This document shows, piece after piece, positions 1 to 64,000 of a stretch of DNA of 64,000 bases. Source of the stretch: Paenibacillus sp. JNUCC32 (lineage in GTDB: Bacteria > Bacillota > Bacilli > Paenibacillales > Paenibacillaceae). A program made the position numbers and the translations under genes. Numbering within the stretch: position 1 is the first letter of the stretch; each line of letters opens with the position of its first letter. The notes under the pieces were generated by a model that saw only the letters and a program-made list of their open reading frames with translations, searched no databases and had not been told where the DNA came from. The stretch lies in assembly GCF_014863545.1 (NCBI RefSeq), contig NZ_CP062260.1:6469501-6533500 (forward strand). Direction: 5' to 3'.

Positions 1-1
1 G

Positions 2-1546
2 GTTCTCCTGATCATAATTTACCGCTCACCCTTGTTAGCCTTCATCCCGCTGCTGGCCGTCGCTTTTGTTTATGAAGTGGTCAACCAATCGCTTGGGCTA
101 TTGGGGAAAGCGGGGCTTCTCCTAAACAATCAATCTTTGTCCATTATGATGATACTGTTGTTCGCGGCCGTCATCGATTATTCGCTGTTTGTGTTTTCCC
201 GGTTCAGGGAGGAACTGAAACGCTGTGACAACAAATATGAAGCGATGAAGTCAGCGATGAGAGAAGTTGGCCTGCCCGTATTTTTCTCGGGCGGCACCGT
301 GCTGGCTGCCATGCTGATCCTCTTTTTCGCGAACTACGGAGAATATCGGAATTTCGCTCCGATTTTCGGGACGGCTATGGTTGTTATCATGCTGGCGTCC
401 GTGACACTGATTCCTGCGTTGTTTACCTTGTTCGGAAGAAGATCATTCTGGCCAAAAATTCCGAAAGTCGGCGATCCGACAGTAGCGCAAAGCTCCGCCT
501 GGGGTAGTATCGGTCGCTTGGTAGTCAAGAGACCTTTACAATCCGTTATTCTTGTGGGCATCATTTTACTATTATCGATTAGCAATCTATTCAATTTGAA
601 CTACTCCTTTGACAACATCAAATCCTTTCCAGAGGACATGTCATCGAGAGTAGGCTATGAGGCGTTGGAGAGTGGGTTCGATAAAGGCGATTTAGCTCCT
701 ACCACGGTATTGTTCGAATCTGCAGGTCCAATGAAAGAGGACGACATCCGGGAACTGATGGCTATTCTGGAGGGGCAACCGCTTGTCGCAAACATTCGGA
801 TGAACGGAATGACGGATTCTGGTGACGCTGTGCGGTACAGCCTTACGTTCGACGAGAGTCCTTACGATACCCGCTCGATGGATGCGTTAAGCGATATTCG
901 TGACCGCGCGGAGGAGTTGGTTAAGCAAAGCGGGATGGAGGGCAAGCTGTACTTTGCCGGGGAAACGGCATCCCAAGTGGATGACCGCTTGGTCAATAAC
1001 CGGGATCTGGTGGTCATTGTGATCCTTGAGACGCTCATGATTCTGATTCTCCTTATCGTGATGACCCAATCGGTCCGTATCCCCCTTTACATGGTCGGGA
1101 CGATTCTGGTGTCCTTTCTGGCAGCACTTGGGCTGGGAATGTTTCTTACGCAGACGCTGTTCGGTATCGACTCCATCAGCAACCGGGTTCCGATCTATTC
1201 TTTTGTATTTCTGGTCGCACTAGGCATCGATTATAACATCATTCTGATCTCCAGATTTCTGGAAGAGCGCAGGAAATACCCGCTTGCCAAAGCGGTAGAA
1301 ATTTCGGTTGCGAGCACAGGCGGAGTCATTTCATCCGCCGGTATTATTCTTGCTGCTACCTTTGCGGTTTTAATGACTCAGCCGGTCGAGGTGCTGTTCG
1401 TGTTCGGATTTATCGTGGCGGTGGGCATTCTTATGGATACGTTTATCATTCGCGGCTTTTTGATGCCGGCATTGCTCGTTCTCCTTGAAAAAAAGAAACC
1501 CATCGATCAAGAGAAGCGGCATCCCGCAAAATCAACCGATGTTTAA
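2..1546 (+). CDS. MMPL-family membrane exporter (5' end outside window)
   Basis: The reading frame is open from base 2, so the N-terminus lies left of the window; a TTG at 32 is internal. The visible 514 residues hold the end of one membrane bundle, an extracytoplasmic loop domain (roughly residues 195-335) and a second bundle. Each half has the MMPL/RND signature of an Asp in a helix followed by Tyr and an RF pair: VIDYSLFVFSRFREE in the first and GIDYNIILISRFLEE in the second. Members of the family (for example B. subtilis YdfJ) are proton-driven exporters of lipids or drugs in the cytoplasmic membrane. If YdfJ-sized, about 200 residues are missing. The substrate cannot be told from sequence. 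No partner gene is visible, and the next gene has its own function. Confidence 0.85.
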   Translation, partial: VLLIIIYRSPLLAFIPLLAVAFVYEVVNQSLGLLGKAGLLLNNQSLSIMMILLFAAVIDYSLFVFSRFREELKRCDNKYEAMKSAMREVGLPVFFSGGTVLAAMLILFFANYGEYRNFAPIFGTAMVVIMLASVTLIPALFTLFGRRSFWPKIPKVGDPTVAQSSAWGSIGRLVVKRPLQSVILVGIILLLSISNLFNLNYSFDNIKSFPEDMSSRVGYEALESGFDKGDLAPTTVLFESAGPMKEDDIRELMAILEGQPLVANIRMNGMTDSGDAVRYSLTFDESPYDTRSMDALSDIRDRAEELVKQSGMEGKLYFAGETASQVDDRLVNNRDLVVIVILETLMILILLIVMTQSVRIPLYMVGTILVSFLAALGLGMFLTQTLFGIDSISNRVPIYSFVFLVALGIDYNIILISRFLEERRKYPLAKAVEISVASTGGVISSAGIILAATFAVLMTQPVEVLFVFGFIVAVGILMDTFIIRGFLMPALLVLLEKKKPIDQEKRHPAKSTDV

Positions 1547-1664
1547 TGGTTCTGTCCATAAGCACGCTGACCATTCATGGAATTAATGCGGCTATCGAAA
1601 TCCGCAGCATAACGATGTATAATGGACCCAATTCGATTACGACATAATAAAAGTGGGTTGGATC

Positions 1665-2600
1665 ATGGATCAGGATAAACAGCGCCTCAGCATTGAGGCG
1701 GCAAGATTGTACTATATGTCGGATTACAGCCAGCAGGATATCGCCACGAGACTCGGCGTTTCCCGCCCTACGGTCTCCAGGCTTCTTCAGCACGCCAAGG
1801 AGCAGGGGTACGTGCAGATCAGCATCGTGGACCCTCTCGAGGACCTGGGCGCTTTGGCCGAAAGGGTGAAGAAGGCTTACGGTTTGGAACACGTGCTGGT
1901 GAGTTATTCTCCCGTCAACGAATACCGCGAAATCCAGAAGCATATCAGCAAAAAGGCAGCCGATTACCTGCAGGAAACGGTCCAGGATGCGGATATCATC
2001 GGTGTTACCTGGGGAACGACCATGCATGCCGTGGCGCTTCAGCTGCAGCAAAAGCCCGTTCGGGGCGTCGAGGTCGTGCAGTTGAAGGGCGGCGTCAGCC
2101 ATTCGCATGTGAACACGTATGCCGCCGAGATCGTCAATCTGTTCGCCGAGGCTTACCACACGATGGCGAGATATTTGCCGCTGCCGGTCATCTTCGACAC
2201 CACGGAGCTGAAGGAAATGGTGGAGAGGGACCGGCATATCCAGCGGATTATCCAATTAGGCAAACAAGCCAATATCGCCATGTTTACGGTGGGCACCGTT
2301 CATGAGGACGCGCTGCTGTTCCGGCTCGGTTATCTGAGCAAGGAAGAACAGAAGCTGCTCCAGCGCATCGGCGCGGGAGATATTTGCTCCCGTTTTTTCG
2401 ATGCGGAGGGCAGGGTGTGCAGCGAGGATATCAACAATCGTACGGTGGGCATCGATTTGGACGATTTGCGCCACAAGGAGAAATCGATTCTCGTGGCAGG
2501 CGGGCAGCGCAAGGTGGAGGCCATCCGAGCTGCGCTGATCGGCAAGTATGCAAACATCCTGGTAACGGACCAGTTTACGGCGCAAGCCTTGCTTCCATGA
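1665..2600 (+). CDS. deoR: Deoxyribonucleoside regulator DeoR (SorC/DeoR-type sugar-binding repressor)
   Basis: 311 residues. The N-terminal helix-turn-helix (about residues 18-45, YSQQDIATRLGVSRPTVSRL) is followed by a sugar-phosphate-binding SorC domain with the VTWGTTM and LKGGVSHS motifs. It closely resembles B. subtilis DeoR as I remember it, which represses the dra-nupC-pdp operon and responds to deoxyribose-5-phosphate. The start chosen is ATG 1665 because the family begins MDxxKQxLSIEAARLYY; an in-frame GTG at 1653 is the alternative and neither has a strong ribosome binding site. It stands upstream of deoC in the same direction, but a terminator-like hairpin and the deoC promoter separate them, so it is probably its own transcription unit. 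Confidence 0.9.
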   Translation: MDQDKQRLSIEAARLYYMSDYSQQDIATRLGVSRPTVSRLLQHAKEQGYVQISIVDPLEDLGALAERVKKAYGLEHVLVSYSPVNEYREIQKHISKKAADYLQETVQDADIIGVTWGTTMHAVALQLQQKPVRGVEVVQLKGGVSHSHVNTYAAEIVNLFAEAYHTMARYLPLPVIFDTTELKEMVERDRHIQRIIQLGKQANIAMFTVGTVHEDALLFRLGYLSKEEQKLLQRIGAGDICSRFFDAEGRVCSEDINNRTVGIDLDDLRHKEKSILVAGGQRKVEAIRAALIGKYANILVTDQFTAQALLP

Positions 2601-2629
2601 CATGTCCAACATATTGTGCAGTTTTACGG

Positions 2630-2691
2630 CACCTCGTTCCGGAAGATCGAAGCGGCAATCAGCTTCCTCTGTCTGGACGGGGTGTTTTTTT
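2630..2691 (+). terminator. Terminator after deoR
   Basis: CACCTCGTTC (2630-2639) pairs with GGACGGGGTG (2675-2684) with G-U pairs allowed. The loop contains a further GGAAG/CTTCC stem. A run of seven T follows. This would separate deoR from the deoC operon. Confidence 0.65.
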
Positions 2692-2858
2692 GCGTATTGG
2701 AAATCGGCTTCCCCATGCCGCATGGGAGGAATATTCTCTGTTTATGTTTACGCTGACAGGGTATAGAGCATAGTAAACGGCGTGAATTGTTAGATTATTC
2801 CTGAATGATGAATAGTCCTTCAGCGAACAATGATAAATATCATTGCCATAAATCGGAA

Positions 2859-2894
2859 TGAACATATTTTCAATATATGTTTTACATATGTTCA
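2859..2894 (+). promoter_or_regulatory. Candidate DeoR operator upstream of deoC
   Basis: TGAACATAT (2859-2867) is repeated as its exact inverse ATATGTTCA (2886-2894). A second inverted pair ATATGT-TTT-ACATAT (2875-2889) lies within it. The right arm overlaps the proposed -35 box, as expected for a repressor site. Assignment to DeoR is inference from the neighbouring regulator gene. Confidence 0.55.
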
Positions 2895-2909
2895 AGGCTA
2901 TGATATGAT
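2881..2909 (+). promoter_or_regulatory. SigA-type promoter of the deoC operon
   Basis: TTTACA (2881-2886) and TATGAT (2904-2909) are separated by 17 bases. They lie about 80 bases before the deoC start and overlap the inverted repeat proposed as the DeoR operator. Confidence 0.6.
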
Positions 2910-2935
2910 GGTCCCGTCTAAAGGATTGAGCGTTA

Positions 2936-2949
2936 TGATAGCGCTTTTA
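2936..2949 (+). promoter_or_regulatory. Weak CcpA cre-like site before deoC
   Basis: TGATAGCGCTTTTA matches the cre consensus TGNAARCGNWWWCA at all but two positions. It lies just downstream of the proposed deoC promoter, a usual place for catabolite repression. The match is imperfect. Confidence 0.3.
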
Positions 2950-2989
2950 CAAGATTGCATAAAAACAATATAAGGAGTGTTTTAACCAG

Positions 2990-3655
2990 ATGAATATAGC
3001 AGGAATGATCGACCACACGCTGTTGAAGGCGGATGCAACCCAGGCCGAGATCACGAAAATTACGGATGAGGCCAAAAAGTACGGATTTGCTTCGGTTTGC
3101 GTGAACCCGACTTGGGTATCCTACTGTGCTGAGCAGCTTGCGGGCACGAGCGTCAAAGTATGCACCGTTATCGGCTTCCCGCTGGGGGCTAACACGACGG
3201 CCGTAAAGGCTTTTGAAGCGAAGGATGCCATCGCTAACGGGGCTACGGAGGTTGATATGGTCATCAACATCGGGGCGCTGAAAGATCGGAACGATGAGCT
3301 GGTGCAGCAAGATATTCAGGCTGTCGTGGATGCAGCCAAGGGCAAAGCCCTGGTCAAGGTCATCATTGAGACAAGCCTTCTGACAGAAGAAGAAAAGGTG
3401 CGTGCGTGCCAGCTGTCCGTGAAAGCCGGAGCCGATTTTGTCAAAACCTCCACGGGATTCTCTACAGGCGGAGCTACTGCGGAGGATGTCGCCTTGATGC
3501 GCAAAACGGTCGGTGAGAACACGGGCGTTAAGGCTTCCGGCGGCGTGCGCAGCAAGGAAGACATGGATCGCATGATTGAAGCGGGCGCAACGCGTATCGG
3601 AGCCAGCTCCGGCGTGAAAATTATGGAGGGCGGCCAATCCAGCTCTTCCTACTAA
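2990..3655 (+). CDS. deoC: Deoxyribose-phosphate aldolase
   Basis: 221 residues, the usual bacterial class I length. It splits 2-deoxyribose-5-phosphate into glyceraldehyde-3-phosphate and acetaldehyde in the cytoplasm, the last step of deoxynucleoside breakdown. The Schiff-base lysine is K152 in VKTSTGF; the partner residues D89 (EVDMVIN) and K181 ([10 protein letters not shown]) are present. ATG 2990 has an AAGGAGTG ribosome binding site. It is first in the deoC-nupC-deoB-deoD-pdp run, directly after the proposed DeoR-controlled promoter. Confidence 0.96.
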
Positions 3656-3739
3656 ATCGTTTATTGGAGTATAAGGTTTTCAATGCTTCGGTAGTCATGC
3701 CATCTATCAAAAAAATTCACCTATGGGGGAACATCGACG

Positions 3740-4918
3740 ATGAAATTTCTAATCGCCATACTAGGTTTGCTGGTCGTATTCGGTCTTGCGTTCCTTATCA
3801 GCAATGATAAGCGCAACATTCGTTATCGCCCGCTGGCCGTCATGATTGTGCTGCAGCTGATCCTTGGATTCGTTCTGCTGAACACAAGCATCGGCGAGTA
3901 TCTTGTTAAAGGGATAGCCAGCACGTTTGAAGCGCTGCTTGACTATGCCGGAGCGGGAATCGAGTTTGTATTTGGCGGCATTGCCAATGAAGGTGCAGGT
4001 CCGTTCTTCCTGAATGTCCTGTTGCCAATCGTGTTTATTTCCGCGTTGATTGGTATACTTCAATATATTAAGGTACTGCCGTTTATCGTAAGATATATCG
4101 GCCTCGTCTTGAGTAAAGTCAACGGCATGGGGAAGCTGGAGTCTTACAATGCGGTAGCTTCCGCGATCCTGGGGCAATCCGAGGTGTTTATCTCGGTCAA
4201 AAAACAGATCGCCTTAATTCCGAAGCACCGCATGTATACGCTCTGCGCTTCCGCGATGTCCACGGTATCGATGTCGATCGTCGGCGCATACATGACCATG
4301 ATCGAGCCGCGGTATGTGGTGACCGCGCTTGTATTGAACCTGTTTGGCGGATTTATCATTGCTTCCATCGTCAATCCCTACAAGGTGGAGAAGGAAGAGG
4401 ATATTCTGGAGGTGCAGGAGGAGGAGAAGCAATCCTTCTTCGAAATGCTGGGCGAATACATCATGGATGGTTTCAAGGTCGCGATTACCGTTGCGGCGAT
4501 GCTCCTCGGCTTCGTTGCTTTGATCGCAATGATCAACGGCATTTTTGATATGATTTTCGGAATCACCTTCCAGGAGCTGTTAGGTTACATCTTTGCTCCA
4601 TTCGCTTTTGTGATGGGCGTGCCTTGGAAAGAGGCGGTGGATGCAGGCAGCATCATGGCTACCAAGCTGGTATCGAATGAGTTCGTCGCGATGCTTGATC
4701 TGGCCAACTTCACGAATATGTCCGAACGAACCGTAGGTATCGTATCGGTATTCCTGGTGTCCTTCGCCAACTTCTCCTCGATCGGCATCATTGCCGGCGC
4801 GGTCAAAGGCCTGAACGAGAAGCAGGGGAACGTGGTGGCCCGCTTTGGCCTTAAGCTTCTGTACGGCGCGACGCTGGTGAGCGTGCTGTCGGCTACGATT
4901 ACCGGACTGTTCCTGTAA
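3740..4918 (+). CDS. nupC: Concentrative nucleoside transporter NupC
   Basis: 392 residues of mostly hydrophobic sequence: three N-terminal helices, the nucleoside-recognition (gate) region, and the C-terminal CNT domain. The motifs GQSEVFIS (about residue 150) and LVSNEFVAM (about residue 310) match the CNT substrate and sodium/proton-binding hairpins. It imports nucleosides through the cytoplasmic membrane with a cation. The order deoC-nupC-phosphorylase matches the B. subtilis dra-nupC-pdp operon. An 84-base gap to deoC contains no terminator, so co-transcription is expected. Confidence 0.94.
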
Positions 4919-4995
4919 GCCTGGCAGGAAGGGAACTACTGCAAGCGAGCCTTATGGATAAGTTTGATTTAACAACTCATATATGAGGGGGAGCA

Positions 4996-6180
4996 ATGGA
5001 TATGGAACGTTTTGACCGAATTCACTTGATCGTATTGGACTCCGTTGGCATCGGGGAAGCACCGGATGCGGCTGATTTCGACGACATCGGCTCCGACACG
5101 CTGGGGCATATCGCCCGCGAATGCGGCGGGCTGAACATGCCGAACATGGCAGCGCTCGGGCTATCCAACATCCGGGAGATCGAGGGCGTCCCTGCAACGG
5201 ATCAACCTCGGGCTTACTATACGAAAATGCAGGAAGCTTCGAATGGCAAAGACACCATGACAGGCCATTGGGAGATCATGGGCTTGTATATCGATACGCC
5301 ATTCCGCGTGTTCCCGAACGGGTTCCCGGACGAGCTGATTCAGCGCATCGAAGAGAAAACCGGACGGAAGGTCATCGGCAACAAGCCGGCCAGCGGAACG
5401 GAGATTATCGAGGAGCTTGGCGAAGAGCATGTAAAAACAGGGGCTTTGATCATCTATACCTCTGCCGATTCCGTGCTTCAAATCGCTGCTCATGAAGATG
5501 TGGTTCCTCTCAAGGAGCTGTACGAAATCTGCGAGTTCTGCCGCGAAATCACGCTGGAAGATCCGTATATGCTCGGCCGGATCATCGCCCGTCCTTTTAT
5601 TGGCGAGGCGGGGAGCTTCAAGCGTACGGCGAATCGGCATGACTATGCCTTGAAGCCTTTCGGACGTACGACGATGAACGAGATGAAGGATGCCGGTCTT
5701 GACGTCATCGCCCTCGGTAAAATCTCCGATATTTACGACGGGGAAGGCATTACGAAGGCAGTCAGAACCGTATCGAACATGGACGGCATGGATAAAATGG
5801 TGCAAACCCTGGATGAATCCTTCAAGGGGTTGAGCTTCCTGAATCTCGTGGATTTCGATGCCGTCTACGGACACCGCCGCGACCCGAAAGGATACGGCCA
5901 AGCGCTGGAGGATTACGATCGGCGCCTGCCGGAGGTATTCGAGAAAATGACGGAGAACGATCTCCTGATCATCACGGCCGACCACGGGAATGATCCTACT
6001 TACAAGGGCACGGACCATACGCGAGAATACGTGCCGCTGCTTGTATATTCCCCTCGCTTTGCGGAAGGCAAGGAACTGCCGGTTCGCAAGACCTTTGCCG
6101 ACATCGGCGCCACGGTTGCCGACAACTTCGGCGTGAAGCTGCCGGAGCACGGAACCAGCTTTTTGAATGACTTGAAATAA
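4996..6180 (+). CDS. deoB: Phosphopentomutase
   Basis: 394 residues, alkaline-phosphatase-fold mutase that converts (deoxy)ribose-1-phosphate to the 5-phosphate, feeding DeoC. The metal-binding [11 protein letters not shown] motif lies near residue 15, the phosphorylated threonine in KDTMTGHWE near residue 87, and the C-terminal metal motif is [22 protein letters not shown] 4996 is 4 bases after a GAGGGGGAG box; ATG 5002 has better spacing and would place the key residues where they fall in the Bacillus cereus enzyme as I recall it, so 5002 may be the true start. B. subtilis keeps this gene elsewhere, so the cluster here is more complete. Confidence 0.95.
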
Positions 6181-6203
6181 TCGAACAAGTGGAGGAATGG
6201 GAC

Positions 6204-6911
6204 ATGAGTACACATATTGGAGCGAAACCGGGAGATATCGCGGAGTCGATTCTGCTGCCAGGCGACCCGCTGCGAGCTAAATTCATTGCCGAGACGTATT
6301 TGGAGGACGTGACCTGCTACAACGAAGTGCGGGGGATGCTCGGATTTACGGGAACCTATAAAGGAAAACGCATTTCCGTGCAGGGTTCGGGTATGGGCGT
6401 GCCTTCCATCGGGATCTATGTCAATGAACTCATTCGGGAATATGGCGTCAAAAACCTGTTCCGCGTCGGAACCTGCGGCGCGATGCAGGAGCACGTCCGG
6501 GTGCGCGACGTCATCCTGGCCCAGGCGGCTTGCTCGGATTCCGGCATGAACCGTCACCACTTCAACGGTTATGATTTCTCCCCGATTGCCAGCTTCCCGC
6601 TGCTTCTCGGCGCGTATGAGCGTGGCAAGGAGAAAGGCCTGAAGATGCATGTCGGCAACGTGTTCACGTCCGATGTGTTCTACCGCGAGGACAAATCCGT
6701 GGTGGAGAAGCTGATGCAGCATGGCGTGCTCGGCGTGGAAATGGAGACGACGGCGCTCTACACGATCGCGGCACGATTCGGCGTGAATGCCCTGACGATC
6801 CTGACCGTGAGCGATCACTTGCTCACAGGGGAAGAGACTTCTTCCGAGGAGCGGCAAACGACGTTTAACGAGATGATGGAAGTCGCGCTGGATACGGCGA
6901 TTTCATTGTAA
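6204..6911 (+). CDS. deoD: Purine-nucleoside phosphorylase, DeoD type
   Basis: 235 residues of the hexameric PNP/UDP family. It phosphorolyses purine (deoxy)nucleosides to the base and (deoxy)ribose-1-phosphate, the substrate of the mutase encoded just upstream. Typical motifs are the N-terminal [25 protein letters not shown] around the phosphate site, [11 protein letters not shown] and the TVSDH catalytic aspartate motif. ATG 6204 is used because of the GGAGGAATG ribosome binding site; an in-frame GTG at 6189 is unlikely. It starts 23 bases after deoB. Confidence 0.95.
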
Positions 6912-6933
6912 GGAAACTGCCCTGAGCGCAGAA

Positions 6934-7028
6934 GGCGGAATTGTTTTGGAGAAGCGACCAGGTCGCCTTTGCCCACGGATTCCAATAATAAGGAGTCTGG
7001 GGGCAGCGGCGATCAGAAGAACAGTCCG
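6934..7028 (+). repeat. Structured intergenic element R, copy 1 (between deoD and pdp)
   Basis: First of three related elements in the window (others at 29003-29113 and 46456-46564). It shares GGCGGAATTGTT, GGTCGCCTTTGCCC and a right-hand GGGGGCAGCGGCGATCAGAA with copy 2. The left arm GGCGGAATTGTTTT can pair with the right arm AGAACAGTCCG. Inside, TCGCC...GCCC faces GGGC...GGCGA, and GGATTCC faces GGAGTC at the tip. It sits inside an operon. No coding role is likely. Confidence 0.7.
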
Positions 7029-7088
7029 TATTTGTAGTGATTCCCGTGAAAGGAATACAATCATCGCAAACAGTGAGGAGAATGTACG

Positions 7089-8390
7089 ATGAGAATGGTT
7101 GATTTAATTGCGAAGAAACGCGACGGCAAGGAACTGACAACAGAAGAGATCAATTTCTTTATCGACGGATATACCAAGGGAGATATTCCCGACTATCAGG
7201 TGAGCGCCATGAACATGGCGATTTATTTCCAGGACATGTCCGACCGGGAGCGGGCGGACTTGACGATGGCGATGGTAAACTCCGGCGAAACGATTGATCT
7301 GTCCGCAATTGAGGGGATCAAGGTCGATAAGCATTCCACCGGGGGCGTAGGCGACACGACGACGCTGGTGCTGGCTCCGCTCGTGGCAGCTCTGGATATT
7401 CCGGTAGCGAAGATGTCCGGACGCGGCCTCGGCCATACCGGAGGAACGATCGACAAGCTGGAATCCATCGAAGGCTTCCATGTGGAGATCAGCAAAGACG
7501 AATTTGTGAACCTTGTGAATCAACATAAAATCGCCGTCATCGGTCAAACCGGAAACCTCACGCCGGCGGACAAAAAACTGTACGCGCTCCGGGATGTGAC
7601 GGCCACCGTCAATTCCATTCCGCTGATTGCAAGCTCGATCATGAGCAAGAAGATTGCCGCCGGTTCGGATGCGATTGTGCTGGACGTTAAAACCGGCGCT
7701 GGCGCGTTCATGAAAACGGTGGAGGATGCCAAGGAACTGGCACACGCCATGGTCAGCATCGGCAACAACGTCGGCCGTAAAACGATGGCGGTCATCTCCG
7801 ATATGAGCCAACCGCTTGGGGCCGCGATCGGCAATTCGCTGGAAGTGCAGGAAGCGATCGATGCGCTTCGCGGCGAGGGTCCGAAGGATCTGGAAGAGCT
7901 GTGCCTGGCGCTGGGCAGACAGATGGTGTATCTGGCCCGGAAGGCCGACTCGCTCGAAGATGCCGAAGAGAAGCTAAAAGAGGTGATTCGCAACGGCAAG
8001 GCACTGGAGAAGTTCAAGGAATTCATCCAGAACCAGGGCGGAGATTCGTCCGTGGTGGATCATCCTGACCGTCTGCCGAAGGCACAGTATCTCATTGAGC
8101 TTCCCGCGCAGCAGGACGGCGTTGTCGCCGAGCTGGTAGCGGATGAGATCGGTACGGCGGCGATGCTGCTCGGGGCCGGCCGCGCGACGAAGGAATCTGA
8201 AATTGATTTGGCGGTAGGCCTGATGCTGAACAAGAAGGTCGGCGATGCCGTGAAGAAGGGGGATTCCCTTGTCACGATCCATGCCAACCGCGAGAACGTG
8301 GACGACGTGAAGCAGAAGCTGTATGAAAGCATTCGAATCGCTGATCATGCAGATGCGCCTATATTGATCTATGACATCGTGACGGAATAA
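7089..8390 (+). CDS. pdp: Pyrimidine-nucleoside phosphorylase
   Basis: 433 residues, the usual length for the thymidine/pyrimidine phosphorylase family. It phosphorolyses uridine, thymidine and deoxyuridine. The N-terminal alpha domain carries [16 protein letters not shown], the phosphate-binding signature region, and [18 protein letters not shown]; the C-terminal domain has the [12 protein letters not shown] barrel-sandwich motif. ATG 7089 follows GTGAGGAGAATGTACG. It is last in the deo run, with element R copy 1 in the 177-base gap from deoD and a terminator at 8523. Confidence 0.95.
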
Positions 8391-8429
8391 GGTGAATCCC
8401 GATCCGAAGCGAGCCATTAAACGCTGGCG

Positions 8430-8479
8430 CTGTTTGGAATGAGTGCCTCGTACGCTGTCCGGAATGAGTACCTCGTACC
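8430..8479 (+). repeat. 25-bp tandem duplication
   Basis: Two adjacent 25-base units (8430-8454 and 8455-8479) share CTGT-GGAATGAGT-CCTCGTAC and differ at four positions. They lie between pdp and its terminator and have no recognised function. Confidence 0.6.
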
Positions 8480-8522
8480 CCGTGCGCTGCCTCTTCCCCC
8501 GTGCCTGCGCCGATATGCAAAC

Positions 8523-8561
8523 CTGCCCTCGAAAGTTATCTGAACGAGGGCAGTTTTTTTT
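8523..8561 (+). terminator. Terminator of the deo operon
   Basis: CTGCCCTCG (8523-8531) pairs perfectly with CGAGGGCAG (8545-8553), followed by eight T. Confidence 0.9.
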
Positions 8562-8691
8562 GGCGGTCATCGTCATAAACGGGGGATGAACCCTCATAGG
8601 ATGGTAATGGGGAAAACGTAAGGCATTTAACGGGAGAGGGAGATGCGTAGTCCGGCAAGAGCCATCCTGCCATTCAAGGAGGCTTTTGGCC

Positions 8692-8769
8692 ATGACCATC
8701 GATCAGTTGATTGCTTTGCTGGCACTTATCGTTATGATCATTGGGCTTGCGGTGAAGAAGGAGTCTTAA
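8692..8769 (+). CDS. Candidate holin-like small membrane toxin (type I TA)
   Basis: A 25-residue frame beginning MTIDQLIALLALIVMIIG and ending in KKES: one hydrophobic helix with a basic tail. CAAGGAGG precedes the ATG by 9 bases, and a strong hairpin with a U-rich tail (8784-8836) follows closely. This arrangement resembles the Firmicute 'putative holin-like toxin' family (TxpA/BsrG-like), where an antisense RNA from the 3' side blocks the toxin mRNA. The family call rests on size, composition and layout only. An antitoxin RNA promoter was not identified. Confidence 0.5.
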   Translation: MTIDQLIALLALIVMIIGLAVKKES

Positions 8770-8783
8770 CCGATGAGTCCGAA

Positions 8784-8836
8784 AAGGGCTGCTGCTAAGT
8801 AGAAATTCTACGGATGCGGCGGTCTTTTTCTTTTTG
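8784..8836 (+). terminator. Hairpin terminator after the small membrane protein gene
   Basis: AAGGGCTGCTGC (8784-8795) pairs with GCGGCGGTCTTT (8816-8827) including G-U pairs. The inner part is the palindrome GTAGAAATTCTAC, and the tail is CTTTTTCTTTTTG. In type I systems this region is often where toxin mRNA and antisense RNA overlap. Confidence 0.7.
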
Positions 8837-8916
8837 ATAGGTTGATAGGATTCGCTATAAGTCATATACTTAGATTGCAATGTTCTCCATTATTCATCAT
8901 TCATTGGGAGGAAACC

Positions 8917-9879
8917 ATGCTCTATTTTGCAGCGTTTGTCATATCCATGGTGCTGGTGTTGGTATTGATTCCGCCATTTCGCAAACTTGCGATCAAGATT
9001 GATTTTGTGGACAAGCCAAGGCCGGACAGCGAGCGGAAAATACACCGCGAGCCGATACCGCTGACGGCGGGAGTCGCCATATTCATCGGATTTTTCATCA
9101 CTTATTTTGCGCTTACAGGTACCATCTCAAGGGAAGTGGTAGGTATCTTTATCGGTAGTGCGTTGATTCTTGGGATCGGCCTCGTGGACGATTGGTATAA
9201 GTCCCAGGGCAAGGAGCTGGCTTCGCTGCCGAAGCTCATTGTACAGGTCAGCGCAGCCGTCGTTGTATACAGCTACGGCATCGCGTTCGAAGGATTCAAC
9301 AATCCGTTTACGGGTCACTATATTAACTTGCCGGAATGGCTGCAGCTGATCTTAACGATTCTGTGGATCTTCGGCGTTACGACGGTTATTAACTTCTCGG
9401 ACGGCATCGACGGGCTGGCAGGAGGGCTCTCCGCCATATCCGGAGGTACGCTGTTTGTTGTCGCGATTACGATGGGCCGAGGCGAATCCGCCTTGCTCGC
9501 CGTCATACTCGTAGGAGCCGCGCTGGGATATTTAAGGTACAACAAGCCGCCGGCCAGAGTGTTCATGGGGGATGCCGGCGCTACCTTCCTCGGGTTCATC
9601 CTTGGGATTATTGCTCTGGACGGCGCGTTTAAGGGTGCAACCCTGGCGTCCTTGTTCGTTCCCATCTTTGCGCTGGGCGTGCCGATCTTCGATAATATCA
9701 TCGTGGTCATCCGCCGAATGCTTCAATCCAAGCCGATCTATCAGGCCGATGCTTCCCAGGCCCATTATCGTTTGCTGGCAACGGGGCTCAACCAGAAGCA
9801 GACGCTGGTATTCCTATGCCTGCTGAACCTGTGCTTCGGACTGGCTGCGATCATACTCGCCATGAACGGCGGCGCTTGA
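8917..9879 (+). CDS. Polyprenyl-phosphate N-acetylglucosaminyl-1-phosphate transferase (TagO/WecA family)
   Basis: 320 residues with about ten membrane helices. It belongs to the MraY/WecA/TagO family, which moves GlcNAc-1-phosphate from UDP-GlcNAc to undecaprenyl phosphate to start teichoic-acid or other wall-glycan synthesis. Family motifs are LVDDWYKSQGKEL (Mg-binding aspartates, about residue 90), INFSDGIDGLAGG (about 155), VFMGDAGATFLG (about 215) and the HYRLLATGLNQKQT histidine loop. ATG 8917 has GGGAGGAAACC; upstream TTG codons are not needed. It is a single gene with its own terminator, so the glycan it serves cannot be told from context. The length fits TagO/WecA better than MraY. 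Confidence 0.9.
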   Translation: MLYFAAFVISMVLVLVLIPPFRKLAIKIDFVDKPRPDSERKIHREPIPLTAGVAIFIGFFITYFALTGTISREVVGIFIGSALILGIGLVDDWYKSQGKELASLPKLIVQVSAAVVVYSYGIAFEGFNNPFTGHYINLPEWLQLILTILWIFGVTTVINFSDGIDGLAGGLSAISGGTLFVVAITMGRGESALLAVILVGAALGYLRYNKPPARVFMGDAGATFLGFILGIIALDGAFKGATLASLFVPIFALGVPIFDNIIVVIRRMLQSKPIYQADASQAHYRLLATGLNQKQTLVFLCLLNLCFGLAAIILAMNGGA

Positions 9880-9920
9880 GGCGTATAAGCCTGGCATAAG
9901 CTTTCTTCAGTACGTAATTG

Positions 9921-9964
9921 AAGTCTCGTCTCCAGATCGATGTTGGTGGCGGGACTTTTTTTTT
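9921..9964 (+). terminator. Terminator of the TagO-like gene
   Basis: AAGTCTCG (9921-9928) pairs with CGGGACTT (9950-9957), then a T run to 9964. Confidence 0.85.
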
Positions 9965-10188
9965 AGAGATAAGAAAGTATAAACTTCGGAGGCTTACCAT
10001 CCTTGTCTCGCAAGAAAAACTTCCGCTAATTGCGGTCTGTCTTCTGAGAAAGTCGTCGATAGACGTTTTTGTTATAGATATAGAATTTATAAGTTATCAG
10101 CTACGCTGATGAAATTCTATATCGCAAGAAAAACTTCCGCTAAATGCGGTCTGTCTTCTGAGAAAGTACGTCGATAGACGTTTTTCTT
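9964..10188 (+). repeat. Palindromic repeat cluster A (two units)
   Basis: Two near-identical units lie at 10012-10073 and 10126-10188. Each begins AAGAAAAAC and ends in its inverse GTTTTTCTT (GTTTTTGTT in the first). Each also contains the stem-loop CCGC-GCGG and the arm pair CGTC-GATA-GACG. Each unit is preceded by a hairpin spacer. The spacer before the second unit has ATATAGAATTT (10078-10088) inverse to AAATTCTATAT (10112-10122) around ATCAGC-TAC-GCTGAT. The spacer before the first has GAGATAAG facing CTTGTCTC. It is the same family as cluster B at 29134-29403. No protein is encoded. Confidence 0.8.
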
Positions 10189-10227
10189 ATTACAATGGTA
10201 GAAGGATACGAACAGGAGGTCAGCGGG

Positions 10228-11091
10228 ATGAATGACATGACAGGAAAGATCGTCATCGTAACAGGAGCCAACTCCGGCATGGGCCTGGCAACGACGTCGG
10301 AGCTGGCAAAAGGCGGAGCGCACGTGATTATGGCCTGCCGTAGTCGGGCCAGGGGCGAAGAGGCTCTTCGCCAGGCGCAGCAGGAGAGCGGCAGCTCGAA
10401 CATCGAGCTGATGTCGCTGGATTTGGGGTCTTTTGACAGCATTAGGGCATTTGCTTCCGAATATAAGGCCAAATACGAGCAGCTTGACGTTCTGGTGAAT
10501 AACGCCGGCGTGGTCACCATTCAGCGGGAACTGACGAAGGACGGATTCGAAGCGATGATCGGAGTCAACCATCTGGGGCATTTTTTGCTAACGAACGAGC
10601 TGCTGGAGCCCCTTCAGCGTGCCAGGCAGGGGAGGGTCGTGAACGTTTCCTCCGGAGCGCACAAGGTGGGCAGCATCCACTTCGATGATCCGAATCTTGG
10701 GAAGGGCTTCAATGTGGCCAAGGGTTACGCGCAGTCCAAACTGGCTAACATTTTATTCACCAAAGAGCTGGCCCGCAGGCTGCAGCCGACAAGGATAACG
10801 GTTAATGCGCTTCATCCGGGCGCCGTCAGCACCAGCATCGGCGTGAACCGGGATACAGGCTTCGGCAAAGCCGTTCATAAGCTGCTTCGTCCCTTCTTCT
10901 TAACCCCGCTCGAAGGAGCCCGGACAGCGATTTACCTGGCATCAAGCCCAGAAGTGGAGCATGTGTCAGGGGAATACTACGTCAAATGCAAACCGGCCAA
11001 AACGACCGAGAAGGCAAGGGATCCGAAGCTGGCTGCGCGCCTGTGGGAATGGAGCGAACAACAGGTCGGCCGGGCATCGGACAAGGAGTGA
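10228..11091 (+). CDS. Short-chain dehydrogenase/reductase, retinol-dehydrogenase-like
   Basis: 287 residues. The Rossmann cofactor motif TGANSGMGLA lies near residue 12, NNAG near residue 90, the catalytic serine in VSSGAHK near residue 140 and YAQSK (Tyr and Lys) near residue 167. ACRSRARGE after the second strand suggests NADP preference. These classical/extended SDRs oxidise or reduce alcohols and ketones; the substrate cannot be inferred. ATG 10228 has an AGGAGGTCAGCGGG leader; the in-frame ATG at 10195 is less likely. It is a single gene that follows repeat cluster A and converges on murQ across a shared terminator. Confidence 0.9.
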   Translation: MNDMTGKIVIVTGANSGMGLATTSELAKGGAHVIMACRSRARGEEALRQAQQESGSSNIELMSLDLGSFDSIRAFASEYKAKYEQLDVLVNNAGVVTIQRELTKDGFEAMIGVNHLGHFLLTNELLEPLQRARQGRVVNVSSGAHKVGSIHFDDPNLGKGFNVAKGYAQSKLANILFTKELARRLQPTRITVNALHPGAVSTSIGVNRDTGFGKAVHKLLRPFFLTPLEGARTAIYLASSPEVEHVSGEYYVKCKPAKTTEKARDPKLAARLWEWSEQQVGRASDKE

Positions 11092-11249
11092 TGAACCCAC
11101 GGTTGTTTACAAGAAGTCCAGGTTTCGCGAGGGGCTGAAGCCTAACGATCCGATGGGGCAGAACGGGCATCCATGAACGATGAAACCCGTCGGCCCATCA
11201 ATAAGATGACGTCTATCGGTACATAAAGGTCCAAGGCTGGCAAACAAAT

Positions 11250-11294
11250 AAACGGGATATCCTCCAGATCGACCGGACCTGGGATATCCCGTTT
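11250..11294. terminator. Bidirectional terminator between the SDR gene and murQ
   Basis: AAACGGGATATCC (11250-11262) is exactly inverse to GGATATCCCGTTT (11282-11294), with an inner CCAG/CTGG stem. It lies between converging genes. Confidence 0.85.
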
Positions 11295-11341
11295 AACATT
11301 TCACGACGGGTGCCATAGTTCGCACATAAGCACACGTTATG

Positions 11342-12253
11342 TTATTTCGTTGTTTTCATATCGATCGCGCTGCGCACAAACCCGCTGGTACCGTCAAGAA
11401 GCTTGGAGGCTTCCGCGGCACTGACGTTGGCAAGCAGCATTACGATCGCGGTTTTGACATGGGCGCCGGCTTCATGGTATGCCTTCTCCACGGCCTCCTC
11501 CGATGCTCCCGTTGCCAGGGTAATGATGCGCTTGGCGCGATGGACCAGCTTATTGTTCGACGGGTTGAGGTCAACCATCAGGTTTTTGTACACCTTGCCG
11601 ATCCGAATCATGGCGGTTGTCGTCAGCATGTTCAGAATCAGCTTCTGAGAGGTGCCGGCCTTCATGCGCGTGGAGCCCATGATGACCTCGGGACCCACGA
11701 CGGCCTCGATCACGAATTCGGCATACTGATGCATCGGCGATTCGTAATTGTTGCACAAACCGATAACAACGGCCCCTCTTTCCTTGGCGCGTCTCATGGC
11801 GCCAAGGACATACGGCGTGCGCCCGCTTGCAGCGATGCCAAGAACGACGTCCTTCTCGTTGATACCGTTTTCATTGATATCCTGCTCGCCGAGCTCTTCG
11901 CTATCCTCAGCGCCTTCGATGGCCTCTTTGACGGCCTTGAAGCCGCCGGCAATCAACCCCTGCACCATGGACGGGTCCGTTCCATAGGTAGGCGGGCACT
12001 CGGATGCGTCCAGAATCCCGATGCGACCGCTGGTCCCCGCACCGATGTAAAACAATCTGCCGCCCTTCTGGAAAGCATCGACAACGTGATCGGCCGCCCT
12101 GGCAATCAGAGGAATGAGTTCGCGAATCGCATCGGTGATCAGGCTATCTTCATTGTTGATGAGGATCATGATTTGTTCCGAGCTCAACTGATCAATGTTC
12201 TGGGTATTTTCGTGAGGCTGTTCGGTTGTCAATTGACTTAGAATATTCGTCAT
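11342..12253 (-). CDS. murQ: N-acetylmuramic acid 6-phosphate etherase
   Basis: 303 residues, single SIS domain. It removes the lactyl ether of MurNAc-6-phosphate to give GlcNAc-6-phosphate and D-lactate in the cytoplasm. Signatures are GAGTSGRIGILDASECPPTYG (about residues 65-85), GIAASGRTPYVLGA, and GPEVIMGSTRMKAGTSQK followed by LNMLTTTAMIRIGK. The start is at 12253 because AAAAGGAGACCTGTCTC precedes that ATG; the frame continues upstream to 12589 without a better start. It lies 55 bases after the kinase gene on the same strand, so the pair is probably one transcript. Confidence 0.95.
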   Translation of the reverse strand: MTNILSQLTTEQPHENTQNIDQLSSEQIMILINNEDSLITDAIRELIPLIARAADHVVDAFQKGGRLFYIGAGTSGRIGILDASECPPTYGTDPSMVQGLIAGGFKAVKEAIEGAEDSEELGEQDINENGINEKDVVLGIAASGRTPYVLGAMRRAKERGAVVIGLCNNYESPMHQYAEFVIEAVVGPEVIMGSTRMKAGTSQKLILNMLTTTAMIRIGKVYKNLMVDLNPSNNKLVHRAKRIITLATGASEEAVEKAYHEAGAHVKTAIVMLLANVSAAEASKLLDGTSGFVRSAIDMKTTK

Positions 12254-12308
12254 GAGACAGGTCTCCTTTTTTGCCTTGGAATATGGACGGGCACTGATGA
12301 TGTGGAAG

Positions 12309-13265
12309 CTACAGCAAGTCAGAGACGCCGTCAGTAAATAGCTTGCAGGCCAACAGGGCCCCGCCCTGCGCGGGCGTTCGCTCACGGTTTCCTTCAGGGA
12401 AACGGAGCAGGGGGTAACGTGTAAGCATAAGGCTGGTGTACGTCTCCCGGAACCATCGTGAATGCCTGAAAATCGAGCCGATTCCCACAAGCTCGCTCTC
12501 GGCGAATTCGGCGTTCTGTCGAATGAGCGCGCAAGTGGTATCGGCCAGCTCTTCGGCCTGCTGCCTGATAATGCGTAGTGCCGTTTCATCGCCGGCGTCG
12601 GCTGCCTCGATGCAGCAGCGGGCGAAGGAGGCGATATCCTGTTTCGTTATAGCGGGCTGGTAAATGTAAGATTTGAGGTCGGTAATATGCCGGATCGGGT
12701 AGGCTGCAACGATCAGGCTGCTCATGAGGGTGGGGGGCGTTATGCCTTCATGGCTCTTGATCACGGATTTCAGAGTCTGAAGTCCGATCTGATAACCGCT
12801 GCCTTCATCTCCGAGAAGATGTCCCCAACCACCGACGCGGTGGATGTCTCCCGATTGGGTGATGCCGTAGGTATTGGAGCCAGTTCCTGAGATTGCGAGT
12901 ATTCCATGCTGACGCCCCAGTACCGCCATCAATGAAATTTCGGCTTCCGAACGCATGTAAATACGCAACGAGAGCTGCCGCTGCCGGAAGTAGGAACGCA
13001 GGTGAGATTGTACACGCTGCCGCTCCTCAACCGAACTTATACCTGACATACCAAGACATATTGATGTTAATAAATACGACTTATTAAAAAGGGGGGACAG
13101 GAGCTCATCCAACACGGTTTGGAGTTCCTCCATCGCTTTATCGAATGTTACAATGTAAGGATTGGTGGAACCTCCGGTAAAACGGGACAACACTTCTCCA
13201 GCGCTATTGATAGCGGTTGCTTCGGTCTTTGTACCGCCGCCATCGACACCGATAAAAATTTCCAT
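12309..13265 (-). CDS. MurNAc/GlcNAc kinase, BadF/BadG family (MurK-like)
   Basis: 318 residues of the ASKHA fold. GVDGGGTKTEATAIN at the N-terminus is the phosphate-1 motif of the BadF/BadG/BcrA family, AISGTGSNTYGI the phosphate-2 motif, and GGWGHLLGDEGSGYQIG is typical of N-acetylhexosamine kinases. Clostridial MurK of this family phosphorylates MurNAc and GlcNAc. Encoded directly upstream of murQ, it would supply MurNAc-6-phosphate. This fits an ABC importer, since a PTS system would phosphorylate during uptake and make the kinase unnecessary. Human-type GlcNAc kinase activity alone is the main alternative. Confidence 0.85.
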   Translation of the reverse strand: MEIFIGVDGGGTKTEATAINSAGEVLSRFTGGSTNPYIVTFDKAMEELQTVLDELLSPLFNKSYLLTSICLGMSGISSVEERQRVQSHLRSYFRQRQLSLRIYMRSEAEISLMAVLGRQHGILAISGTGSNTYGITQSGDIHRVGGWGHLLGDEGSGYQIGLQTLKSVIKSHEGITPPTLMSSLIVAAYPIRHITDLKSYIYQPAITKQDIASFARCCIEAADAGDETALRIIRQQAEELADTTCALIRQNAEFAESELVGIGSIFRHSRWFRETYTSLMLTRYPLLRFPEGNRERTPAQGGALLACKLFTDGVSDLL

Positions 13266-13291
13266 ATTGAACCACTTCGCTTTCTATATCC

Positions 13292-13320
13292 AGTATAGGA
13301 GAAAAACCAGGTGTTGTAAA
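13292..13320 (-). promoter_or_regulatory. Promoter of murK-murQ
   Basis: On the minus strand TTTACA (13315-13320) and TATACT (13292-13297) are 17 bases apart, about 25-50 bases before the kinase start. Confidence 0.65.
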
Positions 13321-13347
13321 ATAAAATTTTAAATCATGAATTATGTA

Positions 13348-13376
13348 TTGAAATATAATTTCATACAATTTATAAT
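13348..13376 (+). promoter_or_regulatory. Promoter of the murR-transporter operon
   Basis: TTGAAA (13348-13353) and TATAAT (13371-13376) are separated by exactly 17 bases. Confidence 0.7.
13349..13363. promoter_or_regulatory. Candidate MurR operator
   Basis: TGAAATATAATTTCA is a perfect inverted repeat of six bases around ATA. It covers the -35 box and spacer of the murR promoter and is about 30 bases from the divergent kinase promoter. A GAAAT-type palindrome is plausible for an RpiR-family repressor. A second inverted repeat, TGTAAAGTAATATTACA, lies at 13431-13447. Confidence 0.5.
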
Positions 13377-13395
13377 AAACTCAATCCACTGATAG

Positions 13396-13409
13396 TGAAA
13401 GCGATACCA
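13396..13409 (+). promoter_or_regulatory. Candidate cre site for CcpA before murR
   Basis: TGAAAGCGATACCA fits TGNAARCGNWWWCA with one mismatch. It lies about 13-26 bases after the expected transcription start, where bound CcpA would block transcription. Confidence 0.5.
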
Positions 13410-13490
13410 GTCATGCTTTCATTCAAGATGTGTAAAGTAATATTACATAGTAGTGACCATCAGAGGATGATTTGAAAAGGGGGGCAAGAA

Positions 13491-14327
13491 ATGAACGGCG
13501 GATTGGTTCGATTGCGCGAGGTGTATGATTCATTAAATCCGTCCGAGCGCAAGGTTGCAGCCTTCATTTTGCAGGAGCCGGCAGAGATGATACAAATGTC
13601 GGTGGCGGATCTTGCTGTCCGAAGCGGCTCCAGTCAGGCAGCCATTGTGCGCCTGTGCAAAACGATGGGATTCAAAGGCTATCAGGATCTGAAGCTGAAG
13701 GTAGCCGGAGACTTGCAGGAGCCATTAGCCACCGGATATCAGGATATCCGGCCCAATGACAGCATTTCTGCAATTATACAGAACGTCTCGAACAATAACA
13801 TTCAATCGATTCGGGATACGATGAAGATTATGGAGGAAGGGATGGTGGAAGAGGCCGTTCTGGCCCTCGATCAGTCGAAGCGCATTTTCATGTTTGGGGT
13901 AGGGGCTTCCAATCTGATCGGGATGGATGCCCAGCAGAAATTTTTGCGGATCAATAAGGTATGCATATCTTTTCCGGACCCTCATGTTCAGCTCACCTCG
14001 GCGGTGCTGCTGACTCCGGAAGATGCGGCCGTATGCATTTCCTATTCCGGTGAAACGGACGAGGTGATCCGCGCAGCAGCCATTGCCAAGGAGAAGGGGT
14101 GCAAGACGATAGGCATTACCAAATACGGAGATTCTACCTTGAGCCGATCGGTCGACATCCCTTTGTACACCTCCTCGACGGAGAACGAGATTCGCAGTGG
14201 CGCGATGTCCTCTCGTATTACGCAGCTTAATCTTATCGATATTTTATATCTTGGCGTCGCCAGCCGGAATTACGAGAATTCAGTGAAATACCTGGATGAA
14301 AGCCGGCGAGCGATCAAGCGTTTGTAG
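13491..14327 (+). CDS. murR: MurR/RpiR-family transcriptional regulator
   Basis: 278 residues. An N-terminal RpiR helix-turn-helix (residues 1-77, with SVADLAVRSGSSQAAIVRLCKTMGF) precedes a SIS sugar-phosphate sensing domain (about 120-260, with FGVGASNLIG and ISYSGETDEVI). The GAGGATGATTTGAAAAGGGGGG leader gives a strong ribosome binding site. It is first in an operon for an ABC importer, namZ and anmK and divergent from murK-murQ, so it most likely senses MurNAc-6-phosphate or GlcNAc-6-phosphate, as E. coli MurR senses MurNAc-6-phosphate. The ligand is inference. Confidence 0.88.
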   Translation: MNGGLVRLREVYDSLNPSERKVAAFILQEPAEMIQMSVADLAVRSGSSQAAIVRLCKTMGFKGYQDLKLKVAGDLQEPLATGYQDIRPNDSISAIIQNVSNNNIQSIRDTMKIMEEGMVEEAVLALDQSKRIFMFGVGASNLIGMDAQQKFLRINKVCISFPDPHVQLTSAVLLTPEDAAVCISYSGETDEVIRAAAIAKEKGCKTIGITKYGDSTLSRSVDIPLYTSSTENEIRSGAMSSRITQLNLIDILYLGVASRNYENSVKYLDESRRAIKRL

Positions 14328-14372
14328 TTCATAGCGAAACCACAAATATATAAATGATAAGGGGAGTAGTAC

Positions 14373-15767
14373 ATGAAGAAAAAAGGTTGGCTTACATTGT
14401 TGGCTTCTTTGATGCTCGTGTTTACCGCGGCTTGCGGCGGTTCCGGCGGAGCGAAGGCACCGGAAGGCGGAAGCGGAACGGCTTCGGAAGGAAACGGCGA
14501 AGCTGCGCCAAAGCAGGACACGGTCGTTGTCTGGACTTATCCGGTACATGGTAAATACGAAGATGAATTGAAAGAGCATGTGGCGGATCTGAAGGAGAAA
14601 TATCCGCATATTACCGTACAAACCGAAGTGCTCTCCTGGGCTGAAGGCCCGAAGAAGTTCGACGTCGCCTTGAATGCCGGCAACCCGCCTGACCTATACT
14701 TCCACGCGGTGGATGGAGCTTATGTGGATACGGGCCTGGCACTGGAACTGACCCCTTATATTACGGATGAAATCAAGAACGACTACCTGCCGGGAACGCT
14801 TGAGCTGGGTCAAATCCAGGGCAAGCAGTATGGTCTCCCGCTGTACCAATCCCTCTGGGCTTGGGGCGGCAACAAGAAGATTCTCGAAGAAGCAGGCATC
14901 GACTGGAAGGCTATTCAAGAGAACGGCTGGACTTGGACCGAGTTCAAGGCTGCTGCCGAGAAGCTGACCAAGAAACTTCCGAACGGCAATACGCAGTATG
15001 CGCTGGTGACGGACGGTACTTCCCTGGACTTCATGGAAATGCTGACACGCAGCAACGGCATGCCTGACGTTCTGAACGACAAGGGAGAGTTCCAATGGAA
15101 TGACGAGCGGATCCTGGATACGATGACGTTCGTGTCCGATCTGATGAAAGCCGGACATCTGCCTGCCGAGACTGCCGCGATTACGCCGGCGAAACGGATG
15201 GACCTGTTCTATGCCGAAGAAGCCGCGATCGTGTCCAAGGCGATCCCTTACTATGACGTGATGCTGCAGAACCGCGCGAAGGATATTGACAGCGGTACGG
15301 TCCAAGGCGCGAAAATCGACTTCGTCCTGCTGCCGGTTCCGCATAATGACGGGGCTGAGCGCAAGACCTCCATGTTTGGCGAAGGCTACGTAGCGTTCAA
15401 ACAGAAGAAGGATAAAGGCGAAGAGCATGCAAAGAACACGTTCCTGATCATGGAAGGACTGAGCGGCGCGAAAGCCGGTAATTCCGCGAATGAACTGGTG
15501 CTGCCTTTCGTTCGTAAATCCCAAGCGGAGTTTTATGAAGGCAAAGGGCTCGGTACGGAATCTACCATTAAAGCAGCGGAAATTTTCGCGAACTTCAAGG
15601 AAATTCCGGTGACTTTGAATCTCGATGCGGATGCTTCGGGCAACCAGAAGAAATTCAAGGAGCAAGTGGTGAAGCCGAACATTCAAGCGCTGTTCTCTGG
15701 CGAGAAGACGCCGGAGCAGATCGCACAAGACTTCAAGGACAAAGGCAAACAAATTTTAGGACAGTAA
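14373..15767 (+). CDS. Sugar ABC transporter solute-binding lipoprotein
   Basis: 464 residues. A lipoprotein signal peptide ends in the lipobox FTAAC (Cys at about residue 21), followed by a low-complexity Gly/Ser/Glu spacer and a cluster-B carbohydrate-binding fold. The protein is anchored outside the membrane and would deliver ligand to the two permeases downstream. It sits between murR and namZ/anmK, which suggests MurNAc or a MurNAc-containing disaccharide, but binding-protein sequence alone does not fix the ligand. A terminator-like hairpin follows the gene and would raise its level above that of the permeases. Confidence 0.9.
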   Translation: MKKKGWLTLLASLMLVFTAACGGSGGAKAPEGGSGTASEGNGEAAPKQDTVVVWTYPVHGKYEDELKEHVADLKEKYPHITVQTEVLSWAEGPKKFDVALNAGNPPDLYFHAVDGAYVDTGLALELTPYITDEIKNDYLPGTLELGQIQGKQYGLPLYQSLWAWGGNKKILEEAGIDWKAIQENGWTWTEFKAAAEKLTKKLPNGNTQYALVTDGTSLDFMEMLTRSNGMPDVLNDKGEFQWNDERILDTMTFVSDLMKAGHLPAETAAITPAKRMDLFYAEEAAIVSKAIPYYDVMLQNRAKDIDSGTVQGAKIDFVLLPVPHNDGAERKTSMFGEGYVAFKQKKDKGEEHAKNTFLIMEGLSGAKAGNSANELVLPFVRKSQAEFYEGKGLGTESTIKAAEIFANFKEIPVTLNLDADASGNQKKFKEQVVKPNIQALFSGEKTPEQIAQDFKDKGKQILGQ

Positions 15768-15779
15768 TTGAAGTTATAA

Positions 15780-15828
15780 GGGGGTGTCCCGTTGTCCTTA
15801 GCAGGAACGATCGGGGCACTCCCTTTTT
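15780..15828 (+). terminator. Attenuating terminator between binding protein and permease genes
   Basis: GGGGGTGTCCCG (15780-15791) pairs over 12 positions (two G-U) with CGGGGCACTCCC (15812-15823), then TTTTT. Because the permease genes that follow lack a clear promoter, partial read-through is likely. Confidence 0.75.
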
Positions 15829-15897
15829 AAACCAATCGCTCCAGACTCTATAAGGCTTCATGAAAATACTTCACCTGTGCGCAAAGGAGGAAATCAC

Positions 15898-16815
15898 ATG
15901 CAGACTGCCCCGGCGCAAGCTCGGCCATCACGTCCCCCCATGAAGGGGTACATACGAGAATATGGATGGGCGTATTTATTCATTCTGGCTCCCGTACTGT
16001 TGTTTTTGATATTCACGCTCTACCCTGTCGCGTCCGCTTTTCTGATGAGCTTTCAGGAATACAGCGTGATGGGCTCCGAATGGATTGGAGCAGACAACTA
16101 CACACGGATGGTACAGGATGAAGTGTTCTGGAAATCCATGAGGAATACGGTCATCTTCACGATCGGTACCGTTCCGGTCAACATTGTCATCACGTATGCA
16201 TTATCCTTTTTTATTTTTCAGATGAAAAATAAATGGCAGACCTTCTTCAAGGCTACGATGTATTTGCCGGCCGTTGCCTCCGGGGTCACCATATCGGTGG
16301 TATGGCTCGCGATCTACGATCCGACCCAAGCCGGGCTGCTGAACCGTTTCATCGGTTTGTTCGGATTCGATCCGGTCATATGGCTCGGCAAATCGAACAC
16401 GGCGCTCTTTTCGCTCATTCTGATGAACTGGCTCGGTTCGCATGGCGCGGGCATTATTCTCTATTTGGCCGCCATGGGCGGGATTCCGAAATCGCTCTAT
16501 GAAGCCGCGGACATCGACCATGCCAGCGGTTGGTCCAAATTCTGGCGCATTACGTGGCCGCTGATGAAACCGACCACCCTGTATCTGCTGGTGACGGGCG
16601 TCATTACGTCTTTCCAGGTGTTCATCTCGGTGTACCTGATGACGCAGGGCGGACCGAACTTCGCGACGACAACCATCGCCTATCTGATTTACAGCACGGC
16701 GTTCAATTTCTACGAATTCGGACTTGCGGCGGCGCAATCTTTTGTTCTGGCTGCCTTGATTATTGTCATTTCCATCATTCAATTCAAATACTTCTCGTCC
16801 GACGTGGAGTACTAA
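15898..16815 (+). CDS. Sugar ABC transporter permease (MalF type)
   Basis: 305 residues with six predicted membrane helices. The cytoplasmic EAA loop, YEAADIDHASGWSKFWRITW near residue 215, contacts the ATPase. ATG 15898 is chosen for the AAAGGAGGAAATCAC leader; the in-frame GTG at 15877 would add only seven residues and spoil the spacing. It forms a heterodimer with the next gene product. Confidence 0.92.
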   Translation: MQTAPAQARPSRPPMKGYIREYGWAYLFILAPVLLFLIFTLYPVASAFLMSFQEYSVMGSEWIGADNYTRMVQDEVFWKSMRNTVIFTIGTVPVNIVITYALSFFIFQMKNKWQTFFKATMYLPAVASGVTISVVWLAIYDPTQAGLLNRFIGLFGFDPVIWLGKSNTALFSLILMNWLGSHGAGIILYLAAMGGIPKSLYEAADIDHASGWSKFWRITWPLMKPTTLYLLVTGVITSFQVFISVYLMTQGGPNFATTTIAYLIYSTAFNFYEFGLAAAQSFVLAALIIVISIIQFKYFSSDVEY

Positions 16816-16846
16816 GGCCTATTTTTGAAGCTAAGGGGGTGCACCT

Positions 16847-17680
16847 ATGAAATCAAGATCAAAAGTGATCATGCTGATTGTGGCCTCGGTCATTCTGGTG
16901 GTATGGAGCGTTCTGACGATCATTCCGATGTACTGGATGCTGATCGGCTCAGTACAGGACACCAAGTCAGCGGCATCGTTTATCCCGAAAATGATACCGG
17001 AGGTATTCTCCGTAGCCCCGTACGAGCGTTTTTTTGGCAAAACCGACGTCATGAGGTGGCTCTTTAACTCCTTATTGATCTCATCCATCCTGACGGTGAC
17101 CAACGTATTCCTGGCTTCGCTTGCAGGGTATGCTTTTGCGAAGCTGAAGTTTCCGGGGAACAAAGCGGTATTCTGGATTTTGCTCAGCACGATGATGATC
17201 CCGGCGCAGGTGACGCTGATTCCGCTTTACATTTTGATGATCGACGTATTTGATCTCGGGAATACATACACGGCGATTCTTCTTCCCGGAATCGTAAGCG
17301 TGGGCAACATTTTCTTGATGAAGCAGTACATGTCATCGCTGCCTACCTCTTTGATCCATGCGGCGCGCATCGACGCTTGCGGCGAATTCGGCATCTTCTG
17401 GAAGGTCATTCTTCCGATGGCGAAGCCGGGTCTTGCGGTGCTTGCGATATTCACGTTCGTTGCATCATGGAATGATTTCTTCTGGCCCTTCCTCGTGACC
17501 AACTCGACGGAAATGAGGACGATTCAGGTCGGTCTTGCTTCCTTCGTCTATGCGGACACGACCGATTTCGGCGCACTTATGGCTGGAGCAACCGTCGCGG
17601 CACTGCCGATGATGATCCTGTTCTTCTCGCTTCAGCGCTATTTCCTGCAAGGCATCACCATTGGAGCCGTTAAAGGCTAG
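16847..17680 (+). CDS. Sugar ABC transporter permease (MalG type)
   Basis: 277 residues with six helices and the EAA motif HAARIDACGEFGIFWKVILP near residue 180, where the first residues read HAA rather than the usual EAA. It has the C-terminal QRYFLQGITIGAVKG ending typical of MalG proteins. AAGGGGGTGCACCT precedes ATG 16847. It pairs with the upstream MalF-type permease and with the ATPase encoded 14 bases downstream. Confidence 0.92.
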   Translation: MKSRSKVIMLIVASVILVVWSVLTIIPMYWMLIGSVQDTKSAASFIPKMIPEVFSVAPYERFFGKTDVMRWLFNSLLISSILTVTNVFLASLAGYAFAKLKFPGNKAVFWILLSTMMIPAQVTLIPLYILMIDVFDLGNTYTAILLPGIVSVGNIFLMKQYMSSLPTSLIHAARIDACGEFGIFWKVILPMAKPGLAVLAIFTFVASWNDFFWPFLVTNSTEMRTIQVGLASFVYADTTDFGALMAGATVAALPMMILFFSLQRYFLQGITIGAVKG

Positions 17681-17694
17681 AAGGAGGCAAAGTT

Positions 17695-18801
17695 ATGGCA
17701 CGCGTAGAATTCCGAAATATACGAAAAGAATTTGTAGACGACAACAAAGGGACGTTTACCGCTGTAGCGGGGTCGGACTTTGTGATCAATGATAAAGAGT
17801 TCGTGGTATTCGTCGGTCCGTCCGGCTGCGGCAAAACCACCTCGCTGCGTATGATTGCGGGGCTTGAACGTCAAACGTCCGGCGACATCATCATCGGGGA
17901 CCGGGTGGTCAACAATCTGCATCCGAAAGACCGCGACATTGCCATGGTGTTCCAGGATTATGCGCTGTATCCGCATATGACGATCCGCGAGAACCTCTCC
18001 TTCGGTTTGAAGAACCTGAAGAAGCCCAAGGCTTACATCGAGCAAAAGGTATCGCAGGCAGCCTCCATTCTCGGCCTGGAGTCGATGATCGACCGGAAGC
18101 CGCGCGAGCTGTCCGGCGGACAGCGTCAGCGTGTTGCGGTAGGGCGGGCGATCGTGCGCGACCCGCAGGTATTCCTGTTTGACGAGCCGCTGTCGAACCT
18201 GGATGCGAAGCTTCGCGTGCAAATGCGGGTAGAGCTGTCCGAGCTGCACAAGCGCCTGGAAGCTACCATCGTATACGTCACGCATGATCAGGTTGAAGCG
18301 ATGACGCTCGGTGAGCGGATCGTTGTAATGAATAACGGCATTATCCAGCAGATCGCCTCACCGACCGAGCTGTATGCGAATCCGCAGAATATGTTCGTAG
18401 CCGGCTTTATCGGATCCCCGCCGATGAACTTCATCGACGTGCAGAAGGAAGGAAATGTTCTCCGGATGGAAGGCGGGACATTCACCATTCCGGATTCGAT
18501 GGCCGGTGCCCTAAGCAAATACGACAACAGGCATCTGATTCTGGGGATTCGTCCCGAGCATATCACCGGCGAGGATCTGCCGGGCACGACCAATCTGAAT
18601 TACAAGTATTCCACGAAGGTCCAGGTCGTTGAACATCTCGGCTCGGAGAATCTGGTGTACTTCCGCGTAGGCAACCGGACCGTGACCGCGAAGGTTCATC
18701 CGGAAACGACGGGTTATCCGGGCATGGACAAAACCTTCATTTTCAATTTCGATAAAGTGCATTTCTTCGATCCTGAGACGGAGCAGCGTATCGATTGGTA
18801 A
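17695..18801 (+). CDS. ABC transporter ATPase, MalK/MsmK/UgpC type
   Basis: 368 residues. The nucleotide-binding domain has Walker A GPSGCGKTTS (about residue 42), Q-loop VFQDYALYPHM, signature LSGGQRQRVAVGRAI (about 138), Walker B VFLFDEPLSNLDA and the H-loop VTHDQVEAM. The C-terminal TOBE-type regulatory domain begins near residue 240. In many Firmicutes one such ATPase serves several carbohydrate importers. The two other sugar ABC transporters in this window lack an ATPase gene, so this protein may energise them too; that is inference. Confidence 0.93.
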   Translation: MARVEFRNIRKEFVDDNKGTFTAVAGSDFVINDKEFVVFVGPSGCGKTTSLRMIAGLERQTSGDIIIGDRVVNNLHPKDRDIAMVFQDYALYPHMTIRENLSFGLKNLKKPKAYIEQKVSQAASILGLESMIDRKPRELSGGQRQRVAVGRAIVRDPQVFLFDEPLSNLDAKLRVQMRVELSELHKRLEATIVYVTHDQVEAMTLGERIVVMNNGIIQQIASPTELYANPQNMFVAGFIGSPPMNFIDVQKEGNVLRMEGGTFTIPDSMAGALSKYDNRHLILGIRPEHITGEDLPGTTNLNYKYSTKVQVVEHLGSENLVYFRVGNRTVTAKVHPETTGYPGMDKTFIFNFDKVHFFDPETEQRIDW

Positions 18802-18827
18802 ACAACGACGAAGAGGAGAGGAAAGCT

Positions 18828-19523
18828 ATGCGCAAGCTGAATGATGTGTTAAAGAAGACCGGGGTTGAGATTTACCGTGAGATTACGGCGGTGGCCTTGT
18901 ACAGCATGATTACCTCGCTGGTGCTCGTGACGGTGGTCATGTTCGTTCCGCTGTGGGCAGCGCTGGTGCTGCTGCCGGTTCTGTATATGCCGCTCTTCTA
19001 TGGTGTTTGTTATGCCTATCACCGCAAGACGGAGCGGGGCAAGTCCAGGCTGAAGGACGTGTTTCAGGGTGCGCTGAAAGGGCTTGGCCCCGCCGTTGTG
19101 ATGGGTTTCTTCTTCGTCGTGATGACATTGATCCTATGGTCAACCTGGTGGTATTACGGGGGAAAAGAAGGGATCGGCTATCTTGCGATCGGCGTGTTCC
19201 AAACCTATTTTGTCATCATGGCGCTCATCTCCCAATTCTACACCTTTCAGCTTGTTATTCAGGAAGGGATGGGGATCTTCAAGGCCATGGCGCACAGCGT
19301 CAAGCTGTTCTTGAAGTTTCCGGCCTATACGCTGGGCGCGTGCTTCCAAGCCTTCTGCGTCGCCATTCCGCTGCTCGTCACGGTTGTTGGCTTTGGATTC
19401 TTATTTAACGGCATGTGGGCCATATACCAGCATAAGGTTACGTATAATGTACTGAATCCGGAAGAGGCCAAGCCGGCGGAAGACGGTGTGGTAGCCTCCG
19501 AAGCGAGAGGTGTGAGCATATGA
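18828..19523 (+). CDS. Six-helix membrane protein of unknown function (DUF624/YesL-like)
   Basis: 231 residues with about six hydrophobic helices and a hydrophilic acidic tail. The general layout resembles the YesL/DUF624 proteins that accompany carbohydrate ABC transporters, but no signature motif was recognised. ATG 18828 has GAGGAGAGGAAAGCT; an in-frame TTG at 18795 overlapping the ATPase gene is unlikely. Its stop overlaps the namZ start by four bases (ATGA), so translation of the two is probably coupled. Confidence 0.7.
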   Translation: MRKLNDVLKKTGVEIYREITAVALYSMITSLVLVTVVMFVPLWAALVLLPVLYMPLFYGVCYAYHRKTERGKSRLKDVFQGALKGLGPAVVMGFFFVVMTLILWSTWWYYGGKEGIGYLAIGVFQTYFVIMALISQFYTFQLVIQEGMGIFKAMAHSVKLFLKFPAYTLGACFQAFCVAIPLLVTVVGFGFLFNGMWAIYQHKVTYNVLNPEEAKPAEDGVVASEARGVSI

Positions 19524-20698
19524 TAAAAGTCAATGTGCGAAGCGGCATTGATATGCTGCCAGGCATCAAGCACGAGAAAATCACGGGTCGTCGCCTTGGC
19601 GTCATTACGAATCCGACGGGGCTCACGTCGGATTTTCGTTCATCTATCGAGGTGGTTGCAGGCTTGCCAGAGTCGGAATTGACGGCTTTGTTCGCCTGTG
19701 AGCACGGGCTGCGCGGCCAGCTGCAGGCAGGCAAGCACGTGGATGACGAAGTGGATCCGGTATTCGTCGTGCCGGTGTACAGTCTGTACGGTTCGCGGCG
19801 CAAGCCGGATGCTGACATGCTGAAGAACGTGGACACGGTCATCTTCGACATTCAAGATCTTGGCGTGCGCTTTTATACGTATATGACGACGCTGCTGTAT
19901 GTTATGGAGGCATGCGCCGAACATGGCAAGAGCCTGCTTGTCCTGGATCGACCGAATCCGCTGGGCGGCGAGCGCTGCGAAGGAGGTTTCCTTAAGCCGG
20001 GATATGAATCCATGGTGGGCGGATGGCACATTCCGATTAACACCGGGATGACCATCGGCGAATTTGCGTGCATGGCCAATGACATGCGGGGAACCGGCTG
20101 CGATCTGGATGTCATTAAGCTGGAAGGCTGGACGCGCGGCATGGAATATACCGACACGGGCTTTCCGTGGGTGCTGCCTTCGCCGAACATTCCCACGATG
20201 GATACGGTGCGGCTGTACAGCGGGACCTGTTTCTTCGAAGGGACCAATCTTTCGGAAGGTCGGGGGACGACCCGGCCGTTTGAATGGATCGGCGCTCCAT
20301 GGGTCAACGGGGAGGAGCTGGCCCAGGCGTTCAACGCATACGGACTGCCCGGCGTCCATGCCCATTCCATGTACATGACCCCTACCTTCTCGAAGCATCA
20401 GGGCGAAGGCTGCGGCGGGGTCATGCTGTTTGTGACCCGTCCGGCAGAAGTAGAGGCTGTGCGCACAGGGCTTGTGCTGCTGCATCTTGTCAGCCGGATG
20501 TACCCGGATCAGTTCCAGTGGCTTAGCCCGCCGGAAGGACGAAGCCGGTACTTCATTGATTTGCTGACGGGAAGCGAGGATGTCCGCCGGCACATCCACG
20601 AAGAAGCCGGACTCCAGCGTCTGGTTGCGGAGTGGGGCAAGGACGCGGAGCAGTGGAGAACGATGCGGGCTCCGTATCTGCTGTACGGGGAGGCGTAA
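19520..20698 (+). CDS. namZ: Exo-beta-N-acetylmuramidase NamZ (DUF1343), apparently cytoplasmic
   Basis: 392 residues covering the whole DUF1343 family: LGVITNPTG, ALFACEHGLRGQLQAGKHVDDEVD, VFDIQDLGVRFYTYMTTL, LVLDRPNPLGGE and EGTNLSEGRGTTRPFEWIGAPW. B. subtilis NamZ (YbbC) removes terminal MurNAc from peptidoglycan fragments. That protein is exported, whereas here the sequence starts MIKVNVRSGIDMLPG with no hydrophobic signal, and upstream bases are already occupied by the preceding gene. If the start is right, the enzyme acts inside the cell on imported MurNAc-GlcNAc type disaccharides. It overlaps the gene before by four bases and precedes anmK by three. Confidence 0.9.
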   Translation: MIKVNVRSGIDMLPGIKHEKITGRRLGVITNPTGLTSDFRSSIEVVAGLPESELTALFACEHGLRGQLQAGKHVDDEVDPVFVVPVYSLYGSRRKPDADMLKNVDTVIFDIQDLGVRFYTYMTTLLYVMEACAEHGKSLLVLDRPNPLGGERCEGGFLKPGYESMVGGWHIPINTGMTIGEFACMANDMRGTGCDLDVIKLEGWTRGMEYTDTGFPWVLPSPNIPTMDTVRLYSGTCFFEGTNLSEGRGTTRPFEWIGAPWVNGEELAQAFNAYGLPGVHAHSMYMTPTFSKHQGEGCGGVMLFVTRPAEVEAVRTGLVLLHLVSRMYPDQFQWLSPPEGRSRYFIDLLTGSEDVRRHIHEEAGLQRLVAEWGKDAEQWRTMRAPYLLYGEA

Positions 20699-20701
20699 AA
20701 T

Positions 20702-21892
20702 ATGAAGTTCTCGCCATGGAAGGAGGGCAGGCCGGCCATTGTGGTCGGCCTGATGTCCGGTACTTCGCTGGACGGCATTGATGCGGCCATCGTCCGCATA
20801 CAGGGAAGCGGCTTCGAGGCATCGGTTGAGCTGCTGCATTATTATAGCAAGCCTTACGAACCGGAGCTCCGTCAGCGGCTGCGCGATTTGTGCAGTGAGG
20901 AGAATTCGAACAGCGCTGCTGTCTGCAGCATGAATGCATACTTGGGGTATCAGTTTGGAACCGCAGTCCTGGAAGCGGTTGCCGATGCCGGCATGCGCAT
21001 AGATGAGGTGGATTTGGTAAGCTCCCATGGACAAACGATTTGGCATCAGCCCGTACCGGAGCAAGGGGATCCGTATTCCGTCGCTTCGACTTTGCAGATC
21101 GGCGATATTTCCGTTATCGCCAAGCGCACCGGCAAACTTACGGTAGGAGACTTCCGGCCCGCTGATATGGCGGTTGGGGGCCAAGGAGCACCGTTTGCGC
21201 CTTACGGAGACTTGATCCTGTTTCGGCATCCGGAGCGGGGGAGGCTGCTGCAGAACATCGGCGGGATCGGCAATTGTACGGCGCTGCCCGCAGGGGCGGA
21301 TCCTTCGGATGTGCTGGCCTTTGATACCGGACCCGGCAATATGATCATGGATGCGGTGGCCCATATGCTGACCGAAGGGCGATTACCCTATGATGAAGGC
21401 GGCACATGGGCTGCCCGGGGGAACCCGGATCAAGTCTTATTAAGGGAGATGATGGCGCATCCCTATTTTCAAGCAGAGCCGCCGAAATCAACGGGCAGGG
21501 AATTGTTTGGCCACAATTACGCGGTTTCGTTTCTGGAGCAAGCCAGGCTCAGGAGCCTCTCGGATGAGGATACGATGGCCACGGCGACGGCGTTTACCGC
21601 ACATTCCATTGCCGATAGCTATGTGAACTATGTGTTTCCTCACCACAGAATGGATGAGGTGATCGTAACCGGTGGAGGGGCTCATAACAAGACGCTGCTC
21701 TCGATGTTAGGGGAGCTGTTGCCGGAGCAGAAGGTCATGACCTCCAAGGCGCTGGGCTTCGATGACGATGCCAAGGAAGCCGTGATTTTTGCGCTGCTGG
21801 GCAATGATTTCATGCTCGGCGTTCCTAACAATTTGCCAGCGGCAACCGGTGCTCGCAGGCCGACCGTTATGGGAAAGCTGGCGCTGCCATAG
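20702..21892 (+). CDS. anmK: Anhydro-N-acetylmuramic acid kinase
   Basis: 396 residues of the ASKHA fold. GLMSGTSLDGIDAAIV at the N-terminus, SSHGQTIWH near residue 100, GQGAPFAPYGD near 165, and FDTGPGNMIMDA near 205 are AnmK hallmarks. It opens the anhydro bond and phosphorylates 1,6-anhydroMurNAc to MurNAc-6-phosphate, the substrate of MurQ. Its presence beside a MurK-like kinase means the cluster can accept both plain MurNAc and the anhydro form made by lytic transglycosylases. It is the last gene of the murR operon. Confidence 0.95.
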   Translation: MKFSPWKEGRPAIVVGLMSGTSLDGIDAAIVRIQGSGFEASVELLHYYSKPYEPELRQRLRDLCSEENSNSAAVCSMNAYLGYQFGTAVLEAVADAGMRIDEVDLVSSHGQTIWHQPVPEQGDPYSVASTLQIGDISVIAKRTGKLTVGDFRPADMAVGGQGAPFAPYGDLILFRHPERGRLLQNIGGIGNCTALPAGADPSDVLAFDTGPGNMIMDAVAHMLTEGRLPYDEGGTWAARGNPDQVLLREMMAHPYFQAEPPKSTGRELFGHNYAVSFLEQARLRSLSDEDTMATATAFTAHSIADSYVNYVFPHHRMDEVIVTGGGAHNKTLLSMLGELLPEQKVMTSKALGFDDDAKEAVIFALLGNDFMLGVPNNLPAATGARRPTVMGKLALP

Positions 21893-22021
21893 ACCATTCA
21901 TTAAAGCCAGCAAACGGAAGCGCCAAGCGATGGCACATCGATAATGTTAGGCAGCGATTTGGCGGTAAGTAAAGGGATTATCTTAGTAGTCAAACCCGCA
22001 TAGGGGAGGGGGAAAAACAAC

Positions 22022-23497
22022 ATGCTGGAATCTGTCATTCGCGAGCAGCTGGCCGCCGTGGTTGGCGGGAAGTGGTTCAAGGATGATCCGGAAAGTCTCG
22101 TCTCATACAGTTATGATGCTACGCCGCTGTATCAAGCGATGCCGGACGGAGTTATCTTTCCTGGAAGCACGCAGGAGGTCTCCGACATCGTCAAAATTTG
22201 CTCGAAGCACCGAATACCCGTTATTACGCGGGGAGCAGGCAGCAATCTGTGCGGCGGCACCATTCCGCTTCAGGGCGGCCTGATCGTGGTCATGACCCGT
22301 ATGAACAAGCTGCTGGAGATCGATGCGGATAATCTAACCGCGACCTTCCAGACGGGTCTGAATACAAAGCAGTTTCATCTGGCGGTCGAGCGGACGGGGC
22401 TGTTCTATCCTCCGGATCCGAGCAGCATGATCATCTGCACGATGGGCGGCAATATTGCCTTGGGAGCCGGCGGGCTGCGCGGATTGAAGTATGGAACGAC
22501 CAAGGATTACGTACTCGGCCTGGAGGCCGTATTGCCGGACGGCAGTATCCTGCGCACGGGCGGCAAGCTGGTGAAGGATGCCGCCGGGTATGATTTGACC
22601 CGGTTATTGGTGGGATCGGGCGGAACGTTAGCCATACTGACGGAAGCCACGGTGAAGCTAATTCCGAAGCCTTCATACAGAAAGGCCATGGTCGCCGTAT
22701 ATGATGACCTTCAAGCGGCGGCTCGAACGGTATCCAACATTATAGCCAATCATATATTCCCGTGCACCTTGGAGTTCATGGATCAGCCGACTCTTCAGGT
22801 GGTTGAGGATTTTGCCAAAATCGGGCTCCCGGTACACGCCAAAGCGATGCTGGCGATCGAGCAGGACGGCAGCGTGGAGGATGTGGAGCGGGATCTGAAG
22901 AAGCTGGAGGAGATATGTCTTGCTTCCGGCGCGGTGCAGCTGAATATCGCCAAGACCCCGGAAGAAGGGGCGAAGGTGATGGAGGCGAGACGGAGCGCGC
23001 TCGCTGCGCTGTCCCGTCTGCGGCCGACCACGATCTTGGAGGACGCAACGGTTCCGCGTTCGAAGATTGCGGACATGGTGCTTGAAGTTCAGCGCATCGC
23101 CCAGAAATACGATGTGCAGATCTGCACGTTTGGCCATGCCGGGGACGGCAATCTGCATCCGACCGCGATGACGGATGCCCGCGACCCGGAAGAGATTCAT
23201 CGCGTGGAAGAGGCATTCGCCGAAATCTTTGAGGCGGCGATTGCCATGGGCGGCACGATTACCGGCGAGCATGGCGTCGGTATCGTGAAGGCGCCTTACC
23301 TGGAATGGAAGGTGGGCGAAGCCGGCATCCGGATGATGAAATCCATCAAGGATGCAATCGACCCGCACCAGATCATGAATCCGGGCAAGCTGTTTGCGGA
23401 AACCCGAAAGCGCATCGTATTCCAGGAGCGGACGGAGCAAGCAGGGCGGGACTCAGCTTCGAATCAGGATCAGGATCGGAAGCTCGAAACATCGTGA
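22022..23497 (+). CDS. glcD: FAD-linked 2-hydroxy-acid oxidase subunit GlcD (glycolate/D-lactate dehydrogenase)
   Basis: 491 residues. The FAD_binding_4 domain (about residues 35-215) contains VITRGAGSNLCGGTIPL and MGGNIALGAGGLRGLKYGTT. The C-terminal oxidase domain has FGHAGDGNLHPT and GTITGEHGVG, which carry flavin- and metal-contact residues. It oxidises glycolate or D-lactate and passes electrons to the iron-sulfur subunit encoded next. It lies 129 bases after anmK with no terminator seen between them. Since MurQ releases D-lactate, D-lactate is a sensible substrate here, but the sequence does not separate it from glycolate. Confidence 0.9.
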   Translation: MLESVIREQLAAVVGGKWFKDDPESLVSYSYDATPLYQAMPDGVIFPGSTQEVSDIVKICSKHRIPVITRGAGSNLCGGTIPLQGGLIVVMTRMNKLLEIDADNLTATFQTGLNTKQFHLAVERTGLFYPPDPSSMIICTMGGNIALGAGGLRGLKYGTTKDYVLGLEAVLPDGSILRTGGKLVKDAAGYDLTRLLVGSGGTLAILTEATVKLIPKPSYRKAMVAVYDDLQAAARTVSNIIANHIFPCTLEFMDQPTLQVVEDFAKIGLPVHAKAMLAIEQDGSVEDVERDLKKLEEICLASGAVQLNIAKTPEEGAKVMEARRSALAALSRLRPTTILEDATVPRSKIADMVLEVQRIAQKYDVQICTFGHAGDGNLHPTAMTDARDPEEIHRVEEAFAEIFEAAIAMGGTITGEHGVGIVKAPYLEWKVGEAGIRMMKSIKDAIDPHQIMNPGKLFAETRKRIVFQERTEQAGRDSASNQDQDRKLETS

Positions 23498-23513
23498 GAG
23501 GAGGCGATCGCGC

Positions 23514-24908
23514 ATGAATTCAACCCATGAGAAGCTTGCACAATCGCTGAAGCTGGCGCTGGACGAGGATCAATTGACGAACTGTATGCGCTGCGGATTC
23601 TGTCAGACCGCATGTCCGACATTCATCGAAACCGGGCTCGAGGCTGCCTCCCCACGCGGGCGGATCGCCCTCATGAAAGCGGTTGTCGATGGTTTGATGG
23701 AACCGGATGAGAGCTTTCGGAGCCAAATGGATCTCTGTCTGGGGTGCAGGGCATGCGAGCCGGCATGTCCGTCCGACGTGAAATACGGCGAATTGATCGA
23801 GCAGACCCGGGCGGCCATTGCGGCGGAGAAGCCTTATTCGCTGCCGGTACGAGTCGTCCGCAAGACGTTCCTGCAAGGGATTTTCCCGCATCGCGGAAGA
23901 CTGAAGCTGATCGGCAAGACGCTATCGTTCTATCAGAAATCCGGGCTGCAGAAGTTTGCGCGCAGCTCCGGGGCCATGAAGCTGTTTCCCGACCATCTTC
24001 AGCAGCTGGAAAAGGCGCTGCCTGACGTAACGGGCGATGGTCTGGAAGAACTGTGGAGCAAGGCCGGCTTGCCCTACCGCCGCGAGACGATAGGGAGCGG
24101 TTCCAAGCTTATGGTGATCCCTGCGTCCGGGGCCAGGGTCGGCCGGGTCGGCATGTTCCGGGGCTGCATTATGGATGTCATGTTTGCTTCTACGAACGTG
24201 AACACCGTGCGGCTGCTGCGCCAGGCCGGGTTCGAGATTGTCATTCCGGAGGAGCAGGTATGCTGCGGTGCGCTGCATGCCCATGCCGGTGAAATGGACG
24301 ATGCCAAACAGCTGGCCGGCCAGAATATATGGGCTTTTGGGGAAGCGAACGTAGATTACATTGCAAGCAATGCGGGGGGCTGCGGCGCCCTGCTGAAGGA
24401 ATACGATCATCTGATGCATGCCGAACAGAATGAGCGGCTTCAGCAAGCGGCCGTTCGTTTCGCAGAACAGGTAAAGGACATCTCGGAGCTGCTGAGCAGT
24501 CCGGGACGACCGCTTATGCCGATTCAAGCGGAAAGCGCGAATAAGACCGTCAAGGTCACCTACCAGGATTCTTGCCATCTGCGCAATGTCATGCGGGTGC
24601 AAGGAGAGCCTCGCCAGCTGATGCAGCAGCTTCCGGGCGTAGACATGTGCGAGCTTCAGGGAGCAGAGGTTTGCTGCGGTTCCGCGGGCATTTACAATCT
24701 GACCCAGACGGAAATGTCGACGACGCTGCTCGATCATAAGATGGAGCATGTGGAGGCAACAGGGGCCGAGGTCATCGTGACCTCGAATCCGGGCTGCCTG
24801 CTGCAGATGAAGTGGGGCATCGAGCGTGCCGGTAAACAACGCATCGAGGCCGTTCATCTTGCCGATTTTCTGGCAGGGCAGGTATGGATTGAGGATAAGG
24901 GCGAGTAA
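23514..24908 (+). CDS. glcF: Iron-sulfur subunit GlcF of the 2-hydroxy-acid oxidase
   Basis: 464 residues. Two 4Fe-4S motifs, CMRCGFCQTACP (about residue 23) and CLGCRACEPACP (about 75), precede two CCG domains (EQVCCGALHAHAGE about 255 and AEVCCGSAGIYN about 385) that bind further clusters or quinone. It transfers electrons from GlcD to the membrane quinone pool. ATG 23514 has GAGAGGAGGCGATCGCGC; the frame runs open into glcD. It follows glcD by 16 bases and ends at a strong terminator. Confidence 0.92.
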   Translation: MNSTHEKLAQSLKLALDEDQLTNCMRCGFCQTACPTFIETGLEAASPRGRIALMKAVVDGLMEPDESFRSQMDLCLGCRACEPACPSDVKYGELIEQTRAAIAAEKPYSLPVRVVRKTFLQGIFPHRGRLKLIGKTLSFYQKSGLQKFARSSGAMKLFPDHLQQLEKALPDVTGDGLEELWSKAGLPYRRETIGSGSKLMVIPASGARVGRVGMFRGCIMDVMFASTNVNTVRLLRQAGFEIVIPEEQVCCGALHAHAGEMDDAKQLAGQNIWAFGEANVDYIASNAGGCGALLKEYDHLMHAEQNERLQQAAVRFAEQVKDISELLSSPGRPLMPIQAESANKTVKVTYQDSCHLRNVMRVQGEPRQLMQQLPGVDMCELQGAEVCCGSAGIYNLTQTEMSTTLLDHKMEHVEATGAEVIVTSNPGCLLQMKWGIERAGKQRIEAVHLADFLAGQVWIEDKGE

Positions 24909-24915
24909 CGAATCG

Positions 24916-24956
24916 GGGCATTTCCATGGTCAACATGATCAGGGAAATGCCCTTTT
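24916..24956 (+). terminator. Terminator after glcF
   Basis: GGGCATTTCC (24916-24925) pairs with GGAAATGCCC (24943-24952), then TTTT. Confidence 0.85.
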
Positions 24957-25230
24957 CTGGTTCAACTCCTTATTATGGCCGCAGTTCCTATTCCAATCCA
25001 ACGATCTCTTGCATGGTTCTTTCGTACAGTTCGCGTAGAATCAAGAGGCTGTCTAAGGCATGCCAAGCGGAAGGGGATCGGCCGTAATCGTTATAGACCA
25101 ATGAACCGGTTTACATCATTCCCAATCAACGGTATGGTAGACCCACAGGGAGAATTCCTTTTCACATTTGATGCAAATACATATTGCAACATGCCATGAA
25201 ATGCGATTCATCAAGGAGGAGAGCGATAAC
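24957..25230. other. Intergenic stretch without recognised content
   Basis: Apart from the glcF terminator just before it and the AAGGAGGAG ribosome binding site at its right end, I see no gene, repeat or clear promoter here. Short frames on both strands lack ribosome binding sites. Confidence 0.5.
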
Positions 25231-25797
25231 ATGAAAGAGAGTTTTGATCCGTCACTCATCGAGCGATTGGAAAGTCCGGAAAGGAAAAAAGAGCTGCCGG
25301 CTTCTTCGCTGCTTAAGATGCTTCAGGTGAATGGCGAGGTGGATGTGCTGGATATCGGGGCGGGCACCGGCTATTTTTCCATACCGGCAGCCTCATTAAC
25401 GACAGGCACCGTTTACGCGCTGGATACCGAGCCAGCCATGCTCGACATGATGCGCGGGCGTGCACAGGAACAAGGAATCACGAATGTGAAGGTGATGGAA
25501 GGCGTGTTGGAACAGCTTCCTTTACAGGATGAAACCGTGGATCGAGTCATCGCGTCCTTGATCCTTCACATCACCGACCAGCTGGAGGAGTCGATCTCCC
25601 AAATCGCAAGAGTGTTACGGCCAGGCGGGCGCTGCTTGTGTCTGGAATGGCAGGAAGACTCGTCCGAGAAGCGGGTTCCGAGGCCGAACCGGGTTGACCC
25701 GCAGGTGCTGAAGGCTATGTTGGAGCAAGCAGGGCTGCAGGTTGACGGAATCCAGTATCCCACGGATCGTCACTACCTGATCATCGCCAGCAAGTAG
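25231..25797 (+). CDS. Class I SAM-dependent methyltransferase
   Basis: 188 residues with the Rossmann methyltransferase core: motif I VLDIGAGTGYFS (about residue 38), the acidic residue after strand 2 (ALDTEPAML), VMEGVLEQLPLQDETVDRV and the RVLRPGGRCLCLEW post-motif. It belongs to the UbiE/Methyltransf_11 type; the substrate is unknown. ATG 25231 follows AAGGAGGAGAGCGATAAC; an upstream in-frame ATG at 25168 lacks a ribosome binding site. It is a single gene with no functional hint from neighbours. Confidence 0.88.
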   Translation: MKESFDPSLIERLESPERKKELPASSLLKMLQVNGEVDVLDIGAGTGYFSIPAASLTTGTVYALDTEPAMLDMMRGRAQEQGITNVKVMEGVLEQLPLQDETVDRVIASLILHITDQLEESISQIARVLRPGGRCLCLEWQEDSSEKRVPRPNRVDPQVLKAMLEQAGLQVDGIQYPTDRHYLIIASK

Positions 25798-25848
25798 TTC
25801 ATGACGTTGGCAGCTTCTTGCGGGGGTGCTTCCTTAGATCGGCAGCCG

Positions 25849-25896
25849 AAATGCGCCGTTATCCCTCCCTGATTTTTGGAGTGGATCAGCGCATTT
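25849..25896 (+). terminator. Hairpin after the methyltransferase gene
   Basis: AAATGCGC (25849-25856) is exactly inverse to GCGCATTT (25889-25896), with an inner ATCCCTCC/GGAGTGGAT arm. No T run follows, so termination is uncertain. Confidence 0.4.
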
Positions 25897-25952
25897 ATGG
25901 ATAGAGCTGGAACATTTCAGGGGAGAGGGCCGTCTAAGGATTGAGGTGACCC

Positions 25953-26588
25953 ATGATGAGAAAATCCAAGGTTATGATCATGCTTAGCTGTTTGCTCTTG
26001 CTCGTCAGCCTGTATACGATACAACCATCCAACGTATTTGCTTGCTCATGTGCCGGACCGCCTGAGGTTTCGGAAAGCCTGGAACGGAGCGCAGCGATAT
26101 TCGCAGGCAAGGTGACTCAGATCGCGGGCCCGCCGCGAAAGCAGGTCATGTCCTCGGCTGATCCGGTTCGTGTTACGTTAGAGGTAACGGAAATATGGAA
26201 AGGCGAGCTGAACCCCGTAACGGAGCTTACCACGGCCATGTCATCGGCCAGCTGCGGTTATGACCAGTTTGCCGTAGGCAGCGAATATCTGGTGTTCGCG
26301 TCCGCGGAGTCGGGCCGGCTGACAACGGGGCTTTGTGACGGAACGAAGCCGCTCACCGCCGCCGGCAAGGAGCTATCCGAGCTAGGGGCCGGATATCCTC
26401 CGAAAGCTGCGCCTCCACCGGGGGAAACGGGGTCTGATACGCTTGCTGAGGGAATGCTTCCAAGTGAAGGTGAGGCTGCTGATCAGACATTTATGCAGAG
26501 GCCTTTCCTGTGGGGGGTTGTCGTCGTGCTGCTGGCAGCTGGACTATGGCTCTATTTTTGGAGGAAGAAAAAAAGAAATGTAAAGTGA
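25953..26588 (+). CDS. Secreted, membrane-anchored Cys-rich protein with TIMP-like N-terminus
   Basis: 211 residues. A signal peptide (about residues 1-30, ending NVFACSC) leads to a mature domain starting CSCAGPP, with further cysteines near residues 90 (SASCGY) and 129 (TGLCDG). A C-terminal membrane helix (about 183-203) is followed by a Lys/Arg-rich tail. The CxC start plus a beta-rich domain (AAIFAGKVTQI, VTLEVTEIWKG, YLVFA) resembles bacterial proteins assigned to the tissue-inhibitor-of-metalloprotease fold. The function is unknown. The Cys pattern suggests disulfides outside the cell. ATG 25953 or the adjacent 25956 is the start. Confidence 0.7.
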   Translation: MMRKSKVMIMLSCLLLLVSLYTIQPSNVFACSCAGPPEVSESLERSAAIFAGKVTQIAGPPRKQVMSSADPVRVTLEVTEIWKGELNPVTELTTAMSSASCGYDQFAVGSEYLVFASAESGRLTTGLCDGTKPLTAAGKELSELGAGYPPKAAPPPGETGSDTLAEGMLPSEGEAADQTFMQRPFLWGVVVVLLAAGLWLYFWRKKKRNVK

Positions 26589-26610
26589 ATGTAAAATTAT
26601 TGAAAGTCTA

Positions 26611-26639
26611 TTGGCGGTGGTAAACGGCCATGCTATAAT
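26611..26639 (+). promoter_or_regulatory. Promoter of the riboswitch-terC transcript
   Basis: TTGGCG (26611-26616) and TATAAT (26634-26639) are 17 bases apart, directly before the riboswitch sequence. Confidence 0.6.
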
Positions 26640-26652
26640 TCATGTATTCAAG

Positions 26653-26828
26653 TAAAGGGGAGTAGCAGTCGCAGCAAAGTCGTCAATTCGTGACACGAAC
26701 GTGTCTCCGGCTTTGTTGGCAACGAAAGTTGTTTGCGAGACCTTTGCCGATTCGGTAAAGGTGCTTATTCCTACAGCCTATTTCAGGGTAGATACCTTTA
26801 TCGCCGATTTTCGGGATAAAGGTTTTTT
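26653..26828 (+). promoter_or_regulatory. yybP-ykoY Mn(II) riboswitch with intrinsic terminator
   Basis: AAAGGGGAGTAGC begins a leader that contains AAAGTCGTCAATTCGTGA and TCCGGCTTTGTTGGCAACGA, the hallmark segments of yybP-ykoY elements (as before B. subtilis ykoY). The paired arm ACCTTTGCC/GGTAAAGGT follows at about 26740-26762. The expression platform is the terminator ACCTTTATC (26794-26802) with GATAAAGGT (26814-26822) and a T run. Mn(II) binding is expected to prevent termination. The downstream TerC-family gene is the classical target. Confidence 0.93.
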
Positions 26829-26887
26829 GTTTTATACGCCTTTGAAACGTAAATCGGATCATCCTATACATGAAGGAGAGATTGCGT

Positions 26888-27673
26888 TTGGAAATGGGAC
26901 TGTTGCTCGAATATGGGTGGGTGCTGCTGGTGTTGATTGGACTCGAGGGGATTCTCGCAGCCGATAATGCCCTGGTGATGTCCATCATGGTTAAACATTT
27001 GCCGGAGGACAAAAGGAAGAAGGCGTTATTTTACGGATTGGCCGGTGCGTTTGTGTTCCGTTTCGCATCCCTCTTCATTATCTCTTTTCTGGCGGATGTC
27101 TGGTACGTACAGGCGATTGGGGCCTTCTACCTGCTGTATATCAGTATCAATCATATGGTGAAGCAGTTCTTTGTGAAGAAGAAGAAACATCTGAAGGAAG
27201 CGGAAATGAAACAAGAAAAATTCTGGGTTACCGTGTTAAAGGTAGAGCTTGCGGATATTGCGTTTGCGGTCGATGCGATTTTGGCTGCCGTAGCCCTCGC
27301 CTTGACGCTGCCGGAAACCGGCCTCCCGAATATCGGGGGCATGGACGGCGGACAGTTCCTGGTTATCCTGGCAGGCGGAATTATCGGCTTGGTGATCATG
27401 CGGTTCGCGGCATCGTATTTCGGCAGGCTGCTCGTAAGAAGGCCCGGCTTGGAAACGGCTGCATTCCTGATCGTGGGATGGGTAGGAATCAAGCTGGCCG
27501 TCTATACGCTCGCGCACCCGGATATCGCTGTATTAGAGAAGACGTTTCCCAAGAGCGCCGGCTGGAAGCTCATATTCTGGGGCGTATTGATCCTGATTGC
27601 GGTCCTCGGCTGGTTCTTGTCCAAGGAGAAAAGCGATATGACCGAGAAGGAACGGAAACAAGTGGAAAGCTAA
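26888..27673 (+). CDS. TerC-family membrane protein (YkoY/MeeY-like)
   Basis: 261 residues with about seven to nine membrane helices. The family motif GLEGILAADNALVMS (about residue 18) and a second repeat with VELADIAFAVDAILAAVAL (about 120) place acidic residues inside the membrane for metal handling. B. subtilis YkoY (MeeY) exports Mn(II) to metallate exoenzymes. The start is uncertain: TTG 26888 has AAGGAG at good spacing and gives the MEMGLLLEYG start; ATG 26870 and ATG 26894 are alternatives. Regulation by the Mn riboswitch just upstream supports the role. Confidence 0.9.
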   Translation: MEMGLLLEYGWVLLVLIGLEGILAADNALVMSIMVKHLPEDKRKKALFYGLAGAFVFRFASLFIISFLADVWYVQAIGAFYLLYISINHMVKQFFVKKKKHLKEAEMKQEKFWVTVLKVELADIAFAVDAILAAVALALTLPETGLPNIGGMDGGQFLVILAGGIIGLVIMRFAASYFGRLLVRRPGLETAAFLIVGWVGIKLAVYTLAHPDIAVLEKTFPKSAGWKLIFWGVLILIAVLGWFLSKEKSDMTEKERKQVES

Positions 27674-28206
27674 AGCAACGGCCCCTTTTGATATAATGAA
27701 CATAGGAAAAAGAAAGGAATCGTGATCTCGCGTGTAAAATTATCGTTTCTGCGCAACCTTAAAATATATAGATATGAGGAGAAACGATTGTCATTGGATA
27801 AATGAAGCTTAAAATTGGATAAAATGCTGCCCGCCCTGATTCTGTTCATGGTCATTGAGAGTCATATGACTTTCTGGATTACCGCCGAGTTAAAGATGCC
27901 TCCGAGAATGCAAAACGGTTATGCTGCGGCATCCGTACCTGTCCGCATTTGACCGAAAGGCAGAAATTCCTAACGGAAATCATTGAGGTTACCCTGGCTT
28001 AAGAGTAGAATAAGATTATGTAGGGCGCTATCAGCTTTTCTTTTTTTGGATACAAGACAAGAAAACAGATACACCTTGTGATTGTGAATCAGCCTTATTG
28101 GCCGGGGAGTGAGGAGGACGCAGATGCCTGTCCTGAAGCTCCTTCGGTCAGCTAAGGCTTTTTGATTTGAGTAGGAGATAACAGCCATAAAAAGGAGTGA
28201 GCATGA
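27674..28206. other. Intergenic stretch with hairpins and possible relic coding
   Basis: ATCGTTTCT (27742-27750) is inverse to AGAAACGAT (27780-27788). AGCCTTA (28091-28097) is inverse to TAAGGCT (28153-28159), followed by TTTTT, a terminator-like structure before the next gene. Around 27880-28002 a short frame with a Cys-rich stretch (LCCGIRTCPHLTE) and a stop at its end could be a decayed transposase tail, but it is too short to call. Confidence 0.35.
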
Positions 28207-28953
28207 TTGATAATCCTCAAAACACAAGAACAAATCGCCAAGATGAATAAAGCCGGCGATATTCTCGCCGAATGCCACCGGCAGATCGCCAACATGATCA
28301 AGCCGGGCGTAACGACGCTGGAGATTGATCAGTTTGTCGAACGGTTCCTGGCGGAGCGCGGCGCGACGCCGGAGCAGAAGGGGTATCATGGTTATCCTTT
28401 TGCGACCTGCGCATCGGTCAATGACGTGATCTGCCATGGTTTTCCGAGCCATGAGCCGCTGAAGGACGGGGATATCGTTACCATTGATATGGTGGTGAAG
28501 TATGATGGTTGGCTCGCCGACTCGGCTTGGTCCTATCCGGTCGGAAACGTCTCCGAGGAAGCGCAGCATCTGCTGGACGTGACGAAGAAAGCTCTGTACC
28601 TCGGAATTGAGCAAGCGGTGATCGGCAACCGGATCGGCGATATTTCCCATGCGATTCAATCCTATGCGGAAGCACAGAATTTATCGGTTGTCCGCCACTT
28701 CGTGGGGCACGCCATCGGCGAAAATATGCATGAGGAACCGCAGGTTCCGCATTACGGGCCACCCAACCGCGGGACTCGGCTTAAAGAGGGCATGGTCATC
28801 ACCATCGAACCGATGCTGAACCTGGGAACATATCAATGCAAGATCGATTCGGACGGATGGACCGCCAGAACCGTGGACGGGAAATGGTCGGCGCAGTATG
28901 AGCACACGCTCGCCATCACGAAGGATGGCCCCGTGATCCTGACGGAACAATAA
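28207..28953 (+). CDS. map: Methionine aminopeptidase, type I
   Basis: 248 residues. It removes the initiator methionine from nascent proteins. Metal ligands are visible in family positions: Asp in VTIDMVVKYDG, Asp in LADSAW, His in GHAIGENMHEEP, Glu in TIEPMLN and Glu in YEHTLAI, with the substrate-binding His in KGYHGYP. The start appears to be TTG 28207, preceded by AAAAGGAGTGAGCATGA. It is not beside ribosomal protein genes, so it is likely a second map copy, as many Bacillales have two. Confidence 0.93.
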   Translation: MIILKTQEQIAKMNKAGDILAECHRQIANMIKPGVTTLEIDQFVERFLAERGATPEQKGYHGYPFATCASVNDVICHGFPSHEPLKDGDIVTIDMVVKYDGWLADSAWSYPVGNVSEEAQHLLDVTKKALYLGIEQAVIGNRIGDISHAIQSYAEAQNLSVVRHFVGHAIGENMHEEPQVPHYGPPNRGTRLKEGMVITIEPMLNLGTYQCKIDSDGWTARTVDGKWSAQYEHTLAITKDGPVILTEQ

Positions 28954-29002
28954 GTGGCGACTTTATAGTGTGAGCCCTGGGCAAAGGACTCCAACGAAGC
29001 AG

Positions 29003-29113
29003 GCGGAATTGTTCTGTAGAAACGGAGTGGTCGCCTTTGCCCCCGAACTCCCACGATTGATTTCGTGGTTCAAAGGAAATTTGGGGGCAACAGCGATCGG
29101 AAGAATAATCCGC
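29003..29113 (+). repeat. Structured intergenic element R, copy 2
   Basis: GCGGAATTGTTCT (29003-29015) pairs with AGAATAATCCGC (29102-29113). Then TCGCC-TTTGCCCCC faces GGGGGCAA-CAGCGA. The tip is the perfect hairpin CCACGA-TTGATT-TCGTGG. Copy 1 (6934-7028) is close in sequence; copy 3 (46456-46564) keeps the core TCGCCTTT and AACAGCGATCGGA but has different arms. It lies between map and pdxK. Confidence 0.75.
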
Positions 29114-29133
29114 AGGCGGAGTGATGCGTTACC

Positions 29134-29403
29134 ATGAAGGATTCGACATCTGCGAATAGACGTCAATCCCAGTTTTTCTTTAGAGATCAGGAAGAAAAAG
29201 CGCCGAAGCTCGATCGACTTGATCTCGCAAGAAAAACAACCGCTAATGAAGGATTCGACATCTGCGAATAGACGTCAATCCCAGTTTTTCTTTAGAGATC
29301 AGGAAGAAAAAGCGCCGAAGCTCGATGACTTGATCTCGCAAGAAAAACAACCGCTAATGAAGAATTCGACATCTGCGAATAGACGTCAATCCCAGTTTTT
29401 CTT
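29134..29403 (+). repeat. Palindromic repeat cluster B (2.4 tandem units, period 111-112 bp)
   Basis: Full units at 29229-29292 and 29340-29403 start AAGAAAAAC and end GTTTTTCTT. A 5'-truncated unit occupies 29134-29180. Within each unit GGATTCGACATCT pairs with AGACGTCAATCC around GCGAAT (in the last unit the first arm begins GAATT). Spacers between units carry GAGATCA inverse to TGATCTC. Termini, unit length and alternation with hairpin spacers match cluster A at 9964-10188. The last unit ends at CTTATAAT, so it may supply a -10 box for pdxK. Confidence 0.8.
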
Positions 29404-29444
29404 ATAATAGAGTAATCATTTTACAAGCGAAGGGAACATGGAAC

Positions 29445-30257
29445 ATGACGATACGAAAAGCATTAACCGTAGCCGGCTCGGATACAAGCGGCGGCGCTGG
29501 CATCCAGGCCGATCTGAAAACCTTTCAGGAATTTGACGTATACGGAATGACCGCACTGACCACGATTGTCTGCATGGAACCAAAGACATGGGATCACCAG
29601 GTTTTCCCGGTGGCATTGGATATCGTTGAAACGCAGTTGAAAACCGTGCTCGAGGGCATCGGCATCGATGCCATGAAAACCGGCATGCTTGGATCCGTAG
29701 AGATCATCGAGCTCGTTTCCCAGTATATCGACCGCTATGATCTGAAACGGATCGTCATCGATCCGGTGATGGTCTGCAAAGGCACGGATGAAGTGCTGCA
29801 GCCCGAAAATACGGAAGCGATGCTGGAATTCCTTCTCCCGCGCGCCGATTTGGTAACGCCAAATCTGTTCGAGGCGTCCCAGCTGGCCAAATCCGGTCCG
29901 ATCACGTCCCTGGATCAAATGCAGCAGGCTGCCGCCATCATTCACGAGCGCGGCGCAAAGAACGTGCTGATTAAAGACAGAGGGAAGATCCGCGAAGGCA
30001 AAGCCATGGATCTGCTCTATGACGGAAACAGCTTCGAATGGTTCGAGTCCGACGCCATCGTTACCAAGTACACCCACGGTGCGGGCTGCACGTCATCCGC
30101 TTCCATCACGGCCAATCTTGCCAAGGGCTTGAGCGTTCGCGAGTCGGTACAGCAAGCCAAAGCCTTCATTACCCAGGCGATTTCGAACGGCTTTCCGCTG
30201 AATGAATTCGTAGGTCCGACAAGGCATTCCGCACACCGCAGTTTATCTGCGAATTAA
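29445..30257 (+). CDS. pdxK: Pyridoxine/pyridoxal kinase, ThiD-like
   Basis: 270 residues of the ribokinase family. It phosphorylates vitamin B6 vitamers in salvage of pyridoxal phosphate. VAGSDTSGGAGIQADLKTF at the N-terminus, DPVMVCKG near residue 105, TPNLFEASQL near 145 and the catalytic THGAGCTSSASI near 207 are present. The details (MKTGML, QVFPV) are closer to B. subtilis PdxK than to ThiD as I remember them, though the families overlap and HMP kinase activity cannot be excluded. It is a single gene preceded by repeat cluster B and followed by a terminator. Confidence 0.88.
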   Translation: MTIRKALTVAGSDTSGGAGIQADLKTFQEFDVYGMTALTTIVCMEPKTWDHQVFPVALDIVETQLKTVLEGIGIDAMKTGMLGSVEIIELVSQYIDRYDLKRIVIDPVMVCKGTDEVLQPENTEAMLEFLLPRADLVTPNLFEASQLAKSGPITSLDQMQQAAAIIHERGAKNVLIKDRGKIREGKAMDLLYDGNSFEWFESDAIVTKYTHGAGCTSSASITANLAKGLSVRESVQQAKAFITQAISNGFPLNEFVGPTRHSAHRSLSAN

Positions 30258-30320
30258 ACAAGATGCATTTCTTTGCAAGCTTATTCATGTTTGAAATTCC
30301 GCTTGCGAGGAGCGACCGAA

Positions 30321-30350
30321 AACCTTTCTTCCTAGAAGAAAGGTTTTTTT
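30321..30350 (+). terminator. Terminator after pdxK
   Basis: AACCTTTCTT (30321-30330) and AAGAAAGGTT (30336-30345) form a perfect 10-bp stem, with T to 30350. Confidence 0.92.
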
Positions 30351-30518
30351 GTTGTTAGTCGAACCTGCTGCATATAGTATATAGGTGCAAAGGCATGCTT
30401 CGTTCTGCGCGTTTTTTCGGCAGGGATCAAGCGGCTTAGGTCCTTTCCAGTATAATTATGTGCTATACTTTATAAAGGGTCTGATAGAAACAGGAAGAAA
30501 ATGTTTAGGGGTTGAGAC

Positions 30519-31169
30519 ATGTTTCAGGACATTTTGGATTTTTTGATGAAGTTTGGTCCATGGGGATTGTTTATTCATTCGTTTGCGGATGCTGTCATTT
30601 TTCCGGTTCCCGCCTTTTTTCTGCAGGTTTCGCTTAGCATCATGCATCCGCAGAATGCACTGTGGCTTGCAACGTATGGTTTTATCGGATGCTTGCTGGG
30701 GACGCCGCTGGGCTATTTGATCGGAAAGCTGCTTGGGAAGTCGGTATTATACAAGATACTGAAAAAAGAGTGGATTGACGCTGCAACGAACATGTTTCAA
30801 AAAAACGGCGAAGCCGCCATACTGATCGGCTCCTTTACGCCGGTTCCCTTTAAAGTGTTTACGATTCTGTCGGGATGTTTGAAATTCCCGCTATGGAGAC
30901 TGTTGGCATATGCCGCGCTTGGCCGGGCTACCAAGTTTTATGTGGTGGGTACCCTGTTCTATCTGTACGGTAACGCCGCGGAGGGCATGGTTAAGGATGT
31001 ATCGTTATATATTGCGCTGATCGCCGTTCCGCTTCTGTTGATCGGCGTGTACTTCAACCGCAAACGCAAGCGCAAGAAAATGGAGCAGCAAAAGCTGGCT
31101 GAATCCGGTCCTGTCGTGGTGGAGAAGGCGGTTCTGGAGCAGGCGTCGGATCAGACTCCATCGGCCTAA
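30519..31169 (+). CDS. VTT/DedA-superfamily membrane protein (YqaA-like)
   Basis: 216 residues with about five membrane helices and a charged, Lys/Arg-rich C-terminal tail. Family features are FADAVIFPVPAFFLQV near residue 22, GTPLGYLIGKLLG near 65 and GSFTPVPFKVFTILSG near 105, the re-entrant loops of the SNARE-associated/DedA superfamily. Some members flip undecaprenyl phosphate or phospholipids, others are uncharacterised. The YqaA group is less studied, so no substrate is claimed. Confidence 0.8.
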   Translation: MFQDILDFLMKFGPWGLFIHSFADAVIFPVPAFFLQVSLSIMHPQNALWLATYGFIGCLLGTPLGYLIGKLLGKSVLYKILKKEWIDAATNMFQKNGEAAILIGSFTPVPFKVFTILSGCLKFPLWRLLAYAALGRATKFYVVGTLFYLYGNAAEGMVKDVSLYIALIAVPLLLIGVYFNRKRKRKKMEQQKLAESGPVVVEKAVLEQASDQTPSA

Positions 31170-31220
31170 CGCTAGAGAATGACGCCGGGGGTTAACCCCC
31201 GCGAGGAACATATAAAATAA

Positions 31221-31272
31221 CCCCACAAAGTGGAGCCTATGCTTCGATGCTTATTCCAAATACTTTGCGGGG
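31221..31272. repeat. Long hairpin 3' of the YqaA-like gene
   Basis: CCCCACAAAGTGGA (31221-31234) faces TCC-AAAT-ACTTTGCGGGG (to 31272) with one mismatch and a small bulge, around the inner palindrome GCTTCGATGC. A different hairpin just downstream is the obvious terminator, so this one may be a dispersed palindromic element. Only one copy is in the window. Confidence 0.45.
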
Positions 31273-31290
31273 ACCCCAAAAAACTTATTT

Positions 31291-31327
31291 AAAAAAAGCA
31301 GCCGGGTGCGAGCCCGGCTGCTTTTTT
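31291..31327. terminator. Bidirectional terminator
   Basis: AGCAGCCGGG (31297-31306) is inverse to CCCGGCTGCT (31313-31322). A tracts on the left and T tracts on the right serve the two converging genes. Confidence 0.9.
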
Positions 31328-31376
31328 CCAAGGTATCAGAGAAACATATTTATATCATAGCTACATATTCTCGGTA

Positions 31377-31997
31377 TTAACCCGTTTTTCCGATTCTGAA
31401 GAACTTGCCTCGGCCTTTCGTGGTCACAGGAACAAATGTCGGCGACGGGGACAACGGGGCTGGCATATCTTGAGCAAGATAACCGTGGAGAGGCCCGCGA
31501 TAGACTTCATTCAACTGGGGGGAGTGGGAGAAATCTTCCGGCGTTACAAGATGACAAGGCTTGTTCACAGGCCGCAGGCCTGCTTGCTCCAGCACCGTCG
31601 CGACAAAGTGGGAGCAGAAAAAAGCATCATCACGATCGATATGAATCCGAAACAATATACCCAGCAGCCCTAGCAGATTATATTTGTAGCGGTCCTGATC
31701 ACGCATCATCTCTTTCACAAGATTGTGCATGCGTTGATAGTCTTCATTACTGACGCGGAAGCGATATACCGCGCACTCCGAAGTGTAGAAGAAAGGGTCA
31801 CGCAGGTTCTCGCGAACCAAACCGCCGTCAAACGGATTGTTCGCCTTCTTTCGCCCAAAGCTGTACACTTCGCGTAACTCGGAATCAAACGCTATGGATG
31901 CATGGTTAAGTGGGGCCTTCGTGAAATATTGGATCATTCTGCTGAACCAGGTGCCCGTGCCTGTAAGCACAATCCAAATATCTTGTTCCGTGTACAT
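31377..31997 (-). CDS. Papain-like (permuted NlpC/P60, YiiX/LRAT-type) cysteine hydrolase
   Basis: 206 residues without signal peptide. LNHASIAFD near residue 30 supplies the histidine and FFCSHFVATVLEQAGL near 130 the cysteine; His before Cys is the order of circularly permuted papain-like enzymes. VYRFRVSNEDYQRM and YNLLGLLGI between them match the usual core. Family members cleave amide or ester bonds of lipids, peptides or wall fragments, and the substrate here is unknown. It is transcribed alone, divergent from a histidine kinase gene 307 bases away. Confidence 0.7.
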   Translation of the reverse strand: MYTEQDIWIVLTGTGTWFSRMIQYFTKAPLNHASIAFDSELREVYSFGRKKANNPFDGGLVRENLRDPFFYTSECAVYRFRVSNEDYQRMHNLVKEMMRDQDRYKYNLLGLLGILFRIHIDRDDAFFCSHFVATVLEQAGLRPVNKPCHLVTPEDFSHSPQLNEVYRGPLHGYLAQDMPAPLSPSPTFVPVTTKGRGKFFRIGKTG

Positions 31998-32304
31998 ACT
32001 CGCAAACTCCTTTGTTAACGATCCTAACGACTAGCAATTGTAAATGACTTGCTTTCTTTCACAATAAACGAAAAAGCCATGGCGTTCAAGTCAAAAAAAA
32101 CCATTTTCTCTCAATTTCACTAGAATAGCGCTGGGATAGACACCAAATATTAGAAACCTCATATCCAATATATTCGCTTCATGTCCGAATTATCCTTTGG
32201 ATTGTTTTATTTATATTCCATATAGGCTAAAGGAGAAGCAATCCCATATCTAGAAATTAGGTAAAACCGATTTGAACAATGAAAGACAGGAGGATCTCCA
32301 AACG
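31998..32304. other. AT-rich divergent intergenic region
   Basis: The region between the papain-like gene and the histidine kinase gene is AT-rich. It holds only weak promoter-like matches (TTGGAT with TATAGG) near 32195-32227 and the CAGGAGG ribosome binding site of the kinase. I see no gene or repeat. Confidence 0.4.
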
Positions 32305-33378
32305 ATGATGAATAGTGAATGTCTCAGCTATGATTTTATGGTTCAGGCGATAGAAGTTGCGCCGATAGGAATGGTATTCATCGATTCAGAGGGGAGCATT
32401 ATCCGAATCAATCCGGCCGCTTGCACGATGCTCGGATATGAGGAGGACGAATGTCTGCATCATCCCTATAACGATTGGGTTTATCCGGAGGACGTAAATA
32501 AGGACAGGGAAATGATGGAAAAATTTAAAACGGGCCGGATCTCTTCCTTGCAAATGGAAAAGAGATTGATACATAAACAGGGAGATATCAGGTGGGTATC
32601 GTGCAGGCTTAGCACAGCCCGCAGCAGAGAGGGAAGGGCGCTGGGCTATGTAGCGCATTTGACGGATATCACCGACATGAAGAGAGCGGCCGATCAGGAA
32701 GAGAAGCGGCTGATCCAGTCCGACAAGCTGTCCATGGCCGGGCAGCTTGCCGCAGGAATCGCCCATGAAATCCGAAACCCGATGACGTCCATCAAAGGGT
32801 TCGTGCAGCTGATTCGCTCCGGCGCCGGACGGAAGGATGAATATTTCGATATTATCTCTTCGGAGATTGAAAGGATCGAACTGATCGTCAGTGAGCTTCT
32901 GTTCTTGGCGAAGCCGCAAAGCGTGAAATTCGAGCGTGCCGATATCCGGCAGCTGCTGGAACAAGTGATTACGTTATTAAATACGCAGGCGATTATACAT
33001 AACGTAGAGATCATAACCGATTTTGGAGAGCAAGAGGCCAATGTGGACGGTGACGTGAATCATCTGAAACAGGTCTTCATCAACTTTATAAAAAATGCGG
33101 TGGAATCGATGCCAGACGGCGGCGAGTTGACCATACGACTGGAGAGAGGCAGCGACGAGACCGTGGCCATCCATTTCACGGATAACGGATGCGGAATCCC
33201 GGAATCGATCCTATCCCGTCTCGGGGAACCGTTCTTCACAACGAAGGAGAAGGGCAACGGCTTAGGGTTCATGATCAGCAAAAAAATGATCGAGGATCAC
33301 AGGGGGCAGGTGTATGTGACCAGCAAGCTTCAGGAGGGAACGACCATAACGGTCATGTTGCCGCTAAGCATAATCTAG
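32305..33378 (+). CDS. PAS-domain sensor histidine kinase (sporulation-kinase-like)
   Basis: 357 residues, no membrane helix, so cytoplasmic. A PAS domain (about 10-125, with INPAACTMLGYEEDE) is followed by HisKA with the phospho-accepting His in GIAHEIRNPMTSIKGF (about residue 160) and HATPase motifs NFIKNAVESMPDGG (N box), DNGCGIP (G1), FFTTKEKGNGLGF (F/G2). The layout resembles Bacillus KinA/KinE-type orphan kinases that phosphorylate Spo0F. No response regulator gene is adjacent. ATG 32305 is chosen for CAGGAGG at 11 bases; TTG 32272 would add 11 residues. The target is inference. Confidence 0.88.
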   Translation: MMNSECLSYDFMVQAIEVAPIGMVFIDSEGSIIRINPAACTMLGYEEDECLHHPYNDWVYPEDVNKDREMMEKFKTGRISSLQMEKRLIHKQGDIRWVSCRLSTARSREGRALGYVAHLTDITDMKRAADQEEKRLIQSDKLSMAGQLAAGIAHEIRNPMTSIKGFVQLIRSGAGRKDEYFDIISSEIERIELIVSELLFLAKPQSVKFERADIRQLLEQVITLLNTQAIIHNVEIITDFGEQEANVDGDVNHLKQVFINFIKNAVESMPDGGELTIRLERGSDETVAIHFTDNGCGIPESILSRLGEPFFTTKEKGNGLGFMISKKMIEDHRGQVYVTSKLQEGTTITVMLPLSII

Positions 33379-33439
33379 CTTGACCGGACGTATGGTTCGC
33401 TCTACATTATAGAAAGATATAGGAGAGGGGGCGGTTAAA

Positions 33440-34663
33440 ATGGGCAACATGCAATTGTTAAAAGAGCCCAAACGGCGCAAGCTGCTGTTCAGCGCGGGTG
33501 CCAGCTGGATGTTCGATGCGATGGATGTCGGCATGATTTCGTTTGTTGTTGCGGCATTGGCAGCGGAATGGTCGCTAAGCTCGCAGCAGGTCGGCATTCT
33601 GACAAGCACCACATCGATCGGAATGGTATTCGGCGCAGCCATGGCCGGATTTCTGGCGGATAAATATGGACGGAAAAATATTCTGCTGTGGACACTGCTC
33701 ATATTCTCGATAGCGAGCGGGCTTTCCGCTCTGGCTACCGGTTTTGTCATGCTGTGCTTGATGCGCTTTATCGCCGGCTTCGGACTTGGCGGAGAGCTTC
33801 CGGTAGCTTCAACGCTGGTATCCGAAAGCATGCCCGTTCATGAACGGGGAAGAGCGGTGGTGCTGCTGGAAAGCTTTTGGGCGGCAGGTTGGATACTATC
33901 CGCGCTTATTGCTTACTTCGTCATTCCGGATTACGGCTGGCGGACAGCCTTTGTCATCGGGGCTTTGCCCGCGTTCTATGCTCTCTACCTGCGGCGGGCC
34001 ATCGAGGATTCGCCAAGGTATATCGAGCAGACGGCCAAGGCCGTCCGGAAGCTGACCTTCGGGCAGCGTGTGGCCTCGGTCTGGTCGGTCGAACATCGGC
34101 GTACGAGCATTATGCTGTGGATATTGTGGTTTACGGTCGTATTTTCATATTACGGGATGTTCCTGTGGCTTCCCACCGTCATGGTCGATAAAGGATTCAG
34201 CTTGGTTCGAAGCTTCCAGTACGTGCTGATTATGACGCTTGCCCAATTGCCGGGGTATTTCACGGCGGCGTATTTTATCGAGAAGTTCGGACGTAAGTTC
34301 GTGTTGGTTACTTATTTGGTGCTTACGGCGCTGAGCGCAATTTGGTTTGGCTACGCCAATACGGAAGGCTCGCTGCTCGCCGCAGGCATATCCTTGTCCT
34401 TCTTCAATCTGGGAGCATGGGGAGGCTTGTATGCGTACAGTCCGGAGCTTTATCCGACGAAGGTTCGTTCAACGGGGGTCGGGCTTGCCACATCGTTCGG
34501 TCGGATCGGCGGCGTGATCGCGCCGCTGCTCGTCGGGGTGCTCAAGCAGAATGGGACCCGCATCGAAATCATTTTCGTGATGTTTTTCGTAACCATCCTG
34601 ATCGGGGCGCTGGGGGTACTGGTGCTTGGCAAGGAAACGAAAGGCCTGGAGCTTGCAGACTAA
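33440..34663 (+). CDS. niaP: MFS transporter, NiaP-like (probable niacin uptake)
   Basis: 407 residues with 12 helices. WMFDAMDVGMISFV near residue 18 carries the acidic residue of the sugar/aromatic-acid MFS group; GFLADKYGRKN is the loop 2-3 motif; GGELPVASTLVSES, ESFWAAGW, FSYYGMFLWLPTVM and FFNLGAWGGLYAYSPELYPT match B. subtilis NiaP (YceI) closely as I recall it. NiaP imports nicotinate. No NAD salvage gene or NiaR-type site was seen nearby, so the substrate call rests on similarity alone. A bidirectional terminator follows. Confidence 0.8.
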   Translation: MGNMQLLKEPKRRKLLFSAGASWMFDAMDVGMISFVVAALAAEWSLSSQQVGILTSTTSIGMVFGAAMAGFLADKYGRKNILLWTLLIFSIASGLSALATGFVMLCLMRFIAGFGLGGELPVASTLVSESMPVHERGRAVVLLESFWAAGWILSALIAYFVIPDYGWRTAFVIGALPAFYALYLRRAIEDSPRYIEQTAKAVRKLTFGQRVASVWSVEHRRTSIMLWILWFTVVFSYYGMFLWLPTVMVDKGFSLVRSFQYVLIMTLAQLPGYFTAAYFIEKFGRKFVLVTYLVLTALSAIWFGYANTEGSLLAAGISLSFFNLGAWGGLYAYSPELYPTKVRSTGVGLATSFGRIGGVIAPLLVGVLKQNGTRIEIIFVMFFVTILIGALGVLVLGKETKGLELAD

Positions 34664-34738
34664 AGCAGGCCCGTGCTTTATGTTGATTTACAGGAAGGGT
34701 GATAGGCTTCGAAATTCATGCTTTCTAATATGACAAAA

Positions 34739-34785
34739 AAGGGTGGATCCCAAGGTTCAATGACTTTGGATCCACCCTTATTTTA
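34739..34785. terminator. Bidirectional terminator between niaP and rnjA
   Basis: AAGGGTGGATCC (34739-34750) is inverse to GGATCCACCCTT (34768-34779). A6 precedes and ATTTTAG follows the stem. Confidence 0.9.
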
Positions 34786-34819
34786 GTGTACAGCGTCAAG
34801 CGTCAGCGAGATCGAAGCA

Positions 34820-36538
34820 TTATACCTCCATGATGGAAGGCATAATGTACGGGCTTCTGCCAAGCTCCCGCTTGAAATAGCGGTTGAGCGTGTTGTTGGT
34901 CATCTGCTCCCAGGCAGCACGATTGTATTCCCGCTGTTCGCCGGCTTTGTTCAGCTGTTTGCGGAGCATCGCTTCGGCCCGGCGCAGAAGCGGCTTGGAG
35001 TCCTGCATATACACGAACCCGCGGGTAATCAGCTCCGGTCCGGAGAGCAGCTTGCGCGTTTCCCGGTTGATGGTAATCGCGACGATCACCACGCCATCGT
35101 GAGCGAGCTGAACGCGTTCCTCAAGCAGCTCCTTCTCATGGGTGCGCAGTTCACCATTGTTAATATAGACGTCACCCGAAGGGATGTTCCGGCCTTTGCG
35201 CGCATAATTGCGGAAAAGGGACAGCGTGTTGCCGATGTTCATCAAGTAGACGTTGCTGTCGGGAACCCCGACCTGCACGGCAAGATGACGGTGATTGAGC
35301 ATCATCCGGTATTCTCCGTGAATCGGCACAAAGTATTTGGGACGCAAGCTGCTGATCATGAGCTTCAAATCTTCGCGGCAGCCGTGGCCCGAGGTGTGGA
35401 TATCGAGAATGGAGCCGTATTTAACTTCGGCCCCGGCCCGCATTAAGAGATCGATGCTACGGTTAACGTTCTGGGTGTTCCCGGGAATCGGCGATGACGA
35501 GAAAATGACGGTGTCCTCCGGATGAATCTGGATCGAACGATGGGCACCAGAAGCGATGCGCGTCAGCGCCGCATTGGGTTCGCCCTGACTGCCCGTGCAA
35601 ATAATCAGCACCTGGTCGTCGCGATAGCGGTTAACGGCTTTGACGTCAATCATCATGCCGTCCGGCACGCGAATATAACCAAGCTCCTGGCCGATCACAA
35701 ACACCTTTTCCATGCTGCGGCCGACGATGGCGATTTTGCGGCCGGTTCGAATGGCGGCTTCGACCACCTGCTGCAGACGATGAACGTTGGATGCAAAGGT
35801 CGCAAACAGGATCCGCCCGGGACATTCCTGGAACAGGCGCAGAATGGAATCGCCGACGGTGCGCTCCGAAGGGGTAAAGCCGTCGCGTTCGCTATTGGTG
35901 CTGTCGGCCATCAGGGCCAGGACGCCCCGTCCGCCGATATGCAGAATTTTGTGCAGATTGGCAGGCTTGTCCTCCGGCGTAAAATCAAATTTAAAGTCCC
36001 CGGTATGTACGATCGGTCCATACGGGGTTTCGACAACGACCCCGAAGGCATCCGGAATGCTGTGGGTGGTTCTGAAAAAATGAACGGAAAGATGACGGAA
36101 TGCAATCGTCTCGTCTTCATGGAATATGCGCAGATCACTCTGATCCAGCAGGCGATGCTCTTCCAGCTTGGCACGAACCAAGCCGATGGTCAGGGCTCCG
36201 CCATAAATCGGCATCTGAATTTGACGAAGCACGTAAGGAATGGCCCCGATATGGTCTTCATGGCCATGGGTCAGGAACATACCCTTTACTTTGTGCTTAT
36301 TATCGAGCAAGTAACGGATATCCGGAATAATGTAATCGACGCCGCTCATTTCGGCATCCGGGAATTTCAGTCCGGCATCGATGATAATGATCTCGTTTTT
36401 GAATTCGACGCCATACATGTTCTTTCCGATCTCGCCAAGCCCCCCCAGCGCAAAGATGCGCACGGGCGGAGCGGAAGGCCTCGGTTTTTTGGCCGGTTTG
36501 GCAGTTTGAATCTTATCGGTTAGCAGGGGTTTAGACAT
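34820..36538 (-). CDS. rnjA: Ribonuclease J
   Basis: 572 residues. Metallo-beta-lactamase/beta-CASP nuclease with 5'-3' exo- and endonuclease activity in RNA decay and maturation. The metal motif is FLTHGHEDHIGAIPYVL (about residue 90), with further ligands in VHTGDFKFDFTP, DSTNSERDGFT, TGSQGEPNAAL and HTSGHGCREDL; the C-terminal dimer domain ends PSIMEV. The N-terminus has a Lys/Pro-rich extension (KPAKKPRPSAPP) of about 25 residues before the core. It resembles RNase J1 more than J2 because of its complete active site. It is transcribed alone. Confidence 0.93.
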   Translation of the reverse strand: MSKPLLTDKIQTAKPAKKPRPSAPPVRIFALGGLGEIGKNMYGVEFKNEIIIIDAGLKFPDAEMSGVDYIIPDIRYLLDNKHKVKGMFLTHGHEDHIGAIPYVLRQIQMPIYGGALTIGLVRAKLEEHRLLDQSDLRIFHEDETIAFRHLSVHFFRTTHSIPDAFGVVVETPYGPIVHTGDFKFDFTPEDKPANLHKILHIGGRGVLALMADSTNSERDGFTPSERTVGDSILRLFQECPGRILFATFASNVHRLQQVVEAAIRTGRKIAIVGRSMEKVFVIGQELGYIRVPDGMMIDVKAVNRYRDDQVLIICTGSQGEPNAALTRIASGAHRSIQIHPEDTVIFSSSPIPGNTQNVNRSIDLLMRAGAEVKYGSILDIHTSGHGCREDLKLMISSLRPKYFVPIHGEYRMMLNHRHLAVQVGVPDSNVYLMNIGNTLSLFRNYARKGRNIPSGDVYINNGELRTHEKELLEERVQLAHDGVVIVAITINRETRKLLSGPELITRGFVYMQDSKPLLRRAEAMLRKQLNKAGEQREYNRAAWEQMTNNTLNRYFKRELGRSPYIMPSIMEV

Positions 36539-36721
36539 AATGTGAAAGAATCCTCTCTATGGTAATTAAGGCATAAGCCTGGTATTTTAATTTCTTCTCT
36601 ACTTAAGATATCAGAAAGTTCAAGCTTTTGGGAAACGCTTTTCAAAATTCATGTGCATTTCGTCCGTGACAGTCACCTATTTTTGCCCACTCTTATATGC
36701 TGTAGAAGAGGAGGACTGGTG

Positions 36722-37474
36722 ATGAGCGGTTTAATGAGGTTGGACGATATGGATGCAGCCTATGGATTGCCGGAGGAATGGCAGCGGGAAGCGATCGTTA
36801 AGCTGACTGAGAAAATGACGGATCGTTCCGCCAAATTCCCCTGCATTCCGGCAGTGCAAGGACATGCGCTGAATCATTTTAGATACGGTTTTATCAACCG
36901 CGGCGAATCGCAGGAGGCGGCGGGGCAATTGGCCGCACTACTGCATGAGTTCGGGCTCGGCTCCAGGGGCTTCGGCCCGTATACTTCCCTTGTCGTATTT
37001 ATAAATACGGAACATGGCCGAGATAGCCTCGAGGGCGTGGAGTATTATGAGCGTTTGTTCTGGCGGCTGCTGAGCCGGACCACCGAATACGATACGGAGC
37101 CTTGGCCGGCGGACCTGCCGGGGGAACCAGACGATCATCTGTGGGAATTTTGTTATGCAGGCGAGCCTTATTTCGTATATTGCGGAACGCCGGCACATGA
37201 GCTTCGCCAGAGCAGGTATTTCCCCTACATGATGCTTGCTTTTACGCCTCGTTGGGTTCTGAAGCAGTTCAATGCCCGGGCCAGGCAAGCTGAACATACC
37301 AAAGTGCTGATACGCAAGCGGTTGACCGAATATGATCCAGTCCCCCCACACCCGGACTTGAAGTTCTACGGGGCGGAGGACAATTATGAATGGAAGCAAT
37401 ATTTCCTGCGGGATAACGAGGAGTCTCTGTCGAAATGTCCGTTTGCAAGGCTGCACAAAGAGACTCATAAATAG
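36722..37474 (+). CDS. YqcI/YcgG-family protein (heme-oxygenase-like)
   Basis: 250 residues covering the YqcI/YcgG family: FPCIPAVQGHALNHFRYGF near residue 40, LWEFCYAGEPYFVYCGTPAH near 140, SRYFPYMMLAFTPRWVL near 165, and the C-terminal EDNYEWKQYFLRDNEESLSKCPF. Characterised relatives in natural-product pathways are heme-dependent oxygenases that act on arginine-type substrates; most genomic copies have no known role. ATG 36722 has GAAGAGGAGGACTGGTG. It is divergent from rnjA and has its own terminator, with no biosynthetic neighbours, so no substrate is proposed. Confidence 0.8.
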   Translation: MSGLMRLDDMDAAYGLPEEWQREAIVKLTEKMTDRSAKFPCIPAVQGHALNHFRYGFINRGESQEAAGQLAALLHEFGLGSRGFGPYTSLVVFINTEHGRDSLEGVEYYERLFWRLLSRTTEYDTEPWPADLPGEPDDHLWEFCYAGEPYFVYCGTPAHELRQSRYFPYMMLAFTPRWVLKQFNARARQAEHTKVLIRKRLTEYDPVPPHPDLKFYGAEDNYEWKQYFLRDNEESLSKCPFARLHKETHK

Positions 37475-37538
37475 AAAAATAACATGCTTCTATCATCATA
37501 CCCTAAATTGGAGTAAGGGTTAACAGGCATTCCATTTC

Positions 37539-37585
37539 AAAAGCTGCCACTTATGCGATCATCCGCAGGGTGTCGGCTTTTTTTG
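37539..37585 (+). terminator. Terminator after the YqcI/YcgG gene
   Basis: AAAGCTGCCAC (from 37539) faces GGTGTCGGCTTT with one mismatch, followed by a T run to 37584. Confidence 0.75.
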
Positions 37586-37743
37586 CGAAGATGCGCTGCT
37601 GTGACAAGGTATAGGATTTTGCCCCTGAATTAGTAAATCTTATCCTTGTTGTACAAAAAATTACCAAGTTACACTTAAAGTGTTTCATTCGATTCATCCC
37701 AATGCGTCAGGAGGTGTATAAGGTACGGAGCTTTCACCAAATT

Positions 37744-37757
37744 TGAAAACGCTTTAA
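37744..37757 (+). promoter_or_regulatory. Candidate cre site before the chitinase gene
   Basis: TGAAAACGCTTTAA matches TGNAARCGNWWWCA with one mismatch, 38-51 bases before the start codon. It suggests catabolite repression of chitinase. Confidence 0.5.
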
Positions 37758-37794
37758 TGAGCCGAATACCCATGGAGAAGGAGTTGTTTAATGA

Positions 37795-39198
37795 ATGACA
37801 AGGCAGTCCAGAACGATGAAAGGATGGATTCTCGGACTTATCGCCGTACTGGTGTTCAGTGTCTTTCCTACGTCCCAGGTTCAAGGCGCCGAGGCCTGCG
37901 CTGAGCCTGCTTGGAGCAGTTCTGCCGTATATGGCGGGGGCAATATCGTATCCCACGGGGGTAAGGCCTGGAAAGCAAAATGGTGGACTCAGGGTGAGAT
38001 GCCCGGAACGACGGGACAGTGGGGAGTATGGGAGGGCCTGGGAGCGTGCAATCCAGGGACACCACCGGTAGATCCCCCGGTGGATCCGCCAGTAGACCCG
38101 CCGGTAGATCCTCCGGGGACTGGTGATCGGATGTACGTCGCTTACGCCAGCTCATGGAACACCAGTATCTACGATTTGACGACTGCGAACATTCCCAATT
38201 ACATCACGCATCTCAATCTAGCATTCGTAAGGCCGGACACCACGTATACGCAAGGGTCGTATGCGTTTGATCAAGCCGTAGCGGGCTTGGAATTCGTGGA
38301 AGGAGCCACGACGCCGAATGGGCAGCGTAAATTTACGGCCCAGCAGTCGCAGGATCTGCGCAACAACATCGCCGCACTGAGAGCCCGCGGAACGAAAGCG
38401 TTCCTCTCGGTAGGAGGCTGGTCGTACAGCCAAGGATCGCAGTGGTCCAGATTCAATGCTAAGAACATCGTCGATTTGGCCCTGGATCTTGGCGCAGCCG
38501 GCGTCGACATTGACTGGGAATCCAGCGGCAGCAGCTGCAACAAAGGAACGGCTGCCCAGTTCAGCTGTACCAAGGATGGCGAGATCGCAGGCATTATAAC
38601 GAGCCTCTACAATGAAATCCAAGCCAGGAACGCGAATTTGCAGATTTCCATCGCCGGCTGGTCCACGGGCGCCTATTATGTGAAGGGGACGCCGTTTGAG
38701 GAAGGCAAGGTCCAATGGGGTTCTCCTTTTGGCGGTACCATGTACCGCGTGGTTAAGGATCATGGCAGCAAGATCGACTTTATCAATCTGATGTCCTACG
38801 ACGGCGGTATTTATTACGACCCGCGCGAAGGCTATGAATCCTACAAGGCGATATACAACGGGCCCATCAATATGGGCATGCAGATTGCGCCGGAGGGATC
38901 CGGCGGGGCCGTCCTGCAATTGAATGCCGCGCCGGGTACGGTATACGATGCCGATATGATGAACGGTCAGAATAACATCGCGACGGCTTATTATAATGTA
39001 GAAACGATGGTAAACTACATCAAGAATAAAGGAAGAGCGAATGATGGATTCATGCTGTGGCAGCTCTGGAAACAGCGGGTTCATCAGCCGGCCCCGCCCG
39101 GCGCGGCGAACGAAAACAGCGCCGGCCAATACGTATGCCGGAACCTGCCGCTTCAGGGGGACTGCAATCAGGTCATACCAAGCCTGCCGAAATTATAA
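37795..39198 (+). CDS. Secreted chitinase: CBM5/12 plus GH18
   Basis: 467 residues. A signal peptide (about 1-31, ending VQGAEA) leads to a chitin-binding CBM5/12 module (about 33-84, with Trp-rich AWSSSAVYGGGNIVSHGG and WKAKWWTQGEMPG), a linker of four PPVD repeats (about 89-107), then a GH18 barrel. The active-site strand reads AAGVDIDWES: the DxxDxDxE motif keeps the middle Asp, the Asp before the catalytic Glu and the Glu itself, but the first Asp/Asn is Ala. SVGGWSYSQGS and LMSYDGGIYYD are further GH18 strands. Its stop overlaps the end of the converging AraC gene by six bases. A cre-like site lies upstream. Confidence 0.92.
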   Translation: MTRQSRTMKGWILGLIAVLVFSVFPTSQVQGAEACAEPAWSSSAVYGGGNIVSHGGKAWKAKWWTQGEMPGTTGQWGVWEGLGACNPGTPPVDPPVDPPVDPPVDPPGTGDRMYVAYASSWNTSIYDLTTANIPNYITHLNLAFVRPDTTYTQGSYAFDQAVAGLEFVEGATTPNGQRKFTAQQSQDLRNNIAALRARGTKAFLSVGGWSYSQGSQWSRFNAKNIVDLALDLGAAGVDIDWESSGSSCNKGTAAQFSCTKDGEIAGIITSLYNEIQARNANLQISIAGWSTGAYYVKGTPFEEGKVQWGSPFGGTMYRVVKDHGSKIDFINLMSYDGGIYYDPREGYESYKAIYNGPINMGMQIAPEGSGGAVLQLNAAPGTVYDADMMNGQNNIATAYYNVETMVNYIKNKGRANDGFMLWQLWKQRVHQPAPPGAANENSAGQYVCRNLPLQGDCNQVIPSLPKL

Positions 39199-40071
39199 CT
39201 TCTTCCGATATTCCGAAGGCGTGCAGTTCATGATTTTGCGGAATACCCGAACAAAATAACTGATGTGTCCAAATCCGACATCGAGTGCGATGTCGGATAT
39301 TTTATTGTCCGGCGAACGAAGGAGCTCCGCCGCCTGGCGAACGCGATAGGAATTCATATAGTCGACGGGCGTTTGCCCGGTCATGGATTTGAAGAAGCGG
39401 CAAAATTGGCCTTCGCTCATCGGGATCAGGTCAGCCAGCTCACTCAAACGGATAGGTCGATGGTAATGACTCTGGATGTAGAGAATGACCTTCTTCAAGC
39501 GTTCCGTTCTCGTCATGTCCGCCGCTTCGCTCCGGCTGCGGTTGGCAAGCCTGCCGGAGGCTGCGGCCTGAAACAGCATGAGAAACAGATGCCCCTTAAT
39601 GGCAGCCTCATATCCAGCCGGTTTGTGCTTGGACAGCAGCATCATTTCTTTTATATGTTCAAGCAGGCGCCCATCGGTCCCGGCTGTCATCCGTCTTGGA
39701 AAAGCGGCTCTCCGCTCCTGGAAGGGAACGATCATCCCTTCCTGCACAAGATCATAGCTGCTGCTGGCGAGCATGCCGACATCGAACACCATGGCGCAGA
39801 AGCTGCACCCTTCATTGCCCTGGGCGTGGCCGGTGTGCAGATCTCCCCCATCGATAAATATCGCTTCGCCCGCACGGACGGGGATATATTCCGAATCGAT
39901 CTGAAACAGCACCTCGCCTTCCAGCACGTAAAAAATCTCCGCTTCCTTATGCCAATGGGAGTCTACCACATGGGCGCCGGGGGCAAATTGATACCAATAG
40001 GCACCGAAGGGGAAACGCTCATTCCCGTGGACGGTGCTTTCTTTTAACGACTGGCGGATGGATTGATCCAT
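39193..40071 (-). CDS. AraC-family transcriptional regulator with cupin sensor
   Basis: 292 residues. An N-terminal cupin-like domain (about 20-100, with HWHKEAEIFYVLEGE and FIDGGDLHTGHA) is a sugar-sensing AraC_binding fold. The C-terminal double helix-turn-helix (about 195-290) has LSELADLIPMSEGQFCRFFKSMTGQTPVDYMN and DVGFGHISYFVRVFRK. It is divergent from the GH31 alpha-xylosidase gene, 172 bases away, so probably activates it in response to a sugar such as xylose or isoprimeverose; that is inference. It converges on the chitinase gene with a six-base overlap. Confidence 0.88.
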   Translation of the reverse strand: MDQSIRQSLKESTVHGNERFPFGAYWYQFAPGAHVVDSHWHKEAEIFYVLEGEVLFQIDSEYIPVRAGEAIFIDGGDLHTGHAQGNEGCSFCAMVFDVGMLASSSYDLVQEGMIVPFQERRAAFPRRMTAGTDGRLLEHIKEMMLLSKHKPAGYEAAIKGHLFLMLFQAAASGRLANRSRSEAADMTRTERLKKVILYIQSHYHRPIRLSELADLIPMSEGQFCRFFKSMTGQTPVDYMNSYRVRQAAELLRSPDNKISDIALDVGFGHISYFVRVFRKIMNCTPSEYRKKL

Positions 40072-40094
40072 GCTGCACCTCCTTGGGATGTGAA

Positions 40095-40108
40095 GTGTTC
40101 CTGAACAC
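40095..40108. promoter_or_regulatory. Perfect palindrome in the AraC-alpha-xylosidase divergent region
   Basis: GTGTTC-CT-GAACAC is perfectly inverted and about 24 bases before the AraC start. AACAAT-CGGAT-ATTGTT (40138-40154) is a second inverted repeat. Either could be a regulator site. Confidence 0.4.
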
Positions 40109-40186
40109 TGTTATCTGATATCAAAATTGTGCTATAAAACAATCGGATATTGTTAGAATAGGTAAAAACGGATCAGTATAATGATA

Positions 40187-40200
40187 TTATAACGCTTACA
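40187..40200 (-). promoter_or_regulatory. Candidate cre site before the alpha-xylosidase gene
   Basis: On the minus strand TGTAAGCGTTATAA fits TGNAARCGNWWWCA with one mismatch. It starts five bases after a TATAAT (40177-40182) that is the likely -10 box of the gene. Confidence 0.5.
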
Positions 40201-40243
40201 TCTGAAAGTTCAATTTTAAAAATATAGAAGGGCGGAAGTAACG

Positions 40244-42568
40244 ATGAAATTTACAGACGGCAACTGGCTAATCCGGGAAGGGTATTCCGTTTCGGGAGCG
40301 GTTCAGGCCTATGATTTTGCGGTAAAAGGAGATACGTTGACGGCTTATGCTTCCACGGCACCGATTCCGGGCAGAGGAGCGACCATCAATGCGCAGCTGA
40401 TCACCGTGCAATTTCATTCCCCGGCACCCGGCGTCATCGGCGTGAAGCTGGTCCACTATGCGGGCGTAAGAGATCGTGGACCTGCATTCGAATTGTACAA
40501 ACAGGAGGGCGACCATACGGTCATCGAAGAGAACGATCAACAGGCTGTTCTTCGGAGCGGCAATCTGAGCGTCGTGATCAAGAAAGGCCCGGAATGGTCG
40601 GTCCACTTCTATAGAGGAGAGGAGCGCATCACCGGCAGCAGAGCCAAATCCATGGCGCATATCGTGGAGGACGGCGGGCAGACCTACATGCGCGAAGAGC
40701 TCGATCTTGGCGTGGGCGAGTGGGTCTACGGACTTGGCGAGCGATTCACTTCGTTTGTGAAGAACGGCCAGGTTGTGGATATTTGGAACCAGGATGGCGG
40801 CACAAGCTCCGAGCAAGCCTATAAAAATATTCCGTTCTACGTGACCAACAAAGGCTACGGCGTGTTTGTCAACCAGCCGGACCTCGTATCCTTTGAAGTG
40901 GCTTCAGAGAAAGTGAAGAAGGTTCAGTTCAGCGTGCCGGGCGAGTCGCTGGAGTATTTCGTGATTGACGGGCCCGACCCGAAAGGCGTTCTGGACAAAT
41001 ATACAAGCCTGACAGGCAAACCGGCGCTGCCGCCGGCTTGGACCTTCGGATTGTGGCTATCGACCTCCTTTACGACGCAATATGACGAAGCGACCGTAAA
41101 CTCCTTCGTGGACGGTATGCTGGAGCGCGACATTCCGCTGCAAGTGTTCCATTTTGACTGCTTCTGGATGAAGGGCCTCAACTGGACGGACTTCCAATGG
41201 GATGAAGAGGTATTTCCGGATCCTGAAGGCATGCTGAAGCGACTGAAAGAAAAAGGCTTGAAAATCTGCGTATGGATCAATCCGTATATCGCGCAGCGTT
41301 CGCGCCTCTTCGAGGAAGGCCGTGAGAAGGGCTATCTCGTGAAGAAAGCCAATGGCGATGTTTGGCAGTGGAATTTGTGGCAGCCGGGCATGGCGCTGGT
41401 GGACTTCACGAATCCGGATGCTTGCGAATGGTATGCAGGGTACCTGCGCGAGCTGGCTGATATGGGCGTGGACAGCTTCAAAACGGACTTTGGCGAGCGC
41501 ATTCCGACGGACGTTGTGTATTTTGACGGCTCCGATCCTCATAAAATGCACAACTACTACACCCAGCTGTACAACAAAGTGGTCTTTGACGTGCTGGTCG
41601 AGAAATTCGGCAAGAATCAGGCGGCGGTATTCGCACGCTCCGCAACCGTTGGCGGACAGCAGTTCCCTGTTCACTGGGGCGGCGATTGTTATGCGGATTA
41701 TGAATCGATGGCGGAGAGCCTGCGCGGCGGCTTGTCCCTCGGTCTCGGGGGCTTCGGCTTCTGGAGCCATGACATCGGCGGCTTCGAAAATACGGCTCCG
41801 GCGCATGTGTTCAAGCGCTGGCTGGCATTCGGCTTGCTGTCCAGCCACAGCCGTCTCCATGGCAGCAGCTCTTACCGGGTGCCATGGTCTTACGACGAAG
41901 AGGCCGTAGACGTTACGCGCTTCTTCACGAAGCTGAAGAGCCGTCTGATGCCGTATCTGTTCCATACCGCCGTACAGGCATCGGAGCAAGGCGTGCCGAG
42001 CATGCGCGCCATGTTCTTGGAGTTCCCGGAGGATCCGGCCGTCGAAATGCTGGATCGTCAGTACATGCTGGGCGATTCCCTGCTCGTTGCACCGGTATTC
42101 AGCGAGAAAGGCGACGTGAAGTATTATCTGCCGAAGGGCCGCTGGACGCATCTGTTAACCGGAGAAACGGTGGATGGCGGAACCTGGCGCAAGGAAACGT
42201 ACGGTTTCCTCGGACTGCCTTTGTTCGTACGCGGCAACTCGTTCCTCGCCTTGGGTGCGAGCGACGCCCTTCCGGAATATGACTATGCAGACGGAGTAGA
42301 GCTTGGCTTGTATGCATTGGAAGACGGCAGCGAGGCTTCCGCCATCGTTCGCAACATGAACGGAGAGAGCGAGCTGGTTGTACGGGCTGTACGTGCAGGC
42401 AGCCGGATCAATTTTACGGTGGAAGGCAGCGGCAAGCCATTTTCGGTGAAGCTGTATGACACAGGAAACGTTTCCTCCGTGGAGGGCTCGGGAGTGAGCC
42501 TGCAGGAAGGGAAAATTCAAGTGGAAGCCGGTCAACAAGCGATGGCCTTCAGCGTTGCGCTAGGATAA
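40244..42568 (+). CDS. yicI: GH31 alpha-xylosidase (YicI-like)
   Basis: 774 residues, typical for YicI-type GH31. Catalytic nucleophile Asp lies in SFKTDFGERIPTDVVYFDG (about residue 415) and the acid/base Asp in HWGGDCYADYESMAESLRGG (about 480). LWLSTSFTTQYDE and FDCFWMKGLNWTDFQWD are alpha-xylosidase rather than alpha-glucosidase signatures. No signal peptide, so it acts in the cytoplasm on imported oligosaccharides, releasing xylose from the non-reducing end of xyloglucan fragments such as isoprimeverose. It is followed by a hairpin at 42616. It is divergent from an AraC regulator. Confidence 0.93.
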   Translation: MKFTDGNWLIREGYSVSGAVQAYDFAVKGDTLTAYASTAPIPGRGATINAQLITVQFHSPAPGVIGVKLVHYAGVRDRGPAFELYKQEGDHTVIEENDQQAVLRSGNLSVVIKKGPEWSVHFYRGEERITGSRAKSMAHIVEDGGQTYMREELDLGVGEWVYGLGERFTSFVKNGQVVDIWNQDGGTSSEQAYKNIPFYVTNKGYGVFVNQPDLVSFEVASEKVKKVQFSVPGESLEYFVIDGPDPKGVLDKYTSLTGKPALPPAWTFGLWLSTSFTTQYDEATVNSFVDGMLERDIPLQVFHFDCFWMKGLNWTDFQWDEEVFPDPEGMLKRLKEKGLKICVWINPYIAQRSRLFEEGREKGYLVKKANGDVWQWNLWQPGMALVDFTNPDACEWYAGYLRELADMGVDSFKTDFGERIPTDVVYFDGSDPHKMHNYYTQLYNKVVFDVLVEKFGKNQAAVFARSATVGGQQFPVHWGGDCYADYESMAESLRGGLSLGLGGFGFWSHDIGGFENTAPAHVFKRWLAFGLLSSHSRLHGSSSYRVPWSYDEEAVDVTRFFTKLKSRLMPYLFHTAVQASEQGVPSMRAMFLEFPEDPAVEMLDRQYMLGDSLLVAPVFSEKGDVKYYLPKGRWTHLLTGETVDGGTWRKETYGFLGLPLFVRGNSFLALGASDALPEYDYADGVELGLYALEDGSEASAIVRNMNGESELVVRAVRAGSRINFTVEGSGKPFSVKLYDTGNVSSVEGSGVSLQEGKIQVEAGQQAMAFSVALG

Positions 42569-42615
42569 TCTCGGGTTCCCCCTGCTGTTAAGCGGGTAAA
42601 AACATAGTGAAGATG

Positions 42616-42655
42616 AGCCCGGACCAGCTTTGTGCTGGAGTCGGGCTTCTTCCAT
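42616..42655 (+). terminator. Terminator-like hairpin after the alpha-xylosidase gene
   Basis: AGCCCGGACCAGC (42616-42628) faces GCTGGAGTCGGGCT (42634-42647) with one bulge. The tail TCTTCC is only moderately T-rich. Confidence 0.6.
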
Positions 42656-42781
42656 ATTTTAGCTGGCCTTGAAAGGAAGGCTGTGCTGATATAATTGGTC
42701 TGAGGCAGGCTTATCCACGATGGAATGTAACCGTTTACTTTTGCTTGCCGAAGATTAAAGGACAGGAGCGTCGACGGTCCG

Positions 42782-44590
42782 ATGTTATCGAATTTCATTC
42801 AGCTTATGAATGACATGAAAATCCGCAATAAATTGATATTGTCATTTGTGGTCGTGGTCTTTGTACCGGTAGCCATCGTAGGGATATTCCTTACGGGAGA
42901 GCTCCGTAAATTTGCATTCGACAATGCTTTGGAACAAGCCTATCAGAACGTGGACCGGGTCAAGAAACGGTCGACCGAAGTCATCAACGTGGCGGATGAT
43001 TTATCTTACCGCTTGTCCTACGACGAGCGTCTGAGGAATCTGGCCAACCGGCAATATGAAAGCGTATACGACGTGTTCGTGGCATACAGGGAGTATCCCG
43101 ATTTGCAGCAGGCGATACGGATGTACAAGGAAATATCGAATATCCGATTCTACAGCGACAATCCGACCATGCTGAACAATTGGGAGTTTCTTTATCCCGA
43201 GGATGAAATCAGGAGTACGGAATGGTATCGGCGGGCGGAGGACGATATCGGGGTCATCTATTGGGACTACATTGAGGATGAGCGTGATCAGAAGGTGTAC
43301 CTCAGCTTGATCAAGGGGGTTGATCTTGGAAGCAAGGACAACCGCGGCGTGCTGGTGATCAATGTCAACACCGGCATGCTCAATACGATCCTGAGCCAGG
43401 AAGCGTTCGACACGATTATCGTGGACAGCAGTAACAATATTGTCGCGGCTAATCGCCCGGAGCTGTACGGGAAAACGTTAGCCGAGATTGAAGATGCCAG
43501 CGGGGCCGTTTACCACGCGAGCGGCAGCTACGAGTCGGTCATCCATGACGAAGCCTCCAAGGTGCTGATCGAACCGCTGAATACGGAGTCCGGAGTGAAC
43601 GGCTTGCGCATTATTTCGATATTCTCGATCGATAGCATCGTGGCGGATGCCAACCGGATCAGCAAGCTGGCGATGACCGTCATCATCATCAGCCTGCTGC
43701 TGGCCGTTCTTCTGATCTACAGCTTCTCTTCACTGATCTCGAACCGGCTGCTGCGTCTCAGCAAGCATATTACGAAGGTAGGTACCGGTAATCTTGGCGT
43801 TGCCATGGAGATCGACGGCAAGGATGAGATCGGCCAGCTGTCCCGTCAATTCAACTCCATGGTGGGCAACGTTAACGACCTGATGAACGAAGTGCAGGAG
43901 TCCAACGAACAGAAGCGGTTAATGGAGCAGAAGCAAAACGAAATCAAGTTCAAAATGATGGCCAGCCAGATCAATCCGCATTTTCTCTTTAATGCCCTGG
44001 AGTCCATTCGCATGGAGGCCCATCTCAAGGGCGAGACCGAAATTGCCCGGATCGTGCGGCTGCTCGGCAAAATGATGCGGAGCAATCTCGAGGTGGGCAG
44101 CGGAAAAACCACAATCAAGGACGAAATCGAGATGGTACAGTGCTATCTCGACATTCAGAAGTTCCGATATGAGGACCGCCTGAAATATGAACTTCAGGTG
44201 GACCCTGAAGCGAACCGGGTAAGAATCCCGCCCTTGATCATCCAGCCGCTTGTGGAGAATGCGGTTATACACGGGATGGATCACAAAGAAGAGGGAACCT
44301 CCATAAGGGTCAGGGTCTCGGCCAGCGAAGGGAAACTGCACGTCATGACCGAGGACAATGGTGCAGGCATATCCCTGGACAAATTGCAGATGATCTACGG
44401 TTATTTGAACGATACCGACGAGAAGGATGGCGGACGGATCGGGCTCCGTAACGTACATGTCCGTCTGCAGCTCACGTACGGCCCTGAAGCGGGTCTGATC
44501 ATTTATAGCGAACCGGGCATAGGAACGCGTATTGAATTCAGTATTCCGACAGGAGGAGAGAGCGATGATGAAAGTGTTGATCGTGGATGA
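42782..44590 (+). CDS. YesM-family sensor histidine kinase
   Basis: 602 residues. A membrane helix (about 17-40), a large extracellular Cache-like sensor (about 41-295), a second helix (about 298-320), HAMP (about 320-375, LRLSKHITKVGTGN) and a His_kinase domain with the accepting His in QINPHFLFNALESIRMEA (about residue 400). The ATP-binding part has PLVENAVIHGMDHKEEG and TEDNGAGIS. Such kinases pair with AraC-type YesN regulators to control polysaccharide genes. It overlaps the regulator gene by 26 bases. The sensed molecule is unknown. Confidence 0.92.
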   Translation: MLSNFIQLMNDMKIRNKLILSFVVVVFVPVAIVGIFLTGELRKFAFDNALEQAYQNVDRVKKRSTEVINVADDLSYRLSYDERLRNLANRQYESVYDVFVAYREYPDLQQAIRMYKEISNIRFYSDNPTMLNNWEFLYPEDEIRSTEWYRRAEDDIGVIYWDYIEDERDQKVYLSLIKGVDLGSKDNRGVLVINVNTGMLNTILSQEAFDTIIVDSSNNIVAANRPELYGKTLAEIEDASGAVYHASGSYESVIHDEASKVLIEPLNTESGVNGLRIISIFSIDSIVADANRISKLAMTVIIISLLLAVLLIYSFSSLISNRLLRLSKHITKVGTGNLGVAMEIDGKDEIGQLSRQFNSMVGNVNDLMNEVQESNEQKRLMEQKQNEIKFKMMASQINPHFLFNALESIRMEAHLKGETEIARIVRLLGKMMRSNLEVGSGKTTIKDEIEMVQCYLDIQKFRYEDRLKYELQVDPEANRVRIPPLIIQPLVENAVIHGMDHKEEGTSIRVRVSASEGKLHVMTEDNGAGISLDKLQMIYGYLNDTDEKDGGRIGLRNVHVRLQLTYGPEAGLIIYSEPGIGTRIEFSIPTGGESDDESVDRG

Positions 44591-46121
44591 CGAACCCAAA
44601 CTGCGCGAAGGGCTGAAGAGCATTGTGCCATGGCCCGAGCTTGGGTATCAGGTTGTTGATACCGCAGCGAACGGGAACGAAGCGCTGGAGAAGCACGGGA
44701 AGTACGACCCGGATTTGATGCTGATTGATATCCGGATGCCGGGAATGGACGGATTGCAGCTGATCGAAGCCATCCGAAACCTGGATTCCGAAATTCATCT
44801 GCTCATCTTGAGCGGATATGCCGATTTTGATTATGCCAAGCGGGCGATTTCCCACCGTGTGGACGGGTACCTTCTAAAGCCGGTGGATGAGGACGAGCTG
44901 AGCAAGTATTTGCTGCAGATTAAAGAAGCCATCGAGCAGGAACAGGAGAGGATTGCACTGAACAGGGCAGCCTCCGATATGAGCCGCGAGCAGTTCATTC
45001 AGACATGGTTCAACCCGGAGAGCAAGCCCGATCCGGCCGCTTTGCGGCATATGGCCGAGCGGTCGGGACTGTTATGGAACCATTACCAAGTGCTGCTTGT
45101 TCATCATAACGGCAGCGATGAATCCGGTGAGGAAACCGACGACCGGTTGAAAAACCAGCTGATCGAAGCTTTTGAAGATAACGGCCGCGGCGCGGTGTTT
45201 TCCATGCATGGACAGCTCGGTATCCTAATGCCCACGCCGGTCTTGACGGCAGGTGGACGTAAGGAATTGCTGCAGTTGGTGGAGGAAGCCGCAAGCCGGG
45301 CCGGCACGGCGATAACGGCCTCTTTGGGACGTCAGGTCCACCGTCTGGAGGATGTAGCGGATTCGTACCGTTGTGCCAAAGAACGGATTCGCGAACGGTT
45401 CTTCTATGCTCCCGGGGAGATTCTGTTTCCTGAATCCGAGCGGTTTGCCGGCGGCAACACGGATGAAGAACGGCAGCCCTATGATCCGGAGCAGCTGATG
45501 GAACAGCTCTATTATGCGGTGGATGTGGGCAACGTGGAGGTGCAGCAGAAGCTGCTGTATACGGCAGCCTCAGCCATGGTGAATGAAGAATACACGGAGG
45601 AGAGGATGAAACGCGCCTTCGTGGAGCTCCTGACCGGGGTGCACAACAAACTGATGCAGCATCATACGGAGCTGCAGTCCCGCACGAAGGAATACTCGGA
45701 TCGGATTGCGGCAATATTCCGACAGCGAACGGCCTATGATCTGTGCCGCCATTCGTCCCAATTCCTGGAGGAGCTGATATGGCAGGCGGGCAATGGCGGA
45801 CGGGATCAGGAGATGAAGCGGATCATGGATCTGATTCAGCGCAATTACAACGAGAACATTAAGCTGGAAACGCTGGCGTCGATATTTAATTACAACAGCG
45901 CTTACCTCGGAAAAATGTTCAAGAATACGACCGGGGAATATTTCAATACGTATCTCGATAAGGTCCGGATCGACAAAGCCAAAGATTTTTTGAAGCAGGG
46001 CATGAAGGTGTATCAGGTGGCGGAGAAGGTCGGTTATACGAACGTCGATTATTTTCATAGCAAATTCAAAAAATACGTCGGCACGTCTCCGTCCAATTTC
46101 CGCAAGGAGCTGGACCTGTAA
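44565..46121 (+). CDS. YesN-type response regulator (REC plus AraC)
   Basis: 518 residues. The receiver domain (1-120) has VDDEPKLREGL, phospho-accepting Asp in LMLIDIRMPGMDG (about 55) and Lys in YLLKPVDEDE (about 105). The central region (about 140-410) is poorly defined. The C-terminal AraC domain (about 420-515) has LETLASIFNYNSAYLGKMFKN and VAEKVGYTNVDYFHSKFKKYVG. ATG 44565 (or 44568) follows AGGAGGAGAG within the kinase gene. It likely activates the LplBCA-GH95-GH42 genes just downstream. Confidence 0.92.
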   Translation: MMKVLIVDDEPKLREGLKSIVPWPELGYQVVDTAANGNEALEKHGKYDPDLMLIDIRMPGMDGLQLIEAIRNLDSEIHLLILSGYADFDYAKRAISHRVDGYLLKPVDEDELSKYLLQIKEAIEQEQERIALNRAASDMSREQFIQTWFNPESKPDPAALRHMAERSGLLWNHYQVLLVHHNGSDESGEETDDRLKNQLIEAFEDNGRGAVFSMHGQLGILMPTPVLTAGGRKELLQLVEEAASRAGTAITASLGRQVHRLEDVADSYRCAKERIRERFFYAPGEILFPESERFAGGNTDEERQPYDPEQLMEQLYYAVDVGNVEVQQKLLYTAASAMVNEEYTEERMKRAFVELLTGVHNKLMQHHTELQSRTKEYSDRIAAIFRQRTAYDLCRHSSQFLEELIWQAGNGGRDQEMKRIMDLIQRNYNENIKLETLASIFNYNSAYLGKMFKNTTGEYFNTYLDKVRIDKAKDFLKQGMKVYQVAEKVGYTNVDYFHSKFKKYVGTSPSNFRKELDL

Positions 46122-46360
46122 TTTAGCCGTGCCGTAACGCGGATTCGCACAACGTGATCGAGCCATGGATGCGGCATCGAGGTCATAAAGCCTATCATGA
46201 CCAGAGCATCACACGCAGGAGCTAGCGCACGACAAATAGGCTGCAAGCAGCTCCGCGTCGTCTGATGCCGTATTCTAAATGGTTTATGATTGTTCTCCAA
46301 TAGCGTTCACTTACCATACAACCAGACTTAGCATAAGTACTTTCATATCGCTGCCCTTTA

Positions 46361-46388
46361 GACGCGACTAAGGTACGCGTCTTTTTTG
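46361..46388 (+). terminator. Terminator after the YesMN pair
   Basis: AGACGCG (46361-46367) is inverse to CGCGTCT (46377-46383), then six T. Confidence 0.85.
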
Positions 46389-46455
46389 TTTTCCCCTTTT
46401 CCTCCCCAAGGCATTAGCGGGGAATCCAAATGCTGCGAAGCATAGAGCGGAGGGG

Positions 46456-46564
46456 CCGGAATCTTATCGGAGAAGCGCCAGCGCTCGCCTTTAAAGCCGG
46501 GAAACCACCTCCCCGTATCAATCGAAGTTTTCCGGGTTTAACAGCGATCGGAGATACGATCCGG
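46456..46564 (+). repeat. Structured intergenic element R, diverged copy 3
   Basis: The core AGAAGCG-CCAG-TCGCCTTT and the right-hand AACAGCGATCGGA match copies 1 and 2, but the arms differ. CCGGAATCTTATC (46456-46468) pairs with GATACGATCCGG (46553-46564), and TTTAAAGCCGGGAAA faces TTTTCCGGGTTTAA. The pairing is therefore kept by compensating changes. It lies between a terminator and the start of the LplB-type gene. Confidence 0.65.
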
Positions 46565-46707
46565 ACACGGAGCGGCATAAAGGTCTTTCGCATTTTCCCT
46601 CCCACCGTTAATGTCTAATTTTTATATGATTTTTAAGCCAATCCTTCGGGTACTTCCCCGCCCCAGCTTGGTTTATCATCAGGATATACAAGAGAGGAGG
46701 GGTTGGT

Positions 46708-47670
46708 TTGAAAGCGGTAACAAAGACGGAAAGCAGCATCCAACCTGCCGCAAAGAAAAAGAAAGGCTTTTGGACCACTTTCAAAGAGCAGAAAGTACTG
46801 TACGGAATGTCGCTTCCATTCATCGTCATTGTATTCATCTTTAGTTATTTGCCGGTGTGGGGCTGGCTGATGGCATTCCAGAATTACAAGCCGGGCAAAG
46901 GGATATTCGAGCAAAAATGGGTGGGCCTGGACCATTTCGCAGCACTTTTCGCGGACGATAAGTTTTATCTGGTGTTGCGAAATACACTCGCCATGAGTTT
47001 CATGGGATTGATCGTTGGATTCACGATTCCGATCCTATTCGCAGTCTTGTTGAATGAGCTTCGTGGAAGCGTATTCAAGAGGACCGTACAGACGATATCT
47101 TATCTGCCGCATTTTGTGTCCTGGGTCGTAGTTGCCGGTATCGTGACCAAAATGCTGTCCACGGATGGAGGCGCTGTCAATCAGTTGCTGATGTGGCTGG
47201 GGCTCATCGATCAGCCGATACAGTTCATGGCTCAGGGGAACCTGTTCTGGTACATCGTAACGGGCTCCGATATATGGAAGGAAATGGGCTGGAGCGCGAT
47301 CATTTATTTGGCAGCGATTACAGGGATTGATCAGGAGCAGTTCGAAGCAGCCAAGGTTGACGGCGCGAGCCGGATTCGCCAAATATGGCACATTACGCTG
47401 CCGAGCATCGCCCCTACGATTGCTATCCTGCTGATCATGTCCATCGGTCATTTGATCAGCATCGGTTTCGAGAAGCAGTTCCTGCTGGGTAATCCGCTAG
47501 TGGTAGATTATTCCGAGGTGCTTGACCTGTATGCGCTGAATTATGGACTTGGCATGGGACGTTTTTCATTCGGTACGGCCATCGGAATGTTCAACTCGGT
47601 CGTAAGCATCATCCTGCTGCTGCTTGCCAACGGCGTGTTCAAAAAATTCACGAAGCAATCGATTATGTAA
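46708..47670 (+). CDS. ABC transporter permease, LplB type
   Basis: 320 residues with six helices after a basic, Lys-rich N-terminus. The EAA loop QFEAAKVDGASRIRQIWHIT lies near residue 212. The start is TTG 46708, preceded by AGAGAGGAGGGGTTGG. It forms the membrane channel with the next gene product for uptake of an oligosaccharide. No ATPase is encoded here; a shared MsmK-type ATPase is usual for this group. A perfect cre consensus overlaps the start codon. Confidence 0.9.
   Translation: MKAVTKTESSIQPAAKKKKGFWTTFKEQKVLYGMSLPFIVIVFIFSYLPVWGWLMAFQNYKPGKGIFEQKWVGLDHFAALFADDKFYLVLRNTLAMSFMGLIVGFTIPILFAVLLNELRGSVFKRTVQTISYLPHFVSWVVVAGIVTKMLSTDGGAVNQLLMWLGLIDQPIQFMAQGNLFWYIVTGSDIWKEMGWSAIIYLAAITGIDQEQFEAAKVDGASRIRQIWHITLPSIAPTIAILLIMSIGHLISIGFEKQFLLGNPLVVDYSEVLDLYALNYGLGMGRFSFGTAIGMFNSVVSIILLLLANGVFKKFTKQSIM
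46709..46722 (+). promoter_or_regulatory. Perfect cre consensus at the LplB-type start codon
   Basis: TGAAAGCGGTAACA fits TGNAARCGNWWWCA at every position. It begins one base inside the TTG start codon. A site here would act as a roadblock to transcription under CcpA control. Confidence 0.6.
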
Positions 47671-47685
47671 GGGGAGGGAAACAGC

Positions 47686-48594
47686 ATGGCACGAACCAAA
47701 GCAGCATTCAAGCCCTCGCTCTCCGATCGGGTGTTTGATATCGCGAATTTTACCATCATGGCACTGGTCATGATTGTCACACTCTACCCGTTCCTGAACG
47801 TTCTGGCGATATCGCTGAACGATTCCGTTGATACGGTGCGCGGGGGAATCTACATCTGGCCGAGAGAGTTCACGCTGGATAACTACGTGCAGATTTTTAA
47901 ATACGACGGCTTGGTCACCGGGGCCAAAAACACGATTCTCCGTACGCTTGCAGGGACCTTTCTGGGCTTGCTCAGCGGCACGATGCTGGGCTACGTCCTC
48001 AGCAGGGTAGACTTTCAGGGAAGAAAGTTCATGTCGACCTTTCTTGCGCTGACGATGTACTTCTCCGGCGGAATGATTCCGGTGTTCATCCTGATCCGCG
48101 ACCTGAACATGATGAATTCGTTTCTGGTCTACATCATTCCGGGCATGGTGAGCGCATTTAACGTATTCGTCATCCGGTCTTTCATCGACAGCCTGCCGTA
48201 CTCGCTGCAGGAATCGGCAAAGCTTGACGGTGCCAACGATTTTACGATCTATTACAAAATCATTCTTCCGCTCTGTAAGCCCGTCTTGGCTACCATCGCC
48301 TTGTTCCTGGCTGTCGGGCAGTGGAACTCTTGGCTCGATACGTATCTTTACAACGGTAACGCACCCCATCTCACCACGCTCCAATTCGAGCTGATGAAGG
48401 TGCTGCAGAGCACCCAGGGGCAAACCAGCGGCATGATGACCGGGCAGAATATGGCCGAGATCGTGAAGCAGGTGTCGCCGGAGTCGATCAAAATGGCAAT
48501 CACGATCGTGGTAACCGTTCCGATACTGCTCGTGTATCCGTTCCTGCAGCGGTATTTTGTGAAAGGTATGACGCTTGGAGCGGTAAAAAGCTAG
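47686..48594 (+). CDS. ABC transporter permease, LplC/YtcP type
   Basis: 302 residues with six helices. The EAA loop ESAKLDGANDFTIYYKIILP lies near residue 190 and the C-terminus reads QRYFVKGMTLGAVKS. It follows the LplB gene by 15 bases with AGGGGAGGGAAACAGC as ribosome binding site. Together they form the translocation pore. Confidence 0.92.
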   Translation: MARTKAAFKPSLSDRVFDIANFTIMALVMIVTLYPFLNVLAISLNDSVDTVRGGIYIWPREFTLDNYVQIFKYDGLVTGAKNTILRTLAGTFLGLLSGTMLGYVLSRVDFQGRKFMSTFLALTMYFSGGMIPVFILIRDLNMMNSFLVYIIPGMVSAFNVFVIRSFIDSLPYSLQESAKLDGANDFTIYYKIILPLCKPVLATIALFLAVGQWNSWLDTYLYNGNAPHLTTLQFELMKVLQSTQGQTSGMMTGQNMAEIVKQVSPESIKMAITIVVTVPILLVYPFLQRYFVKGMTLGAVKS

Positions 48595-48671
48595 GCGCAT
48601 GTAACGGTATCAGCAGGCACAACGTCCTGTTATACGATAAATGATCAAAAATCGATTTAGGGGGTATAGCA

Positions 48672-50384
48672 ATGAAACATAAGAAGAGATTGTCGCTCCT
48701 GCTCGCGATCATGATGATGGCTACATTCGTTCTGGCGGCGTGCGGCAACGGCGACAGCAACAATAGCGCAAACGGCGGCGATGAGGGCAGCAGCGGAAGC
48801 GATACGCAGCAGGAAGAGAAGCTCGAGCCGATGACCATGACGTATTACAGCGCGGATTCCAATGCGAACTGGGCCAACATGCAGGATGCGGTCGGGAAGA
48901 AGCTGACCGAGAAGACCGGCATTACGATCCAAGCCGAATATGCGGTGGACGGCTCCAATCAGAAGCTTCCGCTGATGGTGGCGAGCGGGGAATACCCTGA
49001 CTTGGTATTTGCCAAGGGGGACGCCAATCTGTTCGTGGATTCCGGGGCGTTTATCGATCTGACGGATCTGATCGAAGAGCATGCGCCAAACATCAAGAAG
49101 GTGTACGGAGAATATATGAGCCGCCTGAAATGGAGCAACGAGGATGAGGCCATCTATGTCCTTCCGACGCTTGCGGCAGTGGATCATCAGGCACTCGATG
49201 CCGGCGGCACGTTCCAGATCCAACATGAGGTGCTGAAAGAACTCGGATACCCTGAACTGAAAACGGTGAAGGATTATGAGAAAGCGCTGAAAGACTATGC
49301 CGAGAAACACCCGACCATTGACGGCCAGCCGACGATTCCGCTGACGTTGAATGCGGACGGATGGAGAATCATGATCTCGGTAACGAACCCGGCGTTTATC
49401 GCGACAGGCGTATCGGATGACGGCGAGTACTATATCGACCCGGAAACAACCGAGGCGAAGCTTCATTACAAGCGGCCGGAAGAGAAGGAGTACTTCCGCT
49501 GGCTGAATCATATGAACGCCGAGGGCTTGTTGGATAAAGAAACGTTCGTGCAGAAGACGGACCAATACGAAGCGAAAATTTCCTCCGGCCGCGTCCTTGG
49601 CGTCATTGATCAGGAGTGGGGCTTCGGCAATGCAACGAACGCACTGAGAACTTCCGGCAAGGAAAACCGCACCTATGCGAGATTCCCGATCCAGCTGGAT
49701 GAGTCCACGAAGGATGCAACGTTCCAAGACACGGGTTACGTCGCCGGATGGGGCGTAGGCATTACGACATCCGCCAAGGATCCGGTTCGAATCATCAAGT
49801 TCCTGGATTATCTGGCTTCCGAAGAAGGGCAAGTTTTGATGAATTGGGGTATTGAAGGCGAGCATTACAACGTGGTGGACGGCAAGCGAGTTATTCCTGA
49901 AGACGTCCAAGAGCGCAAAACCTATGACAACGCCAACTTCACGAAGGAAACAGGAATCGGCTTGTACAATGCGATGTTCCCTCGTTACGGCGACGGCGTG
50001 AAGGATTCGACGGATAACTATTACACAACGAACTTCCCGGAGACGATCATCGAGAATTATACGCCGGCCGCGAAGGAAACGCTGAAAGCGTACGGCGCGG
50101 AAATGTGGAAAGACCTGTGGCCGAAACAAGAGGAATTTGATGTGAAGCCGTGGGGCGTTGCTTACAACATTCCGGTACCGAGCGACTCCAATATCAATAT
50201 CACGTACAAAAAGGTGGAAGAGATTACCCGGAAGCGGATTCCGGAAGTCATTCTTGCCGATCCGGCGAAATTCGATGCACTGTATGACCAGTTCATCAAA
50301 GAACTGAATGATGCCGGCGCCGAGAAAATGGAGCAGGAATACACCCAATTGGTACGCGAACGGGTGGAACTCTGGAATAATTAA
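48672..50384 (+). CDS. Oligosaccharide-binding lipoprotein, LplA type
   Basis: 570 residues. A lipoprotein signal ends TFVLAACGNG (Cys about residue 24), followed by an acidic Ser/Gly linker and a large binding fold. The size (over 500 residues) and the pairing with LplBC permeases fit binding proteins for complex plant oligosaccharides. The ligand is unknown; genes around it suggest a fucose- and galactose-bearing oligosaccharide. A hairpin with T run follows before the GH95 gene. Confidence 0.9.
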   Translation: MKHKKRLSLLLAIMMMATFVLAACGNGDSNNSANGGDEGSSGSDTQQEEKLEPMTMTYYSADSNANWANMQDAVGKKLTEKTGITIQAEYAVDGSNQKLPLMVASGEYPDLVFAKGDANLFVDSGAFIDLTDLIEEHAPNIKKVYGEYMSRLKWSNEDEAIYVLPTLAAVDHQALDAGGTFQIQHEVLKELGYPELKTVKDYEKALKDYAEKHPTIDGQPTIPLTLNADGWRIMISVTNPAFIATGVSDDGEYYIDPETTEAKLHYKRPEEKEYFRWLNHMNAEGLLDKETFVQKTDQYEAKISSGRVLGVIDQEWGFGNATNALRTSGKENRTYARFPIQLDESTKDATFQDTGYVAGWGVGITTSAKDPVRIIKFLDYLASEEGQVLMNWGIEGEHYNVVDGKRVIPEDVQERKTYDNANFTKETGIGLYNAMFPRYGDGVKDSTDNYYTTNFPETIIENYTPAAKETLKAYGAEMWKDLWPKQEEFDVKPWGVAYNIPVPSDSNINITYKKVEEITRKRIPEVILADPAKFDALYDQFIKELNDAGAEKMEQEYTQLVRERVELWNN

Positions 50385-50399
50385 GGTAGAGGCGAATCG

Positions 50400-50427
50400 A
50401 AGGGGCCGGCAATATGCCGCCCCTTTT
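50400..50427 (+). terminator. Terminator between the LplA-type gene and GH95
   Basis: AAGGGGCCGGCA (50400-50411) faces TGCCGCCCCTTTT (50415-50427) with one bulged C and a tight loop. Confidence 0.75.
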
Positions 50428-50560
50428 GCCGCTATTCAAGGCAGGCTGCTGTTATAATCGCGGACCTCAATTTATTAGAAGAAATACAACCATAGATGAA
50501 GGATTTCAGGTGCTCTTCGAGAAGACCTTTATAAATCATTGGACATAAGGGGGGATTACG

Positions 50561-52954
50561 CTGTATTCAGCAGAGCATAAGAACACAACCCTGTGGTACC
50601 GGAAGCCTGCGGCCAAGTGGGAAGAAGCGCTTCCGCTTGGAAACGGCCGCCTTGGCGCCATGGTGTTCGGAGGCGTACAGGAAGAATGCATTCAATGGAA
50701 CGAAGATACGCTCTGGTCCGGCTTTCCCCGGGACACGAATAATTACGAGGCTCTCCGGTATCTGGCAAAGGCGAGGGAACTGATTGCGTCCGGCAAGAAT
50801 GCCGAAGCCGAACAGTTGATCGAGGGCAGGATGGTTGGCAGAAATACGGAGTCCTTTTTGCCGTTAGGAGATCTGTTGATCCGACAGTCGGGAATAGGGG
50901 ATTCATGCTCGGAATACAGGCGCGAACTGAACCTGGATACGGGGATCGCTTCCACTCGTTTTCAAGGTGGCGGCTCCGATCATATTTTCAGCAGGGATAT
51001 GTTCATCAGTGCGGTTGACCAGGTCGGGGTTATCCGTTATGAATGCTCGGGGAGCGGATCCATCCAATTGGAGATCGGTTTACGTTCACCGCTGCAGCAT
51101 CGTACGCGTACAGAGGAAGACGGGACGCTGGTGTTGCATGGGCATGCTCCGACTCATATTGCTGATAATTACAGGGGCGATCATCCCGGGTCGGTGCTTT
51201 ATGAGGATGGGCTGGGCATTCGGTACGAAATGAGGCTGCTGGCCTTGACGGACAGCGGTCAGGTGACGATCGATGACAGCGGCATGCGCATTTGCGCGGC
51301 AGGCTCGGTTACGCTGCTGGTTGCGGCTGCTACGAATTTTGAAGGCTTCGATCGTTCTCCGGGTTCTGGCGGTACCGATCCGTCCGGCATATGCAGGGAG
51401 AGACTTCAGGGCGCCATGCGGCATGGTGTTGAACAATTGCGTTCACGGCACGTCCAGGACCATCAAGCCTTATTCAGACGTCTGGAGCTTCAGCTTGGCC
51501 GTCCAGAGAATGAGCGTTCCATAGCAGCTTTAGCCACCGACGAGCGGATGGAAGCGTACCGGGAAGGACGAGAGGATGCTGCGCTCGAAGCGCTGATGTT
51601 TCAATTCGGAAGATATTTGCTCATTGCCAGCTCCCGGCCGGGTACACAGCCCGCCCATCTGCAGGGCATATGGAATCCCCATGTCCAGCCGCCATGGAAC
51701 AGCGATTACACAACGAATATCAATACCGAGATGAATTATTGGCCGGCGGAAACGACGCGTCTGAGCGAGTGCCACGAGCCGCTCATCCAAATGATCCGGG
51801 AGCTTAGCGTAAGCGGTGCCCGGACCGCGAAGATTCACTATGGCGCCCGTGGATGGGTCGCCCATCATAACGTGGATTTATGGCGAATGGCCAGTCCGAG
51901 CGATGGCAGAGCCATGTGGGCCTTCTGGCCAATGGGCGGTGCTTGGCTGTGCCGGCATCTATGGGAGCGTTATCAATTCCACCCGGATCTTGAATACTTG
52001 CGGGAAACGGCGTATCCACTGATGCGTGGAGCCGCTTTGTTTTGCCTGGATTGGCTGATTGAGGACGGGAAAGGGCATCTGGTGACCAGCCCGTCGACAT
52101 CGCCGGAGAATCAGTTTCTTACCGCGGAAGGCCTGCCTTGCAGCGTGTCGGCAGGTTCGACCATGGATATGGCCATCATTCGCGATTTATTCCATAACTG
52201 CATCGAAGCTTCGCAGCTGTTGGAGCAAGATGATGAACTGCGGGAGGAATGGAAAGCTGCGGTCGCGCGCCTGCTCCCTTACGCCATCGATGACGAGGGC
52301 AGGCTCATGGAATGGAGCAAGCCGTATCCGGAAGCGGAGCCCGGACATCGGCACGTATCCCATTTGTACGGATTGTACCCCGGCTCCGATATTACCCTCC
52401 AAGATACGCCGCAGCTTGCAGAAGCTGCTTATCGTACGCTGATGTCGCGCATCGATCACGGAGGGGGGCATACGGGCTGGAGCTGCGTATGGCTGATTAA
52501 CCTGTTTGCCCGACTGCAGCAGCCGGACAAGGCTTATGATTATGTCCGGACCCTGATTTCCCGCTCCATGCACCCCAATCTGCTCGGGGACCATCCCCCG
52601 TTCCAGATCGATGCGAATTTTGGAGGCAGCGCCGGACTTGTAGAAATGCTGCTCCAGAGCCATTTGGATGCCATTCATCTGCTGCCGGCGCTGCCGAAAG
52701 CGTGGGCGGAAGGCTCCGTGCGAGGATTGAAGGCCCGCGGAGGATTTATCGTGGATATGGAATGGAAGGACGGCATTCTTGCGTCCGCAAGCATAACCTC
52801 TACGCATGGCCGGATCTGCAGAATTCAATATTCCGAGCCTCTCGCCGTTCGAAGGGAAGACGGGAGCGTTGTGACGACGGGAGATCGGCTTTCTTTTGAG
52901 ACGGTGAGCGGCATGACTTACCAGATTGCATTGGCTGCCATGGAGGCATTGTGA
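50561..52954 (+). CDS. GH95 alpha-L-fucosidase, apparent CTG start
   Basis: 797 residues if begun at CTG 50561. The conserved GH95 N-terminus LWYRKPAAKWEEALPLGNG lies before the first ATG (50660), so that ATG is internal. Upstream the frame closes at TAA 50546-50548, leaving no ATG, GTG or TTG that could include this motif. AAGGGGGGAT sits six bases before CTG 50561; ATT 50555 is a less likely alternative. Later motifs are QGIWNPHVQPPWNSDYTTNIN (about 365), HHNVDLWRMASP (about 430), TSPSTSPEN (about 508) and QIDANFGGSAGLVEMLLQSH (about 680). No signal peptide, so cytoplasmic. It removes alpha-1,2-L-fucose (or alpha-L-galactose) from oligosaccharides. Confidence 0.88.
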   Translation: MYSAEHKNTTLWYRKPAAKWEEALPLGNGRLGAMVFGGVQEECIQWNEDTLWSGFPRDTNNYEALRYLAKARELIASGKNAEAEQLIEGRMVGRNTESFLPLGDLLIRQSGIGDSCSEYRRELNLDTGIASTRFQGGGSDHIFSRDMFISAVDQVGVIRYECSGSGSIQLEIGLRSPLQHRTRTEEDGTLVLHGHAPTHIADNYRGDHPGSVLYEDGLGIRYEMRLLALTDSGQVTIDDSGMRICAAGSVTLLVAAATNFEGFDRSPGSGGTDPSGICRERLQGAMRHGVEQLRSRHVQDHQALFRRLELQLGRPENERSIAALATDERMEAYREGREDAALEALMFQFGRYLLIASSRPGTQPAHLQGIWNPHVQPPWNSDYTTNINTEMNYWPAETTRLSECHEPLIQMIRELSVSGARTAKIHYGARGWVAHHNVDLWRMASPSDGRAMWAFWPMGGAWLCRHLWERYQFHPDLEYLRETAYPLMRGAALFCLDWLIEDGKGHLVTSPSTSPENQFLTAEGLPCSVSAGSTMDMAIIRDLFHNCIEASQLLEQDDELREEWKAAVARLLPYAIDDEGRLMEWSKPYPEAEPGHRHVSHLYGLYPGSDITLQDTPQLAEAAYRTLMSRIDHGGGHTGWSCVWLINLFARLQQPDKAYDYVRTLISRSMHPNLLGDHPPFQIDANFGGSAGLVEMLLQSHLDAIHLLPALPKAWAEGSVRGLKARGGFIVDMEWKDGILASASITSTHGRICRIQYSEPLAVRREDGSVVTTGDRLSFETVSGMTYQIALAAMEAL

Positions 52955-53026
52955 ATAATGGCTAATCTCGAGCATGGCTGGTTGAACGATAACCGGATAC
53001 GAATTGATGAAGGCTAAAGGAGCTGA

Positions 53027-55066
53027 ATGCTGATGATTAACGAAAAGCTGCCGAAAATGTGGTACGGCGGGGATTATAATCCCGAGCAGTGGGATGCGGA
53101 AGCGTGGAAGGAAGATGACCGCATGTTTAAGCTGGCGGGCATCGACGTAGCCACCATAAATGTATTCTCCTGGGCTTTGAGTCAGCCGAATGAGGATACG
53201 TACGATTTTGCTTGGCTGGACGAGACGATTGACCGGCTGTACCGGAACGGGGTGTATATCTGTTTGGCAACGAGCACGGGAGCCCATCCGGCCTGGATGG
53301 CGCGCAAATACCCGGATGTGCTGCGCGTCGACTACGAGGGCCGCAAACGCAAATTCGGCGGACGCCATAACTCCTGTCCGAACAGCCCCACCTACCGAAA
53401 ATACGCCACAATCATGGCAGGCAAGCTGGCGGAACGCTATAAGGATCATCCGGCCGTCCTGATCTGGCACGTATCGAACGAATATGGCGGGTACTGCTAC
53501 TGCGACAATTGCGCCGCGGCATTCCGGACTTGGCTCGAGCAGCGATATGGCACGCTGGATGCCGTAAACAAGGCATGGAATACCCGCTTCTGGGGCCACA
53601 CCTTCTATGACTGGGAAGACATCGTCGTTCCTAACGCTTTAAGCGAGGAGTGGTCCGGCAACCGGACGAATTTCCAAGGCATATCCCTGGATTACCGCCG
53701 TTTCCAGTCCGACAGCCTGCTGGACTGCTACAAGCTGGAGCGGGATGAATTGAAGCGGCTCACGCCGGATATACCGGTGACCACGAATCTTATGGGTTTT
53801 TATCCGGAGCTGGACTATTTCAAATGGGCCAAGGAGATGGATGTCGTATCCTGGGACAACTATCCGTCGCTGGATACCCCGTACAGCTATACCGCCATGG
53901 CGCATGCCCTGATGCGGGGGCTTAAGGGCGGTCAGCCCTTTATGCTGATGGAGCAGACGCCGAGCGTTCAGAACTGGCAGCCGTATAACTCGGCCAAGCG
54001 CCCAGGGGTAATGCGATTGTGGAGCTATCAAGCGGTCGCCCACGGCGCGGATACGGTGATGTTCTTCCAGCTGCGCCGTTCGATCGGAGCCTGCGAGAAG
54101 TATCACGGCGCGGTCATCGAGCATGTCGGACATGAACATACCCGCGTATTCCGCGAGTGCGCCGAGCTGGGCAAGGAGCTGCAGCAGCTGGGAGACCGGA
54201 TCCTGGATGCCCGTTCCGATGCCAAAGTCGCGATCATCTACGACTGGGAGAACCGGTGGGGCATTGACCTGTCGAGCGGTCCGACCGTCGCCCTCAATTA
54301 CGTGAACGAGGTCCATAAATATTACGATGCCCTGCACCAGCTGCATATTCAGACCGATATGATCAGCGTGGAAGAGGACTTCCGGAAGTATGACGTTGTC
54401 ATCGCGCCGGTGATGTATATGGCCAAACTGGGATTTGCAGAACGCGTGGAGGCCTTTGTATCGCAAGGCGGCACCTTTGTGACGACCTTCTTCAGCGGCA
54501 TCGTGAACGAGAATGATCTGGTGACGCTGGGCGGTTACCCGGGCGAACTGCGCAAGGTCATGGGAATTTGGGCCGAGGAGATTGATGCGCTTCTTCCGGG
54601 CCAGCAGAATCAGGTGGTAATGCGGGGCCGGAAAGGCCAGCTGGAAGGCACCTACGACTGCGGCATTCTGTGCGACGTGATCCATGCCGAGGGAGCTGAG
54701 GTCGTTGCCGAATACGGCTCGGACTACTATCAAGGCATGCCATCGTTGACCGTGAACGCTTTCGGACAAGGGAAGGCCTGGTATGTGGCCACAAGCCCGG
54801 AGCCTAAATTCCTGCGAGATTTGATGCAAACGATATGCAGCGACCATGGCATTAAGCCTGTCCTGAACGCTCCCGAAGGCATTGAGGTGACAAAGCGGGT
54901 GAAGGAGGGCGCGGAGTTTATCTTTGTGCTCAATCACATGCCCGAGCGCAAATCCGTGTCCTTGGATGGGGAAGCCTATGTTGACCTGCTGACAGGGGAG
55001 GAGCTTCGGGATATCTGCGAAGTGCCGGCACGAGGCGTGTTGATATTAGAGAAGCGGTTGGGATAG
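53027..55066 (+). CDS. GH42 beta-galactosidase (first copy)
   Basis: 679 residues. The TIM barrel carries the acid/base Glu in WHVSNEYGGYC (about residue 150) and the nucleophile Glu in FMLMEQTPSVQNW (about 313). Cysteines in RHNSCPNS and YCYCDNC resemble the structural zinc site of some GH42 enzymes. A trimerisation domain and a small C-terminal barrel follow. No signal peptide, so it acts on imported galactosides. It lies 72 bases after the GH95 gene with AAAGGAGCTGA before ATG 53027. It is closely similar to the second GH42 gene starting at 61972. Confidence 0.95.
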   Translation: MLMINEKLPKMWYGGDYNPEQWDAEAWKEDDRMFKLAGIDVATINVFSWALSQPNEDTYDFAWLDETIDRLYRNGVYICLATSTGAHPAWMARKYPDVLRVDYEGRKRKFGGRHNSCPNSPTYRKYATIMAGKLAERYKDHPAVLIWHVSNEYGGYCYCDNCAAAFRTWLEQRYGTLDAVNKAWNTRFWGHTFYDWEDIVVPNALSEEWSGNRTNFQGISLDYRRFQSDSLLDCYKLERDELKRLTPDIPVTTNLMGFYPELDYFKWAKEMDVVSWDNYPSLDTPYSYTAMAHALMRGLKGGQPFMLMEQTPSVQNWQPYNSAKRPGVMRLWSYQAVAHGADTVMFFQLRRSIGACEKYHGAVIEHVGHEHTRVFRECAELGKELQQLGDRILDARSDAKVAIIYDWENRWGIDLSSGPTVALNYVNEVHKYYDALHQLHIQTDMISVEEDFRKYDVVIAPVMYMAKLGFAERVEAFVSQGGTFVTTFFSGIVNENDLVTLGGYPGELRKVMGIWAEEIDALLPGQQNQVVMRGRKGQLEGTYDCGILCDVIHAEGAEVVAEYGSDYYQGMPSLTVNAFGQGKAWYVATSPEPKFLRDLMQTICSDHGIKPVLNAPEGIEVTKRVKEGAEFIFVLNHMPERKSVSLDGEAYVDLLTGEELRDICEVPARGVLILEKRLG

Positions 55067-55120
55067 AGATAACATAAGGGCTTTCCAAGAAGAGTGGACA
55101 GCTTGAAGCGCTCTTAACAA

Positions 55121-55162
55121 AAAGCAGAGAAGGCGGGGACTCCCGCCTCCTCTGCTTTATTT
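55121..55162. terminator. Bidirectional terminator between GH42 and the minus-strand regulator
   Basis: AAAGCAGAGAAGGCGGG (55121-55137) faces CCCGCCTCCTCTGCTTT (55142-55158) with one mismatch. A and T tracts flank it on both sides. Confidence 0.92.
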
Positions 55163-55193
55163 TATCTCTGAAGCTTATCGACCGCTGCCCATT

Positions 55194-56831
55194 CTAGGCA
55201 TCCTTCTCGTGCAGCTTTCGGAATTCCTTGGGCGAAATGCCCTCTTGTTTCTTAAAAACAAGACTGAAATATTTCTCGTTCTTAAAGCCGACCATTTCGG
55301 AAATCGCGGCCATTTTCAGCCCCGGATTTTGCAGCAGGATTTTGGCCTTCGAGATGCGGATCCGGTTCAGATGCTCGGGGATATTAATCCCGTGCTTCTG
55401 CTTGAATTTGCGGGAGATGTACTCCCGGCTTACGTGAAACCGGTTTGCAATATCGTACAGTGATACGTCGTTCTGATAGTTTTGCTCGATAAACGCCGTG
55501 ATGTCGTGGATCAGGTCCTGCCCTGTCTGCTTCTGGGACTGCAGCGCCGAGGCCAGCAGGCTCATTAATTGATCCCAATACTGCTGCCATTCCGCCAAGG
55601 AGCATACATATTTGTCCGGGCTTGGCCGCTCGATGGTGGCGCTTTCCTCTTTGTACAATTTCAACAAAGCCTCAGACGACGGATTCGCGGTTTCATGAAT
55701 GACGTGATGGGCGAACCGATCAATTTCGCGGTCCCATCGCTCCAGAAGCTCGGGCGTGAGAACGCCGCTTTTTCGGATGGCGGCAAGGAACGAATCGACG
55801 GCCTCGGCAATGGGAGCAGGCTGACCGCTAAGTACAGCAAGCTTCCAGGTATCCTCGAACCCGCTGAACTGGACGCCCCGATGATGATCCATCCCGGATC
55901 GTCGCTGCTGCTCGGCATCGTGGATGAAATGGTTCAGGACCGTTAAATCACGCGAACGCAGGGCATTCGAGCATTGGGCATAGAGCTCGGGAACGTCTAC
56001 CGGATATTGACCTTCCGGACTTATGCCAAAATGCATCTGGCGCGACAGCGTCCGAAACATCCCGCTATTGATCTCTTGAAGTAGCGTAGGGACCGTGGCG
56101 AGCTGTTCCCACAATAAGAGAACCAGTTGATGCGGCGATCCGAATGGACGGAAAGCAATCCCGATCCGGTCCTTTTGCAGAAATTCATTGCAAATATTCA
56201 ACAGGGCGAACATCAGCAGATCCTGATGATGGCCGAAGCGGCCGTACAGCGCATGATCTGACTTGTCGATTTGCATGACGGCCAGGCGTATTGCGTTGGT
56301 CTGCGCCGGCACGATGCCTTCATCGCTGAGGCGGTTGACCACCTGGGAATGGGCGCTCCTGTCATCAATAAGGCTGGATAACAGCTTCTCCGAATAGACC
56401 GGCCGGTACTCGTTCACCTGAACATGCTGCTGCCGCGCCGCAAGGCGTTCTTGCTCCTCCGCCTTCCAGGCCGCGGTCGCCTTGGCGACCGCTTGGTTGA
56501 TGACGTCCTCCTCGATGGGTTTCAGGATATAATCCGTTCCGCTGTACCAGATGGTGTTACGCACGAATTCGAAATCGTCATGCCCGCTGATGACGATGAA
56601 TTTGATGTCCGGGTAATGTTTGTGAATCCATTCCATGAGATCCACGCCGTTTTTGAGGGGCATGAGCATGTCCATCAGCACAAGATGGGGCCGAAACGCC
56701 GGGATCAGCTCCATCGCCTCCAGCCCGTTGGCCGCTTCCTCTATTTCGGTAATCCCGTGCGCTTCCCACTGGACCAGCAGGCGGATGGCTTTGCGCACGC
56801 GAGACTCGTCATCCACGATCAATGCCTTCAT
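55194..56831 (-). CDS. YesN-type response regulator (REC plus AraC), second pair
   Basis: 545 residues. The receiver has VDDESRVRKAIRLL, Asp in LVLMDMLMPLKNGVDL (about 54) and Lys in YILKPIEEDV (about 104). A long middle region follows. The AraC domain (about 440-540) has LYDIANRFHVSREYISRKFKQKHG and MAAISEMVGFKNEKYFSLVFKKQEG. The start used is 56831, after GGAAGGTGAAACGG; an in-frame ATG at 56849 adds six residues. It overlaps the kinase gene and is divergent from the ABC transporter at 58778, its likely target. Confidence 0.9.
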   Translation of the reverse strand: MKALIVDDESRVRKAIRLLVQWEAHGITEIEEAANGLEAMELIPAFRPHLVLMDMLMPLKNGVDLMEWIHKHYPDIKFIVISGHDDFEFVRNTIWYSGTDYILKPIEEDVINQAVAKATAAWKAEEQERLAARQQHVQVNEYRPVYSEKLLSSLIDDRSAHSQVVNRLSDEGIVPAQTNAIRLAVMQIDKSDHALYGRFGHHQDLLMFALLNICNEFLQKDRIGIAFRPFGSPHQLVLLLWEQLATVPTLLQEINSGMFRTLSRQMHFGISPEGQYPVDVPELYAQCSNALRSRDLTVLNHFIHDAEQQRRSGMDHHRGVQFSGFEDTWKLAVLSGQPAPIAEAVDSFLAAIRKSGVLTPELLERWDREIDRFAHHVIHETANPSSEALLKLYKEESATIERPSPDKYVCSLAEWQQYWDQLMSLLASALQSQKQTGQDLIHDITAFIEQNYQNDVSLYDIANRFHVSREYISRKFKQKHGINIPEHLNRIRISKAKILLQNPGLKMAAISEMVGFKNEKYFSLVFKKQEGISPKEFRKLHEKDA

Positions 56832-58653
56832 CCGTTTCACCTTCCACATTTATAGTCAGCACTACACGAAAGCCGTGCGGCTGGTTGTTTTCGATGTTGA
56901 ATTTGGATTTTCCACGATAGTACAGCCTCAGCCTCGTCATGATATTGATGAGTCCGATTCCGCTGCTGTCTTCCGTCTCCAGCTCGGACACAACCTGAAG
57001 CTGTTCCAGATCCAACTCTTCCATCCGAAGCAAGTGCTCCTGGAGGGCTTGGAACGGCTCCTCCTGCATCCCGTTTCCGTTATCTTCGACCGTGATCTGC
57101 ACGATCGAGGCCGATAGGCGCCGGCTTGTGAGCGCAATGTAATTGTCTTGCTCCAAGGGGTTCATGCCATGCTTGAAAAAATTCTCGATCAGCGGCTGAA
57201 CCAGCATCTTCGGAATCAACACCTGCAGAGTCGACTCATCCACATCGTAACGGAAGTCGAACTGATTCTCAAATCGTTCCTTCTGAAGTTCCACGTAATC
57301 CTTGATATGATCGAGCTCCGTGGCCAGCGTGACCGGCTTGTCCGTATTGTACATGCTGTATCTCATCATCCGGGCCAGTGCGGAGATCAGGGAGTAGATC
57401 CTCTTCATGCCATGCTCCAGCGCAAGGGTGCCGATGGTCTGCAGCGCATTGTTCATGAAATGCGGATTCACCTGCGCCTGCAGCGCCCGGAGCTGGTTGG
57501 TCCGGTTCGCTAGCTTCAGCTTGTATTCCTGCAGGATGAGGTTGTTGATCGTATCCATCATGCTGCCGAACCTGCGATGGAGGGCTCCGATTTCATCTTT
57601 GCGATTGGACGAGATATCCACGGTCATTCGTCCGCTTTTGACCTGGCTCATGAGGCCTACCAATTCGCGGATCGGGGCCGTGATATAGACCGATATCCAG
57701 ATCGTGGCCGCGATGATGAGAATAAGGGACACGCCGATCAGCAAAATATTGACGAAGGCAGCTTTGTCCGCGCTGCTTAAAATATACGAGGAAGGAATCT
57801 CCTTGATCATCGTCCAGTCGCTGACCGAAGTCTTGATATTGTTATATAAATAGATTTTGTTGTTATACTCGAAATGGCCTTCCTTCTTGCCGGATTGCTT
57901 GATGCTGGCGTACCAGTCCGCCTGGACTTGTTGTCCCAGCATTTCGTCATCGCCGGAATACATGATATACCCGTCTTCATTGGCAATGTACAGCTGCTCA
58001 TGATCAGGCTGGAACAGCTGGCCGCTGATCCGGCTCAGGAAATCCATGTCCAAATCGATGGCGAGAATGCCTAATCGTTCGGTTGAAGGGACCCGTTCAA
58101 TGACCCGGTACATCGTGAATACTTGTTGATCGGCTTCATAGGGATAAGCTAACTGAAACCCGTACGTATGAAGGGGATGCGGCGGCTGAAGGACCACCGT
58201 ATCGTTACGAAGATCGGGAATCTCGGGATAGAGGTTGACCTCGCTTGTTTTTCTGGCGATATCCTGCGCGAATAACGTGGCTTCCCGTTTGCCGTCGACG
58301 TAAAGATAGACCTGCCTGGAGCCGCTGATGGCTTTTTGAATGGATTGCAGCGTGGCGGATTGCCTGCCGCTGGCGTTGATGTTCTCATGACTGTAATAGA
58401 GGCTGCGGAAAAAATCCGGATCCGAGTAGACCGTAAGGGAACTACGGTTCATCTCTTCCAAATAGCTCTCCAAATTCAACCGTCCCTGATAGAGAAGGTT
58501 CATATTCTCAACAACGGCCCGTTCCTTGAGCGAGTTGGTTGTCATGACGTAACTGATGATCATGGAAATGGTGGTCGGAATGATGGTCGCCATGATCATG
58601 AAGGTAATCAGTTTGGTGCGGATGCTGCTCCAGTTCCAGTTCAATATTTTCAC
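56809..58653 (-). CDS. YesM-family sensor histidine kinase, second pair
   Basis: 614 residues. Helix at about 13-35, extracellular Cache-like sensor (about 36-300), second helix (about 300-325), HAMP (about 325-380) and a His_kinase motif reading QVNPHFMNNALQTIGTLA (about 410), where the usual FLYN is FMNN. The ATPase part has PLIENFFKHGMNPLEQ and VEDNGNGMQ. It lies 125 bases from the divergent ABC transporter operon. Its 3' end overlaps the regulator gene by 23 bases. The signal is unknown, perhaps an oligosaccharide bound by the transporter's lipoprotein. Confidence 0.9.
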   Translation of the reverse strand: MKILNWNWSSIRTKLITFMIMATIIPTTISMIISYVMTTNSLKERAVVENMNLLYQGRLNLESYLEEMNRSSLTVYSDPDFFRSLYYSHENINASGRQSATLQSIQKAISGSRQVYLYVDGKREATLFAQDIARKTSEVNLYPEIPDLRNDTVVLQPPHPLHTYGFQLAYPYEADQQVFTMYRVIERVPSTERLGILAIDLDMDFLSRISGQLFQPDHEQLYIANEDGYIMYSGDDEMLGQQVQADWYASIKQSGKKEGHFEYNNKIYLYNNIKTSVSDWTMIKEIPSSYILSSADKAAFVNILLIGVSLILIIAATIWISVYITAPIRELVGLMSQVKSGRMTVDISSNRKDEIGALHRRFGSMMDTINNLILQEYKLKLANRTNQLRALQAQVNPHFMNNALQTIGTLALEHGMKRIYSLISALARMMRYSMYNTDKPVTLATELDHIKDYVELQKERFENQFDFRYDVDESTLQVLIPKMLVQPLIENFFKHGMNPLEQDNYIALTSRRLSASIVQITVEDNGNGMQEEPFQALQEHLLRMEELDLEQLQVVSELETEDSSGIGLINIMTRLRLYYRGKSKFNIENNQPHGFRVVLTINVEGETDEGIDRG

Positions 58654-58777
58654 CGCCGATCAATTTTCTATACCAATTAGTTCACATCCTATGGTAGTCC
58701 CAAGGTCTTCATCTTAGCATAATTAAATCATAGAGAAATGGATAGAGAAACGATAGGACAAGCGGAGGGGGATTAAC

Positions 58778-59659
58778 ATGAACAGCAAGAGAACGGCTGC
58801 TTTGACGCAGCAGTTGGTTTATATCGGACCCGCGCTGCTGTTTTTCGGTATTACGATCATTATCCCATTTGTGATGGGGATGTATTACTCGTTTACCGAC
58901 TGGAACGGCGTTTCCGGGAACGTCGAATGGGTCGGGCTGGACAATTTCAAACAGATTTTCACAAATGACAGCGCATTCGCCCAATCCTTCTGGTTCACCA
59001 CCAAATTTACGATCGTCGGCGTGCTTCTGACGAATTTGGTCGGATTCTTCCTGGCCTACTTCTTAACGAAAAATATTCGGGCCCGCAACTGGCTGCGGAC
59101 GATATTCTTCATGCCGAACGTGATCGGCGGATTGCTGCTCGGCTTCATCTGGCAGTTTATCTTCATAAAAGGCTTTGCAACCGTTGGCGAAGCGACGGGA
59201 ATTCCGTTTTTTAATCTTCCGTGGCTGGGAGACGAAGTAACCGGCTTCTGGGGCATCATCATGGTATTCGTATGGCAGTCGTCAGGCTATCTGATGGTCA
59301 TCTACATCGCCTCCATTACGAACGTGTCCAAGGAAGTCATGGAAGCTGCCGAGATTGATGGGGCCAACCGGTTCCAAGTGCTCAAGAGCATCATCGTTCC
59401 GCTTATTATGCCGGCGGTTACCGTATGTTTGTTCCTGGCGATTTCCTGGTCCTTCAAAATGTTCGACCTGAACCTGTCGCTGACCAAGGGCGGACCTTAC
59501 CGCTCCACGGAATCGCTGGCGATGAACGTGTACAACGAGGCTTTCCTGAACAACCGGTACGGTCTCGGGACCGCCAAGTCCTTGATCTTCTTCCTGGTCG
59601 TCGCCGTCATTACGCTCATCCAAGTCCGTTTAACGAAGCAGAAGGAGGTTGAAGCTTAA
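58778..59659 (+). CDS. Sugar ABC transporter permease (MalF/UgpA type)
   Basis: 293 residues with six helices. The EAA loop MEAAEIDGANRFQVLKSIIV lies near residue 190. AAGCGGAGGGGGATTAAC precedes ATG 58778. Its stop shares one base with the next start (TAATG), so the two permeases are translationally coupled. No ATPase gene is present in this operon. Confidence 0.92.
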   Translation: MNSKRTAALTQQLVYIGPALLFFGITIIIPFVMGMYYSFTDWNGVSGNVEWVGLDNFKQIFTNDSAFAQSFWFTTKFTIVGVLLTNLVGFFLAYFLTKNIRARNWLRTIFFMPNVIGGLLLGFIWQFIFIKGFATVGEATGIPFFNLPWLGDEVTGFWGIIMVFVWQSSGYLMVIYIASITNVSKEVMEAAEIDGANRFQVLKSIIVPLIMPAVTVCLFLAISWSFKMFDLNLSLTKGGPYRSTESLAMNVYNEAFLNNRYGLGTAKSLIFFLVVAVITLIQVRLTKQKEVEA

Positions 59660-60498
59660 TGAGATCGAAGAAACCTCCCATGTCGGCCTCCACGATCGTA
59701 CTGCAGATCGTGATGGTCATTGTTGCCTTGATCTTCTTGGCACCGTTCTACTTCCTGCTGGTGAACTCGGTCAAATCGCTGGGCGATATTATGGTCGACG
59801 CGGCCAACTGGCCAACGGCCTTTCACTTTGACAACTACAGCAAGGCTTGGGAAATGACCCGCTTCCCGGAAGCATTCACGAACTCCATCATCATTACGGT
59901 CATCAGCAATCTGATCATTGCCCTGCTGAGCGCGATGGCAGCTTACCGGATGGTCCGGTCCAATACGAGATTCAATCGAATCGTGTTCATGCTGTTCGTA
60001 TCGGCCATGGTCATTCCGTTCCAATCCATTATGATTCCATTGCTGCAGGTCATTAACTTTCTCGGCGTCAACAACAGCATCGTGGGTCTGATTCTCAGTT
60101 ATCTCGGACTCGGCATCCCGCTGTCGGTCTTCCTGTTCCACGGTTTCGTGAAAGGCATTCCGCTTGAGATCGAAGAGGCTGCCACGGTCGACGGCGCTTC
60201 TCCGTTCAGGGTATTTGCCCGCATCGTTATGCCGATGCTGAAACCTATGATGGTAACGGTCATCATCCTGAACTGCCTGTGGGTCTGGAACGACTATCTG
60301 CTGCCATCCTTGATCCTGCAAAGTCCGGAACTGCGAACGATTCCGCTTGCGACCTTTGCTTTCTTCGGGCAGTATTCGAAGCAGTGGGATATGGCGCTGC
60401 CGGCGCTCGTGCTGGGCATTACGCCGATCATCATCTTCTTCCTGTCACTGCAGAAGTACATCGTTGAGGGCGTCGCTGCCGGCTCCGTTAAGGGGTAA
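59659..60498 (+). CDS. Sugar ABC transporter permease (MalG/UgpE type)
   Basis: 279 residues with six helices. The EAA loop IEEAATVDGASPFRVFARIV lies near residue 175, and the C-terminus QKYIVEGVAAGSVKG is typical of MalG proteins. GAAGGAGGTTGAAGCTTA, inside the previous gene, provides the ribosome binding site. It pairs with the upstream permease. Confidence 0.92.
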   Translation: MRSKKPPMSASTIVLQIVMVIVALIFLAPFYFLLVNSVKSLGDIMVDAANWPTAFHFDNYSKAWEMTRFPEAFTNSIIITVISNLIIALLSAMAAYRMVRSNTRFNRIVFMLFVSAMVIPFQSIMIPLLQVINFLGVNNSIVGLILSYLGLGIPLSVFLFHGFVKGIPLEIEEAATVDGASPFRVFARIVMPMLKPMMVTVIILNCLWVWNDYLLPSLILQSPELRTIPLATFAFFGQYSKQWDMALPALVLGITPIIIFFLSLQKYIVEGVAAGSVKG

Positions 60499-60569
60499 GG
60501 GCAGCGGGCGCCTCGCCCATAACCGGTTTTTCCATCTTTATATATAATCATTATCAGGGGGTAGTAAAG

Positions 60570-61856
60570 ATGAACAAAATGAAATTATCACTCGTGATGC
60601 TGCTGGCTTTCTCGCTGCTGCTTGCAGCTTGCGGCGGCAAGTCGGAAGAAGGCCAGGGCGGAAGCTCGAATGGAGCTTCCGGCGATGTCAAAACGGTCAA
60701 GATTTTTCAATTCAAAACCGAGATCGTGGACGGCCTGAATGAGCTTAAAGTCGAATTCGAGAAGGAATACCCGAACATCAAGCTGGATATTCAAACGGTA
60801 GGCGGCGGCGCTGACTATGGTGCTGCATTGAAAACCAAATTCGCATCCAACGATGCGCCGGATATTTTCTCCAATGGCGGCGACGCCGAGATGGAGATGT
60901 GGATCGACCGTCTCGAGGATCTGTCCGATCAGCCTTGGGTGAACGATCTGGTCGACATGGCGAAAGAGCCGATGACCAAAGACGGTAAAGTATACGGCAT
61001 GCCGATGAACCTTGAAGGATGGGGTTACATCTACAATAAGGATTTGTTTGAGCAGGCCGGCATTACCGAGCTTCCTAAAACGTATACTCAGCTGGCGGAT
61101 GCCGCGAAGAAGCTGGAAGCCGCAGGCATAACTCCTTTTGCGAACGCTTACCAGGAATGGTGGTTGATCGGCAACCAGGGCATTAACCCGGCATTCGCCC
61201 AGCAGGATGACCCGAATGCGTTTATCCAGGGCTTGAACGACGGCACGCAAAAATTCGTGGGCAATGGGAAGTTCGAAGAGTGGACCAAGCTGATGCAGCT
61301 GACATTGGACCACGGCAACAAGAACCCGCTGACCACCGACTACAATACGGCCATTTCCCTGCTGGCTACAGGTAAAGCGGCCATGATGCAGAACGGGAAC
61401 TGGGCTCAAACCGAGATCGATGCCATCAATCCGGATCTGAATCTCGGCTACCTGCCGATGCCGCTTGGCGACAATGCGGAGCAAAATGACAAGCTGAACG
61501 TCGGCGTACCTGCGAACCTGGTCATTAACAAAGATTCCGTGTCGAAGGAAGAAGCGAAGATCTTCCTGAACTGGTTTGTCACATCCGATATCGGCAAAGA
61601 GTACATCGTGAAAAAATTCAAATTCATCCCGGCCTTGAAGACCATCGAAGCAACGCCTGAGGATATGGGCGACTTGGGTTCGGCCGTATGGGAGTACGTG
61701 CAGGCAGGCAAAGTGCTGCCAAGACAATCCGCGAAGTTCCCGGACGGCGCGGCACAGGAGTTCTCCGGCGCGATGCAGGCATTCTTCGCCGGCAAATCCG
61801 ATACGAACAAAATGCTTGAAGATATGCAGACATCCTGGGATAGCTTGAGCAAGTAA
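60570..61856 (+). CDS. Sugar ABC transporter solute-binding lipoprotein
   Basis: 428 residues. A lipoprotein signal with lipobox LLAAC (Cys about residue 21) and a short Gly/Ser linker precede a cluster-B sugar-binding fold (motifs VEFEKEYPNIKL, YGMPMNLEGWGYIYNKDLFE, GKAAMMQNGNWAQ). It follows the permeases, the reverse of the order at 14.4 kb. The GH42 beta-galactosidase gene downstream suggests a galactoside ligand; this is inference. Confidence 0.92.
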   Translation: MNKMKLSLVMLLAFSLLLAACGGKSEEGQGGSSNGASGDVKTVKIFQFKTEIVDGLNELKVEFEKEYPNIKLDIQTVGGGADYGAALKTKFASNDAPDIFSNGGDAEMEMWIDRLEDLSDQPWVNDLVDMAKEPMTKDGKVYGMPMNLEGWGYIYNKDLFEQAGITELPKTYTQLADAAKKLEAAGITPFANAYQEWWLIGNQGINPAFAQQDDPNAFIQGLNDGTQKFVGNGKFEEWTKLMQLTLDHGNKNPLTTDYNTAISLLATGKAAMMQNGNWAQTEIDAINPDLNLGYLPMPLGDNAEQNDKLNVGVPANLVINKDSVSKEEAKIFLNWFVTSDIGKEYIVKKFKFIPALKTIEATPEDMGDLGSAVWEYVQAGKVLPRQSAKFPDGAAQEFSGAMQAFFAGKSDTNKMLEDMQTSWDSLSK

Positions 61857-61892
61857 GGAGCCATGCAAAATTTAAGTTAGCAGACCGTTCAT

Positions 61893-61940
61893 AAGAGGTA
61901 TGATCCCTTGTCCGACAAGATAGGGGATGGTACCTCTTTT
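61893..61940 (+). terminator. Terminator between binding protein and second GH42 gene
   Basis: AAGAGGTATGATCCC (61893-61907) faces GGGGATGGTACCTCTT (61923-61938) with one extra base. The T tract continues to 61940. Partial read-through into the GH42 gene is likely. Confidence 0.8.
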
Positions 61941-61971
61941 CTATAGCAGAGTCTACGAAGGAGGCAATTCT

Positions 61972-64000
61972 ATGATTAATCAACGTTTTCCTAAGATATG
62001 GTATGGCGGGGACTATAACCCCGAGCAATGGGATAAGGCAACGATGGAAGAGGACCTGCGAATGTTCGAGCTGGCGGGCGTCGACGTGGCGACCCTCAAT
62101 GTATTCTCCTGGGCCAAAACGCAGCGCGATGAGGAAAGCTATGATTTCGGGTGGCTTGATGAAATTATGGACCGCCTGGCGGAGGAGCAGGTTCACGTCT
62201 GTTTGGCAACCAGTACGGGAGCGCACCCGGCTTGGATGGCCAAGAAATACCCGGACATCCTGCGCGTCGATTACGATGGACGCAAACGCAAATTCGGCGG
62301 CCGCCATAATTCATGTCCGAACAGCCCGACCTATCGCAAATACTCCGTGCTGATGGCGCGCAAGCTGGCTGAACGGTACAAGGATCACCCGGCGCTGGTC
62401 ATCTGGCACGTCTCCAATGAGTATGGCGGGTATTGTTATTGCGACAACTGCGAGCGTCAGTTCCGCGTCTGGCTGAAAGAGCGTTACGGATCGCTGGATA
62501 AGCTGAACGCCGCATGGAATACCGGGTTTTGGGGCCATACCTTCTACGAGTGGGACGAGATCGTGGTACCGAATGCGCTCAGCGAGGAATTCGGCGGAAA
62601 CCGGTCGTTCTTCCAGGGAATATCGCTGGATTACCGCCGTTTTCAGTCCGACAGCCTGCTGCAATGTTACCGACTGGAAAGAGATGAGCTGAAGAAGGTC
62701 ACGCCGGATATTCCGGTCACCACCAATCTGATGGGCTTTTATCCGGAGCTGGATTACTTCGAGTGGGCGAAGCATATGGATGTGGTGTCCTGGGACAACT
62801 ATCCCGCGATCGATACGCCGGTGAGCTTTACGGCGATGTCGCATAACCTGATGCGCGGGCTGAGAAGCGGACAGCCGTTCATGCTGATGGAGCAGACTCC
62901 GAGCGTTCAGAACTGGTCGCCCTACAACTCCGCGAAGCGTCCCGGTGTCATGCGGCTGTGGAGTTATCAGGCCGTAGCGCACGGCGCGGATACGATCATG
63001 TTCTTCCAGCTCCGCCGTTCCGTGGGGGCGTGCGAGAAATTCCACGGCGCATTGATCGAGCATGTGGGACATGAGCATACCCGGGTCTTCCGGGAGTGCG
63101 CGGAGCTGGGGCATGAGCTGCAGCAGCTCGGAGACAAGCTGCTCGACTCCCGTTCGGACGCCAAGGTAGCGATCATGTATGACTGGGAGAACCGCTGGGC
63201 GCTGGAGCTGTCAAGCGGGCCTTCCAAAGCACTGAACTACGTGGATGAGGTTCATAAATATTATGACGCGCTGTATCAGCAGAATATCCAGACCGATATC
63301 ATCAGCGTCGAAGAGGATCTAAGCAAGTATGATATCGTGATTGCCCCCGTGATGTACATGGTGAAGCCGGGCGTTGCCCAGCGCGTGGAGCGGTTCGTAG
63401 CGCAGGGCGGAACCTTCGTGACCACCTTCTTCAGCGGCATCGTCAATGAGAACGATCTGGTGACCCTCGGAGGTCATCCGGGCGAGCTGCGCAGCGTGAC
63501 CGGCATTTGGGCTGAGGAAATCGATGCATTGCTGCCCGGAATGCAAAATCAGATCGACATGAAGCAGGATTGGGGATCGCTGCGTGGAAGTTATCCATGT
63601 GGAATTTTGTGCGATGTCATCCATGCGGAGACGGCGGAGGTTTTGGCTGAGTACGGATCCGACTTCTACAAAGGCACGCCTGTTTTAACGAAGAATGCGT
63701 TTGGCGAAGGGCAGGCCTATTATGTGGCCAGCAGTCCGGATGCGCAGTTCCTGCAAGGGTTTCTTGCCAATCTGTGCGAAGAACAAGGCGTGAAGCCGCT
63801 GCTGGATACACCACAAGGAGTAGAGGTGGTGGAACGGGTGAAGGACGGAAACTCCTATCTGTTCATATTGAACCACAATGCCGAAGAGATGACGTTTGAT
63901 GCAGGTTCTGCCAATTCATTCGATCTCCTGGGCAGCCGGCAGGTTACGGGCCATGTCACGATTCCGGGAAGGGACGTCATGATTCTGGAACGGGCTGCCG
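61972..64000 (+). CDS. GH42 beta-galactosidase (second copy, 3' end outside window)
   Basis: The frame is open from ATG 61972 (GAAGGAGGCAATTCT) to the window edge, giving 676 residues; alignment with the first GH42 copy suggests only a few residues are missing. Acid/base Glu lies in WHVSNEYGGYC and the nucleophile in FMLMEQTPSVQNW. Long stretches such as ISLDYRRFQSDSLL and TNLMGFYPELDYF are identical to the copy at 53027, while the N-terminus and the C-terminal third differ more. It is the last gene seen in the second ABC transporter operon. The two enzymes probably differ in oligosaccharide preference. Confidence 0.94.
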   Translation, partial: MINQRFPKIWYGGDYNPEQWDKATMEEDLRMFELAGVDVATLNVFSWAKTQRDEESYDFGWLDEIMDRLAEEQVHVCLATSTGAHPAWMAKKYPDILRVDYDGRKRKFGGRHNSCPNSPTYRKYSVLMARKLAERYKDHPALVIWHVSNEYGGYCYCDNCERQFRVWLKERYGSLDKLNAAWNTGFWGHTFYEWDEIVVPNALSEEFGGNRSFFQGISLDYRRFQSDSLLQCYRLERDELKKVTPDIPVTTNLMGFYPELDYFEWAKHMDVVSWDNYPAIDTPVSFTAMSHNLMRGLRSGQPFMLMEQTPSVQNWSPYNSAKRPGVMRLWSYQAVAHGADTIMFFQLRRSVGACEKFHGALIEHVGHEHTRVFRECAELGHELQQLGDKLLDSRSDAKVAIMYDWENRWALELSSGPSKALNYVDEVHKYYDALYQQNIQTDIISVEEDLSKYDIVIAPVMYMVKPGVAQRVERFVAQGGTFVTTFFSGIVNENDLVTLGGHPGELRSVTGIWAEEIDALLPGMQNQIDMKQDWGSLRGSYPCGILCDVIHAETAEVLAEYGSDFYKGTPVLTKNAFGEGQAYYVASSPDAQFLQGFLANLCEEQGVKPLLDTPQGVEVVERVKDGNSYLFILNHNAEEMTFDAGSANSFDLLGSRQVTGHVTIPGRDVMILERAA

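Follow-up and report, generated by a model that had tools for sequence, protein, structure and literature searches.

The element and its surroundings

The window analysed here, a stretch of 64,000 nt from Paenibacillus sp. JNUCC32 (contig NZ_CP062260.1, positions 6,469,501 to 6,533,500), carries three intergenic copies of one element. A first-pass annotation made from the letters of the window had placed them at 6934-7028, 29003-29113 and 46456-46564, and all three are present at these positions with the cores and stems quoted there intact. Copy 1 is flanked by a gene of the phosphorylase superfamily (PNP_UDP_1) and by one for a pyrimidine nucleoside phosphorylase (Pfam), and the six neighbouring genes examined in the window show no common theme by Pfam. 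Directly behind copy 2 there is a 112-bp tandem repeat (29134-29403; 2.4 copies, 98% match), at the place of which relatives carry related sequence or additional copies of the element. Upstream of copy 3 and after a response-regulator gene, a GACGCG...CGCGTC hairpin with a T-run was seen by eye at 46361-46390, and is absent from the output of the scan.

The covariance model places the conserved cores, all on the + strand, at 6921-7042 (copy 1; cmsearch score 104.9 bits), 28989-29126 (copy 2; 128.4 bits) and 46442-46577 (copy 3, model positions 1-136; 115.7 bits), and in all three copies the core reaches 13-14 nt past the earlier bounds on either side. Folded on the + strand, copies 1 and 2 exceed their shuffles (z of -6.15 and -4.81, respectively). 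Copy 3 alone folds no better than shuffled sequence on that strand (z of -0.69), and therefore the case for this copy is comparative; an orthologous copy is found in five of the five relatives compared, in one of them with the inner helix P2 deleted. The short motif AACAGCGATCGGA was tried as a diagnostic marker and rejected, its frequency not being above chance (23 occurrences in the window at up to three mismatches, 25.4 expected).

Architecture and covariation

From the outside inwards, the structure comprises a helix P0; a symmetric internal loop, GC-GGA-G / C-GNA-GC; a helix P1 with a bulged A; a three-way junction holding GGAGAA and a 2-bp mini-hairpin; a helix P2a; a CT/CA internal loop; a helix P2b; and a variable tip. 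Copy 3 has these parts on the + strand as follows. The two sides of its internal loop, characterised by the G.A and A.G pairs of the 88-copy set, are placed by alignment at 46447-46452 (5') and 46568-46573 (3'). The strands of P1 (46456-46468, with the bulged A, and 46553-46564) and of P2b (46491-46505 and 46527-46541) are given by alignments and covariation of 16 and 88 copies, and those of P2a (46483-46488 and 46544-46549) by the 16-copy alignment and its covariation. The mini-hairpin GC-GCCA-GC, with a GNNA loop, occupies 46475-46482 by its sequence and by the loop tally of 88 copies, and the 16-copy alignment puts the variable apical loop at 46506-46526. Probable P0 strands, with limits set by eye, lie at 46421-46441 and 46578-46597, where the flanks form a duplex of -26.4 kcal/mol against a permuted mean of about -12.

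Two alignments were examined for covariation: the first (A2) holds 16 full-length copies of the window's own genome, including the three of the window; the second (A4) holds 88 copies from 83 selected loci (E at most 1e-12) and was fitted to the structure of the model, so that it leans towards that structure. Among the 16 copies 93.8% of cells pair and 23 of 35 pairs change on both sides, with 63 double-change cells against 17.1 +/- 3.3 after shuffling; none of 500 shuffles reaches 63, and sliding the partner by 1-3 columns leaves at most 13. In the 88-copy alignment, with its lean, the standard share of the pair cells is 94.8%. Both sides vary in 29 of the 35 pairs, and the double-change cells number 371, against 85.9 +/- 13.2 shuffled and a maximum of 73 in the slid controls. 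The stems thus covary far beyond chance in both alignments, bearing out the earlier proposal of selection on base pairing. The core that had been called fixed proves to covary as well: pair 46/107 is G-C in 11 copies, C-G in two, U-A in one and U-G in one (16-copy alignment).

Pairing also continues outside the stems first described. Model pairs 12/127 and 13/126 covary (59 against 35.4 and 70 against 53.4, respectively), and at pair 6/133 the standard pairing found in 86 of the 88 copies compares with 68.6 when shuffled (maximum 76). In the internal loop, pair 8/131 is G.A in 86 of 88 copies and pair 10/129 is A.G in 87 of 88, and every base of the CT/CA loop has its consensus identity in at least 90% of the 88 copies. 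Beyond the core, the adjoining 40-nt flanks pair at -17.5 kcal/mol against -11.9 for permuted partners (73 copies, p = 4e-8), and 28 of the 73 copies fall below -20 kcal/mol against 4.8% of permuted pairs. No excess complementarity is present in the flanks 40-80 nt out (-14.4 against -13.6 kcal/mol permuted, p = 0.26), and those 200-240 nt out equal their own permutations (-15.4 against -15.6 kcal/mol, p = 0.62). An initial comparison of flanks had given similar means for the far (-15.35 kcal/mol) and near (-17.46 kcal/mol) ones, but the far flanks match their own permutations and the near flanks do not. The outer helix P0 is therefore real, but it is clear in only part of the copies; in the window this is copy 3 only, P0 being weak or absent in copy 1 (-17.0 kcal/mol) and copy 2 (-13.8 kcal/mol). 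The stems of the first-pass annotation accordingly stand as described, within a structure that is longer than the bounds given there by the GGA/GNA internal loop and, in many copies, by the outer helix.

In one variant of the element the 5' strand of P2 is longer by about 40 nt, the additional sequence, GAAAGCTTTCC...GGAAAGCT, being a hairpin in its own right (L241, L243, L261, L267, L044, L153:16027-16195 and L161:15535-15711). Matches at six further loci (L242, L246, L247, L255, L258 and L265) equal this variant in length, length being the sole character compared.

Distribution of the family

A BLAST search of the own genome with copy 2 gave 20 matches, on both strands. The first-pass annotation had proposed a covariance model, a search of Paenibacillus genomes and a comparison with Rfam, all of which were carried out. 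The covariance model (R1) gives 45 matches in the own genome, five of them antisense echoes of the long hairpin, which leaves 40, some partial and some in tandem. Matches were found in 41 of 41 sampled genomes of the genus (own included; 5 to at least 81 each, echoes counted in), in 239 of 296 genomes and 34 of 48 genera of the order sample, and in 40 of 398 genomes of the class sample. Of these 40, 38 belong to the window's order, and the two outside it have a single marginal match each (E of 3.6e-5 and 5.2e-4). Within this bacterial order the element forms a major repeat family, and a genome often has dozens of copies.

Only three of 72,556 plasmid records have matches, all from Paenibacillus; two large replicons of Paenibacillus cellulosilyticus classed as plasmids, NZ_CP054613.1 and NZ_CP054609.1, have 15 and 4 matching places. 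The covariance model search found no matches in phage records. The exact junction motif is present in nine stretches of predicted viral contigs (L305-L313), three of which have it some 665 nt after their first base; these are perhaps host flank or a prophage attachment region.

Rfam 15 gave no match in the window at the gathering score and none with E up to 1 in four copy-bearing loci, in agreement with the earlier statement that the motif belongs to no recognised RNA family. Among the highest-ranked titles of the literature on bacterial repeats, no description of this family was found. A Paenibacillus transcriptome has been compared with Rfam (PMC5670726), the word 'repeat' being absent from the accessible main text, and the accessible part of PMC8632094 makes no mention of Paenibacillus.

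Tandem arrays of element plus spacer, with periods of about 200-400 nt, occur at L080, L081, L082, L083, L087 and L088 and, in the own genome, at L084, L085 and L086. In the one array examined in detail (L080, genome G006; period 338-343 nt) units and spacers are near-identical, and therefore recent tandem duplication is indicated; an integron-like cassette array was rejected for this array on the same ground.

Ends, target duplications and occupancy of single sites

The limits of the element were resolved in G020, a draft MAG of the same genus as the window's genome, from which the best-scoring 20 copies were taken and 18 aligned. Among the pairs listed, copies are 83-97% identical over a unit that reaches about 40 nt past the core on either side. 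Terminal inverted repeats, GGCTCAA...TTGAGCC, lie about 36-40 nt outside the core, and the end pattern has 89 matches in G020 against none for the reversed control. Directly outside these ends there are 8-bp direct repeats: in those copies whose two ends could be recognised (12 of 20), the flanking 8-mers agree at 5.83 of 8 positions on average, against 2.92 when permuted. Seven of the 12 agree at 7 or 8 positions, as do 0.76% of permuted pairs, and the other five at 3 or 4; duplication widths of 4-7 and 9-11 show little or nothing in the same copies. At the core edge no target duplication was found in 75 copies scanned, because the true ends lie some 36-40 nt further out. Target duplications are resolved in this one genome; scanning at a fixed offset yielded no clear signal in G010, G271, G004 or G221, the scan being so blunt that it also missed the known duplication in G020. 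Outside G020 its end pattern has two matches, in P. turicensis and P. eucommiae, with no gene between the ends.

At the 17 of 30 G020 loci with a recognised right end, the element measures 106 to 361 bp between its ends, and one further end pairing of 1,020 bp spans a second element. Nested deletions, cut close to the stem bases, have removed P2, P1 or the whole element except its terminal repeats (L245, L249, L252, L256 and L264). Scored against the genes of a home-made gene finder, 78 of 79 cores overlap none, the exception being L099.

The ends differ between species. The core consensus of G020 (15 copies) is 0.70 identical to that of G010 (7 copies), against 0.34 and 0.35 for the left and right flanks; eight shuffles of the left flank gave 0.19-0.44, so that the ends of the two genomes are no more alike than shuffled sequence. 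Both flank pairs nevertheless form helices, of -32.4 and -15.2 kcal/mol.

Single sites are occupied unevenly. At the site of copy 1, for which 30 loci were compared from 52 genomes of the genus with a match, four have a full element, two an element with P2 deleted, one a remnant recognised by eye, and 23 no model match; the start of the downstream gene is kept in view in 28 of the 30. The site of copy 2 is empty in G337 and has between one and three copies in four relatives. The site of copy 3 is common to all six species, G337 having lost P2 and kept the P1 hairpin; copy 3 is regarded as an old member of the family.

By the tests run, this is a MITE-like mobile element: short and non-coding, with terminal inverted repeats and, in G020, an 8-bp target duplication. 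Where the first-pass annotation had left the choice between a structured RNA and a short non-autonomous mobile repeat, the terminal repeats, the duplications and the presence or absence at single sites uphold the mobile half, and the folded strand may be either RNA or single-stranded DNA.

Strand, orientation and alternative readings

Wobble pairs are distributed unequally between the strands. On the + strand of the 88 copies G-U occurs 169 times and A-C 35 times; a single, nearly constant G.U pair contributes 47 of the 169, and without it the counts are 122 against 35, while at one P1 pair A-C equals G-U with 16 each. The 16-copy set gives G-U 51 against A-C 10, 14 of the 51 at the constant pair. 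Since a constraint on double-stranded DNA or on a cruciform would show no such difference, we infer from the imbalance that one strand folds. G-U and G-T both wobble, so this excess fits RNA or DNA, and the folded strand could be single-stranded DNA or RNA. The loop of the mini-hairpin is G-N-A in 31 and G-N-N-A in 52 copies (83 of 88 together); the third place is a pyrimidine in 45 of the 52 tetraloops, which are thus mostly not GNRA, and the outer pair of the stem is replaced, G-C by A-U, in eight copies. In PMC4686876, extraordinary stability is attributed to DNA mini-hairpins that combine a loop of the GNA or GNNA type with two or more G-C pairs. The loops of the element follow this DNA rule, an analogy that suggests, as the best hint and short of proof, a role as single-stranded DNA; the energy parameters for the mini-hairpin do not separate RNA from DNA. 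For the form that is recognised, single-stranded DNA is our leading, still tentative, candidate, RNA comes second as a real possibility, and recognition as double-stranded DNA only is the least expected of the three.

The same features bear on whether the fold is selected at all. An ordinary MITE could in principle acquire covariation from palindrome-correcting template switching in replication, and the hairpin-linked deletions and tandem duplications described above attest that replication does stumble here. Such correction would erase mismatches, yet the G.A and A.G pairs, the CT/CA loop and a G.N(N).A loop whose middle varies freely all persist, and it predicts no excess of G-U over A-C; we consider this origin quite improbable.

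Orientation was scored against genes called with a home-made codon-usage finder. Of 79 loci, some of them array mates or orthologues, 45 lie in sense and 14 in antisense between codirectional genes (9 convergent, 4 divergent, 7 incomplete; binomial p = 7e-5), and among 30 loci in G020 the counts are 17 sense and 2 antisense (3 convergent, 3 divergent, 5 incomplete; p = 7e-4). This orientation with the flanking genes speaks against a mobile reading, as random intergenic insertion would need later selection to produce it. The + strand is also codirectional with the replication fork in 22 of 28 copies of G000 (oriC taken from dnaA) and in 27 of 37 copies, the best-scoring ones, of four further genomes. 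In this direction the + strand is the template of lagging-strand synthesis, a place at which DNA is exposed in single-stranded form. Gene direction follows the fork as well, 19 of 20 codirectional gene pairs of G000 being on the leading strand, so that replication and transcription are inseparable as causes of the strand bias.

Sense orientation, the preference for G-U on one strand and the strong covariation would also fit a structured non-coding RNA or a cis-regulatory mRNA element with a host function, for example a hairpin that processes or stabilises mRNA, multiplied over the order. A host function of this kind fits poorly with a first site at which 23 of 30 Paenibacillus loci have no model match and three of the remaining seven show decay, with a second site that varies from none to three copies among related species, and with window neighbours that share no theme; the terminal repeats and 8-bp duplications, moreover, mark DNA mobility. 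We regard it as unlikely. The fold of one strand and the sense orientation would also suit a SINE-like element that spreads by reverse transcription of its RNA. Fixed target duplications together with terminal inverted repeats are, however, what DDE transposition leaves, and a SINE-like origin is very improbable on that account.

Insertion sequences and the transposase partner

In two genomes, G113 and G111, the element sits inside an insertion sequence of about 1.97 kb that is bounded by GGGGCTGTCCC and has its DDE transposase on the strand opposite to the element (Pfam DDE_Tnp_1_6, DUF772 and DDE_Tnp_1), which we take to be of the IS1182 type. IS1182-like insertion sequences with GGGGCTGTCCC ends and the element upstream of the transposase, on the other strand, were seen at L165, L166, L168, L173 and L174 (transposase of 532 aa in L166), and the same end near the element at L069, L071 and L072. 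The element might on this evidence be a passenger of IS1182-like insertion sequences throughout, with no mobility of its own, but a GGGACAGCCCC end lies within 150 nt at only 3 of 79 loci (76 have none), and the copies of G020 have their own ends and duplications. This is the least probable of the readings considered, and membership of the IS1182-like group is rejected by the same count; in the insertion sequence of G113 and G111 itself the element is carried along and does not drive the movement.

No transposase partner was found among the families searched, namely Y1 in the own genome and ISL3, IS1595 and IS256 in G020. The own genome has no match to the Y1 (HUH) transposase PF01797. ISL3 transposases are absent from the own genome and from G020, in pieces in G010 and present in G028; IS1595 and IS256 family transposases are absent from G020, a draft MAG in which absence is weak evidence. 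Eight genes near unpaired ends in G020 (12 stretches) are ordinary host genes, with no transposase by Pfam.

A model for the element

Taken together, we regard it as probable that the copies are order-specific, non-autonomous mobile DNA elements with a folded interior, which make 8-bp duplications and are moved in trans. An intact element would measure about 200-230 bp and would be mobilised by a transposase acting in trans, leaving the 8-bp target duplications seen in one relative. P0 would represent its pair of terminal inverted repeats, species-specific in sequence with self-complementarity kept, and the inner core of about 136 nt would have to fold from one strand, the folded unit consisting of P1 with its bulged A, the 2-bp GNA/GNNA mini-hairpin, P2a, the CT/CA internal loop, P2b and a free tip. 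Since individual copies appear, multiply and decay, the target of selection would be the propagation of the element itself and not host genes, and no gene-specific function would be expected at the three sites of the window. We infer that the core may serve as a handle recognised by the mobilising machinery or by a host protein; its likeliest form is single-stranded DNA that becomes exposed in the course of transcription or on the lagging-strand template. A stricter form of this proposal, in which an order-wide element has a selected interior of folded single-stranded DNA, built as a three-way junction and including both the mini-hairpin with its GNA/GNNA loop and the GGA/GNA internal loop, that a conserved host or transposase protein reads on the lagging-strand template, with ends swapped between species, is a possibility that we hold doubtful.

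The family poses a testable question, namely whether a mobile element can depend on a folded internal single strand, and whether that strand is DNA or RNA. Its tandem arrays and nested hairpin deletions also form a natural record of replication slippage at palindromes.

Comparison with known systems

ERIC, which is the same as RU-1, makes a TA target duplication, and we know of no partner for it. Membership of ERIC is rejected for the present family by the 8-bp duplication in G020 and by the restriction of 38 of the 40 matching class genomes to the window's order. ERIC is likewise an intergenic small mobile repeat; by description it is set apart by its occurrence in another order and by TA instead of 8-bp duplications, and a conserved interior with species-specific ends distinguishes the Paenibacillales element. 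The enterobacterial intergenic repeat units, of 127 bp, are described in part of PMC2759123 as MITE-like small mobile sequences. The bcr1 repeat of the Bacillus cereus group, about 150 bp long (PMC2267715) and classed among bacterial MITEs in part of PMC3733652, is likewise a Firmicute repeat of the MITE class. It is set apart by description, bcr1 being described for the B. cereus group and R1 giving two marginal single matches outside the order in 398 class genomes. The Coxiella repeat QMITE2 has, according to part of PMC10969869, direct repeats of 7-9 bp, terminal inverted repeats of 23-29 bp, a core of 113-145 bp and a foldable transcript, and so resembles the Paenibacillales element in direct repeats, terminal repeats, core size and foldability; its host is unrelated, and the accessible part of PMC10969869 does not mention a covarying interior. 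By analogy, bcr1, the enterobacterial repeat units and QMITE2 appear to be the nearest analogues seen.

Systems that use a folded single strand share other traits with the element. In REP/RAYT and at the ends of IS200/IS605, a folded single strand with a bulged base serves as the recognition handle, and the likeness extends to GGAG-like unpaired motifs. To our knowledge this class makes no 8-bp duplications, unlike the Paenibacillales element, and membership of either system is rejected, there being no Y1 transposase in the own genome. The attC sites of integrons act as single-stranded DNA whose fold has a bulged base, an unpaired central part and a variable tip, and in them structure is kept while sequence drifts. 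The folded design is similar; compared by description, the Paenibacillales element is dispersed, not gathered into a cassette array at an integrase, and has terminal repeats and duplications of its own. A MITE, as generally understood, conserves its ends as the sites of transposase binding and lets its middle drift; against this the division found here is unusual, the middle being held by structure and the ends differing between species yet staying paired.
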